Assembly (NCBI RefSeq): GCF_018861025.1
Contig: NZ_JAHKQH010000041.1
Span: forward strand, 1 to 64,000
Length of the DNA stretch: 64,000 bases
Source of the DNA: Psychrosphaera sp. B3R10
GTDB lineage: Bacteria; Pseudomonadota; Gammaproteobacteria; Enterobacterales; Alteromonadaceae
Reading direction: 5' to 3'
The notes beneath the pieces are model-generated. The model was not told where the DNA came from. It searched no databases and saw nothing but the letters and a program-made list of their open reading frames with translations. A program made the position numbers and the translations under genes. This document shows positions 1 to 64,000 of the stretch, in pieces (within the stretch, counting starts at the first letter, position 1; every line of letters begins with the position of its first letter).

Positions 1-674
1 TAGTGACTGGGATGTATGAGCCAATTTTCGAATATTCCTCTATGATGAACCTAGCCATATTAGATCAGATATTTAACCAAAATGGTTTAACATGATTTGT
101 ATAGGTAAGGACTAGAATCAGTAGGTGGTTTTTCGTAGCTAATATTTACTAGGCTTTTGTTTACAAAGCTAATATTTACAAAGCTTTGTAAACAAAAGCT
201 ATGATTATAAAAAGCTGAGGTTTAAGTATTGGTGTTTTACGTTAAACGTTAGTTAAGAAATTTAGGCACTTTTTTGGCACAAGTAGAAGACACCGCCTTT
301 GTTAATTAGGGTTTGTTAGTCAGAATTATTAAGCTGTTCAAACAAATAAAGTATTTTGACTTTTTATGCAAAATTGAATAAACGGACTAAGATTAGTGCG
401 GTAGTAAAAGTGCGATTAGTTTGCCGTGATTATTAACTCAATAAATTCGACATTATTCCAAAGATTTACAATAGTACTAAAAATACTCTTATTGCTTATT
501 ATATTAGATAGTTGCGTCTTACCAGAAAGTTGGTAAATTGAGCATCTTGAATTACAGATAGAAGTATTTTTGCCGACTTCTAACGTGTAAGAGTTTAAAT
601 TTCATTTATGGCGAACTAGGTTATTTGGCTCTAAAATGAGAGAGACCGAAAATTTTGGAAGATGTAAGGGATAG
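1..674. other. Non-coding stretch upstream of a TPR-GGDEF gene
   Basis: I see no convincing coding region in this 674-base stretch on either strand. It is strongly AT-rich and holds one clear structure, the inverted repeat at 153-199, listed separately. The last 100 bases presumably carry the promoter of the gene starting at 675, but no -35/-10 pair stands out enough to name. A decayed gene or the edge of a mobile island cannot be excluded from this sequence alone. Confidence 0.6.
153..199. repeat. Perfect 18-bp inverted repeat with nested direct repeats
   Basis: Arms GCTTTTGTTTACAAAGCT (153-170) and AGCTTTGTAAACAAAAGC (182-199) are exact reverse complements separated by 11 bases. The 12-mer GCTAATATTTAC occurs at 138-149 and again at 168-179, and TTTACAAAGCT at 160-170 and 175-185, so direct repeats are interleaved with the palindrome. 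There is no T-run directly after it, so it is not an ordinary terminator. It could be a protein-binding site or a relic of a mobile element end; its function is unknown. Confidence 0.75.
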
Positions 675-2552
675 ATGTTTCATTTTTTAAAGCTGAGTTG
701 GATTATTGCAGTTTTGCTATTTGCCAGTTGCGGCGTGACGGCTGATACGTATTCAAAAGATAAACTAATTTCGGAACTCGATAATTTAAAAATCAGCAAG
801 ATCGCTGTACTCGGTGTCGCCCTTGATAAATCAAAAGATCTGTTGGCTTCAGCCCAACTACATGCTGATAAACAATCGATAGTAAAAGCCGTATTAATAC
901 AAGCTGAGATTCTTAAAAAACTAGAAAGGTATCAAGAGGCGCAAGAATTACTTGATACCTACAGTAACAGAATTGAATCGCTAGATGATCCAACCTTTAA
1001 CCTTAGAGCAGACTTGCTCCGCCTTGCTTTATTAGACAATGCAGCAGAGTTTGACAAGTCTAAGCAGTTAACTCAAAAAATTATTTCTAAAATTAAGAGA
1101 GCTTCACAAAATGAGCTTGTTGCTAGATCTTACCTTGAAGTTGGTTATAGTTATTATCTAGATACTGGAATGGACAAAGCGATAGAATTTTATAATAAGG
1201 CCTATGAGATATATTTTAGACTTAATGAAGAATCGGGCTTGGCTGACGTTTTTAATTCCTTATCATTGGTTTATGGCGAGCAAGGCGATAAAAATTTAGC
1301 GGTTAATTATTTGAAAAAAGCCCTCGCTATATACAGCAAGCTTGGTTACCGCCATGCAGCATCGTTAGCGCATTATAATTTAGGGTTTACCTACGTAGAC
1401 ATGGGGCTTCTAGAGGAAGCAAAGTCGCAGTTTAGTGCTTCAATTGAAATTAGCCTAGACATCGATGACAAGTTAAATTTGGCGTATTCGAAATCGGCAC
1501 TAGCACGGATTTTTATTAAGCAATCACAATTTGTTAATGCGGCAAATCTTTACAAAGAATCCATAGCTATTTTCAAATATTTTGACGATGAAGTCACTTC
1601 ATTCCGTATGAAGGTTGGCCTGCTAGAGTCGTATATCGGAAGCAAAGATAAAATTGCTGCCGGTAAGTTATTTAATAAGCTTCAAATAGATTACGCCAAA
1701 TATGGGCAACCGGGTTACCCAAGTAAGTTCCTGTTAATCTCTGCGCGATATCACGAACTAATGATGGACTATAAACGCGCCTTTGAAACACAATTGGATT
1801 ATAGCCAGCGACTACTAAAAAACTTTGACCGGGTTCAAGAACAGGACGTAGAGAAGCTAATGGTTGAGTTTGATAGTAAAATTAAGGAATCTGAAAACTT
1901 ATTACTACTCAAAGACAATGAAGTAAAAAAACTTAGGTTAGAGCAACAAAATAGTCGGCTTTTCTTTTTAATCTTAGTGGCAGTTATGGCGATTTTAATA
2001 GTGGTTGTTATTGGCTTCTTGTTATATCGACAAACTCTACACCGGACTCGGTTTCAGAAAATGGCCTTACGTGATCATTTAACTAACGCCCCTAATCGAC
2101 GTGCGGTTCTACAATATGCAAAAGAACGTTTCTCTGAAGCACGACAAACAAATATGAACTTTACCATTGCTTTAGTTGACTTAGATCACTTCAAAACCTT
2201 TAACGACCAATATGGCCATGACGTTGGCGACGAAGTTTTAAAATCTTTCTCTAATGCCTGTGCATCTGCGCTAAGAAAGCAAGACCGATATGGACGTTAT
2301 GGTGGAGAAGAGTGGTTATTAGTGTTGGGTGATACAGATAAAAACGAAGTCACCCAGATATTTAACAGACTAAAAGCTAACTTAGAGAAAATAAGCATCA
2401 ACGGTGTTGAAAAGCCTCTTACGGTTTTGTTTAGTATGGGTGTCGCTCAATATGATCCTGACACCGATAAAAACGTCCAAGACATGATCCGTCGCGCTGA
2501 TAGTAACCTTTATGAAGCAAAAGGCATGGGAAGAGACCGAGTAATTCAATAA
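675..2552 (+). CDS. TPR-repeat membrane diguanylate cyclase (GGDEF)
   Basis: Predicted to make c-di-GMP from two GTP. An N-terminal hydrophobic export segment (residues about 5-24) is followed by a long helical region with TPR-like repeats (about 60-400), a single transmembrane helix (about 429-450) and a C-terminal GGDEF domain (about 465-625). The signature is GGEEW near residue 543, with the unusual W in the last position. An RxxD inhibitory site (RKQD) lies exactly five residues before it, so product inhibition is expected. The periplasmic TPR region is the likely sensor or partner-binding part. FASC near residue 19 resembles a lipobox, but F at -3 is atypical, so I read it as a cleaved signal or anchor. 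It stands alone, followed by an unrelated HIT gene. The signal sensed is unknown. Confidence 0.88.
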   Translation: MFHFLKLSWIIAVLLFASCGVTADTYSKDKLISELDNLKISKIAVLGVALDKSKDLLASAQLHADKQSIVKAVLIQAEILKKLERYQEAQELLDTYSNRIESLDDPTFNLRADLLRLALLDNAAEFDKSKQLTQKIISKIKRASQNELVARSYLEVGYSYYLDTGMDKAIEFYNKAYEIYFRLNEESGLADVFNSLSLVYGEQGDKNLAVNYLKKALAIYSKLGYRHAASLAHYNLGFTYVDMGLLEEAKSQFSASIEISLDIDDKLNLAYSKSALARIFIKQSQFVNAANLYKESIAIFKYFDDEVTSFRMKVGLLESYIGSKDKIAAGKLFNKLQIDYAKYGQPGYPSKFLLISARYHELMMDYKRAFETQLDYSQRLLKNFDRVQEQDVEKLMVEFDSKIKESENLLLLKDNEVKKLRLEQQNSRLFFLILVAVMAILIVVVIGFLLYRQTLHRTRFQKMALRDHLTNAPNRRAVLQYAKERFSEARQTNMNFTIALVDLDHFKTFNDQYGHDVGDEVLKSFSNACASALRKQDRYGRYGGEEWLLVLGDTDKNEVTQIFNRLKANLEKISINGVEKPLTVLFSMGVAQYDPDTDKNVQDMIRRADSNLYEAKGMGRDRVIQ

Positions 2553-2630
2553 CTGTCTTTTTGCCAGGCTCCTTTTTGCTTTAGGGCCAAATGTCTGCCT
2601 TCAATACTCATATAAGAAGTTAACTACACT

Positions 2631-3035
2631 ATGTTTAAACTAAATCATCGATTCGAAGAAGACTCTATTTTTGTCACTAAACTCGAACTTTGCCAAGTTC
2701 GATTGCAAAACGATGCTCGCTTTCCCTGGTTTATTTTAATCCCCGAGGTTGAGGGGGTTGAAGAAGTTGATGCGTTGAGCGTTTCTCAACAGCACGTACT
2801 AATTGATGAAAGTTCTAAAGTGTCAGCTGCACTTAGGACCGTAGTTTCTGCTGATAAAATAAATGTCGCTAATCTTGGGAACATTGTTCGTCAACTGCAT
2901 TGGCATGTGGTTGCGAGAACAGAAAATGACGTTGCCTGGCCAGGCCCTATTTGGGGGGTTGGTACAGCAGAAAAATATGAAGACAAAAAAAGAGTCGAAT
3001 TAATCGACTCTTTTCTAACTGCATTAAACAAGTAA
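2631..3035 (+). CDS. HIT-domain protein with QxHxH active-site variant
   Basis: A 134-residue member of the histidine-triad nucleotide hydrolase/transferase superfamily. The C-terminal half carries NLGNIVRQLHWHVVAR, which aligns with the HIT signature HxHxHxxxR of Fhit. The middle (catalytic) and third His are present while the first triad His is Gln. Related proteobacterial HIT proteins share this QLHxH form, so it is probably a subfamily feature and not decay. Substrate unknown; nucleotide-phosphoramidate or dinucleotide hydrolysis is the family expectation. It ends three bases before the convergent trxA stop codon, with no visible terminator between them. Confidence 0.8.
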   Translation: MFKLNHRFEEDSIFVTKLELCQVRLQNDARFPWFILIPEVEGVEEVDALSVSQQHVLIDESSKVSAALRTVVSADKINVANLGNIVRQLHWHVVARTENDVAWPGPIWGVGTAEKYEDKKRVELIDSFLTALNK

Positions 3036-3038
3036 ATG

Positions 3039-3359
3039 TTAAACGTTTTCGTTTAAAAACTCGACTAATTGCGTTTTGCTTAGTGCGCCAACTTTAGTAG
3101 CTGCAACTTCACCATTTTTAAACAACAATAGTGTTGGAATACCACGAACGCCAAATTTAGGTGGCGTGTTAGGGTTTTGGTCAATGTTCAATTTTGCAAT
3201 TGTAACGCTGTCCATTTCTTCAGCTACTTCGTTCAAAATCGGAGCAATCATCTTACAAGGCCCGCACCATTCTGCCCAAAAATCTACTAATACAGGTTTG
3301 TCGCCGTTTACGACAGAGTCAAAGCTGTCATCGGTTACTGCAACTATTTTATCGCTCAT
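3039..3359 (-). CDS. trxA: Thioredoxin 1
   Basis: Small cytosolic disulfide reductase that supplies electrons to ribonucleotide reductase, methionine sulfoxide reductase and others, and is itself reduced by thioredoxin reductase. The protein is 106 residues, the usual size, with the WCGPC active site at residues 31-35, the buried Asp in VLVDFWAEW and the cis-proline loop RGIPTLLLF. It is divergent from rhlB, as trxA is next to rhlB in many gammaproteobacteria, so their promoters share the roughly 85-base gap. Identification is secure. Confidence 0.97.
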
Positions 3360-3446
3360 TTTAAACTCCGAAATTATATAAAATTTATACGTCTATTTTG
3401 AATAATATGTTTCTTATTGCAAGTGTTAAGGTTATGCTTATCAGCT

Positions 3447-4664
3447 ATGACTAAGACACATTTAACTGAAACAAAATTTACCGACTTTGATGTACATGAA
3501 AATGTACTAAAAGCCCTTTCTAAACTTGGCTTCGAGAATTGTACGCCTATCCAGGCTATGTGTATGCCGCTTATCGAAAAAGGTTCCGATATAGCAGGGC
3601 AAGCACAAACTGGTACGGGTAAAACGATAGCGTTTTTAACCGCTACATTTAACCGTCTTCTCAAGTCTGACACTAAACCTGGCCAGCCGAAAGCTATTAT
3701 TTTGGCACCTACTCGCGAATTAGCAATACAAATTCATAAAGACGCTGTGGTATTCGCTGAGACAACTGGGTTATCTCTTGGACTTGTTTATGGGGGCGAA
3801 GGTTATGAATCTCAACGCCAACTTTTACAATCAGGAGTTGATGTAGTAATTGGCACGACTGGACGTGTAATTGATTACTTAAAACAAGACGTATATTCGC
3901 TTGAAAATATTCAAGCCGTGGTACTAGATGAAGCAGACAGAATGTTTGATTTAGGCTTTATTAAAGACATCCGTTATTTATTTAATAAAATGCCACCTAG
4001 TGACCAACGTCTAAACCTAATATTTTCTGCGACAATGAGCTTTAAAGTAAAAGAACTTGCTTTTGAACACATGAATGAACCAACTCATGTTCAAACTGAG
4101 CCTGAACAAATGACAGGCCACCGCATAGTAGAAGAGTTATTTTATCCTCAATCTGACCAGAAATTTTTATTGTTACTTTCACTAATCGAAGACGATTGGC
4201 CAGATAAAGCAATTATTTTTGCCAATACTAAACACGTTTGTGAAAAAATATATAACTGGATGAAAGCGGATAAACACCGTGTAGGTCTACTAACGGGTGA
4301 CGTGAATCAGCGTAAACGCTTAAGTATTTTAGATGCGTTTGCAAAAGGTGATTTAGATTTCCTCGTTGCTACTGACGTAGCCGCTCGTGGACTTCATATC
4401 CCTGCGGTAACACACGTTTATAACTTTGATTTACCAGATGACCGTGAAGATTACGTGCATCGTATTGGTCGTACCGGCCGAGCGGGTGCTAGCGGGCATG
4501 CAATTAGTTTTGCATGTGAATCATATGTTTATAATCTACCAGCTATTGAAGAATATACTGGCCATGCGATACCTGTTTCGCATTATGACGAATCTGCGTT
4601 GTTGGACGATGTCCAAAAACCTCGTTATCAGAAACGACGTCATCATCAAAGACGCCGGAGTTAA
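3447..4664 (+). CDS. rhlB: ATP-dependent RNA helicase RhlB
   Basis: DEAD-box RNA helicase of the RNA degradosome, which unwinds structured RNA for RNase E/PNPase. From the ATG at 3447 the protein begins [11 protein letters not shown], like E. coli RhlB, so I prefer this start to an in-frame TTG 30 bases upstream. Walker A AQTGTGKT lies at about 53-60, APTREL near 87, DEAD at 161-164, an SAT motif follows, and [10 protein letters not shown] is the C-terminal motif VI. The basic tail (RRHHQRRR) is typical of RhlB. gppA follows after 19 bases and trxA is divergent, which is the conserved neighbourhood. Confidence 0.96.
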
Positions 4665-4683
4665 TTGGTAAGGTCAGATGTAA

Positions 4684-6168
4684 ATGGAAAAAAACAGTAG
4701 TTATGCCGTAATTGACTTAGGGTCAAATAGCTTTCATATGATGATAGCTCAGGTGGTTGCTGGTAGTGTTCAGATTATTGGCCGGGTGAAACGTAAAGTT
4801 CGCCTAGCCTCTGGTCTAGACGAAAATCTCATTTTGTCTGACGAAGCAATGCTAAGAGGTTGGGAATGTCTCGACCTTTTTGCTGAGCGACTTCAAGATA
4901 TCCCCATTAATAATATCCGCATTGCCGGAACTGCTACACTTAGACTCGCTACAAATGTTTCTGTTTTTTTAGATAAAGCCGAACAAATTTTAGGTTTGCC
5001 AATAGAAATTATATCTGGTGAACGCGAAGCGCAAATTATTTACAAAGGTGTTGCTTACACATCAAGTCGAAAAATACGCCGTTTGGTTATTGATATTGGT
5101 GGTGCTAGCACTGAGTTAATCGCAGGCGATGGAGATACTCCTGTAATATGTAAAAGTTTGAATGTCGGGTGTGTCACCTATTTAGAGCGTTACTTCCCGG
5201 GTGGTTACCTTTCAGAAACGAATTACACTAATGCTATTGCAGCGGCTGAATTAGAAATTTCGACGATTCGCGACCTCTATAAAGATTTTAACTGGAACGA
5301 AGAAGTTGGCGCGTCGGGTACGGTGCAAGCCATTCAAGAAATTCTAATCCATCAGGGGCACGACGAAATCATTACGCTGGAAAGGCTTGTGGCTATCATG
5401 CAGCAGTCTATCACCTACGGAATTATTGATAATCTGACGATCCCCGGTTTAGTTAAAGACCGTCGCATGGTATTTCCAAGTGGTGTATCGATATTGATCG
5501 CAATCTTTAGACAACTGAACTTGACCGGGATGACACTGGCCGGTGGGGCGTTGCGCGAAGGTCAATTGTATTCGATGTTACCTGAACTGACAAAAATGAA
5601 TGTTCGCAATAGGACAATCGAAAGTGTCATGACACGTTATCATGTCGATAAAGAGCATGCTAAACGAGTTGCAGAGTTGTCGATAAATTTGGCTAAACAA
5701 ACCGAACCCAGTTGGGATCTGCAACAATTCGAAGCGCTAGACATATTGCGAGCAGCAGCTATGGTCCATGAAGTGGGATTACAAGTCGCCTATAAAGGTC
5801 AACAACTGCACTCAAGTTACATACTGGCAAACACCAATTTACCAGGCTTTACCGAAGCGCAGAAAAAATTACTCACTTCTTTGGTGTTAAACCACAGGGA
5901 AGACATAGATAAAGACTCGCTTTATAAGCAAAGTTCAACGTCAGTGTTACTTGCATGTCGTTTAGCTCGTATATTGAGGTTAGCGGTTATTTTGGCGCTC
6001 AGACGAGCAGACGAAGTTTTACCTGCAGTTGAAATTGTTGTAACCAATGAAGATATCGCGCTCAAATTGCCTAAAAACTGGTTGGATAACAATCCACTAA
6101 GTAAAGCAGAACTGAACCAAGAAGCGGGTTCACAAGCTGAACTAGGATGGAAATTATTTCTGGATTAA
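4684..6168 (+). CDS. gppA: Ppx/GppA family phosphatase (pppGpp phosphohydrolase)
   Basis: Predicted guanosine-5'-triphosphate,3'-diphosphate pyrophosphatase, which converts pppGpp to ppGpp in the stringent response; some family members are exopolyphosphatases. The 494-residue length equals that of E. coli GppA. The N-terminal actin-like fold shows VIDLGSNSFHMMIAQ (about 9-23), the second phosphate loop VIDIGGASTELI and ASGTVQAIQE. The C-terminal half has HD-like helices (MVHEVG). Its place right after rhlB supports GppA over Ppx. A terminator hairpin lies at 6193-6230. Confidence 0.92.
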   Translation: MEKNSSYAVIDLGSNSFHMMIAQVVAGSVQIIGRVKRKVRLASGLDENLILSDEAMLRGWECLDLFAERLQDIPINNIRIAGTATLRLATNVSVFLDKAEQILGLPIEIISGEREAQIIYKGVAYTSSRKIRRLVIDIGGASTELIAGDGDTPVICKSLNVGCVTYLERYFPGGYLSETNYTNAIAAAELEISTIRDLYKDFNWNEEVGASGTVQAIQEILIHQGHDEIITLERLVAIMQQSITYGIIDNLTIPGLVKDRRMVFPSGVSILIAIFRQLNLTGMTLAGGALREGQLYSMLPELTKMNVRNRTIESVMTRYHVDKEHAKRVAELSINLAKQTEPSWDLQQFEALDILRAAAMVHEVGLQVAYKGQQLHSSYILANTNLPGFTEAQKKLLTSLVLNHREDIDKDSLYKQSSTSVLLACRLARILRLAVILALRRADEVLPAVEIVVTNEDIALKLPKNWLDNNPLSKAELNQEAGSQAELGWKLFLD

Positions 6169-6192
6169 AGACATATACATAAATGAGTACAA

Positions 6193-6230
6193 AAAAACCG
6201 AAATCAAATTTCTGACTTCGGTTTTTTTTT
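6193..6230 (+). terminator. Rho-independent terminator after gppA
   Basis: A stem formed by AACCGAA and TTCGGTT around a short loop is followed by a run of nine T residues on the plus strand. The A-run on the 5' side means it may also work for hemB transcripts arriving on the minus strand. Confidence 0.85.
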
Positions 6231-6340
6231 GGTTTTTAATTTGTTCTTAATAAACAGGATAAGCCCTAAATCGCACGTCCTTTTTGTTTAAGTGCATTGA
6301 TTGAAGGCTAATCAATCAGGAATTAGGCTTATTGCCGAAC

Positions 6341-8627
<2,287 letters not shown>

Positions 8628-8803
8628 AAATTAAATTTGGTTCATTAAATTAGCTGAATTCCCTATGGATCCAAGTTGAGTCTACAGCGCAAAATATAAA
8701 TATAACGCTAAACCGAATAACTTCCATCCCAATATTTTTGTTATCTTTTAACCTAACGCAAATTTTAACGATACGTCGACGCCACCAAGCATTTTATTTA
8801 ATA

Positions 8804-9307
8804 CTATTTTAGGCGTTTTATCTTGTATTGATTATTTGAATTTGCTTTTTTAAGGGTGAATGAGCCCAATATTGCACGTTCTATAACAATGACTTCGTTT
8901 GCCTTTAGCTTAAGCCTGTCCGTTGTGGTCTGTTTCCAAATTTGACCATTATCTAAATAAATCTTTAAATGGCCATATGCCGTTTTTTTGACTTTAGTTA
9001 CGGTAGCGGTAATTTGTTCTGCAGATTGTTCGTCCAAATATTGCTTGTGTTCGAGGCCAAATTTACTGTTAGCTGACTTTTTAGGCGCTTGTTTTACTGC
9101 CTCGTCGCTGTGAGCTACTTTGCCTTTGCTAGAAAAAACACGATCTGCCAATTTGTCGTAACAATTGAGTCGTTTGATATCTGCTTTGATGCTGTTGCAT
9201 GCGGCATAGTCTTTATTAGAAATACCCGCAGCATTAGCAGAAAATACTGAAGTTACTGCTATTAATGTGAGTAGGAAAATGAAAAACTGCGTTTTACTTG
9301 TTGTCAT
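8804..9307 (-). CDS. Periplasmic protein of unknown function downstream of tatC
   Basis: A 167-residue protein with a clear signal peptide ending SANA/AG near residue 27. The mature N-terminus has the spaced pattern C-x(n)-RLNCYDKLA, a two-cysteine motif seen in several small proteobacterial secreted proteins. A Lys-rich linker follows, then a beta-rich C-terminal domain with GQIWKQT and a basic end. It overlaps the end of tatC by 14 bases, so it is probably the last gene of the tat operon, but nothing shows a role in Tat transport. Function not recognised. Confidence 0.75.
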   Translation of the reverse strand: MTTSKTQFFIFLLTLIAVTSVFSANAAGISNKDYAACNSIKADIKRLNCYDKLADRVFSSKGKVAHSDEAVKQAPKKSANSKFGLEHKQYLDEQSAEQITATVTKVKKTAYGHLKIYLDNGQIWKQTTTDRLKLKANEVIVIERAILGSFTLKKANSNNQYKIKRLK

Positions 9308-10040
9308 CTTGTTCTCGCTTTTTATTTACAATCGTCGCCATAATTAGCCCAAGCTCGAATAACATCCACATTGGAATTGCCAGTAATGTTTGGCTAATAA
9401 CATCCGGAGGAGTGAGCAACATTCCAAGTATAAAGGCACCTACTACAACATAAGGTCGTTTTGTTTTTAGTGTTTCTACATCGGTGATCCCAGCCCAACA
9501 AAGGACAAAAACAACGATTGGAACTTCAAATGCAAAACCAAATGCGATAAATATTTTAAGAATAAAATCCAAGTAACTGCTTATATCGGTCGCTATCGTA
9601 ATACCTTCTGGGGCTACACTGGTAAAGAATGCAAAGGCGAGCGGAAAGACAATAAAATAGGCAAATGCAATACCACTGTAAAAAAGAAAAACAGAGGAAA
9701 ATAAGATAGGCGCAGCGAGTTTTTTTTCGTGACTATATAAACCCGGCGCAATAAATCCCCACATTTGATGCAGCAAATACGGGAACGCCGCAACGATGGA
9801 TAACATGAAAGCAAGTTTAAATGGCGTTAAAAATGGTGCAGCAACATCGGTTGCAATCATGCTTGCACCCTCAGGCAAAACATCAATTAATGGCGCCGCT
9901 ATTTGGGTATATATCTCGTTTGCAAACACAGCCAATACGGCAAAACACAAAAGAACGGCAACAACGCTGCGAATTAACCGTTGTCGAATTTCTATTAAGT
10001 GCTCAATGATTGGGGGTTTTTCAGTCTTTTCTGTTGTCAT
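9294..10040 (-). CDS. tatC: Twin-arginine translocase subunit TatC
   Basis: Polytopic inner-membrane receptor of the Tat pathway, which binds twin-arginine signal peptides with TatB and exports folded proteins. Six hydrophobic segments are visible. Family landmarks are HLIEIRQRL near the N-terminus, the cytoplasmic FIAPGLYSHEK loop and LTPPDVISQ before the last helices. The ATG at 10040 (MTTEKTEKPP, 248 residues) is preferred to a longer in-frame start because it gives the usual length and lies just inside tatB, overlapping by 20 bases. Order tatA-tatB-tatC, all overlapping. Confidence 0.95.
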   Translation of the reverse strand: MTTEKTEKPPIIEHLIEIRQRLIRSVVAVLLCFAVLAVFANEIYTQIAAPLIDVLPEGASMIATDVAAPFLTPFKLAFMLSIVAAFPYLLHQMWGFIAPGLYSHEKKLAAPILFSSVFLFYSGIAFAYFIVFPLAFAFFTSVAPEGITIATDISSYLDFILKIFIAFGFAFEVPIVVFVLCWAGITDVETLKTKRPYVVVGAFILGMLLTPPDVISQTLLAIPMWMLFELGLIMATIVNKKREQDDNK

Positions 10041-10347
10041 CAGACTTATCTTTTTGGTGCTCAACATTAAGCGGTTGGTTTACGCTTTCTGCCGCTTTGG
10101 TAAGCTCATCTACAGATTTCTGTAGCTCGGGGGATAGGCTTTCCAATCCTTGTTGTTCAGCCTTTTTGAGGTTTTCATGGAGCTCGTGCACTCGTAATTG
10201 CTCGTTTACTTCCGCACTAAAGCTCTGTGTCATCTGTGACAACTGCCGTTTGAACTGCACTACTTTACGCATAGCAGCTGGCAAGCGATCAGGCCCTAAC
10301 ACAATTGTGCCAACAACCGCGATGAGAATCAGCTCCCAGAATCCCAC
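10021..10347 (-). CDS. tatB: Sec-independent translocase protein TatB
   Basis: A single N-terminal transmembrane helix (GFWELILIAVVGTIVLGP), then the amphipathic helix starting RLPAAMRKVVQFKRQL and a charged tail: the standard TatB layout (108 residues). It acts with TatC as the signal-peptide receptor. The start codon is GTG and its first base is the last base of the tatA stop (TAGTG), which implies translational coupling. Confidence 0.94.
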   Translation of the reverse strand: MGFWELILIAVVGTIVLGPDRLPAAMRKVVQFKRQLSQMTQSFSAEVNEQLRVHELHENLKKAEQQGLESLSPELQKSVDELTKAAESVNQPLNVEHQKDKSDDNRKD

Positions 10348-10568
10348 TAGTCTTTTTTCACTTTTTCTTTGTTGGTTTCAACAAACTCAGCATCTTTCTT
10401 TTCGTCAGTTTTATCTTCAACTACGGGTTCGTCAGAAACAGAATTTTTAAATCCTTTAACGGCAGAGCCAAGATCGCTTCCTAATGATTTCAATCTCTTA
10501 GTGCCAAATAATAAAATTACAATTACCAAAACGATCAGTAATTGCCAAATGCTAATTCCACCAAACAT
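10347..10568 (-). CDS. tatA: Sec-independent translocase protein TatA
   Basis: The pore-forming Tat subunit. From the ATG at 10568 the protein starts [14 protein letters not shown], has the transmembrane helix ending in the conserved FG ([12 protein letters not shown]), an amphipathic helix and an acidic/basic tail, 73 residues in all. An in-frame start 21 bases upstream would add an unusual basic leader. The ATG is preceded by an AAGGGG ribosome site, so I use the shorter form. Confidence 0.95.
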
Positions 10569-10681
10569 GTAACGCCCCTTTTTAAACAATTACTGCTATT
10601 ATAAAGTCATAAGTGCTCAAATTCATACCCTTATATCACATTAAAACGATGCAATCGGTCGAGGAACAGGATGCCTACAAA

Positions 10682-11839
10682 ATGTACGGGAAATTAATCA
10701 CTAATATTTTAATATTTGTGAGTTTGATATTCGAAGTTATGGCTACGGAATTGCCTTCAAGTCCACAACAAGATATCTGCAAAGGCAGTGATGATACGGT
10801 CTCGTCGGTAAAAACTGAATCGAAAGAAAATACTAACGCTCCCAGTCCTCAATGCGTCAATCAATCACTACCTCCGCCGGTCGAAAATAAAACAGATAAA
10901 GATATAACCGAATTAGAAAAAGAGCTCGAAGAAAAACGACTAAAAGTATTGTTTGTCGATGTTAATACGGTGATGGAAACTGTCGGCGATACTATGGATT
11001 GGACGGCAAACTGGGTTGATGGTTATTTTGCAAATGGTAAGCCCGGTAGCGACAAAGCAAAAGCCTGGGGTCATGTTGTTATGGGCTGGGAACCACGTGA
11101 TGGTGAGTGGGGAAATTTTCCCGTTAAATTTAAAGTAAGAGCCAAACTTCCTAATCTAAAGGATCGTGTCGAACTAATTTTAACTGACGATGAGCAAGAT
11201 GATTTTAAAAATTTACCCTACGAATCTGTTCGTCCCGATGCGTACAAATCGAGTGAGCGTTCTTTAGGTGCCGCGATTCGTTTTCTACATTCAGTATCGG
11301 AGGATATCAGTACATCTTCTAGATTAGGGTGGGGTGACAACCAACTTTACGCCCGTTCGCAAATGTCCTATCGTAAGAAGTTTTTTAATGACAAAGTGTC
11401 ATTAACGCTGCAACCCTCTTTAGAATATTATGTGAGTGACGGTTGGGGTAGTCGCTTTCTAATCGACACTGGATTAGAAGTCAGTCCCATTAATGAACTA
11501 CGTTTAAACTATTCTATCCGTGACTTACAAACCTATGAAAGCCCAGAATGGCGTTCGGGTTTGTATTCAATTACGGCAGTGAGTGACAAGTCTGTCGTGA
11601 TCGTTGGCTTATCTTCGGTTGGTGTTGTAAAGCCCAAATACGCTCCGGAGTTTTACAAATTTAGTGTTCGTTACCGCAGAAAAGCTATCCGGAGTTGGAT
11701 ATTTTTTGAAGTCGAACCGTTCCTAGAGTTTAGTCGTGAACCGGATGTTGATAGTTTAGTCTCTAAGCATGGTTATACCGAATTCCAACGAGACATCGGC
11801 ATAACCCTTAGATTTGAAGTGCATTATGGATTTTTGTAA
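10682..11839 (+). CDS. Uncharacterised exported protein, probable outer-membrane beta-barrel
   Basis: No family recognised. From the ATG at 10682 the protein has a signal peptide (MYGKLITNILIFVSLIFEVMA), a Ser/Pro/Cys-rich linker with two cysteines, a short charged coiled segment (EKELEEKR) and about 280 residues of alternating beta-strand pattern rich in aromatic and charged residues, ending VHYGFL, which fits an outer-membrane barrel. An in-frame GTG at 10613 would add 23 residues before the signal and is less likely. The gene is on the plus strand between ubiB and tatA, two blocks that are adjacent on the same strand in many relatives, so it looks inserted. No terminator was seen between it and the convergent ubiB. 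Confidence 0.7.
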   Translation: MYGKLITNILIFVSLIFEVMATELPSSPQQDICKGSDDTVSSVKTESKENTNAPSPQCVNQSLPPPVENKTDKDITELEKELEEKRLKVLFVDVNTVMETVGDTMDWTANWVDGYFANGKPGSDKAKAWGHVVMGWEPRDGEWGNFPVKFKVRAKLPNLKDRVELILTDDEQDDFKNLPYESVRPDAYKSSERSLGAAIRFLHSVSEDISTSSRLGWGDNQLYARSQMSYRKKFFNDKVSLTLQPSLEYYVSDGWGSRFLIDTGLEVSPINELRLNYSIRDLQTYESPEWRSGLYSITAVSDKSVVIVGLSSVGVVKPKYAPEFYKFSVRYRRKAIRSWIFFEVEPFLEFSREPDVDSLVSKHGYTEFQRDIGITLRFEVHYGFL

Positions 11840-11856
11840 TGAATGATCTGCAATGA

Positions 11857-13515
11857 CTAGCGGTTTTTAATGAAAACCCGATAAGCAAAGTAGATAACTG
11901 CAAGGCCCAAAAATCCACTTAACCCAAACCACAGTTGATTGTCGAATTTGGCAAACAACGCTGTGAGTAACAAAGATAAACTCGATAGTGAAAATAACGT
12001 GAGGTCTTTCACAAATTGTTTGTGTCCATTTTGCGCTATCTGATATTCGCTAATGAGTTGTTGCTGTAATGTGGGTAACTGCTTAATGCTAGTTAAACTT
12101 GCGTGTACTAAATCTGGTAAACCTGGGGCCTTTTCAATCCAATAAGGCGCATTTGATTTAATTTGTTTCCACGCTGATTTAAAGCCAATTTGCTGATTAA
12201 CCCAGTCTTCTAAAAATGGTTTTGCGGTTTGCCACAAATCAAGTTGCGGATAAAGTTGTCTTCCTAGCCCTTCAACATACAACAGTGTTTTTTGCAGCAA
12301 TACGAGTTGTGGTTGTACTTCCATTTCAAACTGTCTTGCGGTGTCGAATAAACCGATTAACACTTGAGCAAAAGATATTTGGTCCAGAGGTTTATTAAAG
12401 ATAGGTTCGCAAACCGTGCGTATTGCCATCTCAAATTGTTCGACATTCACATGCGCTGGAACCCAGCCAGATTCAACATGCAATTGAGCAACTTTTAGAT
12501 AATCACGGTTAAAAAATGCGACAAAATTTTCAGCAAGATAGCGTTTGTCACCAGAATTTAAGGTGCCCATGATCCCAAAGTCGATTCCGATGTATTGTGG
12601 ATTTTCAGGAGTTGTCTCAGCAACAAAAATATTACCAGGGTGCATATCGGCATGGAAAAAACTGTCCCGAAACACCTGAGTAAAAAATACGCTCACGCCT
12701 TTTTCTGCAAGTCGTTTTAAATCTGTATTTTGGCTTTTTAGTCGCTCAACATCAGAGACAGGGATGCCATAAATACGCTCCATAACCAGCATGTTTTTAC
12801 GGCAATGTTCACTGTAAATTTCTGGAATATAGAGGTCATCAGATTGTTCAAAATTTCGTTTTAATTGCTGACCATTTGCGGCTTCTTGCGCGAGGTTTAA
12901 TTCACTATGTATGGTTTTTTCGTATTCTTCTATGACTTCTAAAGGGCGTAAACGAACGCCGTCTTTTAAATAACGTTTAACAAGACCCGCAGCGAGTTTC
13001 ATTAAGCTAATATCGGCTTCAATTTGCTGCGTAATACCGGGTCTAATGACCTTTATTACAATATCTTTTGGCTGTTGGTCAACGAGTAGTGTTGCGGCAT
13101 GAACCTGAGCAATAGACGCTGTTGCTAACGGTGTGGTTTCAAAGGTTTCAAAGCGTTGGTGGATATCGTCGATGCCAAGTGCCTGACAAATGATGTGTTT
13201 TGCTTGTTCGCCGTCAAAGGGAGCGATTTGATCCTGCAGTTTTGATAACTCAACACTAAATTCGTCAGACAATAAATCTTTGCGAGTGGATAACATTTGC
13301 CCAAGCTTAATCCAAACTGGGCCAAGAGATTCAAGGGCCAGTCTAATATTGTATGCGTTGGCTGATTTTTGTTTGGTTTTTGGATACCAGAAAAACACCA
13401 AAAGAATTAGCTTGATATACCAAGGACGGAGATGCTTTGGAATGCCGCTAAACAAGCGATAGTACAAAGCGGTATGGAATATAAATGCCAAGCGGCTTAA
13501 GTTCGAGAGTTTCAA
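11857..13515 (-). CDS. ubiB: UbiB, ABC1/ADCK-type atypical kinase for ubiquinone synthesis
   Basis: Membrane-associated atypical kinase/ATPase needed for coenzyme Q biosynthesis. The KxGQ-type motif of the ABC1 family ([15 protein letters not shown], about 68-82), the alanine-rich loop [10 protein letters not shown], the catalytic region [12 protein letters not shown] and DFG-like IGIDFGIMG are all visible. Two transmembrane helices close the 552-residue protein, as in E. coli UbiB. It overlaps ubiJ by 4 bases (ATGA), giving the operon ubiE-ubiJ-ubiB. Confidence 0.95.
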
Positions 13516-14114
13516 ACTGACTTCCTAAATTGAGTGAACATTGAGAATAAACGCTCAGTTTGAGCATGCAAGTTGTCGACGTCTTCAATAAATTGGTTTA
13601 TTTCAATGTTATCTGGCGTGACTTTGAGTTCGTCGGTCAAGGCGGAAGCAACTGTGTAATCAATATCGGCAAGCTTGCGGGCAAGTAATTGGTTTAATTT
13701 TATGATGACGCTTGCAATACGGTGTGCAAGTGCATCACCTAAATACGTCGACAACCACTCTTGCCAATCTATGTTGCTTTCAATTAACAAATTTGAATAG
13801 GCCTGTGCAATTCCAAGGTCGCCCTCAAGTTCGAGTTCATCCGATTTGATGAGTTTGGTCAGCACCGAGGCATCGGATAACGATTTTAATTTATCGAATT
13901 TTGTACGGACGGTGCAGTCGCTACCTTCAGCATTGGTCATTAACTTAATTTGGTTATTAATGACCAACAAACTCAGTGACAGTTTTAAATCGGTTAACGT
14001 GACAGTGAATTTTTTGTTTTCTAACTTAGCCAGTTTTTGCTTTGCATTGTAGTCGTAACCGAGTGCTTCGTTCAGCGCCGGTTCAATAATCATAAAGGCA
14101 GCATTTAACAGCAT
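13512..14114 (-). CDS. ubiJ: Ubiquinone biosynthesis accessory factor UbiJ
   Basis: A 200-residue SCP2-like lipid-binding protein that scaffolds the soluble Ubi complex with UbiK. The N-terminal SCP2-type domain (about 1-110) has [15 protein letters not shown], followed by a helical C-terminal part with LHAQTERLF. It lies between ubiE (2-base gap) and ubiB (4-base overlap), the conserved order. The sequence family is weakly conserved, so position is a large part of this call. Confidence 0.9.
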
Positions 14115-14116
14115 AG

Positions 14117-14878
14117 TTAGAATTTAAATCCTTTGTGTAACGCGACAATACCGCCGGTTAGGTTAGAATAGTTAACTTGGTCAAAGCCCGCGCTCTGCAT
14201 CATCGTTTTAAGTGTTTCTTGATCCGGGTGCATTCGAATCGACTCAGATAGGTACAAATAGCTTTCTTTGTCATTGGCAATTAATTGGCCAACGTTAGGT
14301 AATATGTTAAACGAATAAAAGTCATATACCTTGCTTAACCACTCTTGGTTTGGCTTAGAGAACTCAAGTACTAATAATCGTCCACCAGGCTTTAATACGC
14401 GATAAATCGATTTAAGCGCTGCGTCTTTGTCAGTTACGTTACGTAAACCAAATGCAATAGTAACAATGTCGAATGTATTGTCGGCGAATGGTAATGCCTC
14501 TGCATTTGCTTGAATGTATTCTACGTTGCCAACAACGCCTAAGTTTTCAAGCTTTTCACGACCTACTTTTATCATTGAGTCGTTTATGTCGGCTAAAACG
14601 ACTTGACCGTTTTCACCAACGATTTCGCTAAATTTACGCGTTAAGTCACCAGTACCACCGGCTAAATCGAGTACCTTGTTTCCGGGGCGCACTGCACTAG
14701 CATCAATTGTAAAGCGCTTCCAAACCCGATGAATTCCCATCGACATTAAATCGTTCATAATGTCGTATTTCGCCGCGACAGAATGAAAAACATTTGCGAC
14801 TAGGTTTTGTTTGTCATTTTTGTCTACAGTTTGGTAACCAAAATGGGTTTTTTCTTCGGATTTAAATTCTGAGGTCAT
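14117..14878 (-). CDS. ubiE: Demethylmenaquinone/2-methoxy-6-polyprenyl-benzoquinol methyltransferase
   Basis: SAM-dependent C-methyltransferase of ubiquinone and menaquinone synthesis. The SAM-binding motif [12 protein letters not shown] is near residue 70, with post-motifs [14 protein letters not shown] and [13 protein letters not shown]; the N-terminal signature [11 protein letters not shown] and length (253) match UbiE. First gene of the ubiE-ubiJ-ubiB unit. Confidence 0.97.
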
Positions 14879-15034
14879 TGATTTTTGCGTACTGTTTTAA
14901 TTGAATGAAGCTAGTTTACTGAATTGTGTAGGCGAAACCAAAGAAAAAATCAGAATATCGAATTGTAGAATACTTAACCAAATCTAATTTCTTTGCTAGA
15001 CTGACAAAATAATAACAATAAAAAAAAGCACCTT

Positions 15035-15538
15035 ATGCGCATACTTATTTTTATCGTGTCATTGATTTACACCATGAACCTTGCCGATGCCAGTCAGCAA
15101 GCGCTTTTGCGTGTTCAGTGGCAACAATTAGAATTGCAAAAACACACTTTAGATAAAAATCAAAAACTCAGTCGAGTTCAGGCGCTGACTGCTCAAATTC
15201 AATCCAATAACTTAAATGCTACTCATGTTTCGCAACTCTATAACGATGTTTTTGAAACGGGAACGGCGAATGACGCTGAATTAGCATTTATGAAATGGTC
15301 GATGTTATCTCAACTAGGCTTTGACTCATCTGCTTTTCGGTTGGTCTATTTAAATCAAAATAATCATAATCAAGTAGCCTTATTATTTAACAGTAGTGAT
15401 GGCGCTCGTATTTTGCTTCGTGACCAAGTATTAGATAAAGCTGAATTTAATGAACATTTAAATTTACAACACTTGTCGGTGGTATCTGTAATCGACCCTG
15501 CGTCGGTGCATTTTAGTCGTGCTGGAACTCGAATTTAA
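15035..15538 (+). CDS. LapG-like periplasmic protein lacking the catalytic cysteine
   Basis: A 167-residue protein with a signal peptide ending ADA/SQ near residue 20. The mature part follows the layout of LapG-type transglutaminase-like proteases (BTLCP): a helical start with WQQLELQKHTLD and QKLSRVQAL, then GTANDAELAFMKWSML with QLGFDSSAFRLVYL, where LapG has a GDCEDFSIAKY motif and LRELGxPxxxLRLVYV. By this alignment the nucleophilic Cys is replaced, and the whole protein contains no Cys. The His position reads NQVALLF where LapG has HMVL, and the Asp region reads LLRDQVL. It is therefore predicted to be proteolytically dead. A LapD-like gene starts 48 bases downstream, which supports the family call. 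The alignment is from memory, so the alternative is an unrelated small periplasmic partner of that receptor. Confidence 0.65.
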   Translation: MRILIFIVSLIYTMNLADASQQALLRVQWQQLELQKHTLDKNQKLSRVQALTAQIQSNNLNATHVSQLYNDVFETGTANDAELAFMKWSMLSQLGFDSSAFRLVYLNQNNHNQVALLFNSSDGARILLRDQVLDKAEFNEHLNLQHLSVVSVIDPASVHFSRAGTRI

Positions 15539-15586
15539 TAGTGAATTGTCGCTGAATTGTTATTTGTGATCTTTTGAGGTGTTGAA

Positions 15587-17527
15587 TTGAAACTTTCCCG
15601 TCAGCTGTTTGTAATCCACAGTTTAATTATTACCCTCTTAGTCGCCGGATACGCGTGGCTTTCTTTGTTAAACGTAAGGCAACTTACGGTGCAAGAGTTA
15701 GTGAATCAATCGAATACTGCTGCCCAATATTTATCTGACCCCCTCCATTTGGCGTTAATGTCTGCAAACCAAGAACTCTATCAAGCCAAAATAGACAGTT
15801 TTTATGATGCGGGGAATTATTCACGTATTAGTTTGTTTGCAGCGGATGCCACTAAATCCGTTTTATATCAACGTACTGATCTCAGCGCTACCGCGGGGGT
15901 GCCGCTTTGGTTCCAAACGATATTGCCACTAGAAGTTATAATGGGAAGCCAAGAACTGTATCGCGGTATTGATAAAATTGGCGAGTTGGAAGTTGAAATA
16001 CATCCATATGCGTTTTATCAGTTTATTTGGCGACAGTTTACCGACATGTTATCTATTACTATTTTTGTCGGACTTATCGCATGGGCTTTAGGGCTCGCTC
16101 TTTTTAATATTGTATTGCGCCCCATTAGCGCGGTTCAACGCCAGGCGGCAGCTGTTGCTAATAAACATTATCCACAAATAGAAACTCGGTCAGGTATTGC
16201 TGAGTTTGAGCAGTTGATTCAAGCCCACAATGATATGACCAAACAAATTAAAATTTTGTTTGATACGCAACAGGAACGGATGGATGAACTCAAACATAGC
16301 GTTTATCACGATACCGTGTCGGGATTACCTAACCGCGAATACTTTAACTCTGCCATAACCGATGTGATTAACACAGAAAATGACAAGGTTCATTGCGGCT
16401 TGGTGGTCGTGCATTTAACTAATTTGGGTAAGTTGAAACTCGAACAGGGTTTTCCTACCTATAAAACGGTACTTGAATTTGTAAAAAATAGCGTCGAACG
16501 AACCCATGGTTTAGGCAAAAACATTCAATTATTTCAATTGAACGAACAAGAAATGGGCGTTTTGTTATTGCATTTTGGGGCGCAGGAAATTGTTGATTTT
16601 ACCAAAGACATTGCAAAGCAGATGGTCGATTGCACGCCTTTAAAAATATACGGCGGTGCCGTTTTAGGTGCAGTTGAGCTCTTAGAAACGGATACCAACA
16701 AATCACTGTTAAAACGAGTTGATACTGCGCTTAAACATGCGATTACCCAAGGTAAACGGTTTTATGTTGATAGCTCCGTTGTTAATGAGGCGGGCTCAAC
16801 GGTTTATGGTTCTAAAGGAGAGTTATTAGCAGCGATGGAAACAGCACGAGTTGAGTTCTTTCTTCAACCTGTAGTTTCCACCAGTCAAAATACCTTGTTG
16901 TTTACCGAGCTATATACGAAGTTGACGGTCAACGATCAGCCTGTTTCACTTGGTACTGTTATTACAATGGCTGAAAAATTTGATGTAACTGCAGTGCTTG
17001 ACCAACGGATCTTAGAAGAACTTCATAAACATTTTTTATTTGGCGCTGTCGCGGGCAAAATTTCTATCAATGTATCGGCATTTTCACTTAAGTCCGAAGA
17101 GTTTATGAAATGGTTAGTGGAAATGTTAGAAAGCTCACCGGGGTTGGCTAATAATTTGATCATGGAATTTGATGAAATAGATTTGTCTCACTGCCAAACT
17201 GCGCGCGAAGCCAGTTTTAGAATCGCCAATATGGGGGTGCAAATTGCAATCGACCACTTTGGTCGTGGCTCAAGTAGTTTGGCGAGATTTTCTGATATGA
17301 AAGTTCATTGGCTAAAACTCGATAGCCGGTATATTAACCATGAAGACTCGTCGGCAAACAAAGACTACTTAAGTATGATTTGTGATCTCGTTGATAAACT
17401 AGGTGTTAATGCGGTTATTCCTAATATAGAAACTCATACACAGCTAGACTTAGCAAAAGAAGTAGGTGCATACGGCGTTCAAGGATTCTTAATAGCAAAA
17501 CCACTGTCAATTTATGAGCAAATCTAA
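15587..17527 (+). CDS. LapD-like inside-out c-di-GMP receptor with degenerate GGDEF and EAL domains
   Basis: A 646-residue inner-membrane protein: TM1 (about 8-28), periplasmic LapD/MoxY-type domain (about 29-150; FYDAGNYSRISLF, GVPLWF, LEVEIHP match LapD), TM2 (about 151-173), HAMP, GGDEF-like domain without GGDEF (LNEQEMGVLL), and an EAL-like domain whose EAL reads TEL and whose second catalytic Asp is His (AIDHFGRGSSSL). Residues typical of c-di-GMP binding (QP, SINVS, WLKLD, VQGF) remain, so it probably binds and does not cleave c-di-GMP. Position 128 is Ile in LYRGIDK where Pseudomonas LapD has Trp125 (SRGWEQ), the residue that anchors LapG. The start is TTG, with GAGGT six bases upstream. 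It probably forms an operon with the LapG-like gene. Confidence 0.85.
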   Translation: MKLSRQLFVIHSLIITLLVAGYAWLSLLNVRQLTVQELVNQSNTAAQYLSDPLHLALMSANQELYQAKIDSFYDAGNYSRISLFAADATKSVLYQRTDLSATAGVPLWFQTILPLEVIMGSQELYRGIDKIGELEVEIHPYAFYQFIWRQFTDMLSITIFVGLIAWALGLALFNIVLRPISAVQRQAAAVANKHYPQIETRSGIAEFEQLIQAHNDMTKQIKILFDTQQERMDELKHSVYHDTVSGLPNREYFNSAITDVINTENDKVHCGLVVVHLTNLGKLKLEQGFPTYKTVLEFVKNSVERTHGLGKNIQLFQLNEQEMGVLLLHFGAQEIVDFTKDIAKQMVDCTPLKIYGGAVLGAVELLETDTNKSLLKRVDTALKHAITQGKRFYVDSSVVNEAGSTVYGSKGELLAAMETARVEFFLQPVVSTSQNTLLFTELYTKLTVNDQPVSLGTVITMAEKFDVTAVLDQRILEELHKHFLFGAVAGKISINVSAFSLKSEEFMKWLVEMLESSPGLANNLIMEFDEIDLSHCQTAREASFRIANMGVQIAIDHFGRGSSSLARFSDMKVHWLKLDSRYINHEDSSANKDYLSMICDLVDKLGVNAVIPNIETHTQLDLAKEVGAYGVQGFLIAKPLSIYEQI

Positions 17528-17624
17528 TTTGCAAGGTTTAGTAACCTGTATCCCATTTTGAGAAGGGGAGACAATAATTTAGTGCAGCAGTACTCTTAGG
17601 GCTATAAAATCGCTGTGTCGTTTA

Positions 17625-18632
17625 CTAGCTGTCGGTAAATACTCGATTTCGTCCGGTTGCCTTAGCCATTCTCATTGCCGATGTGGCTTTTTGTAACGTA
17701 CCTTCAATTCCGATTTTAGGATTATATGATGTTACACCGAGGGAAACGGTAACTTTGGGTAATCGTTGACGGTTTTTAGCATTAACAAATTGTAATTTTT
17801 CTACGCCTTGGCGCACTTTTTCGGCAATCTCACCTGCAGTATGTACATCAGCCTCAGGGATCATGATCAAAAATTCTTCACCACCGGTGCGAACCGGCAA
17901 GCCGCTATCCGCGACGTAACTTTTAACTTTCTGAGCAACTTTAGATAAAATTACGTTTCCTATCGTGACACCGTAGTTATCATTAAATTGTTTAAAGTGA
18001 TCGAGGTTTATGGCAATCGCCGCGATGTTTTGAACATCGTTACTGACCCACATGTCGACAGTTTGGTTTAAAACCGAGCGATTAAATAGTCCAGTAAGTT
18101 GGTCGATTTGTTTACTTTCTTCATACTCATCTATTTGTTGTTGAAGTTCCGCTGTTTTCGCCTGTGCTTGGCGTAACGCTTTCAACAATACGGTCTGAGA
18201 ATTTTTCATCGAGGAAGAAATCTTAATGAGTCGGTCGATGACCTGTTTCGACAACGTTGTGTCTTCACGGTCTAACATCGACATGCCTTCATCTAATATA
18301 GAGATATAGTTCGACGTGTCTTTATGTGCTTTTGTTGCATGTTTTTGCGTGGTGGATACGACATTGTGAACATCATCAACAATGGCTTCTTGCTTGGCGT
18401 CTTGTTGTAAAATGAAGTCTTTGTACAATGACTCCATCAAAAATGAATCTATGGTTTTGCCGGCCTTTAAATCACGGTCTAATGTTTTTGAAATGTCCTT
18501 ATTTGTTTCAGCCATATACTCATATACAACCCCATAATTTATGGGATTGGCTGGCAAACGATGTTGTTTCAAAAAACCTAACGTTTTTTGTAACATGCCG
18601 TCAGCTTGCTCTATGGTATCAAGGTATTTCAT
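17625..18632 (-). CDS. Soluble diguanylate cyclase (GGDEF)
   Basis: A 335-residue protein without signal or membrane helix. The N-terminal ~165 residues are helical and charged, ending in a predicted coiled coil (ALRQAQAKTAELQQQIDEYEE). The GGDEF domain has GGEEF near residue 248. The residues at the inhibitory-site position read ADSG, so the RxxD I-site is absent and product inhibition is not expected. It converges on the LapD-like receptor and could supply its ligand, which is inference from position only. Confidence 0.9.
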   Translation of the reverse strand: MKYLDTIEQADGMLQKTLGFLKQHRLPANPINYGVVYEYMAETNKDISKTLDRDLKAGKTIDSFLMESLYKDFILQQDAKQEAIVDDVHNVVSTTQKHATKAHKDTSNYISILDEGMSMLDREDTTLSKQVIDRLIKISSSMKNSQTVLLKALRQAQAKTAELQQQIDEYEESKQIDQLTGLFNRSVLNQTVDMWVSNDVQNIAAIAINLDHFKQFNDNYGVTIGNVILSKVAQKVKSYVADSGLPVRTGGEEFLIMIPEADVHTAGEIAEKVRQGVEKLQFVNAKNRQRLPKVTVSLGVTSYNPKIGIEGTLQKATSAMRMAKATGRNRVFTDS

Positions 18633-18816
18633 GCCGCACAGACTCCAGGGCGATTTTCAACGCAAATAAAACTTGGACACATTGTACTGCTGCGCTACGG
18701 ATAAGCAACAAGAACAAAATGTGATTATCGTGTTGTAAATTCACAACAGGGTTAATGAACATTCCCTTATATTCATGTTATAAACTAAGATTCTTTTATT
18801 TTAAGGTCAAGAAAAT

Positions 18817-18860
18817 ACTGTAATATTTACTGATGGACAGCAAAAGTGAACGATTACAGT
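18817..18860. promoter_or_regulatory. Candidate operator: inverted ACTGTAAT/ATTACAGT upstream of the tetR-family gene
   Basis: ACTGTAAT at 18817-18824 and ATTACAGT at 18853-18860 are perfect inverted 8-mers centred 36 bases apart, just upstream of the TetR-family start at 18882. They could be half-sites for autoregulation. The arms are short and the spacing is wide, so this is a weak call. Confidence 0.25.
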
Positions 18861-18881
18861 AAGTAAATTTAGGTCATACGA

Positions 18882-19550
18882 ATGGAAATGAAAAAAGCAA
18901 AAAGCCAGCAGCAAAAACTTGATCGAACAAATAGCATCATTGATGCCGCCGAGCAGTTATTTAAAACTAACAAAGGTGAACTGCCTTCTGCCAGTCAAAT
19001 CGCTACCGCTGCAGGCATTGCCAAAGGTACGGTCTATATCTATTTTACGAGTAAAGAAGCTATCTTTTTAACGCTTCTTGAGCGCCATATTCAAAAGTGG
19101 TTACAGGATATTGCTCGTAAAATGCAACAATTTGAAGAAAACAACTTAGATGATATTTGTCAATTTTTGTTGGAGTACTGGCAGCAAGAACCGACCCTAG
19201 GTCAGTTGTATCGAATTAGTGACGCTATGTTAGAGCCAAAGGTTGATGACAAATTTCATTTTGGATTTCAAACTCGTAAAGTAAATGAATTTAAACGCTT
19301 AGTCCCTACTTTTAAAGAACTCAATCCGGATGTCACGGCAAAAGAATGGAATGCCTTGTTGCAACGTAGCTTGGCATTAATTGCTACCGCTTGGGTTTTA
19401 TCAAAACCTCATAGTGATCTTGGGGCTGATAAACATGACTTCACAAAACTTGCGACGAGTCTATTAACTCCGTTTTGGGATGCAACATTAAGTAAAGTAG
19501 TGACTCTGGAAAAACCAAAATCCGGATGGCGTAAACTATTAGGGAATTAA
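18882..19550 (+). CDS. TetR/AcrR-family transcriptional regulator
   Basis: A 222-residue one-component regulator. The N-terminal DNA-binding domain (about 12-62) shows the TetR helix-turn-helix with IAKGTVYIYFTSKEAIF; the rest is a helical ligand/dimer domain without a named family. It is the first gene of a packed unit: the DUF885 lipoprotein starts 6 bases after its stop, then the K+ channel and tesB. It probably controls this unit and itself. The ligand is unknown; the tesB neighbour makes an acyl-CoA or fatty-acid-like ligand one possibility, but this is a guess. Confidence 0.9.
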   Translation: MEMKKAKSQQQKLDRTNSIIDAAEQLFKTNKGELPSASQIATAAGIAKGTVYIYFTSKEAIFLTLLERHIQKWLQDIARKMQQFEENNLDDICQFLLEYWQQEPTLGQLYRISDAMLEPKVDDKFHFGFQTRKVNEFKRLVPTFKELNPDVTAKEWNALLQRSLALIATAWVLSKPHSDLGADKHDFTKLATSLLTPFWDATLSKVVTLEKPKSGWRKLLGN

Positions 19551-19555
19551 GTGAA

Positions 19556-21313
19556 ATGAAATTACTTTTGTTGGTTTTACCAATTTGTCTGCTGGCTGGT
19601 TGTGCCGCCACTCCGGATGCATCTAAAAACTTTAATCGTGTGTCGGACACTATTTGGGAATACCGCCAAGCTCAGTTACCTTTTTCTGCGGATCCCAATA
19701 GTGATGATCCGCGGGCTGGGCAATTGCCAGATCTTTCTGCAGAAAAGCTTCACGAAGAGTACGAACAAACATTAAAACAGTTACAACTATTAGCGGATAT
19801 TGATGTTGCTTCTCTATCGGAACAAGAACAAATAAACCACGTTGTACTGACCCATAGATTACAAAACATTGCTGATGAATATCGATTTAAAAGTCATCAA
19901 ATGCCATTAACCGCAGAAGGCGGTTTTCATACCTCATTGGCTTTTTTACCAAGTGGTGTGAATGTTAAATCTAAACAAAGTCTATTCAACTATATTGCTC
20001 GATTAAAAGCCTTTCCAAAATACTTTGACCAGCAAATAAAGTGGATGAACGAAGGGCTAAAAAAGGGGAATAGTCAACCCAAAGCAGTGCTTGCTGGATA
20101 CGATGGCACCATAAAAGCCTTTATTACAAAAGTGCCAACAGAAAGTGTCTATTACCGTCCGTTTACTCAGATAGGCGATTTATATTCAGAGCCTGAAATA
20201 GCAGAGCTACAAAATGCCGCTCAACTTGCGATTAGCGATTTTGTTGTACCTTCTTATAAGCGTTACCTTAACTTCTTCAATCAACAGTATTTTCCGCAAG
20301 CTCGTGACACCATCGGGGTTAAGTACACACCAAATGGTAGCGAGTTTTATCAAAACCGAGCGCTGCATTACACAACGACAAATATGTCTGTGGAAGAAAT
20401 TCATCAGAAAGGATTGCAGGAGGTGGCTCGAATAAGAGCAGAAATGCAGTCGATTATTGAGCAGGTAAATTTTTCTGGTTCATTTAGTGAGTTTTTAGCG
20501 TTTCTGCGAACCGACCCGCAGTTTTATGCCAAGACACCAGAAGAGCTATTGATGCGAGCGGCTTATCTATCTAAAAAAATGGATGCCAAACTGCCCCAGT
20601 TATTTAAGCATTTACCAAGAACACCTTATGGGGTTGCGCCGGTGCCAGATCATATTGCGCCAAAGTACACAACTGGGCGATATGTGGGCGCGTCTAAAGA
20701 TACAGACGCCGGCTATTATTGGGTTAATACCTATGCACTTGAACGTCGACCTTTGTACGAATTAGAAGCACTAACGTTACACGAAGCAGTTCCGGGTCAT
20801 CATTTGCAAATTTCGTTGTCCCGTGAAATGACTGATACGCCAGCTTATCGCTCAAATTATTATATGTCGACCTTTGGTGAAGGGTGGGGCCTGTATGCCG
20901 AAAAACTGGGACTAGAAGCAGGGTTTTATGAAGACCCATACTCTAATTTTGGACGTTTAACCTATGAAATGTGGCGCGCTTGTCGATTAGTCGTCGATAC
21001 CGGTATGCACATGAAGGATTGGACAAGGCAACAATCTATCGATTATATGAAAGCTAATACCGCGCTTTCAGAGCATAATATTGAAACTGAAATAGATCGT
21101 TATATTTCATGGCCTGCTCAGGCGTTGTCTTATAAAATAGGTGAACTTACGATATCACGATTACGACAAGAAGCTGAGCGACAACTTGGCGATAAATTTG
21201 ATATCCGTGAATTCCATTATACTGTGCTTAAGAATGGTTCTGTGCCGCTGTTGGTACTAGAAAAACAAATTCAAAAGTACATTTCAAATACTAAACAAAA
21301 GGAGAGTCTCTAG
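19556..21313 (+). CDS. DUF885 family putative metallopeptidase, lipoprotein
   Basis: A 585-residue exported lipoprotein: signal with lipobox LAGC (Cys16), residue +2 Ala, so outer-membrane sorting is expected. The C-terminal half carries HEAVPGHHLQ, a gluzincin-like HExxH variant typical of DUF885, and the downstream FGEGWGLYAE, which probably supplies the third metal ligand. Family members are thought to be zinc peptidases with poorly known substrates. The gene sits between the TetR regulator and a K+ channel with almost no gaps, so it is co-transcribed with them. Confidence 0.88.
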   Translation: MKLLLLVLPICLLAGCAATPDASKNFNRVSDTIWEYRQAQLPFSADPNSDDPRAGQLPDLSAEKLHEEYEQTLKQLQLLADIDVASLSEQEQINHVVLTHRLQNIADEYRFKSHQMPLTAEGGFHTSLAFLPSGVNVKSKQSLFNYIARLKAFPKYFDQQIKWMNEGLKKGNSQPKAVLAGYDGTIKAFITKVPTESVYYRPFTQIGDLYSEPEIAELQNAAQLAISDFVVPSYKRYLNFFNQQYFPQARDTIGVKYTPNGSEFYQNRALHYTTTNMSVEEIHQKGLQEVARIRAEMQSIIEQVNFSGSFSEFLAFLRTDPQFYAKTPEELLMRAAYLSKKMDAKLPQLFKHLPRTPYGVAPVPDHIAPKYTTGRYVGASKDTDAGYYWVNTYALERRPLYELEALTLHEAVPGHHLQISLSREMTDTPAYRSNYYMSTFGEGWGLYAEKLGLEAGFYEDPYSNFGRLTYEMWRACRLVVDTGMHMKDWTRQQSIDYMKANTALSEHNIETEIDRYISWPAQALSYKIGELTISRLRQEAERQLGDKFDIREFHYTVLKNGSVPLLVLEKQIQKYISNTKQKESL

Positions 21314-22387
21314 TTGGTCGTTAATCAATTAATACGATTCCTGAAAATACAATTTAGTCAGGTTACTTGGAATACTATCTTCCTGCTATTTATTGCCCAC
21401 GCGGCGATAAGTTGGTTAGCGCTGGTGGGTGCTGGAGAGTCGGCACTAACTCGTTGGGATGCGTTTGTCTATTACTACGTCGTGACAACAAGTACGGTTG
21501 GTTTTGGCGATATGAGTCCAACTACAGAGGCGGGTAAATGGATAGTCGCGCTGGTGCAAATCCCATTAGGATTGGCAATTTTTGGGGCACTATTAGGTAA
21601 ATTAGGACAATCAGTAACAAAAGTATTAAGGCAAGTTATGACAGGCGAAAAAGATTTTAGTCACTTAGATACGCACATTTTAATTTTTGGCTGGCATGAA
21701 ACTCGTACCGCAAAAATTATCGAACACATACTTGGCGACAAACGCCGCATGCAACGCACAATATTATTGTGTGTTTTTGAAGATATGGAGCATCCATTTT
21801 TAGATAATCCAATGGTTGAATTCGCTCGTCTTTCTTCGTTTACTGATGACGATGAATTGAAGCGGGTCAACGTGGCGGAAGCCGATCGGATAATAGTGGA
21901 TTGCATTACCGACGACATGACATTTACGTGCGCTTTAAAACTCAGTCCTTTAGTGGCGGATGATTGCCATATAAGTGCTTACTTTGACGACGAGACGAAA
22001 GTTGAAATGTTAAATAAGTATACTGATAATGTTGAATGCAATAGCTCTAAAACGGCTGAGATACTTGTACGTTCAATGCAAGACCCAGGTAGCAGCCGAT
22101 TACATGACGAATTGATGTCTACGCTTCAAGGTAATACTCAGTTTTCTACACAAGTACCAGAAGATATTGGTAACGTTCAGTTTGGTCAATTATTTTACTA
22201 TTTTAAACAACATCATAATGCGATTTTACTTGCTGTCGCTAAAGATCGTATCGGTTTGGACATGACACTAAACCCGGCTAGTGACTCACTAATCACAACA
22301 GGTGATGTGCTGCATTATGTTGCGCTTGACCGTATTTTACACGAAGAAATTGACTGGACGCTTGTCCGTAAAGGAAAGGACGTATAA
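21314..22387 (+). CDS. Two-helix potassium channel with RCK (TrkA-N-like) domain
   Basis: A 357-residue K+ channel subunit: two transmembrane helices (about 18-40 and 80-102) flanking the pore, with selectivity filter TSTVGFGD. The cytoplasmic RCK domain begins [15 protein letters not shown]. The G-W-H-E pattern resembles MthK-type RCK domains and lacks the GxGxxG of NAD-binding TrkA-N domains, so the gating ligand may not be a dinucleotide. The TTG start directly follows the previous stop codon and is preceded by AGGAG, so coupling is likely. tesB starts on the last base of its stop. Confidence 0.9.
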
Positions 22388-23259
22388 TGAGTGAAGTACT
22401 CGACCAGCTATTAACGCACCTTAGTTTAGAAAAAATAGAAGAAGGTCTTTACCGTGGACAAAGCCAAAACTTAGGTTTTGGTCATGTATTTGGTGGACAA
22501 GTTATTGGTCAGGCGTTAAGTGCGGCCAAAGAGACTGTGGATGAACGTTTTGTGCATTCCTTTCATAGCTACTTCCTGCGTCCAGGGGATGACCGTAAAC
22601 CGATAATTTATGACGTTGAAAATATTCGTGACGGTGGTTCCTTTAGCACACGTCGGATTAAAGCAATTCAATTTGGTAAGCCGATCTTTTATATGACAGC
22701 GTCATTTCAAAGTGAAGAACTTGGTTATGAGCATCAGGCTGCTAAACCTGACGTGCCAGGTCCTGATGGTTTACTTTCTGAATACGAGTTTTATCAGGAA
22801 AACATTGATAAAATTCCACCGCATTTACATGATATCGTTAGTTGTGAAAAGCCGATTGAAATTAGGCATGTACAGGTTAACAACCCATTTAATCCGAAGG
22901 TGATGAATTCACGTCGCCAAGTTTGGATTAAAGCGAACGGCATTTTACCTAGCGACCCGCGGGTTCATCGCTATTTACTCTCTTATGCATCGGACTTTAA
23001 TTTTTTACCTACGGCTTTGTTTCCGCATGGAAAAAGCTTTTTACAACGAGACATGCAAGTTGCCACAATAGACCACTCGATGTGGTTCCATCGTCCGTTT
23101 CGGATGGATGAATGGATTTTATATGACATGGAAAGTACCAGTGCGAGTGGCGGCCGAGGGTTTGTTAAAGGGCAATTTTTTGACCAAGCAGGTAATTTAA
23201 TTGCGTCGGCAACTCAAGAAGGTGTTATTCGCGACCGACAAAAGTTTCCTCGAAAATAA
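22387..23259 (+). CDS. tesB: Acyl-CoA thioesterase II
   Basis: Double hot-dog thioesterase that hydrolyses medium and long acyl-CoAs to free acid and CoA. The family start [23 protein letters not shown] (catalytic Asp region follows later), [10 protein letters not shown] and the C-terminal [14 protein letters not shown] with QEGVIRD identify TesB; 290 residues is the usual size. It overlaps the channel gene by one base (TAATG). The transcription unit ends at the hairpin at 23308-23336. Confidence 0.95.
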
Positions 23260-23307
23260 ATTTGTCTCAAACGCAAGATTATCTAAAAGTTAGATAACAG
23301 ATAAGTA

Positions 23308-23340
23308 AAAGGTCGACGTGTAAAGCGTCGACCTTTTTTA
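23308..23340. terminator. Bidirectional terminator between tesB and plsB
   Basis: Arms AAAGGTCGACG (23308-23318) and CGTCGACCTTT (23326-23336) are exact complements around a 7-base loop, with a T-run after the right arm and an A-run before the left arm. It can serve both convergent genes. Confidence 0.9.
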
Positions 23341-23356
23341 TTGCATTATTTTTTGT

Positions 23357-25801
23357 CTAACCTAATGACTTTAACGACTGCAAAACTTCAGTACTTAACA
23401 AGCTGTTAATGTAGTTTGCGGTTTGTTCGCCTTCAGTTGATAGGTGCATTAAGCCCGCTTCATCTATTTTCACCAGCTTTTGCTCTCGAATACATGTTAC
23501 TAATCCTGAGATGACTTTTTTATCAAAATACTCAGGTGCTTTTAGGTCGTGTAATTTGAGTAAACGTTTTGCTAGCTTCAAACAATCTCGTTCCAATTCG
23601 CCACGTTGTACGCCGTCAAGTTGCGCTACGCGATTAAACGTGAGTGCATATCGTTGTAGGGTATCTTTCATTATACGGGCCAATAGGTTCAGCTGAGAGT
23701 AACCATCACTTTGACGGTCAACCAAAAATTCGCCATCACTATTTAGTTGAATAACGTCATGGGACTCGAAGTATTCAATAGTATTATCGATATATAATTC
23801 CAAGTCGGTGATCGTCATGAAAAACTCGTCACGTAGAAGAGGAATAAGCGAAGATACAATTTCGACTACGTCTCGTTTTGTTGAGTTTCGGCGGGTTAAT
23901 ATGATCCCTGCGATTACAGACGGTACCGCAAAAAGGTGAACGACATTATTGCGGTAGTAGCTCATTAATATTGCATTGGTATCGTCAAGACGAATAATCG
24001 TGCCGTATTCGTCGTTCTCAGATTCCACTTTCTCTAAACGGATGGCTTCATCAATGACTTCGCTACTGGTTAAACTAGGTAGTTTCACCTTGTCTGAATA
24101 TGGAACCGCTTGCTGTAATTGTAAATAGAACTCAATTAATTCATCCATTTCGTCACGCGGCAAAGCGTGATTTTCTGACGTTAACAACGCCATCGCACAA
24201 AGGTTTACGGTATTGATAACGGCGGCGTCATTGATGTTTTCCATTACTAAATTTGCCGTGTGGTTTACAACAGGTGTTAACCATTTTGGTTTGACAACGT
24301 CGTCAACTGTTATGAGTGACCGCCAGTCAGGTTCTGTTTGGTTTAGGATCTCGTTTAAATTAATTGGCTTACCGAAGTTGACATCACCGTGGCCATAATT
24401 TTTAAGGTTACGAAGTGCCTTAAAGATCGCAAATACCGATTCTTTTTCTTTATTTTTACCCTGCAATTCTTTTAGGTAAGTATTTACTTCCATTACATGT
24501 TCATAGCCAATGTAAACAGGGACAAGCGTAATAGGTCGGTCTATACCACGTAACATGGCTTGGATTGTCATCGCCAACATACCTGTTTTGGGTGGTAACA
24601 AACGACCCGTACGAGAACGCCCACCTTCAGTGTAATATTTGACTGGGTAACCTTTAATAAACAGCTGGCTAAGGTACTCACGAAATACGGCCGAATATAA
24701 CTTGTTGCCCTTAAAGCTGCGTCTTAAAAAGAATGCGCCGGCTTTTCTAAATATAGGCCCTGCAGGCCAAAAGTTGAGGTTAATACCCGCCGCAATGTGA
24801 GGCGGAACAAGCCCTTGATGATAGATTACATAGGTTAACAATAAGTAATCCATATGACTGCGGTGGCAAGGAACATAAACAATCTCGTGGCCTTTTTGCG
24901 CCAACTCACGTAACTCGTCAGAATTATGGACACGTATGCCGTTATAAATCTTGTTCCAAACCCAAGTTAATATTCGTGAGAAGAATCGGACGTAAGTCTC
25001 GTTATAATCACCTGCGATTTCGTGTAGCAGTTTGTTTGCGTTCTTTTTCGCTTCAACCAAAGAGATGTCTTTGGTTTTCATTTCATCTTGCAGCGCTCTT
25101 TTCAACGCAGGACTTGCCAGCATACTGTTAAAAAATGCCTGACGAGCCATGATTTTAGGGCCTGTTGCAACTAAACGCTGACGTTCGAAATGAATACGCG
25201 CAACACGCATTAGTTTATGAGCTGCATCCACAGAAGTACCGTGATTGGCGACCATTTTTTGCAGGGATACTGGCTTACTAATTCGCACAAAATTGTGGCG
25301 ACCTGAAAATAATACGATAAAAAACTTTCGAAGTGGCGTGGCTTGAATCGTTGCAGCTACCAGATCCCAAATACCAATTTTGTTTTGGTCATCGGTTGCT
25401 TTGCGTTCAACCCCTGGCGAGCGACCCCAACAAATCATTACTGGCACAAAAAGGACATCTTGTTGGCTTAATTCAACTTGCTGCAGAATTTTTTGACCTT
25501 CTGCTAGCGTATCCCGCATATGTGTTTTTTCATTTTTGAATATCGACTTAATTGGTTTAACGCCAAAAGTACGGTTAAAACTCTTAAACTGAATTTTAAG
25601 TTTCGAAAACGGCGAGGCTAAGTTATGTTCACGACAAGCCTGCTCAAACGCAAGTTTGTCAGTAAATGAATCGGTGGTTAACACATAACTTATCTGTTGA
25701 TTCTGACTCAACGTCGATAAATCGAGTGAATCATCGATAACAACTTTGGTACGAATAAATGGTCGAGTTAACCAATAAAATACAGATGCAATAATAGACA
25801 T
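23357..25801 (-). CDS. plsB: Glycerol-3-phosphate 1-O-acyltransferase PlsB
   Basis: First step of phospholipid synthesis at the inner membrane: acylation of glycerol-3-phosphate at C1. The acyltransferase motifs are all visible: HRSHMDYLLL (HX4D, near 312), GPIFRKAGAFFLRRSF, YFTEGG-type YYTEGGRSRTGRLLPPKTG and VPVYIGYEHV. The 814-residue length matches gammaproteobacterial PlsB. Adjacent to and divergent from lexA, as in E. coli where plsB lies near lexA. Confidence 0.97.
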   Translation of the reverse strand: MSIIASVFYWLTRPFIRTKVVIDDSLDLSTLSQNQQISYVLTTDSFTDKLAFEQACREHNLASPFSKLKIQFKSFNRTFGVKPIKSIFKNEKTHMRDTLAEGQKILQQVELSQQDVLFVPVMICWGRSPGVERKATDDQNKIGIWDLVAATIQATPLRKFFIVLFSGRHNFVRISKPVSLQKMVANHGTSVDAAHKLMRVARIHFERQRLVATGPKIMARQAFFNSMLASPALKRALQDEMKTKDISLVEAKKNANKLLHEIAGDYNETYVRFFSRILTWVWNKIYNGIRVHNSDELRELAQKGHEIVYVPCHRSHMDYLLLTYVIYHQGLVPPHIAAGINLNFWPAGPIFRKAGAFFLRRSFKGNKLYSAVFREYLSQLFIKGYPVKYYTEGGRSRTGRLLPPKTGMLAMTIQAMLRGIDRPITLVPVYIGYEHVMEVNTYLKELQGKNKEKESVFAIFKALRNLKNYGHGDVNFGKPINLNEILNQTEPDWRSLITVDDVVKPKWLTPVVNHTANLVMENINDAAVINTVNLCAMALLTSENHALPRDEMDELIEFYLQLQQAVPYSDKVKLPSLTSSEVIDEAIRLEKVESENDEYGTIIRLDDTNAILMSYYRNNVVHLFAVPSVIAGIILTRRNSTKRDVVEIVSSLIPLLRDEFFMTITDLELYIDNTIEYFESHDVIQLNSDGEFLVDRQSDGYSQLNLLARIMKDTLQRYALTFNRVAQLDGVQRGELERDCLKLAKRLLKLHDLKAPEYFDKKVISGLVTCIREQKLVKIDEAGLMHLSTEGEQTANYINSLLSTEVLQSLKSLG

Positions 25802-25907
25802 TTTTTCGCTTAATTAATGATTTTCAAAAAGACGAGGTTGATTTTAGCAAATCGGTTCGTAAATCCTACAAATGAATTTAGTTTTTCTATTTGCAGTTTA
25901 TAAATGA

Positions 25908-25923
25908 CTGTATATACTGACAG
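25908..25923. promoter_or_regulatory. LexA (SOS) box 1 upstream of lexA
   Basis: CTGTATATACTGACAG fits the gammaproteobacterial consensus CTGT-N8-ACAG exactly. It lies in the plsB/lexA divergent gap, 30 bases before the lexA start codon. Confidence 0.9.
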
Positions 25924-25932
25924 TTATCATTA

Positions 25933-25948
25933 CTGTATGGAAAAACAG
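25933..25948. promoter_or_regulatory. LexA (SOS) box 2 upstream of lexA
   Basis: CTGTATGGAAAAACAG fits CTGT-N8-ACAG. It is 25 bases from box 1 and ends four bases before the ATG, so it also covers the only purine-rich ribosome-binding sequence (GGAAAAA). Paired boxes are known for E. coli lexA autoregulation. Confidence 0.85.
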
Positions 25949-25952
25949 ACTT

Positions 25953-26570
25953 ATGCGCCCGTTAACAGAACGACAAGCTCAAATATTAGACTTAATTAAA
26001 CAAAGCATCGTGAATACTGGTATGCCACCAACACGAGCCGAAATTGCCACAAGACTAGGATTTCGTTCTGCTAATGCGGCGGAAGACCATTTAAAAGCGC
26101 TAGCTAAAAAGGGCTTTATTGAAATATTGCCAGGTACATCCCGCGGTATTCGTTTGACTGAAGATATTTCGCAGATGGAAACTGGCCTACCGGTTATAGG
26201 TAAAGTTGCTGCGGGTTCGCCAATACTGGCGATGGAACACGTGGACAGCCACATAAATGTCGATCCAACTATGTTTAACCCTGCCGCTGACTTTTTATTG
26301 AAGGTTGAGGGTGAAAGTATGCGCGATATCGGCATAATGGATGGTGACTTTTTGGCGGTCCATAAAACTCAAACTGCTCGCGACGGACAGGTCGTTGTTG
26401 CTCGCGTAGAAGAAGATGTGACAGTTAAAAGGTTAGAACGCAACGGTAGCCAAGTTATCTTGCATGCAGAAAACAAAGAGTTTTCGCCTATTAAAGTGGA
26501 TTTGAACTACCAAGACTTTGCAATTGAAGGGTTAGCCGTAGGTGTAATAAGAAATTCGTCGTTGATGTAA
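25953..26570 (+). CDS. lexA: LexA repressor
   Basis: SOS-response repressor that self-cleaves when RecA is activated. The winged-helix DNA-binding domain occupies residues 1-70 ([31 protein letters not shown]). The cleavage site is Ala87-Gly88 (KVAAGSP), the catalytic Ser is Ser122 (VEGESMRD) and the Lys is Lys159 (VTVKRL). The length of 205 is typical. Two SOS boxes lie upstream. A terminator hairpin follows at 26678-26709; no sulA or other SOS gene follows in this window. Confidence 0.97.
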
Positions 26571-26677
26571 TTTTCTGACGACAAGCTAGGAGATTATTAG
26601 CGCCGAAATTCTCACTGTACTCCGTTAGTCTTTTTTGGTAAATACGGGTGATATTAGGTTTAATTACTCTGTGAAAG

Positions 26678-26709
26678 ATCGCTGAATACAAGATGTTCAG
26701 CGATTTTTT
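26678..26709 (+). terminator. Probable terminator downstream of lexA
   Basis: ATCGCTGAA (26678-26686) pairs with TTCAGCGAT (26696-26704), followed by five T. It lies about 110 bases after the lexA stop, so a long 3' untranslated region is implied. Confidence 0.65.
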
Positions 26710-26812
26710 GTTTGTGCAGACTCGTGATCCCAATACATACACTAATGATTAAATTAGGCTACGTTGGAGTTTAGTCTAAGCAGCTGTCCAGTTTGCTTAG
26801 TCATTTACATCT

Positions 26813-27157
26813 TTATAAATCGTCATCGTCGACATCCGGATCGTCTTCCACATCTTCCGCTTTTGCCGTTAACGTATATTTGGGTTTACCCGTAGTAATG
26901 ATATTTTCATACTTGGCCCAAACACGCTCAACAACACTTTCTGGTAGCAAGTTGTGTTCACACATTTCCAAAAAGTGCTTTTCTGCGTCGGTTTCTGCTG
27001 CAACTTTTTTCTGTTTAAGTTGCGCTAACCTAGAACCTAAAGATGACAATATCTCGGATTCCGCTATTGTAAAATCTCCAGATCGCTTAAACCCTTTTGG
27101 AAAGTTTTTGTCGTCGTAAAACTCACTAGACTGCATAAAACCATGAAATTCTGACAT
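26813..27157 (-). CDS. maoP: MaoP/YifE family (DUF413) macrodomain Ori organisation protein
   Basis: From the ATG at 27157 this is a 114-residue protein with SSEFYDDKNFPKGFKRSGDF matching the E. coli MaoP (YifE) pattern RYFDNKHYPRGFSRHGDF, then FTIAESEIL, and VVERVWAKYENII like AERVWSKYM, with an acidic C-terminus. E. coli MaoP acts with the maoS site to organise the Ori macrodomain. The start is chosen from a GAGGT site about ten bases upstream and from family length. It stands alone. Confidence 0.85.
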   Translation of the reverse strand: MSEFHGFMQSSEFYDDKNFPKGFKRSGDFTIAESEILSSLGSRLAQLKQKKVAAETDAEKHFLEMCEHNLLPESVVERVWAKYENIITTGKPKYTLTAKAEDVEDDPDVDDDDL

Positions 27158-27548
27158 AGATGTTTTTACCTCAAAACCAATTTTACTAAATAATAATTTG
27201 CACTCCATTTAGTCAGAATATTAGCCGAGAAATTATCTGATGCAAGCCCCCTAAATCAATTTATTTTAGTTTGTTTATTGTCTGACTAGCTTTGCTTTAT
27301 TAGGTCTTTGATTGTCTGCGAATTTTGTTCAATATAATCGGAATGTAACCGTTAGGTTTTGTGGCAATTTCAATTTAACCTAACGATGTATGACTTTAAG
27401 ATACTGCAGACACTATGCACTAATTAAGGTTATTAAAAAATGAGTGCTTGTCGACTAGGATCTTAGCATTAAGCCGGCGCAAATCTGCAGAGCAATAATG
27501 GCTATTAAATCGCTACGACAATGATGAAATTGGTTGTGTAGTGATGTG

Positions 27549-27595
27549 GTGACCTGGGGTCACTTTTGTAAATGACTTTAGGTCATATAATGACC
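27549..27595. promoter_or_regulatory. Cluster of inverted GGTCA/TGACC half-sites
   Basis: GTGACC-TGG-GGTCAC (27549-27563) is a perfect 6-bp inverted repeat. GGTCA at 27581-27585 and TGACC at 27591-27595 form a second inverted pair. Four copies of one pentamer in two facing pairs within 47 bases suggest a protein-binding site. The binding protein is unknown; the nearest downstream start on the minus strand is maoP, about 390 bases away. Confidence 0.45.
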
Positions 27596-27709
27596 GTTGG
27601 GGTTCAATTATTGTTGAGCCTTTTTTAGTTCAGGTGTTCGGTGTTTGATGTGTGCTCAGAAAAAAGCTAGTTGTTGTCATTTCTAGAAGAGTTTTAAGTG
27701 AGATAAAAT

Positions 27710-27739
27710 CAACGTGCGCTAATAATTAAACGCACGTTG
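27710..27739 (-). terminator. Inverted repeat, possible terminator on the minus strand
   Basis: CAACGTGCG (27710-27718) and CGCACGTTG (27731-27739) are exact complements with a 12-base loop. On the minus strand a short T-rich stretch (ATTTTATC) follows. It may end transcription from the membrane-protein region at 28131-30017. Confidence 0.4.
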
Positions 27740-27788
27740 TAGGTTAGGTAAAGTAAACAGATTTTAAATAAACGATGAGTTTACGTAT

Positions 27789-28109
27789 TTATTGCTCTAG
27801 TACTTTAGCTACGCCTCGATTAAATTTGTTAGATTCAGAAGCTGCTTGCAGTTTATTACCTTGCTTAATCACAATTTGTAGATCGCCAAATGCGCCTTCT
27901 ACCAAGTTGTAACCCATTTTTTCGAGTTTGTTTAATACATCATGAGCTATTCCAGAAAAATGCTTGATCTTATTTATTGGCCATAACTGATGGTGGAATC
28001 GCGGTGTATCAACAGCGGATTGTGCAGTTATTTTGATGATATAAACATAAACTCGGTAATGGGAACGGATAATTGAAAAATCAAAAAATAGTATTTTTTG
28101 ATTTTTCAA
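27789..28109 (-). CDS. Small open reading frame of unknown function, doubtful
   Basis: A 106-codon frame with no recognised family. The only upstream start is a TTG inside the 37-base palindrome at 28073-28109, and the first 12 codons are encoded by that palindrome, so the N-terminus is suspect. The C-terminal half (LNKLEKMGYNLVEGAFGDLQ...) looks protein-like, and a shorter product from an internal start is possible. It follows the membrane-protein gene after 21 bases. It may be a small gene, a remnant, or non-coding. Confidence 0.35.
   Translation of the reverse strand: MKNQKILFFDFSIIRSHYRVYVYIIKITAQSAVDTPRFHHQLWPINKIKHFSGIAHDVLNKLEKMGYNLVEGAFGDLQIVIKQGNKLQAASESNKFNRGVAKVLEQ
28073..28109. 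repeat. Perfect 37-base palindrome (18-bp arms, 1-base centre)
   Basis: TTGAAAAATCAAAAAATA (28073-28090) and TATTTTTTGATTTTTCAA (28092-28109) are exact complements around one G. It begins 22 bases after the stop of the minus-strand membrane-protein gene. In RNA it could act as an AT-rich terminator-like hairpin, but the single-base centre is tighter than a normal loop. Confidence 0.8.
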
Positions 28110-28130
28110 AGATAGCTCATGAGAGATTAA

Positions 28131-30017
28131 TTATCCTTTGTCGGTCGGATTAAGATCCTCTTCTTGTCGCAAATACCCCGCGGCTTCTTCATCTTGTTCT
28201 AACGCTGCCGTTGATGTTGGATTTGCTCTAGTTTGCTGGTTTAGCTGATAAAGTTGTGATGCATTCCCCAAATCTCGTTCACTGGTAATTGAAGCTATAG
28301 ATTCACGGTCTTTTAAGAACGAAATGACATCCGCTTTAATGGCGGCTAATTGCTCATTATCTTTATGTAGCTCCATGATATGTCTTGGATGCTCCAGGTT
28401 TTTCATACCAGTCGCCGCAAATGTAGTAGAGACGATGCGGGAAACGATAATCCATGGCGTAATACTGCTTCGAACCAAAGTATTTTCAGAGCGAGTGCTA
28501 TCGTGGATACCAGTACCAGTAGAAATTTTAGATTCAGTAAAGGTCCCTTCGCACTTGAAGTAGACCAACAGAGACTCGAATTGCATTTCAGCATAGAACA
28601 AATGAGCACAATTGGTCAGTAGCCTTGCAAATGCACGCAGTAAAAAGCCAATAAGCAAGATGTGAAAACTTGCGATTAATAACGTACTAAATTCCAATAG
28701 ATGGTCAGAATTTATTATTTGCTCAATGTTGCCAATATTAACCGTGTCGATAAAGTGAATGATATCGATTGCGGAATAAGCAAATAGCACAGTAAAAGCA
28801 ATGGCTAATAAATAAAGTGCATTACCACAAATAAGTGAAACTAGACGGGCAGTTTGAAAGGTTTTACCTAATGATAAAGGCTTAAATTTCGGCTGTATCT
28901 CTTGGATCATTTCGCCTTTAAAGCCACCTTTACCATCAACTTGTTCCTGCAGTTGTGGTTCAAGTTCCTTGTAAACTCGGTTTGGCACTTCTTTATAACG
29001 GCGGTTCGCCATGACTAAGTTATCGAGGTTAATAAAAATTTCCTCAGGGTGTACCGATTCCTGCCAATTTTCACGAAGTTCTGATACTTCAGCTACCGGA
29101 TTAGAGTTACCTAGACGAGCTTTGATCATAATAAAAATTAAGGCACTGCAAATAAGTGCTAAAACGATAGTCGCAACAAGATAAAGCGCAGCATTAAAGT
29201 CAGGCAATTGAGTCAGTGCATTATCTATATCCACTTTGTTTAGGTTACCTTGTGCCATTAACCAAGAAACAAGAAGGCCAATGATGATAGGAAAGACAAA
29301 TGACAACGAAATGATTTTGGCTAGTGTACCTGAGCCTAATGCTTCAATCTGAGTTTCTGCATCACGTTGGATTGGTTTACCAGCAGAACGCCATGAAAAT
29401 AGGATATAAAACATTAATAGGGTGCTATAAATAGGGAATGCCAATTCACCTGCTTCACCGGCAAACCCGGCTAAAGAAACAAAAGCGATTAGACCATAGG
29501 ATAGTAATGCTACTAATGTACTTACCCACGAACCAAATAAACGCTGGGCCATATTTCGTATAGGAAAAGGTAAAAATAATAATTTTGGAATTAAGCTATG
29601 TAAAAGACGAGATAGAAAACCGACGGGTTCAACGAAGGTGCTGTTTTTTCGACCAACCAGCATTTCTTCTAATGTTTTAGCATTATATGCAACATCATTT
29701 TTTTCTTCTTGTGCTGTAGATGTTTCTGACTTACTAAAATTATATGCAAGAGATGTGGGGTGATTTCTGCCGACAAAATAGCGTAATGTACTATAAATAC
29801 CAGATGCTAATATTTTGATACCTAGTCCAAGCGAGATCATACCAAATATCATTAATATCCAGCCGATACGAGGGTCTTCTTTAACGGAGCCCGACGCGAT
29901 GACAAGTAAACTTATCCCAACGATAGTTTGAATAATTCCTCTTAGAGCAGTGATTTTGCCCTCTAATTTAAAGGGGTTTTTTAGACCGAGATCTATAGAG
30001 CCATAATCAAAAGCCAC
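28131..30017 (-). CDS. Large polytopic membrane protein of unknown function
   Basis: A 628-residue protein with two hydrophobic helices near the N-terminus (about 28-70), two more around 165-210, then pairs near 235-255, 275-300, 390-420 and 440-470. Soluble stretches between them are charged, and the C-terminal 150 residues are cytoplasmic-like, ending in an acidic, Gln-rich tail. Phrases such as RLFGSWVSTLVALLSYG and ENTLVRSSITPWIIVSRIVS may be family landmarks, but I cannot name the family. An AAGGAG site lies before the ATG. No partner gene is evident; a small doubtful frame follows. Confidence 0.75.
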   Translation of the reverse strand: MAFDYGSIDLGLKNPFKLEGKITALRGIIQTIVGISLLVIASGSVKEDPRIGWILMIFGMISLGLGIKILASGIYSTLRYFVGRNHPTSLAYNFSKSETSTAQEEKNDVAYNAKTLEEMLVGRKNSTFVEPVGFLSRLLHSLIPKLLFLPFPIRNMAQRLFGSWVSTLVALLSYGLIAFVSLAGFAGEAGELAFPIYSTLLMFYILFSWRSAGKPIQRDAETQIEALGSGTLAKIISLSFVFPIIIGLLVSWLMAQGNLNKVDIDNALTQLPDFNAALYLVATIVLALICSALIFIMIKARLGNSNPVAEVSELRENWQESVHPEEIFINLDNLVMANRRYKEVPNRVYKELEPQLQEQVDGKGGFKGEMIQEIQPKFKPLSLGKTFQTARLVSLICGNALYLLAIAFTVLFAYSAIDIIHFIDTVNIGNIEQIINSDHLLEFSTLLIASFHILLIGFLLRAFARLLTNCAHLFYAEMQFESLLVYFKCEGTFTESKISTGTGIHDSTRSENTLVRSSITPWIIVSRIVSTTFAATGMKNLEHPRHIMELHKDNEQLAAIKADVISFLKDRESIASITSERDLGNASQLYQLNQQTRANPTSTAALEQDEEAAGYLRQEEDLNPTDKG

Positions 30018-30289
30018 GGAATTCTCCTTAATGTCTTATTCCATATAAGATGATGTTTTACAGTGTGTTATATCACTTCGCGGTAAATATTTCACGTCGC
30101 CGCTACTTTGCCTATACGGCACCTTTTTTACAATGAATTTTTGAGAATGACTGACAAAAAAGGCCAATATGTAGAACCACTCCAATTAAAAAATGATGTG
30201 CTAGCACGAGGGCGATGAGACGAAAATCGTTCGCGATTATTCATAAAGAGCGGTACGGCACAATATATTGAAAGTGAAAGTTCAGTACA

Positions 30290-30682
30290 TTATAAATGTA
30301 ATAAAATAGACGATTGATCTTTTTTAGCCATTTTATTTACGACGAGCATAAAAGAGTTATCTATCAATCGTTCTATTTCGCCTTTTGGAATGGGGTCTTC
30401 AAAATAAATAGAAATCCAATGTTTTTTATTCATGTGGTAGCCCGGTTTAATAGTTGGAAAAATTTCTCGAAGCATTATCGATTCGTCCGGATCACACTTT
30501 AGATTTAACATTAATTGGTCGTCACGCCATGCGAGCAATGCAAACATTTTGTTTTTGACCTTATAGACAGAAACGTCGTCTCCAAATGGAAATGTCTCTA
30601 ATGTTTCAGGCTTATTGATTAGGTAGGTTTTGAGCTGGTCAAGTTCCATTAATTCCACAGTATTGAGCTTATTAAGTTGCAT
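30290..30682 (-). CDS. YjbR/MmcQ family (DUF419) protein
   Basis: A 130-residue protein matching the YjbR fold: FPFGDDVSVYKVKNKMFALL near the start, LMLNLKCDPDES in the middle, and PGYHMNKKHWISIYFE, the family hallmark of a basic HxNKxHW segment. E. coli YjbR is a small DNA-binding-like protein of unclear role. The start chosen is the ATG at 30682; a GTG 12 bases upstream is possible. The leader carries the strong hairpin at 30695-30735. Confidence 0.85.
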   Translation of the reverse strand: MQLNKLNTVELMELDQLKTYLINKPETLETFPFGDDVSVYKVKNKMFALLAWRDDQLMLNLKCDPDESIMLREIFPTIKPGYHMNKKHWISIYFEDPIPKGEIERLIDNSFMLVVNKMAKKDQSSILLHL

Positions 30683-30694
30683 AGATAAGGCCAC

Positions 30695-30739
30695 AGACTC
30701 AACTTTAATTCAAACATTGAATTAAAGTTGAGTCTTTTT
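30695..30739. repeat. Perfect 19-bp hairpin in the leader of the YjbR gene
   Basis: AGACTCAACTTTAATTCAA (30695-30713) and its exact complement (30717-30735) flank a 3-base loop (ACA). On the plus strand five T follow at 30735-30739, so it has the form of a plus-strand terminator, yet no plus-strand gene ends nearby. On the minus strand it ends 13 bases before the YjbR start codon and would form in the mRNA leader. Confidence 0.8.
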
Positions 30740-30980
30740 AACTAAAGCTAAACTAGATTAAAACGACTCAAAATACCCATTAGGGTCTATTGTTAATTAA
30801 TAATTTTTATTCTTTATTATTTTTTTAAGACAAAACATCAGTCTAACTAGCTGGAAAACAATATGTTTTTGGGATATATGTTTTTGTTCGTTATTTATAC
30901 AAAAAAGATATAATAAAAAATGTTAACTAATGGGGGTTATGGCCGATAACAATCTTGGGTAGATATAGGTAGAAATTTAT

Positions 30981-32342
30981 ATGATTAGATTAGACACAAA
31001 TTTGATGAGTAACTTAGGGCCGAGTTCGTCAAATAACAAAACAAGGTCAATGGAAGAATCTAGTTCGACAGGTGTGAAAGCACACGAACAAATTACATTC
31101 TATCAATACAATAGTAGCGATAAAAAAAGCTTTTCGATGTTTCAGCAAACGGTTCATCGTCGACTTGAAGACTCGCTGCAGGCAAAATTTCCTTCGGCAA
31201 ATTCATCTTTAGAAGAACTCGAAGTTAAAGAACGCGAAGAACGAGCTAATCTTGCGGCAAACAATATCTTAAAGTTTGTTGAATTGCGGTTGAAACATGA
31301 TGTGGCCGATGGCGCAACTTCTGAGCAACTCGAGTCAAGATTAAAAGCTGCTTTAGAAGGTTTTGAGAAGGGATACGACGAAGCCAACGATGTTCTAAAA
31401 GATATGAACTTGTTAAGCCCCGAAGTTGATGAAGATATATCGTTAACCAAAGAAAAGGTGCTTGCAGGATTAGAACTTTTAAAAGAAAAGTATCTACCAG
31501 AAACAGCAGTTGAAAATTCTGACAACGACGTAAATGACTTGGCCAATAGCGCTGTTAGCAGTAATGACGTTGTTGCTAAAGCTTCTAAGTCTGAAGTAAG
31601 ACAAAATATTGGTAAGACGCTCGCTGAGTACAGCGCTGTTCAAGTGGGTGAAGCTCGAGATTTTAGTTTTGAATTGCAAACAAAAGATGGAGATGTCGTT
31701 ACGATCAACGCATCTTCATTAATGGCCTATCAGGCAGAGTCAGCGAGTGGCTCAACAAAAACACAGTTCGGCGAATCTCAGCTTAATTATTTGTCAGCGG
31801 ATAGTTTAGAAGAAAACAACTTTGCGTTTTCAGTAACCGGTGAACTCGACGATGACGAGTTAAAAGCGATAAACGATATTCTAAATAGCGTTAATGATTT
31901 AGCGACTGACTTTTATGGTGGTGATGTAAACAAGGCATTTGAGAAAGCGATGAATATGGGATTTGATTCAAATGAGATCAGTTCCTTTGCATTCTCCATG
32001 ACTCGAGTAAGAAGTGTTAAAGCAATACAGGCTTATCAACCAGAACAAGAAATACTTAAACCGAGTGTATTAAGCGAGTTAAAACCGATTGGTAAATTTG
32101 CGTCTGAGTTAGCTCGTAGCCTGACCATTGCCAAGGAGCATTTTACTCATCCGCAACAATTGATAAGCTCAATACTTGAACAGGTCGACTTACCAGATTC
32201 TTCGGGTAATGAAGCCTCTAATAGTGACGGTAAAGGCAAAATGAGCTTTTTCGAATTTGCTCAATCGCTATTGGAAAAGTTTGACGAATTAGATGCAATG
32301 ACGGCAATGCCAGACGCTAAGGGTAAAGAAACAGGGTTATAA
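30981..32342 (+). CDS. DUF5610 domain protein
   Basis: A 453-residue soluble, acidic and Ser/Asn-rich protein with no signal or membrane helix. The region FSMFQQTVHRRLEDSLQAKF (about 52-71) to NILKFVELRLKHDV and FEKGYDEANDVL is the DUF5610 pattern as I know it from Vibrio, Shewanella and Pseudoalteromonas. A second conserved-looking helical block occurs at about 285-340 (DDDELKAINDILNSVNDLATDFYGGDVNKAF...). Function unknown. It is monocistronic, preceded by a long AT-rich leader. The DUF name rests on memory. Confidence 0.7.
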   Translation: MIRLDTNLMSNLGPSSSNNKTRSMEESSSTGVKAHEQITFYQYNSSDKKSFSMFQQTVHRRLEDSLQAKFPSANSSLEELEVKEREERANLAANNILKFVELRLKHDVADGATSEQLESRLKAALEGFEKGYDEANDVLKDMNLLSPEVDEDISLTKEKVLAGLELLKEKYLPETAVENSDNDVNDLANSAVSSNDVVAKASKSEVRQNIGKTLAEYSAVQVGEARDFSFELQTKDGDVVTINASSLMAYQAESASGSTKTQFGESQLNYLSADSLEENNFAFSVTGELDDDELKAINDILNSVNDLATDFYGGDVNKAFEKAMNMGFDSNEISSFAFSMTRVRSVKAIQAYQPEQEILKPSVLSELKPIGKFASELARSLTIAKEHFTHPQQLISSILEQVDLPDSSGNEASNSDGKGKMSFFEFAQSLLEKFDELDAMTAMPDAKGKETGL

Positions 32343-32394
32343 CCTCAGTACTTTTATTTTGTTTGGGGTGAATTTCAAAATACATAGTTGAAAC

Positions 32395-32423
32395 GGGCAT
32401 TGCTTTAAAATCTAACAATGCCC
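32395..32423. terminator. Weak hairpin between the DUF5610 gene and the cyclase gene
   Basis: GGGCATTG (32395-32402) pairs exactly with CAATGCCC (32416-32423), loop 13 bases. Neither side has a good T-run, so termination is only possible. It is placed between two convergent genes, where a terminator is expected. Confidence 0.4.
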
Positions 32424-32468
32424 AATAACGAATGCTCTGGTCGTTCACTCTATTTCGAGCATTTCGAG

Positions 32469-34691
32469 CTATTTCGAAGTGTGAGTAAACGAGCCATCCC
32501 AATCACTTGCTAAGTCTTCATGCCTGAGCTGTTCAATGCGTTCCAAATACATTTTGTAAAGGTATCGTTCTGGGAATTGCTCTAGCAAAGTGGTGTACTT
32601 TTGATCCGCGCTATCCCATTTTTGATCAAGGTAGTCTTGATAAGCCGATTCTAAATCGGTGATTTCCACTTTAGTGACATCGTCCAAATCGTCTAACATG
32701 CAAACGGGCTCAAAGATGGCGACGGCCAAATCTTTACCTTTTACTTTTACTTTGTCCACGGGCCTAAATGCGATATTAGGGCATTGCGCTCGGGTGAATT
32801 CACTAACAAGAAACTCCAAACCATAAAACTTTGTTAACCCTTCAAGACGAGCACCTAAATTCACTGCGTCGCCAAGCACCGTATATGCCCGACGATATTC
32901 TGATCCCATGTCACCGACGTTCATTTCACCGGTATTTATCCCAATACCAACGCGCACAGCCGGCCAGTCCTTTTTCGCAAACTCTTCCCGTAAGTAGGCG
33001 GTGATTTTTAACATGTCAAAGCCACCTATGACCGATAACTCAGCATGTCTAGGGTTGTCGATAGGGGCCCCCCAAAAGGCCATAACCATGTCACCAACGT
33101 ATTTGTCGATTGTACCTTCATGCTCAAATATGCTCTTGGTAATTGGAGAAAAGTATTCATTTAACATGTCTTTTAAATCATTAGCGGAGAGTTTTTCAGA
33201 GATGCTGGTAAAGCTGCGGATATCTGAAAACAGCACCGACATTTCTTTTCTTTCACCTTTTAATGATGCGCTTGATGGATCACTTAACATTTGGTCTATA
33301 TGCGCTGGTGGTACATATTGGTCAAACATCGATTTGATCCGTTGTTTGTTTGCATTTTCACTAAAGAAGCCCTTTGCAATATTAAATATTGAAATCCCGA
33401 TGGACACTATTAATGCATGGATTATGGGGAGGTCCATTTGATCAACTTGCCAGAGATAGAAATTAAACCCAACGATGCTTGCGATGGAAACAAGTCCCCA
33501 AACCGCCATCGACATAGGCCCGACGAAGGGTAAGACGAATGATAAAATCAGCCCCCAAATAACAATTTGCGCTGCTACGGCACCTTCCCAAAATATCGGA
33601 CGGTACTTAAACAACTCGGGATTAAGCAAACCCTCAACCACATTGGCGTGTACTTCAACCCCTGGGTATTGAATACCGACTGAGGTTTCCCGTAAATCGG
33701 CAATGCCAACAGCCGATGTGCCCACTAACGCAACGCCACCTTCGAGTAATTCAGGGGCGATGCGTCCATGTAATATGTCAGTAGCAGAATAATATGGGAA
33801 AGATTTTTGTCCCCCACGATAAGGAATTAATACTCGACCAAATGAGTCAGTTTTTATCCGTCGTTTAGTGCCAAATTTGATGGCTGAAATATCATGAGCT
33901 CCTTCAAATGCCTCAGATGGTTTAGTCTCAACAAAGACTTCATCGGCGAGCTCATATACGCGAGCTATTTCTATAGATAAGGAAGGGTATAACACGCCAT
34001 TATGTTCAAACACTAAAGCGGCTCGGCGGATTGCTCCGTCGAAATCCGGGACAGAATTGAAAAAGCCCTGCGAGATTGCCGCTTCTTGGAGGACCTCAAC
34101 ATTCGCAACTTTTCCGGCAAAGTGCATACTAGATATTCGAACGGCTTTAGGGTCCAACATGACAATAGGAGACGGTTTAAGCGTACCAACGTCAACTGAC
34201 TTGTCATGTTGTAGCAGACCACCTAAAACAACGTCATAGTCCGCTATGGTTTGTGCAAACTGCGTATCGGCGTCGAGTTTAAGCCTTAATTCAGCGAGTT
34301 TAGATTTTGAGAGGTGACTTAAAGCATCAGCGTCGATTAAGGTATCCACGGGATTTATTTCTGGTTCAGAAAATACGACGTCGAATCCGACAACAACGAC
34401 CCCAGCTTCTTTGAGTTGTTCAACCATTTGGCTTATAGTGGAACGGCTCCATGGCCAGCGACCAACTTCTTCTAACGCCTTTTCGTCAATGTCGACAATA
34501 AAGATATTGTGGCTACTTTTTCTTGGGGTATCCGGTAGAGTGGCGTTGAGCCTTAGGTCATAAATAATGCCTTCGATTTTTGAAATGTTTTCCTGCAGTA
34601 GTTTGTTTTGCGGGTTTATTAGTCCTATAGCCAAAAAGGTGATGATTAACCCAATCGCAATCGCATTTTTTTGTTTTCTTAAGCGCTTCAT
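32469..34691 (-). CDS. CHASE2-domain class III adenylate/guanylate cyclase
   Basis: A 740-residue membrane receptor: N-terminal helix, an extracytoplasmic CHASE2 domain (about 45-345; IFIVDIDEKALEEVGRWPW and FDVVFSEPE are its hallmarks), about three transmembrane helices (about 355-445), then a cyclase catalytic domain (about 480-650). Metal-binding Asp residues are in FSDIRSFTS and DKYVGDMVMAFWGAP, the Lys before VGD is the base-selecting Lys, and VLGDAVNLGARLEG holds the transition-state Asn and Arg. cAMP is the likely product, and guanylate activity cannot be excluded. It ends with a short TPR-like segment. The signal is unknown and no partner gene is adjacent. Confidence 0.92.
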   Translation of the reverse strand: MKRLRKQKNAIAIGLIITFLAIGLINPQNKLLQENISKIEGIIYDLRLNATLPDTPRKSSHNIFIVDIDEKALEEVGRWPWSRSTISQMVEQLKEAGVVVVGFDVVFSEPEINPVDTLIDADALSHLSKSKLAELRLKLDADTQFAQTIADYDVVLGGLLQHDKSVDVGTLKPSPIVMLDPKAVRISSMHFAGKVANVEVLQEAAISQGFFNSVPDFDGAIRRAALVFEHNGVLYPSLSIEIARVYELADEVFVETKPSEAFEGAHDISAIKFGTKRRIKTDSFGRVLIPYRGGQKSFPYYSATDILHGRIAPELLEGGVALVGTSAVGIADLRETSVGIQYPGVEVHANVVEGLLNPELFKYRPIFWEGAVAAQIVIWGLILSFVLPFVGPMSMAVWGLVSIASIVGFNFYLWQVDQMDLPIIHALIVSIGISIFNIAKGFFSENANKQRIKSMFDQYVPPAHIDQMLSDPSSASLKGERKEMSVLFSDIRSFTSISEKLSANDLKDMLNEYFSPITKSIFEHEGTIDKYVGDMVMAFWGAPIDNPRHAELSVIGGFDMLKITAYLREEFAKKDWPAVRVGIGINTGEMNVGDMGSEYRRAYTVLGDAVNLGARLEGLTKFYGLEFLVSEFTRAQCPNIAFRPVDKVKVKGKDLAVAIFEPVCMLDDLDDVTKVEITDLESAYQDYLDQKWDSADQKYTTLLEQFPERYLYKMYLERIEQLRHEDLASDWDGSFTHTSK

Positions 34692-34918
34692 TTATCTGCA
34701 GATCCCTTGAAGTCAAAGTCGTAGATATAATGGCACGGCGAATGCGAGATAAAATCACATGGTTCGAATATGCCTATCTTTTATTGACCTAAGAGTACTT
34801 AACGATGAGGAAAATTGAAAGCTGACACTGAATTTGTTTAGGTTTTAATTTGTGATGTGTATTTTTTAACAATGTTGCGGTGGCATTGTGATTGTTTAGG
34901 AATAGGAATAGCAAAATC

Positions 34919-34947
34919 CAAAACGCCCAACAGGGTCGGGCGTTTTG
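34919..34947 (-). terminator. Terminator after the small membrane protein gene
   Basis: CAAAACGCCC (34919-34928) and GGGCGTTTTG (34938-34947) are exact complements with a 9-base loop. Read on the minus strand the stem ends in TTTTG followed by further T. It closes the two-gene unit 35968-34956. Confidence 0.75.
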
Positions 34948-34955
34948 CAGCTGAA

Positions 34956-35180
34956 TTAATCGGAACGGCGGCGTTTGCTAATTTGAGCATCAAGCCAACG
35001 GGCACTCTTACTCAACATCTTTTGACATCGTTTTAGCCAAACCTTTGCCGCTGGGTATTCAAAGCTAAGTAGATACAAGCCTGGGATCAGTAGCAACAGC
35101 GACGGCCCAGGGACAATGACAAATATCAAACCTAAGAACACCAACAAACCACCTGTGATTGTATAAAGAAGCTTTTTCAT
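34956..35180 (-). CDS. Small membrane protein, PGPGW-type (PF09656-like)
   Basis: A 74-residue protein with two hydrophobic segments and the motif IVPGPSLLLLIPGLYLLS, which matches putative transmembrane PGPGW proteins, then a basic amphipathic tail ending KRRRSD. The start used is the second ATG (35180), seven bases after GGGG; a first ATG at 35192 overlaps the stop of the upstream gene by one base (TAATG). Probably co-transcribed with the repeat lipoprotein. Function unknown. Confidence 0.75.
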   Translation of the reverse strand: MKKLLYTITGGLLVFLGLIFVIVPGPSLLLLIPGLYLLSFEYPAAKVWLKRCQKMLSKSARWLDAQISKRRRSD

Positions 35181-35191
35181 TTTATACCCCA

Positions 35192-35968
35192 TTAGTCGTC
35201 AATTGAGACGTTCCCTTTGATACCAGAAATAGCCAATCCGCCAGAACCCGATTCGATTATCGTTAAGCCGCCAGCGGTATTTATTGAGATGTCACCAGAA
35301 CCATCGTCAATTGTCACCAAACCCGATATTTGAGTTACTGTTAGGTCGCCAGAGCCGTCTTCAATGTCCACATTACCTTTAATATTGGCGATATAGAGTT
35401 CACCTGAGCCGTCGTCAATCCAAACATTTCCGTCTGCGTTTTTAACGACGATGTCACCAGAACCATCATCGATGACAATGTCTTTGGCAACTTGATTGAG
35501 CAAAATGTTTCCAGAGCCGTCGTCAATCGCAATACCGTTGGTGACGTTTGATATAGAAATATCCCCAGAACCATCATCGATAGTTAAAGCGAGTTCAAGT
35601 GGCATGGTTATTTGTAAATGTATCCGCGGTGAAGAGCCAATCCAGTAGCCAGAACTACCGTCATGTTTTGCAACTAGCTCAGCGGATTTACCGTTTTTTC
35701 TTAGTGTGAGTTGATAATCTTTTTGTTTTGTTGTGAAGATTGAAGCTTCAACAATAATGTTGGTTTGTCCCTCAATACCTCTAATAGTAAGGTCGCCGGC
35801 ACCCGCTTCGATTTCAAAATTACGTAATCCTGTGGCATCAAGCTCGAGTTTTTCAGTTAATTGCACGTTGGCTTTTTGGCCTTTGTTGCCCCCAACATGA
35901 ATGACACAGGCTGAGATCGCAGTAGTAAACAGCGCAAGGATAGTGAATTTAACGAATAGCTTTTTCAT
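35192..35968 (-). CDS. Lipoprotein with 18-residue DGSG beta-repeat array (DUF4097-like)
   Basis: A 258-residue exported lipoprotein: signal with lipobox ISAC (Cys21). A DUF4097-like first part has a repeat-like EAGAGDLTIRG near 54-64, and from residue 130 there is an exact array of seven 18-residue repeats, each starting I-[DE]-[DS]-G-S-G and followed by alternating hydrophobics. The period is kept without a single insertion at residues 130, 148, 166, 184, 202, 220 and 238, and an eighth begins at 256 and stops after IDD. This pattern predicts a parallel beta-helix or beta-solenoid. Related proteins are cell-envelope proteins of unclear role. It is coupled to a small membrane protein downstream. 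Confidence 0.82.
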   Translation of the reverse strand: MKKLFVKFTILALFTTAISACVIHVGGNKGQKANVQLTEKLELDATGLRNFEIEAGAGDLTIRGIEGQTNIIVEASIFTTKQKDYQLTLRKNGKSAELVAKHDGSSGYWIGSSPRIHLQITMPLELALTIDDGSGDISISNVTNGIAIDDGSGNILLNQVAKDIVIDDGSGDIVVKNADGNVWIDDGSGELYIANIKGNVDIEDGSGDLTVTQISGLVTIDDGSGDISINTAGGLTIIESGSGGLAISGIKGNVSIDD

Positions 35969-36094
35969 ATTTTTAAACGGTCCTAATTTTAACGTTATTA
36001 AGCTATAACAATCAAAATCGAGGCCATGTTTTAACTATATGATTTTAAAGGTTTAAAATATGCTTCTATAAAAAAGAAACGTTGCGTTTGGTTT

Positions 36095-36138
36095 AATAAA
36101 CCACTATCTGGCAAAAATGCCAAAATTAGTGGTTTATT
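36095..36138 (-). terminator. Hairpin after rluF, probable terminator
   Basis: AATAAACCACTA (36095-36106) pairs exactly with TAGTGGTTTATT (36127-36138), and an inner TGGC/GCCA stem sits in the loop. On the minus strand the 3' side is moderately T-rich. It lies 20 bases past the rluF stop. Confidence 0.6.
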
Positions 36139-36158
36139 TAAGTCATTATTTGTATGGT

Positions 36159-36899
36159 TTAGTCGGCTGTTTTGGATGAGCCCTGCACTGCGTTATTTAT
36201 TGTCGCCATTTCATTTTTGGTCAATTCACGCCATTGTCCTACAGCTAACCCTTTTAACGATACATTCATTATTCGTGTGCGTTTTAATTTCGTAACGTCA
36301 TATCCCAAATATTCACACATGCGGCGAATTTGTCGATTGAGTCCTTGAGTTAAAATAATTGAAAATTGCTTTGGCCCAATAAGCTTAACTTTACAAGGTT
36401 TAGTTACGGTACCTAAGATTGGGATACCTTTTTCCATTCGAGATTTAAATCGGTCGTTTAATGGGGTGCTAACAGTAACTACATATTCTTTTTCATGGGC
36501 GTTTTCGGCACGAAGAATTTTATTAACAATATCGCCATCAGAGGTTAAAAATATGAGCCCTTCGGAAGGTTTGTCGAGGCGACCGATTGGGAAAATACGT
36601 TGCTTGTGATTGATCGCGTCTACGATATTGCCCCTAACATGTTTTTCAGTCGTACAGGTAATGCCAATTGGTTTATTGTAGGCAATATAGATCCTATCCG
36701 ATTTATTTTCGGCACTCGCTTTAATCAATTTACCATCAACTGTTACAGTATCTCCTGGCAAAACTTTTGTGCCGAGCTCGGGAATTTGTTCGTTAATTTT
36801 TACGCGATTTTGCTCGATTAACTTGTCGGCTTCACGTCTAGAACAAAAGCCAGATTCGCTTATATATTTGTTTAGACGTTTGGATATGACTTCGCTCAA
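36159..36899 (-). CDS. rluF: 23S rRNA pseudouridine synthase RluF
   Basis: Predicted to make pseudouridine at position 2604 of 23S rRNA. The S4 domain is at the start ([21 protein letters not shown]) and the catalytic Asp lies in [18 protein letters not shown], followed by HEKEYVVTV and [27 protein letters not shown] is the RluF/RluB C-terminal pattern, and the first line matches E. coli RluF closely. No ATG is available: I choose the TTG at 36899 (protein starts [11 protein letters not shown]), eight bases after AGAGG; a TTG at 36950 is the alternative. Confidence 0.9.
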
Positions 36900-36964
36900 A
36901 ATCAGGGCCTCTTTAATTAGAAATGTGGTACGGGGCGGAGTGTACCACAAAGCAAATCAGAGGA

Positions 36965-38170
36965 TTAAATGATAGTTTTAGACCAATCCAGCGCAAACGC
37001 ATAAGCGGCGTCAACTTTTTCCATTGGCGCGTCTAATTGTTCGGCGTATTTGACCACAAGTTCTTCGTTATTTTGCTCTTTTGCTTTAGCGATTTGGAGC
37101 GCAATTGAGCGGCGACATTCTATTTTTACCAATGCCGCTTTTATTTCTGGGTGCAATGGAATGAGTTGTAAAACGTCATCGAGTGGGTATCCTAAGATTA
37201 AATCTATCTGCGACAACATACCCGCTAAGAACGCTTTGTCATCAAATTTATTATCCGTTGCATTAGTCAGAACTATTTCACAAAATTTAGCTCGTTGAAG
37301 CGACTTTAGTACTAAATCGCTATTTTTCTCCGACGCTAAATTTGCGATTAACAGCAATGATAAATATTTTTTAACTTCGTGCTCACCTAAATATATAAGG
37401 GCGTGTCGGACACTTTCTATTTCTTTCTCAAGTTGCTTGTTTGCATTGTTTAAAAAGCGCAGTAATTTATACGTTAGCGTTATGTCTTTTAAGAATAGTT
37501 GTTCTAGTGTGTTGTAATTTAATTTAGGTTCGCTCACTAGGCTAATCAACTCGACAACTAGGTTTTGCGATAGGCTTACTTTGTTTTTCTTGATCATCTC
37601 AGGCGGAGAAAAATAGTATCCTTGAAAATAGGTGAAGCCGAGTGACAAATATTGAGCAAACTGTTTTTCTGTCTCAACCTTTTCCGCTAACCAAATAACA
37701 TGTTTATATTCTTCACGTCTAATTTGCTTCATACATTGTAGAAGGCTTACCAGTTGAATATCGACTTTGACTATTTGGGCAAATGGCACAATAGGTAACC
37801 ATTTTTCATCAAAGTTAAAGTCGTCTAGTGCAAAAACATAACCTTTTTTACTGAGTGTTTCTAACGCTGAGACTAATTTGTCGGAGACTTCTACATCCTC
37901 AAGGATTTCTATAACAACCGTACTTGGGTCGATAAAATCTGGAAAGTTATTAATTAGTGTATCGGTGGGGAAATTTATAAAGGCTAATTTATTGTCTGTT
38001 ACTTTCTGCAAACCCATAGTGAGTTCATTTTCTGCAATAAGTGTTGTTGTCGCCGTGTCGGGGTGTATTTTTGGAAATGTGTTGTTTTCAGTATCTCGAA
38101 ACAATAATTCATAGGCATATAAATTATTATGTTTATCAACGATAGGTTGGCGGGCAACGTAGGAATACAT
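36965..38170 (-). CDS. EAL-HDOD (YuxH-type) signalling protein
   Basis: A 402-residue cytosolic protein: EAL-type domain (about 1-200) followed by an HDOD domain (about 205-390). EAL landmarks are YVARQPIVDKHNNLYAYELLFR, FINFPTDTL, VVIEILEDV, FALDDFNFD, VKVDIQ and AEKVET. This is the YuxH family pattern, in which the EAL triad reads YEL. Related Vibrio CdgJ affects motility. Phosphodiesterase activity is uncertain, because metal ligands are only partly conserved. The ATG at 38170 is preferred over a longer form because the domain starts there. Apparently monocistronic. Confidence 0.85.
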   Translation of the reverse strand: MYSYVARQPIVDKHNNLYAYELLFRDTENNTFPKIHPDTATTTLIAENELTMGLQKVTDNKLAFINFPTDTLINNFPDFIDPSTVVIEILEDVEVSDKLVSALETLSKKGYVFALDDFNFDEKWLPIVPFAQIVKVDIQLVSLLQCMKQIRREEYKHVIWLAEKVETEKQFAQYLSLGFTYFQGYYFSPPEMIKKNKVSLSQNLVVELISLVSEPKLNYNTLEQLFLKDITLTYKLLRFLNNANKQLEKEIESVRHALIYLGEHEVKKYLSLLLIANLASEKNSDLVLKSLQRAKFCEIVLTNATDNKFDDKAFLAGMLSQIDLILGYPLDDVLQLIPLHPEIKAALVKIECRRSIALQIAKAKEQNNEELVVKYAEQLDAPMEKVDAAYAFALDWSKTII

Positions 38171-38345
38171 GCTGATAATAGGGTCTTCTAATTTTCTTAC
38201 AATAAGTATTGGTAACAATAGTAGTAATGTCGGACTTTCACAATAGGGGAATATCTTATATTAGAAAATTTTAATATTGTGAACTTAAGACTGAGGCTGC
38301 TTTGTTGTTCCTTCTAGACGTACTTTGTTGATTTACATGCATAAA

Positions 38346-38373
38346 AAAACCGCTGAATAATCAGCGGTTTTTA
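38346..38373 (-). terminator. Terminator after the EF-G gene
   Basis: AAAACCGCTGA and TCAGCGGTTTT are complementary around an ATAA loop, with A- and T-runs on both sides, 20 bases after the fusA2 stop. It can also act on the opposite strand. Confidence 0.85.
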
Positions 38374-38393
38374 CAATAAATTTAGTTAAAAAC

Positions 38394-40484
38394 TTATTTA
38401 GATTTTTTAGCTTCTTTAGCGGCAGCAATAACTTCTTCTGCAACACTGCTAGGACAAGGCATGTAGTTTTTGAATTCCATAGAGAATTGACCACGGCCTG
38501 AAGTCATAGTACGTAATGACCCGATATAACCAAACATTTCTGAAAGTGGTACATCAGCTTTAATACGTACGCCAGTCGCGCCCGCTTCTTGACCAGCGAT
38601 CATGCCACGACGACGACTAAGGTCACCGATAACATCACCAACGTGATCTTCAGGAGTGAACACGTCTACTAACATTACTGGTTCAAGTAGTTGTGCACCT
38701 GCTTTTGGAATTGACTGACGGAATGCGCCACGTGCTGCTAATTCAAATGCTACAGCAGATGAATCGACTGCGTGGAAGCCACCATCGTATAGTTCGATTT
38801 CAACGTCAAGTACAGGGAATCCAGCAAGAACACCATTTTCCATCATACCAGCAAAACCTTTCTCGATAGCCGGGAAGAATTCTTTTGGTACGTTACCACC
38901 AACAACAGTTGATGCAAACGTGAAGCCAGAACCAGGTTCGCCAGGCTTGATACGGTAATCAATTTTACCGAATTGACCAGAACCACCAGATTGTTTCTTA
39001 TGCGTGTATGAATCTTCAACTGCTTGCGTGATAGTTTCACGGTATGCAACTTGTGGTTCACCAACTTCTAATTCAACACCGTAAGTACGTTTTAAGATAT
39101 CAACTTTGATGTCTAAGTGAAGCTCACCCATACCAGATAGGATTGTTTCGCCAGAATCTTGGTCAGTTTCAACGCGGAATGTTGGATCTTCAGCAACCAT
39201 TTTACCGATGGCAATACCCATTTTCTCAGTTGAACCTTTATCTTTAGGCTTAACAGAGATTGAGATTACTGGCTCAGGGAATACCATTGCTTCTAGGATG
39301 ATTGGGTCTTTAGGATCACATAATGTGTGACCAGTTTGAACGTTACTTTTCATACCAACGATAGCGATGATGTCGCCCGCTTGTGCTGAAGTAAGTTCTT
39401 TACGGTCATCTGCTTGCATCTCAACCATACGGCCAACACGCTCAGTTTTACCTGTAGCAGCATTCATGATCGTATCACCTTTGTTCAGTTTACCTGAATA
39501 GATACGTACGAACGTAAGGGCACCAAAACGGTCATCCATGATTTTGAATGCTAACGCTTTGAAAGATTCATCAGCAGAAACGATAGCGTGACGACCAGTA
39601 GGTTCGCCTTCTTCGTCAGTTAGTGGCTGAGGATCAACTTCTGTAGGTGAAGGCAAGTAATCAACAACAGCGTCAAGAACTAATTGAACACCTTTGTTTT
39701 TAAATGCAGAACCACAGTATGTTGGGAAGAAATCCATTGTACGAGTACCTTTACGGATACAACGCTTGATGTCTTCCATTGAAGGCTCTGTGCCTTCTTC
39801 TAAGTATGCTTCGAAAAGGTCATCGTCTTGCTCTAAAGCAGTTTCGATTAACGCTTCACGGTACTCTTCTACTTTGTCAACCATGTCCGCAGGAACATCA
39901 GTTACTTCGTAGTTTTCAGGAAGACCAGTGTCATCCCATACGTAAGCTTTGCGTGTAAGCAAGTCAACAACACCAGTGAAATCGTCTTCGATACCGATTG
40001 GAAGTACCATAACTAGTGGGTTAGCACCAAGTACGTCTTTAGTTTGTTTAACAACGCGGTAAAAGTCAGCACCTAAACGGTCTAATTTGTTTACGAAGAT
40101 AATACGTGCAACTTCTGAGTCATTCGCGTAGCGCCAGTTAGTTTCTGATTGTGGTTCAACACCACCAGAACCACAGAATACACCAATACCGCCGTCCAAT
40201 ACTTTAAGAGAACGATATACTTCAACTGTGAAGTCAACGTGTCCTGGAGTATCGATAACGTTAAAACGGTGGTCTTTCCAAAAACAACTTACTGCTGCTG
40301 ATTGGATAGTAATACCGCGCTCAGCTTCCTGTTCCATGAAGTCAGTCGTAGACTCACCGTCATGTACTTCACCGGTCTTATGAATTTGACCAGTTAATTT
40401 TAAAATACGCTCAGTTGTTGTGGTTTTACCAGCATCAACGTGAGCGAAGATACCTATGTTTCTGTATTTAGATAAGTCAGCCAT
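38394..40484 (-). CDS. fusA2: Elongation factor G, second-copy type (EF-G2)
   Basis: GTPase of 696 residues with the complete EF-G layout. G1 [11 protein letters not shown] (about 14-24), the switch I region [15 protein letters not shown]3 DTPGHVDF, G4 NKLDR, and domain IV/V motifs ([37 protein letters not shown]) are intact. The wording [22 protein letters not shown] and [16 protein letters not shown] matches the second, stand-alone EF-G of Vibrio and Shewanella and not the str-operon copy; rpsL, rpsG and tufA are not next to it. It probably acts in translocation or ribosome recycling. Confidence 0.88.
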
Positions 40485-40650
40485 ATCGTACTCTATCTTC
40501 TCAAAATGGATTGGTTAAAAAAAGCCGCGGGATTCTACCATTAAAAGCATAAAACAGCACACTTTTAATCCAAAAAAGTTGGATTTGTTTATCGACTTAG
40601 TTCAATCTAGCTGGAATATAAGGTTGAAAAACGAACAAAAGTTCGTCGGA

Positions 40651-41250
40651 ATGATTTTGAAAACCTGTTACTTTTATTTTTTACGGCATGGTGAATTAAC
40701 CGGCAAAGGCCAGTTGGCAGGGCATACAGACATTCCGCTGTCAGTAGTGGGATTGCAACAAATGCGTACTTCCACTTATGGACTTGATATAAATCGCTGT
40801 ATTTCTTCGCCATTAAAACGTTGCAAAGTATTTTCAAAAGAATTTTCAATTAATCAAAATTTGCCCCTAGATTTCTCTTCCGCAATCCAAGAAATGAACT
40901 TTGGCGAGTGGGATGGCGAAGCGTTTGATCAGCTTTGGCAGATGCCTAAGCCAAATATTGGCGACTTTTGGGAAACACCGGATACGGTAACGCCTCCGCG
41001 GGGGGAAACATTTGCTGATTTTTCGATTCGAGTCAAAGCATGGTGGGAACATCAAGTTGCACAGCATACAGAAGAAAACGTCTTGGTTGTAACCCACGCT
41101 GGTGTTATCAAACAAATCATTGGTTTGGTCACTGGGGTGTCGCCGTTGAGCAGTATTCACAGTCGATTAGAGGTTAAATATGGCGGTGTTATTTGCGTTA
41201 AAGTTTATTCCGACGACAATCATCCTCCTTGGGTAAGCCTTGTTTTTTAG
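40651..41250 (+). CDS. cobC: Histidine phosphatase, alpha-ribazole phosphatase-like (CobC)
   Basis: A 199-residue phosphoglycerate-mutase-fold phosphatase: FLRHGELTGKGQLAGHTDIPL carries the catalytic RHG, then SSPLKRC, EMNFGEWDG, and VTHAGVIKQI with the second catalytic His. Its place at the head of a cobalamin gene cluster suggests removal of the 5' phosphate of alpha-ribazole phosphate or of adenosylcobalamin phosphate. The ATG at 40651 puts the RHG motif near the N-terminus as in CobC; upstream in-frame TTG codons are less likely. It lies before the riboswitch, so it is not under its control. Confidence 0.8.
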   Translation: MILKTCYFYFLRHGELTGKGQLAGHTDIPLSVVGLQQMRTSTYGLDINRCISSPLKRCKVFSKEFSINQNLPLDFSSAIQEMNFGEWDGEAFDQLWQMPKPNIGDFWETPDTVTPPRGETFADFSIRVKAWWEHQVAQHTEENVLVVTHAGVIKQIIGLVTGVSPLSSIHSRLEVKYGGVICVKVYSDDNHPPWVSLVF

Positions 41251-41392
41251 CCTTGTTTTAAATCATGTTTTTTAAGTCAGGAGGCAAGTTTGACCTTGCT
41301 ATTTATGTAGTCTTTTGGATAATAGCCATCCAGATGTCTGATTGTTCTTCATACTAATTGCTATTTTGCTGTATGATGGCGCTCAGAGACAA

Positions 41393-41543
41393 CTTATTAA
41401 AACTGGGAATGTGGTTCGAATCCACAACTGTACCCGCAACTGTATTCAGAGCAATGTTTGAAACCACTGGCCAAAATTAAATTATGGTTGGGAAGGCAAA
41501 CATCGAGTAGCTGAAAGTCAGGATACCAGAGTATTTTAATAAG
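41393..41543 (+). promoter_or_regulatory. Cobalamin riboswitch upstream of the btuDC/cob operon
   Basis: The conserved core is present in order: GGGAAT near 41405, the TCCACAACTGTACCCGCAAC stretch at about 41420-41439, CCACTGG, GGGAAGGC, and the B12 box AGCTGAAAGTCAGGATACC at 41509-41527. P1 is formed by CTTATTAAAA (41393-41402) and TTTTAATAAG (41534-41543), exact complements. Downstream, GCGGGC (41564-41569) can pair with GCCCGC (41624-41629) near the GTG start of btuD, a candidate expression platform. Cobalamin should repress the operon. Confidence 0.93.
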
Positions 41544-41652
41544 AACATAATTGACCTAAACGAGCGGGCATACTCGTATTAGGGGAAACATCAGTTTACC
41601 TTTAAATTGATCTACCTCTTTACGCCCGCATTATTAGAGCTAAGCAAACGGC

Positions 41653-42471
41653 GTGACTTTGATATCTACACAGCAGCAAACTATTTTAGACGTTGACCAA
41701 CTTTGTTGGCACGTTCAATCACGCGTTATTCTCGACAATATTTCTTGCTCCATAAATAAAGGAAGTTTTACCGGCGTATTAGGGCCTAATGGCGCTGGTA
41801 AGTCGACATTACTTCGTTGCTTTTATCGTTATATGAAACCAACTTCAGGTGTTGTGCGTTATATAGGTGATGACATTCAAACGTTGTCGCCAACAGAATA
41901 CGCCAAACAAGTGGCTGTTGTATTGCAGCACACACCGCAAGACTTTCAGCTCAAAGTGGCCGATGTCGTCGCCTTGGGGCTGACGCCTCATAAGTCGTGG
42001 CTAAGTCGCTTAGATGCAAACGATCATGCAGCAGTGCAAGCGGCAATGACACAGGTTGGTGTTAGCGACAAACAAGCGGATAACTTTGAAACTTTATCTG
42101 GTGGTGAAAAACAGCGAGTGATGATCGCCAGAGCCATTGTACAAAAACCGCAGGTTCTCATCATGGACGAACCAACAAGTCATCTTGATGTCAAATATCA
42201 AATTCAAATTATGGAATTGGCTAAGTCTTTAGGTATTACCGTTATAGCGTCATTTCACGACCTCAATCTAGCGGCTTCGATGTGTGACAACATATTGCTA
42301 TTAAAAGGGGGTAAGTTGGTGGCCAGTGGTTCACCTAAATCGGTTATTACAGAACATCAATTGTCTAAGGTATTTGATGTTTGCACAAAAGTGTCTGAGC
42401 ATCCTCAGCATAGTGCACCATTAGTTACTTATTATTATGGCTATGTTGCGGGAGCCGACCATGAAGAATAA
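41653..42471 (+). CDS. btuD: Cobalamin ABC transporter ATP-binding protein
   Basis: A 272-residue ABC ATPase of the FepC/BtuD type with Walker A GPNGAGKST (about 44-52), Q-loop VVLQHTPQDF, signature LSGGEKQR, Walker B VLIMDEPTSHLD and H-loop SFHDL. It powers import by BtuC. GTG start without a strong ribosome site, as expected if the riboswitch controls translation. btuC overlaps its last 11 bases. Substrate assigned from the riboswitch and cob neighbours. Confidence 0.9.
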   Translation: MTLISTQQQTILDVDQLCWHVQSRVILDNISCSINKGSFTGVLGPNGAGKSTLLRCFYRYMKPTSGVVRYIGDDIQTLSPTEYAKQVAVVLQHTPQDFQLKVADVVALGLTPHKSWLSRLDANDHAAVQAAMTQVGVSDKQADNFETLSGGEKQRVMIARAIVQKPQVLIMDEPTSHLDVKYQIQIMELAKSLGITVIASFHDLNLAASMCDNILLLKGGKLVASGSPKSVITEHQLSKVFDVCTKVSEHPQHSAPLVTYYYGYVAGADHEE

Positions 42472-43480
42472 CGCAACTAAACAAATGGTCTATTTTTCAG
42501 TAATCCTTTTGCTCATTTTAATCTTCAGTTTTGCATCAGCGTTATCTATTGGTGCCGCACCGTTGTCGTTTAGCCAAGTATTTGATTCAGTGTTTGGGCT
42601 ATCGAATGATCAGTCTAGCTATATTAGTAGCATTGTATGGGACTTACGGATGCCACGCAGCTTATTGGCATTTGTCGCTGGATGTGGTTTGGCTTTAGCG
42701 GGTTTGATATTACAAAAAGTGACGAGAAATCCACTTGCAGATCCCTATTTATTTGGCATTTCCTCAGGCGCATCTTTAGGTGTTGTTGCCCTTATGTCTG
42801 TTACGTCGTTGGGATTTGGTTTTTATTTGTCGATAGGCGCATTTGTCGGTAGCTTGCTTGCCGTTGTGATGTTGTTAGTTATTGCAGGGCATTATGGCCC
42901 TAGACAAGTTGAAAATATGCTGTTGGCTGGCGTGGCGTTATCGTTTTTATTTAGCGCTTTTACCAGTTTAATGCTGTATTGGAGTGATCCACAAGCGGTC
43001 ACCTCGATTATGTTTTGGACCTTAGGTAGTTTTGCCCGAGCGGATTGGCAAACCCTATGGATCCCCACCACAGTGGTTTCCATCTGTTTAGTTTTTATGT
43101 TTTTACATCAACGCCAACTCACCGCGTTGTTATTAGGCGATGAAAGCGCCACCACATTAGGGATTAATGTATCGCGACTACGTATCAATATGTTGCTGTT
43201 GAGTTCGTTATTGACGGCATCGATAGTTGCCCTATGCGGCGGGATAGGTTTTGTGGGGTTAATGATCCCGCATATTGTTCGTTATTTTGTGACTAACGGC
43301 AGTCGGTTTAGCTTTTTTGTCACCGCCTTTGTTGGCGGGATTTTTATGCTGTGGGTAGACATAGGCTCACGAATAATCTTGACCAATCAAGAACTACCTA
43401 TTGGAATTATTACCTCAGCCATTGGCAGCGTATTTTTTCTGTCTCTCCTTTATTTACGAAAACGTAAGGCGCTTGATTAA
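42461..43480 (+). CDS. btuC: Cobalamin ABC transporter permease
   Basis: A 339-residue FecCD/BtuC-type permease with about ten transmembrane helices. Landmarks are LRMPRSLLAFVAGCGLALAG, TRNPLADPYLFGISSGAS, TLGSFARADW and GGIGFVGLMIPHIVRYF, the coupling region for the ATPase. The start is the ATG at 42461 with GGGAG upstream, 11 bases inside btuD. The periplasmic partner BtuF is the last gene of the operon. Confidence 0.92.
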   Translation: MKNNATKQMVYFSVILLLILIFSFASALSIGAAPLSFSQVFDSVFGLSNDQSSYISSIVWDLRMPRSLLAFVAGCGLALAGLILQKVTRNPLADPYLFGISSGASLGVVALMSVTSLGFGFYLSIGAFVGSLLAVVMLLVIAGHYGPRQVENMLLAGVALSFLFSAFTSLMLYWSDPQAVTSIMFWTLGSFARADWQTLWIPTTVVSICLVFMFLHQRQLTALLLGDESATTLGINVSRLRINMLLLSSLLTASIVALCGGIGFVGLMIPHIVRYFVTNGSRFSFFVTAFVGGIFMLWVDIGSRIILTNQELPIGIITSAIGSVFFLSLLYLRKRKALD

Positions 43481-43481
43481 T

Positions 43482-44552
43482 ATGTTTGAAATAGCCCCAT
43501 TGTCGACTTCTTTTAGCGCTTTAATTACCAATAAAATTAACAATAAAACGAAACCACTTGGTGCCCTCGGTAAGCTTGAATTTCTTGCTGTAACATTGGC
43601 TGAAATTTATTCAGACAACGCAGGCGCATGGCAACAAACCTTAGAAATTACTCAGCCTAACCTAATTGTGTTTGCCGCTGATCACGGTATCGCAGCGCAT
43701 GGGGTATCCATAGCGCCCAGTGAAGTGACGCAACAAATGGTGATGAATTTTGCCAACGGCGGAGCGGCCATTAACGTGTTTACTCGTCAGTGCCATTGGC
43801 AACTCACCGTCGTTGACGCGGGTATACTTGTTCCTGTTGCTGAATCCCTTGGTGTTTTAAACCAAAGATTAGGCGCGGGGACACAGGCCATTCATTTGCA
43901 AGATGCGATGACAACGGCGGAAGTTATCAAAGGTTTTGAGCTGGCTAAATCTCTTGTCGCTGAGAAACATCAACAAGGCTGTAACTTAATTGCATTTGGT
44001 GAAATGGGCATAGGCAATACGAGCAGTGCGTCGGCTTTGATGGCGGTTATATTAAATTTATCGGCGGCCGACGCCGTAGGTCGAGGTACCGGCATTAGCG
44101 ATAATGTATTTAAGCATAAAATCAAACTAGTCCAACAGGCTGTCGACAGAATAAAGGTGTCACAATCGACTCCTAATGAGCCAATCACATTGTTAGCCCA
44201 ATTAGGGGGCTTCGAAATTGTGCAAATTTGCGGTGCTATGTTAGCGGCGGCAGAGTTAAAAATACCCATTGTGGTCGATGGCTTTATTTGCAGCGCCGCG
44301 GCCATGGTAGCGAAACTCATCAATACACATGTCAGTGATTACTTAATTTTCTCCCATGCGTCCGGCGAGCAGGGTCATGCGGCTATGTTAGATTGGTTTG
44401 ACGCGGAGCCACTACTGGATCTTGATTTGCGGTTAGGCGAAGGTACTGGCGCAGCATTAAGTTTGCCGCTCATTATGGCCGCTTGTGGCTTTTATAATGA
44501 CATGGCCAGTTTTGAGTCAGCGCAGGTTGACGATGTTGTGACGAACCAATGA
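43482..44552 (+). CDS. cobT: Nicotinate-nucleotide-dimethylbenzimidazole phosphoribosyltransferase
   Basis: Activates the lower ligand base of cobalamin by forming alpha-ribazole 5'-phosphate from nicotinate mononucleotide and DMB. The pattern includes KTKPLGALGKLE, FAADHGIAAHGVS, FGEMGIGNTSSASAL, and the catalytic Glu in LRLGEGTGAAL near the C-terminus. Start at 43482 (MFEIAPLS, 356 residues), immediately after btuC. cobS overlaps by 4 bases. Confidence 0.96.
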   Translation: MFEIAPLSTSFSALITNKINNKTKPLGALGKLEFLAVTLAEIYSDNAGAWQQTLEITQPNLIVFAADHGIAAHGVSIAPSEVTQQMVMNFANGGAAINVFTRQCHWQLTVVDAGILVPVAESLGVLNQRLGAGTQAIHLQDAMTTAEVIKGFELAKSLVAEKHQQGCNLIAFGEMGIGNTSSASALMAVILNLSAADAVGRGTGISDNVFKHKIKLVQQAVDRIKVSQSTPNEPITLLAQLGGFEIVQICGAMLAAAELKIPIVVDGFICSAAAMVAKLINTHVSDYLIFSHASGEQGHAAMLDWFDAEPLLDLDLRLGEGTGAALSLPLIMAACGFYNDMASFESAQVDDVVTNQ

Positions 44553-45376
44553 ATTCAACTTCAAACTCACAAATGAGCAAGCGACAAAACCTTCAACAAC
44601 ATTGGTTTTATTTCCGTTTGGCACTGGTGTTTTTAACTCGTATTCCTATCGTGATCAAAGAGCAGGTCAATGACAGTGACATAAACCACACATCCGCTTA
44701 TTTTGGATTTGTCGGTTTTGTTCTTGCCGCGATTTTAGCCATTGTTAGTTGGCCACTGTTATTGATACTTCCTCCGGAAATTGTTGTCGCGCTAAGTATG
44801 GCCGTTAGCTTAATGTTAACCGGTGCTTTTCACGAAGATGGTTTGGCTGATACCGCCGATGGTCTCGGTGGTGGTTGGACTCAAGAACAAAAGCTCAACA
44901 TTATGAAGGATAGTCGTATTGGAACGTATGGCAGTTCGGCGTTGATTATTGTTTTGTTATTAAAATACCAACTGCTTGTTAGTCTTATTAATGTCGGCTT
45001 TATTGAGTTTGTTGTCGCTTTGTTCACAAGTCATAGCGTGAGTCGAGTTATCGCGGTGAGCCTAATTGGTGCGTTGCCCTACGTGCAACTTGATCAACAA
45101 AGCAAAACCAAGCCGATTGCACAGGAGTTACCTAGCGGCGCATGGCGATTATTAATGTGCTCTTTAGCTATTGTTGGCTTGATATTGTTATTCGTATTGG
45201 AGGTTGCCATAACCCATGTTTTATTGAGTATTGGCGTTATATTGGCATTACGGTTGGTATTTAAGAAATACATGAAATCACAACTTGGCGGGTACACCGG
45301 CGATATATTAGGCGCCACACAACAAGTGTTTGAAATACTGGTTTACGTCCTCTTAGTTGTTTGGCTGGTGGGATAA
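44549..45376 (+). CDS. cobS: Adenosylcobinamide-GDP ribazoletransferase
   Basis: Inner-membrane enzyme that joins adenosylcobinamide-GDP and alpha-ribazole (phosphate), the last assembly step. FLTRIPI, AFHEDGLADTADGLGGG (metal-binding acidic motif), KDSRIGTYG and GGYTGDILGATQQ are typical, and there are several membrane helices in 275 residues. ATGA overlap with cobT and one-base overlap (TAATG) with cobU. Confidence 0.96.
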   Translation: MNSTSNSQMSKRQNLQQHWFYFRLALVFLTRIPIVIKEQVNDSDINHTSAYFGFVGFVLAAILAIVSWPLLLILPPEIVVALSMAVSLMLTGAFHEDGLADTADGLGGGWTQEQKLNIMKDSRIGTYGSSALIIVLLLKYQLLVSLINVGFIEFVVALFTSHSVSRVIAVSLIGALPYVQLDQQSKTKPIAQELPSGAWRLLMCSLAIVGLILLFVLEVAITHVLLSIGVILALRLVFKKYMKSQLGGYTGDILGATQQVFEILVYVLLVVWLVG

Positions 45377-45927
45377 TGATGGGACCCAACAGCATTCACT
45401 TTATTTTAGGGGGCGCACGGTCTGGCAAAAGCCGTTTTGCCGAAAACGCTGCTGCAAGATCAGGAAAAAACGTCATTTACATTGCGACTGCCGAAGGTCT
45501 CGATGATGAAATGATTGATCGCATCGCACATCATAAAAACCATCGCCCAGCAAGTTGGGCAGTAATAGAATCGCCACTTCAGTTAGCCGATACGATAGAG
45601 CAAAATGCAACTGAACACACCTGCATTATTGTTGATTGTTTAACTCTGTATTTAACTAATTGGCTTTGTAAAGACAATGACGCGGCGTGGCAAAATGAAA
45701 AGCAGCGGCTGCTCAGCGTGCTGGAAAACGCGGCACACAATAAATTTCTGGTTGTATTGGTCAGTAACGAAGTGGGTCAGGGCATAGTCCCTTTGGGTGA
45801 ATTGTCTCGTACTTTTGTCGACCAAGCTGGGTGGCTACATCAGGATATCGCAAGACTTGCTGGTAAGGTTGATTTTATTGTCGCCGGTTTAAATATGAGG
45901 CTAAAACCGCAAAAGGGCGAACAATGA
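45376..45927 (+). CDS. cobU: Bifunctional adenosylcobinamide kinase/guanylyltransferase
   Basis: Phosphorylates adenosylcobinamide and transfers GMP to it, giving the CobS substrate. Walker [13 protein letters not shown] is near residue 12, followed by [18 protein letters not shown] and [11 protein letters not shown]. The ATG at 45376 uses the last base of the cobS stop and gives 183 residues, the normal size. cobQ starts inside its stop (ATGA). Confidence 0.96.
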
Positions 45928-47417
45928 AAGTATTAATGGTGCAGGGTACTACGTCCGATGCAGGAAAAAGCACGTTAGTCGCTGGACTGTGTCGAGTCTT
46001 CTCAGATTTAAACGTAAAAACAGCCCCGTTTAAACCACAAAATATGGCACTTAATAGTGCCGTTACCGACGATGGTGGTGAAATTGGCCGGGCCCAAGCA
46101 CTACAAGCCGTTGCGGCAAGACAAAAAACGCGAGTCGATTTTAATCCCATTTTATTAAAGCCAAACTCAGATACAGGCGCGCAGGTCATTATTCATGGAA
46201 AAGCCTTGAGTAACATGGAAGCGGATACTTACCACGACTACAAAAAAGTGGCGATGGACGCGGTACTGGTTTCGCATCAACGATTAGCCACTGAGTTTGA
46301 CCTATTGTTAGTGGAAGGGGCGGGCAGTCCTGCTGAGATTAACCTTAGGGAAAATGATATTGCAAATATGGGGTATGCCGAAGCTGTCGACTGCCCGGTT
46401 ATTATTATTGCCGATATCGATAAAGGTGGTGTATTCGCGCACCTAGTCGGTACATTGGCGCTGCTATCTGAAACAGAGCAGGCGCGGGTAAAAGGGTTTG
46501 TGATAAATCGGTTCCGTGGCGATATTGCATTATTACAATCGGGACTTGATTGGCTGGAAGATAAAACAAATAAGCCGGTTTTGGGGGTTTTGCCTTATAT
46601 TCACGATTTAGCGTTAGATGCTGAAGATGCGATAAGCATTGAAAATAAGACCGGAACTGTGCAATTAAAAATTGCCGTAATTGTGCTTCCGCACATTAGC
46701 AATCATACGGACTTTGACGCACTTCGGTTACACCCAAATGTTGATTTACAATATGTTGGTATATTTGAATCTTTGCCTAATTGTGATCTGGTTATTTTAC
46801 CCGGCAGTAAAAATGTCATTGGCGATTTGACTCACTTAAAAGACAACAAATGGCCGGCGCAAATTAATCGGCATTTGCGTTATGGCGGCAAATTACTGGG
46901 TATTTGTGGCGGATTTCAGATGTTAGGCCATACCATTTTTGATCCTAATGGTGTTGAGTCCAGTACGCCTAAAACCAAAGGGTTAGCATTAGCTGACTTT
47001 GAAACTGAGTTAACAGAATCGAAGATCTTAACTCAAATTTCTGGTACGAGTGCTCTGCACGCTGTTTCGTTTAACGGTTATGAAATTCATTGTGGCCATT
47101 CCACAGGAGCCGCATTACGTCAGCCAGCTTTTTATATTGACGACTATGATAAAGACAAGGGCATTGTGAAAAAACCTGACGGTTTTGTTTCAGACGATAA
47201 TCAAATTATGGGAACTTACATCCACGGATTATTTGATAGCCCACAGATAAGCCATTTATTGTTTGACTGGATAAACCCTGCACACGGTATTAAAGCAGGA
47301 TTTGACTTAAACCGTCATAGAGAAGAACAACTGGATCAATTAGCCAATTCATTACGCGCTAATTTAGATATGCAAAAAATACAACAAATAATAGGAATGA
47401 CTCATGAGTCAAGATGA
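45924..47417 (+). CDS. cobQ: Cobyric acid synthase
   Basis: Amidates the b, d, e and g side chains of adenosylcobyrinic a,c-diamide with glutamine. The N-terminal dethiobiotin-synthetase-like ATPase domain has [17 protein letters not shown] and [11 protein letters not shown]; the C-terminal glutamine amidotransferase domain has [11 protein letters not shown] with the nucleophilic Cys and a later IHGLFD His. 497 residues is typical. It implies use of cobyrinic/cobyric-acid-level precursors, although cbiB is not in this window. It overlaps btuR by 14 bases. Confidence 0.95.
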
Positions 47418-48018
47418 ACTAAAAGCCCGCCGCGACGAGAAACACGCAGAACGTCAAAAACGGATAAAAAAAGAAGTCGACGAACGAGTCGCTAAAGCAC
47501 AAACCGAACAAGGTGTATTCCAAGTGATAACCGGAAACGGTAAAGGAAAATCTACGTCTGGTTTTGGCACTGTTGCGCGTTGTGTTGGGCACGGTATGAG
47601 TGCCGCAGTGGTGCAATTCATTAAAGGCGGCTGGGAGTGTGGTGAACGCAATTTATTGCAAAAAGTTGGTGTTCCATTTACGTTTATGGAAACCGGCTTT
47701 ACCTGGGAAACGCAAAATCGTGACTCAGATACGGCCGCAGCTCAGGAAGCTTGGGTTGTCGCTAAGCAGTACTTGGCAGATGAGAGTATCGATTTGGTTT
47801 TACTCGACGAATTAACGTATATGATCACCTACGATTACATCGAACTTGGAGATGTGCTCGAAGCGATAAAAAATAGACCAAAAATGCAATCAGTGATCTT
47901 AACCGGTCGCGGCGCGCACCGTGAATTAACTGAATTGGCCGACACGGTTAGTGAAGTTAGAAACGTCAAACACGCCTTTGATTCGGGTGTGAAAGCACAA
48001 AAAGGATTTGATTTCTAA
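47404..48018 (+). CDS. btuR: Cob(I)yrinic acid a,c-diamide adenosyltransferase (CobA/BtuR type)
   Basis: Attaches the 5'-deoxyadenosyl group of ATP to corrinoids. P-loop [14 protein letters not shown] near residue 42, [20 protein letters not shown] and [19 protein letters not shown] identify the CobO/BtuR family. The first 30 residues are a charged helix usual for this family. A 14-base overlap with cobQ; btuF starts 3 bases after its stop. Confidence 0.95.
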
Positions 48019-48021
48019 CCC

Positions 48022-48882
48022 ATGAAAAATCTGATAACCGCGAGTATTTTAACGTGTCTAATTAGCTTCGGCCTAACGCTTTCGAGCTCTGGCATGGCTG
48101 CGTCCAAAGTGAACATAAAACCAGCGACGCGAATTATTGCGCTCGCACCGCATATCGTTGAGTCGTTATTTGATATTGGTGCGGGTGATAAAATTGTCGC
48201 CACCGTCGATTATGCCGACTACCCCGTGGAAGCGTTAGATATTCCAAGGGTTGGAGGCTATTACGGCATTCAAATGGAAAAGATTTTGGCCCTTAAACCT
48301 GATCTCATCATTGTCTGGAAAGGCGGGAATCAAGATGCTGATATTGCTCAATTAGAAAAGTTGGGGTTACCTGTGATTTACAGCGAGCCTACTTCATTGA
48401 GTGGCGTTGCGGCGGAACTTAGAATGTTTGGCGAGTTAACCGGCTTATCACATAATGCAGAGGTACTCGCGGATCAGTTTGAAGATGACTTGGAGATTAT
48501 TCAACGACGTTACGGTAATCGCCATCCTGTTGACGTGTTTTATCAATTGTGGTCGGAACCGATGATGACAGTAAATAAAAATACATGGATCAATCAACTT
48601 ATTGAAACGTGTGGTGGGGTCAATGTTTTTGCCAACAACCCAACTGAGTATCCCCAGATCAGTATTGAGAATGTCATTGTCGCTCAGCCTTCAATTATTA
48701 TTATGCCGCAGGAAAAGTCAGATAAGCCTCAACCTAAAATCGATTGGCAAAAATGGACTGTTGTACCGGCGGTTAAAAACAATCAATTTATGGAAGTAGA
48801 TGCTGATCTTATTCATCGCTTTAGTCGTCGAATGCTTATTGGCCTAGGTGACATGTGTAAAAAGATAGATGGGTTTCGTTAA
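48022..48882 (+). CDS. btuF: Periplasmic cobalamin-binding protein
   Basis: A 286-residue class III solute-binding protein: signal peptide to about residue 26, then RIIALAPHIVESLFDIGAGDKIVATVDYADYP, the standard helical-backbone binding-protein start. PDLIIVWKGG and the WINQLIETCGGVNVF region follow. It delivers cobalamin to BtuCD and ends the riboswitch-controlled operon. The family also covers haem and siderophore binders; the cob context decides the call. Confidence 0.92.
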   Translation: MKNLITASILTCLISFGLTLSSSGMAASKVNIKPATRIIALAPHIVESLFDIGAGDKIVATVDYADYPVEALDIPRVGGYYGIQMEKILALKPDLIIVWKGGNQDADIAQLEKLGLPVIYSEPTSLSGVAAELRMFGELTGLSHNAEVLADQFEDDLEIIQRRYGNRHPVDVFYQLWSEPMMTVNKNTWINQLIETCGGVNVFANNPTEYPQISIENVIVAQPSIIIMPQEKSDKPQPKIDWQKWTVVPAVKNNQFMEVDADLIHRFSRRMLIGLGDMCKKIDGFR

Positions 48883-48965
48883 TTATTATTTGACGCTTTG
48901 AGAGGGGCAAGTGCTTAGCAAAGGGTTAACTATCAACGAACGCACAAATAAAAAGATAGGCAATA

Positions 48966-48996
48966 AAAAAGGGCGTTTTAACTATCCGCCCTTTTT
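48966..48996. terminator. Bidirectional terminator between the two cobalamin operons
   Basis: AAAAAGGGCG (48966-48975) and CGCCCTTTTT (48987-48996) are exact complements around an 11-base loop. It lies between btuF (plus) and the lipoprotein gene (minus) and suits both. Confidence 0.88.
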
Positions 48997-49057
48997 AAAT
49001 TTTGAAAACTAAACGTTTATAGTTTCTCGAACGCGCTCATTCAAGCGCATTAAAAAC

Positions 49058-50275
49058 CTAATCTTCTAAGATTGCGATAACCGCAGGGTTTAAGTCTGTA
49101 AGTAATCGCTCACCATATAATTCGCCAGTTTCTAAGTCGAGAATGTCTAAACCTGGCGTGGTGTTTGAGCCTACTGCAATCCAAAGATATCCATTGGCAT
49201 CATAAGCAATAGCATTGATTGCTTCTTCTCCAGAACCCGCAACAGTTTGATCGTTAATTTCACCGGTTGTTGGGTTAAATTGGTATACAGCAGAAACTTC
49301 GTGGTATGACGGTTCATAAACACTTTGGCTTACGTAGAAAAACCCAGTGTCAGCGTCAACAACCACTGAAGCTTTGATATTAGCCGCTGTATTGTCCGTA
49401 ATATCCGAAGCGGTTAATACTTCACGTAATGCAAACGTGTCTGTATCAATTGCTTCAATCATGCTGCCACTTAAGTCAAAGCTAGAGTAGCTATCGCGTG
49501 ATGTAATAAATACTTCATCACCAAATGCAACTAAGCTATTTTCAAGCGGATTAACGCCGTTAACTGGAATACCCATAACGCTATCGGTTGACGATGCATT
49601 GGTTTCAATTTCAGCGTCAGTTGCAGTATCAAACACGGCAACATAAGCTGATTGAGCGTTCCAACTATCGTCTATACGTTGCATGGCGATAAATAACTTT
49701 CCATCGGTGATCACTGCAGATGAAGGTGATGGGGTTTGAGCACTGTTATTTTCAGCATAAGCACTTAGGTCCAATTCACCAATTTTAAAGTCTTCAGCTT
49801 GAGTTGCTTGTGGATTAACAATCCAAACCGTTGGTGAGCCATAACGCAATAAATACGCTTTTTGATCAGAAGCAAATGCAATGGCATAAGGGTTACGAGA
49901 TGTCGTGTCTAAGTCATCTTGAGTAGAGTAAGACCAAGTCGCCACATCGAGATTGTCAGAGGCAAACTTTTCAATAGTATCAATCCCAAAACGACCAATA
50001 TGGAACACTTCGTTGTTATAGGCAGATACCGTAAAGTCTGACTTGTCTTTGACTTGATAACCTGTGCTGACTTGCGCGTCGTCGCCGGTAACCATAACTA
50101 ATTCTGATGATGTATAGTCAGGTGCAATCGTTTGAACAACGGCATTGCTAGGTGTGGTTTCAACAATGATTTCGACATCAGTGTTGTCATCTTTAATGTC
50201 GTCATCGCTACTACAGGCAGAGATAAAAGTGACGGCGAATAGGGCCGCGAGAGTAAGTTTGTACTGTTGTTTCAT
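49058..50275 (-). CDS. Predicted beta-propeller lipoprotein co-transcribed with btuB
   Basis: A 405-residue lipoprotein: signal MKQQYKLTLAALFAVTFISA with lipobox ISAC (Cys21), then SSDDDIKDDNTD. Residue +2 is Ser, so outer-membrane sorting is expected. The rest is blade-like beta sequence (VTGDDAQ, NPYAIAFASDQKAYLLRYG, AVITDGKLFIAMQ, SLVAFGDEVFITSRD, AINAIAYDANGYLWIAV), suggesting a YncE/NHL-like propeller of about six or seven blades. It starts on the last base of the btuB stop (TAATG) behind a cobalamin riboswitch. By analogy with Bacteroidetes BtuG, a propeller lipoprotein that binds B12 over BtuB, it may capture cobalamin at the cell surface. That role is inference. Confidence 0.75.
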   Translation of the reverse strand: MKQQYKLTLAALFAVTFISACSSDDDIKDDNTDVEIIVETTPSNAVVQTIAPDYTSSELVMVTGDDAQVSTGYQVKDKSDFTVSAYNNEVFHIGRFGIDTIEKFASDNLDVATWSYSTQDDLDTTSRNPYAIAFASDQKAYLLRYGSPTVWIVNPQATQAEDFKIGELDLSAYAENNSAQTPSPSSAVITDGKLFIAMQRIDDSWNAQSAYVAVFDTATDAEIETNASSTDSVMGIPVNGVNPLENSLVAFGDEVFITSRDSYSSFDLSGSMIEAIDTDTFALREVLTASDITDNTAANIKASVVVDADTGFFYVSQSVYEPSYHEVSAVYQFNPTTGEINDQTVAGSGEEAINAIAYDANGYLWIAVGSNTTPGLDILDLETGELYGERLLTDLNPAVIAILED

Positions 50276-52272
50276 TAGAACTCCTTCAAAGTAAATTTAA
50301 AATTGATGTTGCGACCGGCCGCTGGCCGATTGGCTAAGTCGTAATAGGATTGGTTAAAAATGTTGTTTATCGCCAACGAGGCACTGTACTTGGCGTGATG
50401 CCAAGACAATTGCAGCTGCGTGGTATTGTTGTCCGTTGGAAAACCAGAATGAGACGAGACTTTATTTGCTCGGTCAAAGTACAAGTCGTTTTCGATTCGA
50501 GTTTGGAGGCTTAGATACCAAGTTTGGTTAAACGAATATTGGGCCTGAACTTGATATTGTTGGTGGTAAATACCAGGCAGCTTTTTATTATCAAACACAT
50601 GAATGTCAGATTGTGTATTTGAGTCAATGAGGTCGATGGTTGCGATAAGTTTAAAATTCGGCGTTACGGTGATATCCAATTGCGTCGATAGACCAAATAA
50701 CGTTGATGACGCGACATTGGTGTAACTACCGATGCCACTTGAATTAAATATAGCGACGATTGAATTATCAATTTGTTGGGCATACAGCGTATTTTGAATA
50801 TTGATATTTTGCCAACGGGCGAGCCAGTTAAGTGAAATTGAATTGGCAAGTTCAGCCTTTAAGTCTTCATTTCCTTTGAAAGAACCTCGGTCACCAAATA
50901 ATTCGCTTAGCGTTGGGGTTCTTATCCCTTTAGCGATATGGGCTGAAATGCGATGATGGTTAAACCGATAACTCACATCAAATTCAGCTGAGTGGTGAGA
51001 ATAACTGCTGTTTAAGCTCTTTGTATCTGGCTGGTAACGGGCGTCATTGGTGTTTTTAGCGTTCAAAAAATTCCACAGTAATGAATACTGTATAGCCGAC
51101 TTTCCTGGCCAATTCAGTCGCGAGCCGAGGTTCATTAAACGTTGAGTTGCCTCAACATCACAGCTTTGAAAATTATTGCAAGCTGGGCGCTGTTGATTAA
51201 CCCAACTATCTGAAACAAATGTTTGGTTATTGATATTAATGTAGGGCGTTACTTTTAGGGTGTTGAATTTTGTCGGAGCCGAAAACTGCACATAAAATTG
51301 ATCTGTATCGTATTGGTAAATGTCGTTTTTACTTGCCTTTGGTCGGTCTGTATATGTTTCTTGTTGATTAAACCAATAGGCTTCCAAATTAACAGCGTAG
51401 TCGAGTTGCCACAAATCAAATGGTTGTATAGTCGCGTGTTCAAAACCAACTCTGTAGTTGGTATTTTCTAGCGTTGATGCCATTTCTGGAGAGTTATTTT
51501 GATAATTAGGAATGGCTTTGAGTTGCTCGTTATATTGAGCATTGATTGACGTTGTTGTGTTACTTGATGAAAACTCGTCACTTAAAAAATAAGTAGTTTT
51601 TCTAAAGTGGTTATTCCGCAGAGGTTCGGTTATTGACTCTTGACTATTGTTAAAGCTTTGCGGTACTAAGTACTCATAATCATTGTCTGTTTGCTGGTGG
51701 TTTACACTCATCGACAACTGATGCTGTTTATAAAGCAAATTCCCTTTCAAGTTAATTTCTTGGGTTTGCCAACTGCCTAACGTGGCAGACAAACTTGCAT
51801 TGCTGCCATCGCCTTTGATTGTATTAATTCGAATTTCGCCACCAATAGGTGTGACTCCTGTAGATGTCGATTGATATTGACTGACTTCAATTGACTCTAT
51901 TAGTGCCAACGGGATCTGGTCTAAATCGAACCCGCCAAATTGACCGGTATTAATGAGTTGACCATCGATGCGTAGATTAACTTGTTGACTGGTTGAACCT
52001 CGGATTGAAATTGCAATTGGGTTACCCAACCCTGCCACCTGTCGTATTTGCACCGAAGGTAAGCTGGCTAAAACAGAAGATAAGCTATTGGCTGTTTCTA
52101 ATAAGGCTTGTTGGTCAATTAAATAGGTATTAAGTGAGGTATCCTCGCTATTATTTAGGACTTCTATTCGCTCTATTTTTTCTACAGTCTGATCTGATTT
52201 TTCACCGACGTCAGCAAATGCCTGCGTTGCAGTGATTAAAAAGAAGTAAGCTGTAAATAAGAACTGTTTCAT
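50275..52272 (-). CDS. btuB: TonB-dependent vitamin B12 receptor (BtuB-like)
   Basis: A 665-residue outer-membrane receptor: signal peptide to about residue 20, TonB-box-like segment IERIEVLN, plug domain (about 45-155; LASLPSVQIRQVAG, ISIRGSTSQQVNLRIDGQ, PIGGEIRINT) and a beta-barrel of about 500 residues ending in a terminal Phe (NINFKFTLKEF). IRTPTLSELFG and NIFNQSYYDLANRPAAGRN are typical receptor C-terminal motifs. Specificity for cobalamin follows from the riboswitch directly upstream and from the cob locus. A predicted propeller lipoprotein is coupled downstream. Confidence 0.9.
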   Translation of the reverse strand: MKQFLFTAYFFLITATQAFADVGEKSDQTVEKIERIEVLNNSEDTSLNTYLIDQQALLETANSLSSVLASLPSVQIRQVAGLGNPIAISIRGSTSQQVNLRIDGQLINTGQFGGFDLDQIPLALIESIEVSQYQSTSTGVTPIGGEIRINTIKGDGSNASLSATLGSWQTQEINLKGNLLYKQHQLSMSVNHQQTDNDYEYLVPQSFNNSQESITEPLRNNHFRKTTYFLSDEFSSSNTTTSINAQYNEQLKAIPNYQNNSPEMASTLENTNYRVGFEHATIQPFDLWQLDYAVNLEAYWFNQQETYTDRPKASKNDIYQYDTDQFYVQFSAPTKFNTLKVTPYININNQTFVSDSWVNQQRPACNNFQSCDVEATQRLMNLGSRLNWPGKSAIQYSLLWNFLNAKNTNDARYQPDTKSLNSSYSHHSAEFDVSYRFNHHRISAHIAKGIRTPTLSELFGDRGSFKGNEDLKAELANSISLNWLARWQNINIQNTLYAQQIDNSIVAIFNSSGIGSYTNVASSTLFGLSTQLDITVTPNFKLIATIDLIDSNTQSDIHVFDNKKLPGIYHQQYQVQAQYSFNQTWYLSLQTRIENDLYFDRANKVSSHSGFPTDNNTTQLQLSWHHAKYSASLAINNIFNQSYYDLANRPAAGRNINFKFTLKEF

Positions 52273-52386
52273 GTCATCTCGTAGTTGAGCTTATATAAGC
52301 TCGATGAGACGAAAAGGGCACACAAGGTCGCGACGAATAGGCGAAGTTGGATGCCGTATTCGCCCACCGCAAATCGGTTATTTATC

Positions 52387-52485
52387 TTAGGTCGGTATCG
52401 GGCTTATTTTTTCAAAATAACCGTTGCGGGGGCAGCGTTGGATTTTCACCAATCTTCCCAGTTACCCTACAGAGTAGGCACCTAA
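52387..52485 (-). promoter_or_regulatory. Cobalamin riboswitch upstream of btuB
   Basis: On the minus strand the core reads AACTGGGAAG, GGTGAAAATCCAAC, GCTGCCCCCGCAACGGT, then AGCCCGATACCGACC. P1 forms from TTAGGT (52485-52480) and ACCTAA (52392-52387), exact complements, giving a compact aptamer of 99 bases. About 115 bases follow before the btuB ATG, including a GAGCTTATATAAGCTC palindrome near the start that may form part of the expression platform. Cobalamin should repress btuB and the lipoprotein. Confidence 0.93.
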
Positions 52486-52688
52486 AATAATGTAGTAAAT
52501 ATCGTGTTGTAAAACACGACATCAGAATTTGGCGCGATAATAACAGGAAGCAAGGTGTGACGAAAGTTCTTGTTGGCTATATCGTATGTCGTTATTACAA
52601 ATGGTTTAGATAGATAGTTACAATTGATAACGATATTGTAGTAGATTCATGGTTATACTAAGTAAAACTAAAATAAGTAAGGGGTATT

Positions 52689-53192
52689 ATGTTTAAGCTC
52701 ATTTTATCAATAATTGTCGCTGGGTTTATATTGGTTGGTTGCGCCTCAAATAATACGCTCACGAAAGAAGAACGGACTGCCGCCTATGAACAGTTTGTGG
52801 TGGATAACAACCTTGAACGTACTGATAAAATCCCTGGATTCAAATTTGATCAGTGGTCCTCTTTAGGGGCGAAACACCTTATTTTATACCGTAATTTTCG
52901 CTCACCTTATTTAGTGACATTGCAACGGAACTGTTTTGATCTCGACTTTGCTCATCAATTAGCTATAGAACATCAAGGTGGGTCTTTGCGGGCTAAATTT
53001 GATTATGTGTTAGTGCCGAATACTATTCCTGTGAAATGTTTTATTTCGGCAATTCATAAGATCACGCCGGAGCAGAAGAAACAGCTAATGGCGATTGGAG
53101 AAGATCCTAAAACGTCCTCGCCAGATGATGCCGAGGATAATGATCAAGAAGCCGACGGTGAAGCGTCAGACAGTGACTTGGAGTCGGTATAA
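52689..53192 (+). CDS. DUF6491-type lipoprotein
   Basis: A 167-residue lipoprotein with lipobox LVGC (Cys18). The body (about 25-130) has FDQWSSLGAKHLILYRNFRSPYLVTL, then CFDLDFAHQLAIE and a second Cys in VPVKCFISAI, a pattern I associate with DUF6491; the two Cys probably form a disulfide. The tail is strongly acidic and disordered. Single gene with its own terminator. Function unknown. Confidence 0.75.
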   Translation: MFKLILSIIVAGFILVGCASNNTLTKEERTAAYEQFVVDNNLERTDKIPGFKFDQWSSLGAKHLILYRNFRSPYLVTLQRNCFDLDFAHQLAIEHQGGSLRAKFDYVLVPNTIPVKCFISAIHKITPEQKKQLMAIGEDPKTSSPDDAEDNDQEADGEASDSDLESV

Positions 53193-53253
53193 CTCGACGA
53201 TGTTATCGGAGCATAGGTCCGTAATAATTAGTGACTGACGCAATATTAAATCA

Positions 53254-53281
53254 AGGTGCTACGACGTAGTGCCTTTTTTTA
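53254..53281 (+). terminator. Terminator after the DUF6491 gene
   Basis: AGGTGCTAC (53254-53262) pairs with GTAGTGCCT (53266-53274) with two G-U pairs, followed by a run of seven or more T. Confidence 0.8.
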
Positions 53282-53426
53282 TGTAATTTACATATGGATT
53301 TGCGTCCATCCTCGATAAATACGATGAACAACAGGAACTTCGATATAAAAACCGATATTTGTTTAGGAAACTCTGCTTTAATAAGCAAAGGTATTAATAA
53401 GAAAAAACAAAAGTGGAAGGTAACAT

Positions 53427-54695
53427 ATGCGTTTGGTCCCGGTAGCAGCTTTATTGAGTATTTTATTCTGTTCCTCAAATTTACTAGCACAACAAACCCT
53501 CATTAACGCCGACGCCTATGTCGATGTGGAAAGTGGCGAAACGATTAATTACGTGTCGGTTTTAGTTGAAGATAACGTGATTATAGAGGTTGGCCGACAG
53601 GGCAAAGTCTCCGCTGATGCAGGCGCTGACATTATTAACCTACAGGGGAAAACCTTATTACCAGGCTTAATGGATATGCATGTTCATTTAACTGGTGATG
53701 CGGAAGAGAACTTTTTGGCATCAAAAGGAAACTCGGTTCCTAGGATGACGGTAAAAGCGGTAAAAAATGCTAAAAAAACTTTGATGGCTGGATTCACTAC
53801 AGTTCGTAACTTGGGTGCAAAGGGTTACTCAGTCATTGGTGTACGAGACGGCATTAACGCTGGTGAAGTTGTCGGGCCTCGAATTTGGGCCGCAGGCCAT
53901 TCTGTTAGTATTACAGGCGGTCATTGTGATGATAATTTCTCACCACCAGAAGCAGAAAGTATCAGTGGTGGTGTCGCAGATGGTCCGTGGGCGGTGCGAA
54001 CTAAGGTGCGTGAAAACATCAAGTATGGCGCAAACACAATAAAAGTGTGTGCAACAGGTGGTGTGTTTTCAAAGGGCACTAAAGTTGGCATACAACAATT
54101 AACGGAAGAAGAAATCCGCTCGGCAGTCGAAGAAGCTCATATGCGCGGTCTAATTGCTGCGGCACATGCGCACGGGACTGAAGGTATTAAAGCCGCTATC
54201 CGTGCTGGTATCGACAGTGTTGAACACTGTAGCTTTATGGACCAAGAAGCAATCGATTTGGCACTAGAGCACGGTACATACTTGTCGTGTGATATTTATA
54301 ATACGGAGTATACGTTGGCGTTTGGTGAAGCAAATGGTGTCCCAGAAGAAAACATCAACAAAGAAAAACTCGTATCAAAAGCACAACGTGATAGCTTTAG
54401 AATGGCCGTCGAAGCTGGTGTGAAAATGGTATTTGGCTCAGACGCGGCAATTTATCCACATGGCGATAACGGCAAACAGTTTTCTCGTATGGTACGGTTT
54501 GGGATGACACCTATGCAAGCGATTCAGGCGGCAACATTAAATAGTGCTGATCTTTTGCAACAGGATAACATTGGACAAATTAAAGCGGGTTATTTAGCGG
54601 ATATCGTCGCTGTTGATGGCAATCCAATTAGCAATATTGATCTTATGGAAAATGTAACTTTTGTAATGAAAGACGGTGTTGTTTATAAGCAATAA
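53427..54695 (+). CDS. Exported amidohydrolase (imidazolonepropionase/Xaa-Pro dipeptidase-like)
   Basis: A 422-residue metal-dependent hydrolase with a signal peptide ending LLAQ near residue 22, so it acts in the periplasm. Amidohydrolase-fold landmarks are GLMDMHVHLTG (HxH), IKVCATGG with the bridging Lys, AAHAHGTEG, VEHCSFMD and the FGSDAAIYPHGDNG Asp. The C-terminal PMQAIQAATLNSADLL and DIVAVDGNP are typical of the subfamily that cleaves acylated or prolyl dipeptides. Substrate not determinable. It stands alone, closed by a hairpin at 54711-54752. Confidence 0.88.
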   Translation: MRLVPVAALLSILFCSSNLLAQQTLINADAYVDVESGETINYVSVLVEDNVIIEVGRQGKVSADAGADIINLQGKTLLPGLMDMHVHLTGDAEENFLASKGNSVPRMTVKAVKNAKKTLMAGFTTVRNLGAKGYSVIGVRDGINAGEVVGPRIWAAGHSVSITGGHCDDNFSPPEAESISGGVADGPWAVRTKVRENIKYGANTIKVCATGGVFSKGTKVGIQQLTEEEIRSAVEEAHMRGLIAAAHAHGTEGIKAAIRAGIDSVEHCSFMDQEAIDLALEHGTYLSCDIYNTEYTLAFGEANGVPEENINKEKLVSKAQRDSFRMAVEAGVKMVFGSDAAIYPHGDNGKQFSRMVRFGMTPMQAIQAATLNSADLLQQDNIGQIKAGYLADIVAVDGNPISNIDLMENVTFVMKDGVVYKQ

Positions 54696-54710
54696 GCCGC
54701 TATGAAAACC

Positions 54711-54752
54711 GTGTCTTGATATACGCCAATGCTGTTGCGTATTTCAAGGCAC
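54711..54752. terminator. Hairpin after the amidohydrolase gene
   Basis: GTGTCTTGATATACGC (54711-54726) pairs with GCGTATTTCAAGGCAC (54737-54752) with one mismatch and one G-U, then TTTTAA. Probable terminator between two convergent genes. Confidence 0.6.
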
Positions 54753-54818
54753 TTTTAATAGCAGATCGACAGTAAAACGATATCGCTATCGACTTCACAG
54801 CTTTAGATGAATTTAAAA

Positions 54819-55952
54819 CTAGCCTGTGATGTTTTGAGTATGTTCGACCTGATCCGTCATGATGCAATTTCTGCCTGCATCTTTGGCTTGATAAAGTAAA
54901 TTGTCAGCGCGGGCAAGGAGCAGAATGTCAGTGTCTTTGGGTTTAATTTGAGTTAATCCAAAACTTGCTGTTAGCGGCCAAGAAATTCCTTCAAATTGAT
55001 TTTTCTCGATATTTTCCTTCATTCTTTCAATCACGGTAAGTGCAGCCGAAATTTTAGTACGTGGCATAACAATAACAAATTCTTCACCGCCAAATCGGAT
55101 CAAAATATCCGTAGCTCGGCTACTTTGTTTTAATACTTCCGCGATTGCTATAAGGGCTTGGTCACCAGTTAAGTGACCTAATGTGTCATTAATTTTTTTG
55201 AAGTGATCTAAATCACATACAGCAATGCAAAAAGACTCATTTGAGCGTGCAAATTCTTTAATTTCGCGCTGTAAGAAGTCCGTTAAATAACGTCTGTTGT
55301 ACAATTTTGTTAATGGATCTTGAATGGATTCTTCTTTGAGTTTTTCGTTGGTCTTTTTTAAGTCCATGGACAGTTTTAACATCAGTCTGCGGTTGCTCTC
55401 TAGCGAGTTGGCAATTAAAAATGAAACGACACAAATCGCAATGATGGGAAACAAAAATAGGACGCTAAAAGGCTGATCATAAAAATGGAAATAAACCACA
55501 GAGAATTGGGTTGTGGCAATTGCCATAATGATGACATATTTAAGAGAACAGGCTCGGTAGGCGGTTACTGTGCCTAAAATAGCAAAAGAGAATGCGGTGA
55601 AATTTGGCGTTAATAAGGACTGTAAAGCGGTAATAGACGCCGCAATAATACATACGATTACGGCGTAACTCATCATCAAGAAGTCCATGTTCTTAATGTT
55701 GTTATAGGCTTTCGCTGTAGGTAAAACAAAACGGAAAACGGCTGAGCTTAAAAATAAGCCAAACCAAATTATTAGGTATGGGCTACTGTATTCTCCATTA
55801 ATGTCGTTGACTTGATGGTAAATGTTGCGGCAACAAAATAGCAATGCAATGATGCCTAACACGTAGGTCGCTACGACAAATCGAGAATAGTTGTCTTCGA
55901 CCTGAGATTCTAAATATTTGATAGCAAAACTACATTGTTCAGCTTGAGCCAT
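54819..55952 (-). CDS. Multi-pass membrane diguanylate cyclase
   Basis: A 377-residue protein: six or so hydrophobic helices in the first ~190 residues, a short coiled linker (LKKTNEKLKEE) and a GGDEF domain. GGEEF lies near residue 286 with the inhibitory RxxD (RATD) five residues before it. DPLTKLYNRRYL and DLDHFKKINDTLGH are canonical, so an active, product-inhibited cyclase is predicted. The membrane domain resembles no sensor I can name. Monocistronic, divergent from rpsF. Confidence 0.92.
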   Translation of the reverse strand: MAQAEQCSFAIKYLESQVEDNYSRFVVATYVLGIIALLFCCRNIYHQVNDINGEYSSPYLIIWFGLFLSSAVFRFVLPTAKAYNNIKNMDFLMMSYAVIVCIIAASITALQSLLTPNFTAFSFAILGTVTAYRACSLKYVIIMAIATTQFSVVYFHFYDQPFSVLFLFPIIAICVVSFLIANSLESNRRLMLKLSMDLKKTNEKLKEESIQDPLTKLYNRRYLTDFLQREIKEFARSNESFCIAVCDLDHFKKINDTLGHLTGDQALIAIAEVLKQSSRATDILIRFGGEEFVIVMPRTKISAALTVIERMKENIEKNQFEGISWPLTASFGLTQIKPKDTDILLLARADNLLYQAKDAGRNCIMTDQVEHTQNITG

Positions 55953-56146
55953 TTTTATTTTTCTTAATTAGCTTAATTACGGCACTGCTCTTAAATCACA
56001 TTGCTCATTTGCTATACAGAATAAAGGTTGCGCTTTTTCTGTGCAACACTTTGTTACATTTTGGGTGAAATTTAAGCTTATGCGGTTGGTAAGTACTAAC
56101 AAAATAGGCCTATCTAAACTAATTGTTTGAAAAGTCATCAAATCGA

Positions 56147-56174
56147 TTGAGCCAAATCAAAAAGTAGGTATAAT
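56147..56174 (+). promoter_or_regulatory. Sigma-70 promoter of the rpsF operon
   Basis: TTGAGC at 56147-56152 and a perfect TATAAT at 56169-56174 are 16 bases apart. The gap to the rpsF start is about 95 bases, leaving room for an S6:S18-type autoregulatory leader, which I cannot confirm by eye. Confidence 0.7.
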
Positions 56175-56270
56175 TGCGCCCCCAAATCAGCTATCAATTT
56201 TTGTTCCTTGCCTTTGTACAAGTTTGGCTGAGCTTGAGTTTAAGGCTACTAATCCAAAAGGAATCTAACG

Positions 56271-56606
56271 ATGCGTCATTACGAAATCGTTTTTATGGTT
56301 CACCCTGACCAGAGTGAACAAGTAACTGGTATGATTGAACGTTATACTGGTTCTATTACTGAAGCCAATGGCCAAGTACACCGTCTTGAAGACTGGGGTC
56401 GCCGTCAATTAGCTTATCCAATTGAGAAATTACACAAAGCACACTACGTTCTTATGAATGTTGAAGCGCCGAGTGAAGTAATTGCTGAATTAGAAGAAAC
56501 ATTCCGCTACAACGATGCGGTATTGCGTTCTCTAACTATCCGTAAGGACCATGCAGTTACTGAACCTTCTCCTCTGGCTAAAGAAGAGAAGAAAGAAGCT
56601 GCTTAA
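56271..56606 (+). CDS. rpsF: 30S ribosomal protein S6
   Basis: Small-subunit protein of 111 residues. [41 protein letters not shown] (over its length) and the acidic-to-basic tail are characteristic. It binds S18 on the platform of the 30S subunit. First gene of rpsF-priB-rpsR-rplI. Confidence 0.98.
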
Positions 56607-56621
56607 TTGAGGATAGCTTAG

Positions 56622-56927
56622 GTGTTTAATCAGGTGGTCTTAACGGGCCAAATTTGCAAATCACCCAAGTTTTCTGAAAGTCCTGCAGGCGTAGTTCATG
56701 GTCAATTTTCAATTGAACATCGTTCTATTCAACAGGAAGACGAGTTTAGCCGAAACGCTTATATTCGAATTCATGTTGTAACCTGTGGTGAACAACAAAG
56801 GCAGTTAATACAAAATTTTGTTGTAGGTGATGAAGTTAATGTGAGTGGTTTTTTAAACCGTCACGAAAGTAAAAATGGTCAACCCATTCTTGCACTTCAC
56901 GCTCAACACATTGAAAAACTCAATTAG
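56622..56927 (+). CDS. priB: Primosomal replication protein N
   Basis: Single-stranded-DNA-binding OB-fold protein of the replication restart primosome, 101 residues, of the usual length. NQVVLTGQICKSPKFSESPAG and VHGQFSIEHRS fit PriB. GTG start with TTAGG just upstream. Its place between rpsF and rpsR is conserved in gammaproteobacteria. Confidence 0.95.
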   Translation: MFNQVVLTGQICKSPKFSESPAGVVHGQFSIEHRSIQQEDEFSRNAYIRIHVVTCGEQQRQLIQNFVVGDEVNVSGFLNRHESKNGQPILALHAQHIEKLN

Positions 56928-56936
56928 GAGACTCTA

Positions 56937-57164
56937 ATGGCACGTTATTTTAGACGTCGTAAAGTTTGCCGTTTCAAAGCAGATGGCATCAAAGAGATAG
57001 ATTATAAAGATCTAGCAACTCTACGTAACTATGTTACAGAAAGTGGAAAAATCGTACCTAGCCGTATCACAGGTACAAGTGCAAAGTATCAACGCCAACT
57101 AGCTCGTGCAATCAAACGCTCACGCTTTTTAGCATTGTTGCCTTATACAGATTTACATCAATAA
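56937..57164 (+). CDS. rpsR: 30S ribosomal protein S18
   Basis: A 75-residue basic protein: [20 protein letters not shown], then [20 protein letters not shown] and a basic C-terminus. Partner of S6. Preceded by TAGGAG. Confidence 0.98.
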
Positions 57165-57191
57165 GACTGGTAATTAAGAGGTTTAATACAT

Positions 57192-57644
57192 ATGAACGTA
57201 ATCCTTTTAGATAAAGTTGCCAACTTAGGTTCACTTGGTGACAACGTAGTCGTTAAATCTGGCTACGCGCGTAACTACTTATTCCCACAGGGAAAAGCAG
57301 TTCCAGCGACTAAAGGCAATTTAGAGCAATTCGAAGCTCGTCGTGCAGAATTAGAAGCAAAAGTTGCTGAAGAATTAGCTGCCGCTGAAGCTCGCGCTGC
57401 TCAAGTTACTGAGCTTGCAGAAGTGACTATCGCTTCTAAAGCTGGTGACGAAGGTAAACTATTTGGTTCTATCGGAACTCGTGACATCGCTGACGTTATT
57501 TCAGAAGCTGGTGTTGCAGTCGTTAAAGCTGAAGTTAAAATGCCTGAAGGCGCAATCCGTGAAACTGGAGAGTTTGATATCGCTATCCAACTTCACCCAG
57601 AAGTAACTGCGTCTATCAAAATTAACGTTATTGCTGAAGCATAA
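57192..57644 (+). CDS. rplI: 50S ribosomal protein L9
   Basis: A 150-residue two-domain protein: N-terminal rRNA-binding domain ([30 protein letters not shown]), long connecting helix rich in Ala/Glu, and C-terminal domain ([16 protein letters not shown]). Last gene of the operon, closed by the hairpin at 57666-57691. Confidence 0.98.
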
Positions 57645-57665
57645 TTAGTTAGTTTTAAAAGTATG

Positions 57666-57694
57666 AATGCCAGTGACTTGTCACTGGCATTTTT
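57666..57694 (+). terminator. Terminator after rplI
   Basis: AATGCCAGTGA (57666-57676) and TCACTGGCATT (57681-57691) are exact complements around CTTG and are followed by further T. Confidence 0.92.
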
Positions 57695-57702
57695 GTATCT
57701 GG

Positions 57703-58452
57703 CTATTGATCTTGCTTTAGCTGCGACTCAGTTGAAAGGTAATACAAACCTAGTACCTCTTCTAATTCCCCTGATTTTTTCATCACCTCGAGTGTGTTGT
57801 TTAATTCTTTAACAAAACTGTCCACCCGCGGATTTACAATACATTCAAAATAGTCAAAAGATTGTAATAATGGACTCAGCTCTTCGTAGTTTAATTTGGA
57901 CATTTGTTTTTTTGTTAAAATAAAACGAAGGTCGGGTAAATAATCAATTAATGCCGCCGCTCTCTTTTTTTGCAACATGCCAATTGCGGCCTGCTGACTT
58001 ACAACGGGAAAAAAATTGATGTGTTTTTGTTCCGTAATATAGTCCCCAAACAAATATCCTCTTTGATGCACAACAAGTTTGTTGTGGAGCTGACTGAGTT
58101 TTGTGTACCTTTCTGGGCCGATAGTGAAGATATACGCAGAAATACTATTAACTTTTGAGCTTAATTGCGTTGGAATGCTGCGGCTTGCCGTTGGGATGGT
58201 CGGGAATATGCAGTCAACAGATCTGTCTTGCAGCTTTTTATTAGAGCGCGAGCTGGGCATATAATTAAGTTCTAAATCGAAATCAATTTTTTTAACGAGA
58301 TGTTTTACTAGTAAATTATAGGGGGCTTTGTCGTTGTTATATTCCATTACATTTGGAATATGAGTTAATGCAATAGAGATTTTTTCCTGCGCATTACTCG
58401 CGGCACTAAAACAACTAGGTAATATTAAAAGCGTTACGAATAATAACTTCAA
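57703..58452 (-). CDS. Solute-binding-protein-like periplasmic protein (SBP_bac_3 type)
   Basis: About 249 residues: signal peptide ending near CFSAASNAQ, then ISIALTHIPNVMEY and the two-lobe layout of family-3 amino-acid-binding proteins (CIFPTIPTASRS, VVHQRGYLFGDYI, AALIDYLPDLRFIL, the latter like the second-lobe hinge). It ends in a typical C-terminal helix (MKKSGELEEVLGLYYL). No transporter genes adjoin it, so it may be an orphan sensor-type binding protein. No ATG is available; I use the TTG at 58452, six bases after GGTGG; a TTG at 58476 is possible. Confidence 0.7.
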   Translation of the reverse strand: MKLLFVTLLILPSCFSAASNAQEKISIALTHIPNVMEYNNDKAPYNLLVKHLVKKIDFDLELNYMPSSRSNKKLQDRSVDCIFPTIPTASRSIPTQLSSKVNSISAYIFTIGPERYTKLSQLHNKLVVHQRGYLFGDYITEQKHINFFPVVSQQAAIGMLQKKRAAALIDYLPDLRFILTKKQMSKLNYEELSPLLQSFDYFECIVNPRVDSFVKELNNTLEVMKKSGELEEVLGLYYLSTESQLKQDQ

Positions 58453-58530
58453 ACTAAACCACCAAATCCAAGGCAACCTTAGTCAGTTTAGTTCAGTTCG
58501 AAAACTTTGCGCGTCTTAATGTGAATAAAA

Positions 58531-58558
58531 AGCCCCATCTCAAAGTTGTTCAGGGGCA
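58531..58558 (-). terminator. Probable terminator after the DUF3083 gene
   Basis: On the minus strand GCCCC and GGGGC (58557-58553 and 58536-58532) close a 16-base loop and are followed by TTTTTATT, just past the stop at 58567. The stem is short. Confidence 0.5.
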
Positions 58559-58566
58559 TATAAATA

Positions 58567-59688
58567 TTACACTTGTTGCATGATATGTTGGTGAACACGA
58601 ATGATAATATCGTCGTTATCTTTTTTCCAATTCACATCGTCAGCAAACTTAGTTACGGTTTGCATCACTTGATTAACAAACTTCCCGTAGTTGTTATTAT
58701 TTTCATCTGACTCGTCAGCGAAAAAGACAAAACGTATTGTGTCTGCTAATTTATCACCGCTCCAATGTACACAGAAACGGCTTTTGTTATTGCTTGGATC
58801 CACACCAATAGATATTAACTCACCTTGTACTTCTGCTGTTTCTGACTCGTCATAACGAACAAACGGTGACAGGCCATTGGCAATTAGTGCCGCTTGGTCA
58901 ATATTGTTTTCACTACATGCGTCTTTAAATATGCTTTCTACTTTTTCATACAATTTAGTGAAAGGCGTATCACAGTTGTAATCAATGTCAGTGCCTTTTA
59001 ATAAACGTCGAGCCATTGGTACACTGGCAATCGCGTAAGTAATTGAGGTGTGTTCACCAATCTTTTGACCTTGGCTTTGATAGCGATCAGCAATTTCACG
59101 GAAACTATGAGTGATAGTTTCTTTATGACCTTTTTCTTTCGTGAATAAATCAAAAGTAAGATGTTGATGGTCGCGTAATTTTATTGCGTTAGGTGCTAAG
59201 CCTATTTTAGCTGAAATGTCTTTAACCGCTTTAAACACGGCATTATGGAACTTGCCAGAATTAAGGCGTAACTCGTCACCGGTTGCTAAAAATAATATTT
59301 TTACTTTTCGAGCTCTAATTGCGTTGTCGTAATAGCTTTTAAATGTGCTGTTATGTTCTGGGCAGTAAAAGAAAAAAGACTGCTGATTACTATGCAGCAC
59401 TTGTTGCTCGCCACTGTAACGTACACGAACAAGTTTGTTATTCGCAACAAAATTAACGTGTGTCAGGCCGTGTTGTTCAACTACTTCAAAAATTTGATGA
59501 GACAATTTTTGGTAAAACTTTTGATATGGCTGGTCTGCATTGGTGTCGATTGTGCCGACAATGGATTCAATTAACTCGTCTGTTAATTGGATTTCAGCCA
59601 AAATATACTGGTTATCGCGTGAGTCACTAGGAATGTAAACTCGGTCACCTGCGCGGTGTTTTCTTAAAATTGATGATGCTCTTCTCAT
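58567..59688 (-). CDS. DUF3083 family protein
   Basis: A 373-residue soluble protein starting MRRASSILRKHRAGDRVYIP with the following SRDNQYILAEI, the N-terminal pattern I associate with DUF3083 proteins of Shewanella and relatives. Other visible blocks are KVKILFLATGDELR, LRDHQHLTFDLF, TYAIASVPMARRL and IRFVFFADESDENN. No catalytic motif recognised; function unknown. Single gene. Confidence 0.72.
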   Translation of the reverse strand: MRRASSILRKHRAGDRVYIPSDSRDNQYILAEIQLTDELIESIVGTIDTNADQPYQKFYQKLSHQIFEVVEQHGLTHVNFVANNKLVRVRYSGEQQVLHSNQQSFFFYCPEHNSTFKSYYDNAIRARKVKILFLATGDELRLNSGKFHNAVFKAVKDISAKIGLAPNAIKLRDHQHLTFDLFTKEKGHKETITHSFREIADRYQSQGQKIGEHTSITYAIASVPMARRLLKGTDIDYNCDTPFTKLYEKVESIFKDACSENNIDQAALIANGLSPFVRYDESETAEVQGELISIGVDPSNNKSRFCVHWSGDKLADTIRFVFFADESDENNNNYGKFVNQVMQTVTKFADDVNWKKDNDDIIIRVHQHIMQQV

Positions 59689-60077
59689 AATTCCCTCTCT
59701 GCTTCTAGGACCAATTGGTTTGAGAAACTAATTTATTTTTATTGTTATAACATGGCGTTAATACGTAAACATCAATTCATTTGACAATTTGCCTGTTGTT
59801 TTTAGACTGAGTTGGAATTGATTAGTTGAACTAGTTTCTACTCTATTATTGTGACATATATGTGTTATTCAAGTTTTATTAACGGTGGAAATCCCAATAT
59901 TAGTGCATCTTGGCTTGAGAGTCAGGTACTGTTTGGTTTAGCCGTCTTTTGCACTATTTAAGCGTAAATATCTCTTGCCGATTTTGGGCAATGTTTGAAT
60001 GGATAAATAGAGCTATTACTCAGTAATGATAGAGTTAATAGGTTAAAATAGTGCCGTCGAATTTACGCAGAGTTGTC
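59689..60077. other. Intergenic region with no recognised feature
   Basis: A 389-base AT-rich gap between the divergent DUF3083 and YitT genes. It presumably holds both promoters. I found no strong hairpin, repeat or small gene in it. Confidence 0.6.
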
Positions 60078-60734
60078 ATGAAAAAAATAGCATTTGAATG
60101 GTACGCAATAGTTGAAGGCTGCTTCTTAGTCGCCCTTGGATTATTCTTTTTACAATCGAGTCATATGATCGTTGGTGGCACTGCAGGTCTTGCCGCACTC
60201 GCAACTAAAAGTTGGGGGTTGTCGATGGGGTTATGGTTCTTCATTGTAAATGCGCCGTTTTTTGTTATCGCTTACCGTCAAATGGGAAAAACGTTTACGT
60301 TAAAAAGTGTGTTTGGCATTGTGTTGGTTTCTATTCTTGCAGATACGATGCAATTGCTCATCTCTTTAAATTCAATCCCTATGTGGCTAGCCTCGTTTAT
60401 CGGCGGCGGTTTAATAGGTGTTGGATTATTGCTGATATTCAAAAATAATGCGTCACTTGGTGGGGTCAATATCCTTGCACTTTTTATTGAGAAAAAATAC
60501 GGCATCCATAGTGGCAAAGTTATTTTATCAATTGATTTGTTAGTCGTGTTATTAGCTCTGACAAGTTATACCGTAGAACAATTGCTGTATTCGACACTTG
60601 GCTTTTTTGTTTTGACTTCGGTTTTAGGCCGTTATCATAAAAAAGCGCCACTGACTCAAAATCACAAAGTGAAGACATCCTCCGTTGCTAATACCGCGGG
60701 TACTGACGTTGATTCCCACGTAAGTCCTGCATAG
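60078..60734 (+). CDS. YitT family membrane protein
   Basis: A 218-residue integral membrane protein with five or six helices. SSHMIVGGTAGLAALATKSWGL is the YitT hallmark, followed by GLWFFIVNAPFFVIAYRQMGKTF and NNASLGGVNILALFIEKKYG. The C-terminal 25 residues are polar. Family function is unsettled; transport is suspected. The ATG at 60078 is preferred over an in-frame GTG 27 bases upstream. Confidence 0.88.
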   Translation: MKKIAFEWYAIVEGCFLVALGLFFLQSSHMIVGGTAGLAALATKSWGLSMGLWFFIVNAPFFVIAYRQMGKTFTLKSVFGIVLVSILADTMQLLISLNSIPMWLASFIGGGLIGVGLLLIFKNNASLGGVNILALFIEKKYGIHSGKVILSIDLLVVLLALTSYTVEQLLYSTLGFFVLTSVLGRYHKKAPLTQNHKVKTSSVANTAGTDVDSHVSPA

Positions 60735-60884
60735 AATTGTATCGTTCGTTCATACTAGGTTAAAAAAGCGGCTTTTGTTGATCTGCATTAGGTTTAGGTG
60801 CGAATAGACAAAAGTCTAATTAACTATTTGTTAATTTCAGACTAGACTGACGCTGGGATAATTTAACAAAAGCGATATAACCAT

Positions 60885-61556
60885 ATGCAGCCAGAAAAAA
60901 TTATTGTTGCGGATGATCATCCATTATTTCGGCAGGCTCTATTAGAAACCTTAAGGTCAAAGTTAACGCATACACAATGGCTTGAAGCCGAAAATGTTAA
61001 TGAGTTAAATACACTTCTGGCCGAAAATACTGATGCGGATTTGTTGTTATTAGATCTCAATATTCCTGGTGCTCATGGCTTTAATACGTTAATCCATGTG
61101 AGGCGTCATTTTCCTCAAATACCAGTTGTTGTTGTTTCTGCATATGATGATGTGGATACTATCTCCTCTGCGATGGAGCATGGTTCGTCGGGTTTTGTTC
61201 CTAAATCAACTCCGGTAGAAACCATCTTTTTGGCTATTAATGAAGTGTTTTCAGGCAATATTTGGACCCCACCTAATTTTTCTGCTCAAACCGCACAATC
61301 AGGAAAATCCGATATTGCAGAACGAATCGCAAGCTTGACGCCACAGCAGTATAAAATTTTGATGATGTTTGCCGAAGGGCTGTTAAACAAACAAATTGCC
61401 TACGATTTACATGTGTCAGAGGCCACGATTAAAGCCCATGCAACTGCTATCTTTAAAAAGTTAAACGTACGAAATCGTACACAGGCGGTTATTACGCTTA
61501 ATGAACTTGATTTATCAGGCACGGCATTTGAAACGGAATTATCTACGTCAAAATAG
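60885..61556 (+). CDS. crbR: LuxR/NarL-family response regulator (CrbR-like)
   Basis: A 223-residue two-component regulator: receiver domain (about 4-120) with DDHPLFR, phosphoacceptor Asp in LLLLDLNIPG, and the conserved SAYDD and PKSTP (Lys); C-terminal LuxR helix-turn-helix (about 145-205; LTPQQYKILMMFAEGLLNKQ, SEATIKAHATAIFKKL). It converges on a CrbS-type sensor kinase 35 bases away, the natural partner. In Vibrio and Pseudomonas relatives this pair turns on acetyl-CoA synthetase (acetate switch). acs is not in this window. Confidence 0.8.
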   Translation: MQPEKIIVADDHPLFRQALLETLRSKLTHTQWLEAENVNELNTLLAENTDADLLLLDLNIPGAHGFNTLIHVRRHFPQIPVVVVSAYDDVDTISSAMEHGSSGFVPKSTPVETIFLAINEVFSGNIWTPPNFSAQTAQSGKSDIAERIASLTPQQYKILMMFAEGLLNKQIAYDLHVSEATIKAHATAIFKKLNVRNRTQAVITLNELDLSGTAFETELSTSK

Positions 61557-61591
61557 TAAGCCTCTAGTATCTTGAATTTGTTGGCAATGGA

Positions 61592-64000
61592 TCAGTCGAC
61601 AAATTGTTTACGAAGCCTTTCAGCTAGTTTGGCATTGATTAGCGCACGAAGTGCTGCTGGCTTAACTAACTTCCTCATAAACCCTAAATCTGCATTCGCG
61701 GCTTTATGCTCTATACCAACCTCGGTTGTCGCAGTTATCAATATTGCCGGTAGATAACGTTCTGAGGTGCTTCTTAGTTCTTCAATTAACTTGATACCTG
61801 TTCGGTCGTTTTCAAGCTGATAATCCACCAAAGCAATGGCTATATCGTCTTTTTGTTGCTGATACTTTTCTTTAGCTTCCGTCGTGGAGGCGGCGCTAAT
61901 TACGTTGCATTGCCAACTTTTAAGTAATTCTACCATCCCATTGAGAACCGCAGGGTCATTATCGATACATAACACAGTTACACCTTGCAAGCTTACACTC
62001 TGCGCAGTAGCGGAGCGTTTTGGCGTTGGTGTAGCAACAGGTGAAGTGAATTGAGGGACCGCTTGCGGGATGGTAATACTAAAATTACAGCCATGACCAC
62101 TTCGAGAGGTTAGTGTTAGAGGGTGGTTGAGGAGTTCAGCTAAACTTTTTGTAATACTCAGCCCCAACCCTAAGCCTTTAGCACCGGATTGCTTGTTGGT
62201 ATTCAATTGGGTGAATTGTTCAAAAACTAGCTGTTGCTTATCCAGTGGAATACCATCGCCATTATCAAGCACTTGAACGACTACATTGTTGCCAGAGCGT
62301 CGAACACCAAGCAGTACTTTGCCAGGCGCAGTATATCGAATCGCATTACCAAGTAAATTTTGCAAGATGCGGCGCAATAAGTGGCGGTCGGATTTAACCC
62401 AAACTTCGGTTTTTACAAATCGTACCTCGACCTGCTGTTTGTCAATGACCGCAGAGAAATCTCGTTTAAGTTCCTCAAATAAGGCTGTTAATGAAAAGCT
62501 GTCGAATTGAGGGTGAATATTACCGCTTTCTATACGGGCGATTTCACCAAGGTTGGCCAACAGGTCGTTAGCCACCTTTAACGAGTCGTTGATATTGTTA
62601 ACCTGCACCAGTTGTTCGTCGGTTAACTCTGGTTGACTCGCCAAAGCAGATGTAAACAAACGGGCAGCTTCAAGGGGCTGCATTAGGTCATGACTTACGG
62701 CATTTAGATATTGACTCTTTTTGATATGAGCGGTTTCTGATCTTTCCCGCGCGACTTCAAGCTCCCGATTGGTTTCTTCTAGCTTTTGCGTGCGCTCGAT
62801 AACTCGGCTTTCGAGATCTAGATTAGCTTCTTTAAGGTATCGTTCGGCTTGACGGTACGTTGTGATGTCAGTGAACAACATCACAAAACCACCGTCAGGC
62901 AGAGGGTTACCTTGGATACTAATGACCTTGCCATTGTTATGTTGGCGCTCTGAATTATGGGGACTACCCTGCTTTAAGAAATTGACTCGGCGAGCGACTT
63001 GTTTGTCAACGTCGCCCGGGCCTGTAAGGCCTTTTTCAACGTTAAAGCGGATAAGGGGTTCGATAGGGCATCCGACATAAAGTAGCTCTTTTGGGTATTC
63101 AAACAATTCGACATATCGTTTATTCCAAGCCACAAGGTTTAAGTCACCGTCGACAATGGAGATACCCTCACTGGCGTTTTCAATCGCACTTTGCAGTAAA
63201 TTTTTACTAAATTCCAAGCGTTGTGCAGATGCGTCTTCAACTAACAAAGCGAGTTCATTGAGTGCAATATCCCGACCTTCGAGTGCTGAATGCAACACAA
63301 GGCGGGCAGAGGATGACCCCATTACACTGGCAAGCGTTTGTTCAGTGTGTTCAATGAGTTTTTGAATATAAACCTGTTTACTAAGATGTTTTTTATTATT
63401 GTATTGGTTAAATTTTTCAAATTTACTGCGTGCTGACGATTCACCTACAAACCGCGCCATTAAAGCGACTAGCTCGGCTTCATTTAACTGACGGTATTTG
63501 GGGGAGCTAACCACGAGCTTAGTGGATTGTTCGAAAAACAAGGCGCTTTGCACGCGCTCTTGCACGCTAGGGCGGGTGAATTGCGACACCAGCCACATGA
63601 CAAAAATATTAGAGGTTAGACTGAGTAAGGTAATTATAGTGTAACTCGGAACTGGTGCCTCTTGGAAAGGATGAGCATAAAGCCCAAGTTCTGGTAGAAA
63701 GTTTAGTGCGAGCCACATACTAAAGCCCACCACAATACCGCTATAAACCCCTTTTAGGGTGACACTCCGAGAGTAAAAAGCGGTGATTAGTGCTGGGGTG
63801 AGTTGACCAATTGCGCCAAAGGCAATTTCACCTAGTGCCGAAAGAGTATCTGGTGAAGCAAAATAGAATGCGCCATAGCCCAGCATGATCACGACAAAGA
63901 CGAGCACCTTACGAACGTTAAGAAGTCGCACTCTAAATGTATCAAAATCGGTATCCGACTTACCTGTAGATTTAAATAAAATTGGGAATACAATCTCATT
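61592..64000 (-). CDS. crbS: Hybrid sensor kinase with SLC5-type transporter domain (CrbS-like), partial
   Basis: The frame is open to the right edge, so the N-terminus is outside the window; 803 codons are visible. Visible order: the last SLC5 (sodium:solute symporter) helices (FASPDTLSALGEIAFGAIGQ, LTPALITAFY), a helical linker, a PAS domain (about 255-380 from the internal GTG at 63931; ASEGISIVDGDLNLVAWNKRY), coiled coil, HisKA with the phospho-His in LNAVSHDLMQPL, HATPase (DNGDGIPLDKQQ, GLGLGLSI), and a receiver domain (CIDNDP, ALVDYQLE). It is convergent with the CrbR-like regulator. The domain set matches CrbS, which senses acetate-related metabolism. Confidence 0.88.
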   Translation of the reverse strand, partial: NEIVFPILFKSTGKSDTDFDTFRVRLLNVRKVLVFVVIMLGYGAFYFASPDTLSALGEIAFGAIGQLTPALITAFYSRSVTLKGVYSGIVVGFSMWLALNFLPELGLYAHPFQEAPVPSYTIITLLSLTSNIFVMWLVSQFTRPSVQERVQSALFFEQSTKLVVSSPKYRQLNEAELVALMARFVGESSARSKFEKFNQYNNKKHLSKQVYIQKLIEHTEQTLASVMGSSSARLVLHSALEGRDIALNELALLVEDASAQRLEFSKNLLQSAIENASEGISIVDGDLNLVAWNKRYVELFEYPKELLYVGCPIEPLIRFNVEKGLTGPGDVDKQVARRVNFLKQGSPHNSERQHNNGKVISIQGNPLPDGGFVMLFTDITTYRQAERYLKEANLDLESRVIERTQKLEETNRELEVARERSETAHIKKSQYLNAVSHDLMQPLEAARLFTSALASQPELTDEQLVQVNNINDSLKVANDLLANLGEIARIESGNIHPQFDSFSLTALFEELKRDFSAVIDKQQVEVRFVKTEVWVKSDRHLLRRILQNLLGNAIRYTAPGKVLLGVRRSGNNVVVQVLDNGDGIPLDKQQLVFEQFTQLNTNKQSGAKGLGLGLSITKSLAELLNHPLTLTSRSGHGCNFSITIPQAVPQFTSPVATPTPKRSATAQSVSLQGVTVLCIDNDPAVLNGMVELLKSWQCNVISAASTTEAKEKYQQQKDDIAIALVDYQLENDRTGIKLIEELRSTSERYLPAILITATTEVGIEHKAANADLGFMRKLVKPAALRALINAKLAERLRKQFVD

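Follow-up and report, generated by a model that had tools for sequence, protein, structure and literature searches.

The Lap system is a biofilm switch in which the receptor LapD sequesters LapG, a protease that cuts the N-terminus of LapA-type adhesins. In the window, the stretch of 64,000 nucleotides of Psychrosphaera sp. B3R10 that was analysed here, two neighbouring genes resemble lapG and lapD, and they raise the question of what such a pair can do when the small protein contains no cysteine and the receptor has lost the tryptophan that anchors LapG. In our analysis we found that the pair is real, conserved and unusual. With moderate confidence we propose that a LapG-LapD pair has been turned into a non-proteolytic signalling unit, in which the small protein (called pseudo-LapG in the following) would be the periplasmic partner of a LapD-derived c-di-GMP receptor.

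The gene pair and its distribution

The features of the locus are collected in Table 1. The receptor frame begins 48 bases downstream of the pseudo-LapG stop codon, with TTG as start codon in the window and ATG in the orthologues. The signal peptide of pseudo-LapG is putative, being read from its N-terminal sequence, and the names ubiE, lapC and lapE used here were likewise assigned by reading and are presumed.

Table 1. Coordinates of the gene pair, its flanking genes and the Ala-bearing receptors used for comparison
Feature	Position	Strand	Remark
Pseudo-LapG ORF	15035..15538	+	167 aa; LapG / transglutaminase-like fold (predicted)
Hydrophobic N-terminus of pseudo-LapG, putative signal peptide	15035-15091	+	residues about 1-19; by reading
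Asp80 codon of pseudo-LapG, at the column of the LapG catalytic Cys (GDCED)	15272..15274	+	orthologues Glu, Glu, Gln
Asp130 codon of pseudo-LapG, triad Asp column	15422..15424	+	Ser in 3 orthologues
LapD-like receptor ORF	15587..17527	+	646 aa
LapD/MoxY periplasmic domain (PF16448) of receptor	15656..16030	+	predicted LapD output-domain fold
Ile128 codon of receptor, where LapD has Trp125 of GWxQ	15968..15970	+	
Degenerate GGDEF signature NEQEM of receptor	16541..16555	+	P. fluorescens LapD: RGGEF
Degenerate EAL signature ELY of receptor	16907..16915	+	P. fluorescens LapD: KVL
GGDEF protein gene with intact GGEEF motif, convergent with receptor	17625..18632	-	
ubiE-like methyltransferase gene, bordering the two-gene cassette on its other side and divergent from it	14117..14878	-	
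Ala-bearing LapD-like receptors	L078 4857-6800; L079 6385-8328; L080	-; +; 	G099:C44, G123:C18, G142:C12

The pair is present in four of the eight genomes of the genus, namely the window's own (G000), G004, G005 (P. haliotis) and G007, and both genes are absent from G001, G002, G003 and G006. The two genes thus occur together or are missing together in all eight. In the carriers the pair always lies between ubiE and the cyclase gene, and in the non-carriers these two adjoin directly. The neighbouring GGDEF gene is therefore independent of the pair, being found also where the pair is absent; it is a possible candidate partner of the receptor. An unrooted tree built from four flanking proteins parts carriers from non-carriers by a 100/100 branch, so that a single gain or a single loss of the pair is enough. 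A search of related genomes, as suggested by an earlier note on this DNA, led to four genomes of the genus, with the loss of Cys, aligned His and Trp in all of them.

Among 295 genomes of the family (E 0.001) only the four carriers were found. In 394 genomes of the order a profile search at E 0.01 matched 130 genomes including the window's own, of which the Cys was inspected at the 14 best places and in a few weaker matches. At each of these 14 places, which rank next after the window, the motifs of Cys, His and Asp are intact, the Cys motif being spelled EADCED or GDCDD at four of them; the weaker matches inspected were LapGs with GDCED (G368, G401, G414, G210, G191) or noise (G400:C12, G527:C4). 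In 369 genomes of the class, at a cut of E 1e-9 that would miss distant relatives, only the window's genome was matched. A match in G022:C13 (E 0.003) was rejected as a relative and read as chance, as its neighbourhood contains no LapD. For the receptor, the best 10 matches listed, out of 1655 plasmid records, are 22-24% identical. In what was searched, the pair is confined to part of one genus.

A LapG relative without catalytic residues

The small protein of the window has no match to PF06035 at E up to 1, and none to the NCBIfam LapG model. Used as a single sequence, it reached LapG in the PDB only at E 0.99, which made a profile of the four orthologues necessary. This profile aligned with 12 true LapGs at 96.8% (hhalign, E 3e-10), matched P. 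fluorescens LapG in the PDB (4u65_E, E 7.8e-5) and found LapGs of the order with E values down to 1.9e-8. An AlphaFold model built without any true LapG sequence (pTM 0.69) has LapG as its top-ranked PDB structure match, and the five models vary in mean pLDDT from 73 down to 49. Judged by sequence, the small protein is a LapG homologue, and a LapG-like fold is predicted to persist in it; a chance resemblance was rejected on the profile and predicted-fold evidence. The LapG outline that the earlier note had read from the letters is hence confirmed, and the structure prediction it had suggested yields a transglutaminase-like, LapG-like fold.

We aligned the pseudo-LapGs with 37 true LapG rows, among which one gene is repeated at some loci. 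Cysteine is absent from the whole sequence in all four pseudo-LapGs (window and three orthologues), as had been claimed for the window, and the column of the catalytic Cys holds D in the window and E, E and Q in the orthologues. The GDCED motif, whose acidic residues around the Cys presumably bind calcium, is replaced by ANDAE, ATEAE, ATQAE and GNEAE. The claimed loss of the triad His is found as well: its column is a gap in the window and holds Q, Q and E in the three orthologues. His111 of the window lies about two residues off this column and is not common to the orthologues, all three of which lack any His ahead of residue 141. The claim that the Asp is missing too is not borne out in the window, whose Asp130 aligns with the triad Asp; this column is alignment-sensitive, since the three orthologues have Ser there and an Asp one residue later. 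The segment WGxxDYWATP, which precedes the Cys in LapG, is missing from the pseudo-LapGs, and SFN near the LapG C-terminus has become SV[IVL]DP. In a sample of 67 distinct LapG-like ORFs, collected largely by Pfam matches and therefore leaning to intact LapGs, 61 have C-H-D, two break off behind the Cys and four are the pseudo-LapGs.

It could be imagined that a different reaction, one without Cys, is supported by the acidic residue that stands in its place. Asp or Glu at this column in three of the four proteins and an Asp in or next to the column of the triad Asp would be in line with such a new enzyme. However, the fourth protein has Gln, three of the four lack an early His and GDCED is gone, so that we regard this as very improbable.

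Do the carriers have a LapA system on which pseudo-LapG could act? Elsewhere in their genomes, G005 and G007 bear an ordinary LapG-LapD pair (intact LapG, Trp-bearing LapD) together with a LapA-type retention module (53.2 bits in G007; 48.0 in G005, just under the cut-off of 50) and LapB; several genes of the G005 cluster are split into two frames. In the window's genome there is no Peptidase_C93 (PF06035) match at E 0.001 and in G004 no LapG match, and in both the matches to the LapA retention module and LssB/LapB lie far below the cut-offs. G002, which has no pair, contains an ordinary LapG-LapD, with neither LapB nor a retention module over the cut-off. Judging from these sequences, cutting of LapA by pseudo-LapG is unlikely, because it has no nucleophile and no GDCED, and two of the four genomes have no detectable substrate or secretion system. 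In the window's genome, where LapG, retention module and LapB were not detected, both LapA cutting and competition with a true LapG are unlikely.

Such competition had been considered in the earlier note. Pseudo-LapG would then be a decoy that takes up LapD, or the site at which the adhesin is cut, and thereby shields the adhesin from true LapG. The coexistence of the pair with an ordinary lap cluster in G005 and G007 would allow this, whereas G000 and G004 bear the pair with no LapG match and neither retention module nor LapB over the cut-offs. For the window's genome a decoy role was rejected, as there is no LapG match; it might apply in the other two, and on the whole we find it quite improbable.

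The receptor and the anchoring tryptophan

The LapD periplasmic landmarks and Ile128 in RGID, both noted earlier, are borne out: the LapD_MoxY_N domain scores 58.3 bits (cut-off 25) and Ile stands at the Trp column. The GGDEF and EAL domains both score above the Pfam cut-offs, and HAMP reaches 21.6 bits (cut-off 25). The NCBIfam LapD equivalog scores 235.8 bits against a cut-off of 1020, yet it is the top-scoring model for this receptor. In the PDB, matches were obtained to the cytoplasmic module of LapD (3pjw, E 2.4e-27) and to its output domain (3pjv, E 2e-7), and the predicted output domain (pTM 0.61) has CdgS9 (4u64) and LapD (3pjv) as its first structure matches. Ile128 is placed in the turn that joins predicted strand 118-126 to predicted strand 129-138; in LapD this loop bears Trp125. 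The GGDEF and EAL signatures of the receptors read NEQE[MD] and ELY, as opposed to RGGEF and KVL in P. fluorescens LapD.

Across 73 distinct LapD-type domains the Trp column holds W in 62, and in the four pairs it holds I (window), L, L and L. Thus no orthologue of the pair has a Cys, an aligned His or the Trp, although homologues keeping Cys-His-Asp or Trp were looked for. Three divergent LapDs have Ala at this column (G099:C44, G123:C18, G142:C12), each beside a LapG with intact C-H-D; the other rows without W are the histidine kinase of G103, the GGDEF-EAL protein of G097 and two partial domains. Excerpts of PMC3032553 and PMC4359373 describe GWxQ as strictly conserved in LapD, and LapD W125E is stated to fail in binding LapG (PMC3032553). 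The Ala-bearing LapDs beside triad-intact LapGs mean that Trp loss alone is no sign of lost LapG activity; in these three either the Trp is dispensable or LapG is held otherwise. The two matching losses in one gene pair are common to all four carriers, but a rule linking Trp loss to LapG inactivity is too strong. The derived, non-proteolytic c-di-GMP output that the earlier note had suggested is supported in part, by a pseudo-protease with a predicted LapG fold and a Trp-less receptor, both in four carriers.

In 147 genomes a LapG lies within 4 kb of 73 of 81 LapD_N matches. The remaining eight comprise the four pairs, the LapD beside a decayed lapG in G123:C78, the sensors of G103 and G097 and one at a contig end (G143:C83). 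It might hence be asked whether the two proteins have been uncoupled, the receptor being a stand-alone c-di-GMP receptor or sensor, pseudo-LapG having moved to another envelope partner and the linkage being only transcriptional. The lost Trp anchor would fit, as would the LapD-type periplasmic domains without a nearby LapG in the G103 histidine kinase and the G097 GGDEF-EAL protein. However, the genes are together in four and together missing in four genomes of the genus, and the LapG fold is predicted to be kept. We consider an uncoupling rather unlikely.

Selection, age and possible function

The pseudo-LapG reading frame is open in four species, with 39-63% protein identity and 45 invariant columns. 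The dN/dS values are 0.28/1.87 (G004-G005) and 0.49/1.63 (G005-G007), and 0.67/1.89 and 0.61/2.00 for G000 with G005 and G007, respectively; these ratios are rough, because dS is near saturation, and two comparisons yielded no dS. Between G004 and G007 the identity is 74.6% for the receptors, 54.5% for the pseudo-LapGs and 91.3% for ubiE: pseudo-LapG evolves faster than the receptor and ubiE. The three intact receptors are separated from 29 other LapDs by a 100/100 branch with a length of 2.54 changes per column. Owing to this long separate branch, the pair is either old or was once fast-evolving, a recent origin by duplication from the lapD or lapGD of the genus is not supported, and canonical LapD mechanics may not apply. 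A frameshift divides the receptor ORF of P. haliotis (G005) in two. As UbiB-like, cyclase and T1SS genes of this genome (L098, L070, L071) are split or short as well, sequence errors of the indel type in this assembly are the favoured, though unproven, cause.

Could the pair be a relic, i.e. a duplicated lapGD pair that is being lost? Catalytic and docking residues are gone, decay of lapG is known in the order (G123:C78, G103:C16) and the P. haliotis receptor is frameshifted. On the other hand, open pseudo-LapG frames in four such divergent species, invariant columns and dN < dS argue against it, and the decay seen in the lapG of G123 is of quite another kind. We rejected plain decay of the pair on account of the open frames and of dN < dS, and a relic appears very improbable.

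The fact that both genes are kept despite the lost cutting machinery and the lost docking residue suggests that the pair signals without cutting. We give about an even chance to a pure signalling pair, in which pseudo-LapG is either a periplasmic ligand whose cue is read in the cytoplasm (outside-in), or a non-cutting LapG that the receptor displays to a new envelope target. A ligand role would fit, because partner and receptor were kept and the protease function was lost. Pseudo-LapG would still dock on the periplasmic domain of the receptor, via an interface that must have changed if it exists, since the anchoring Trp is lost. Given this loss and the non-binding of W125E reported in the excerpts of PMC3032553, the simplest forecast is that docking does not follow the known way. 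Docking in a changed way and c-di-GMP at the inner side would jointly set the state of the receptor. The output might be cytoplasmic, by binding of a partner such as the cyclase encoded next door, or pseudo-LapG might be presented to, or withheld from, another envelope protein.

The pair shares with LapD-LapG of P. fluorescens, CdgS9-LapG of Legionella and BpfD-BpfG of Shewanella the gene order lapG-lapD, an exported LapG-fold protein, the LapD output domain and GGDEF-EAL domains with degenerate signatures. Unlike these systems it has no Cys, no aligned His, no GDCED and no GWxQ Trp; its pseudo-LapG is shorter than LapG and without the WGxxDYWATP segment, and LapA and LapBCE are not near the pair, nor did any exceed the cut-offs elsewhere in the genome of the window. 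According to excerpts of PMC5231407, the binding of LapG in P. fluorescens is itself an input, and jointly with c-di-GMP it brings LapD into a dimer-of-dimers. DvhG-DvhD of Desulfovibrio vulgaris also combines a LapG-like protein with a receptor lacking the LapG-anchoring Trp, so that regulation without this residue exists; however, DvhG is described as an active protease with its triad, and in DvhD the periplasmic domain is of the dCache type, instead of a LapD domain, and the output is HD-GYP (PMC13090378, in part). YfiR-YfiN (YfiBNR) of Pseudomonas aeruginosa is a precedent for control of a c-di-GMP protein by a small periplasmic one, here too with a LapD-like domain on the periplasmic side, but YfiN is a diguanylate cyclase (PMC3838380, in part). 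The small protein of the window, in contrast, is related to LapG and had no YfiR match in the Pfam and NCBIfam scans. HvyA of Caulobacter is a periplasmic LapG relative (BTLCP) working outside the Lap system, but its catalytic residues are required for function (excerpts of PMC4241560). Among the matches listed in the open-access literature we found neither a LapG pseudo-protease nor work on this pair. If our proposal is true, the Lap family would here have its first pseudo-enzyme branch in the literature searched, and there would be a natural pair in which the partner is kept and the protease dropped, in strains without a detectable LapA system. The gene order lapG-lapD alone would then be no proof of adhesin control.

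Several other forms of lapG were observed along the way. Stop codons and broken frames interrupt a lapG next to a Trp-bearing LapD in G123:C78 (L058, upstream of 1429; L184), an example of genuine decay in a genome that retains other LapG-LapD pairs; in G103:C16 (L185 2167-2535) lapG ends early, behind the Cys, and its neighbour is a Trp-bearing LapD. A protein of 565 aa in G029 (L122 6057-7754, minus strand) occupies the lapG position beside LapD and matches both PF06035 (28.4 bits, cut-off 27) and a reprolysin-like metallopeptidase (PF13583, 56.6 bits), and from its sequence it is possibly a fusion of two proteases. The viral contigs searched contain no relative of pseudo-LapG. In IMG/VR, 60 viral-labelled contigs (L124-L183) encode LapG relatives, and the ORFs read at 34 loci are mostly small GDCED proteins.
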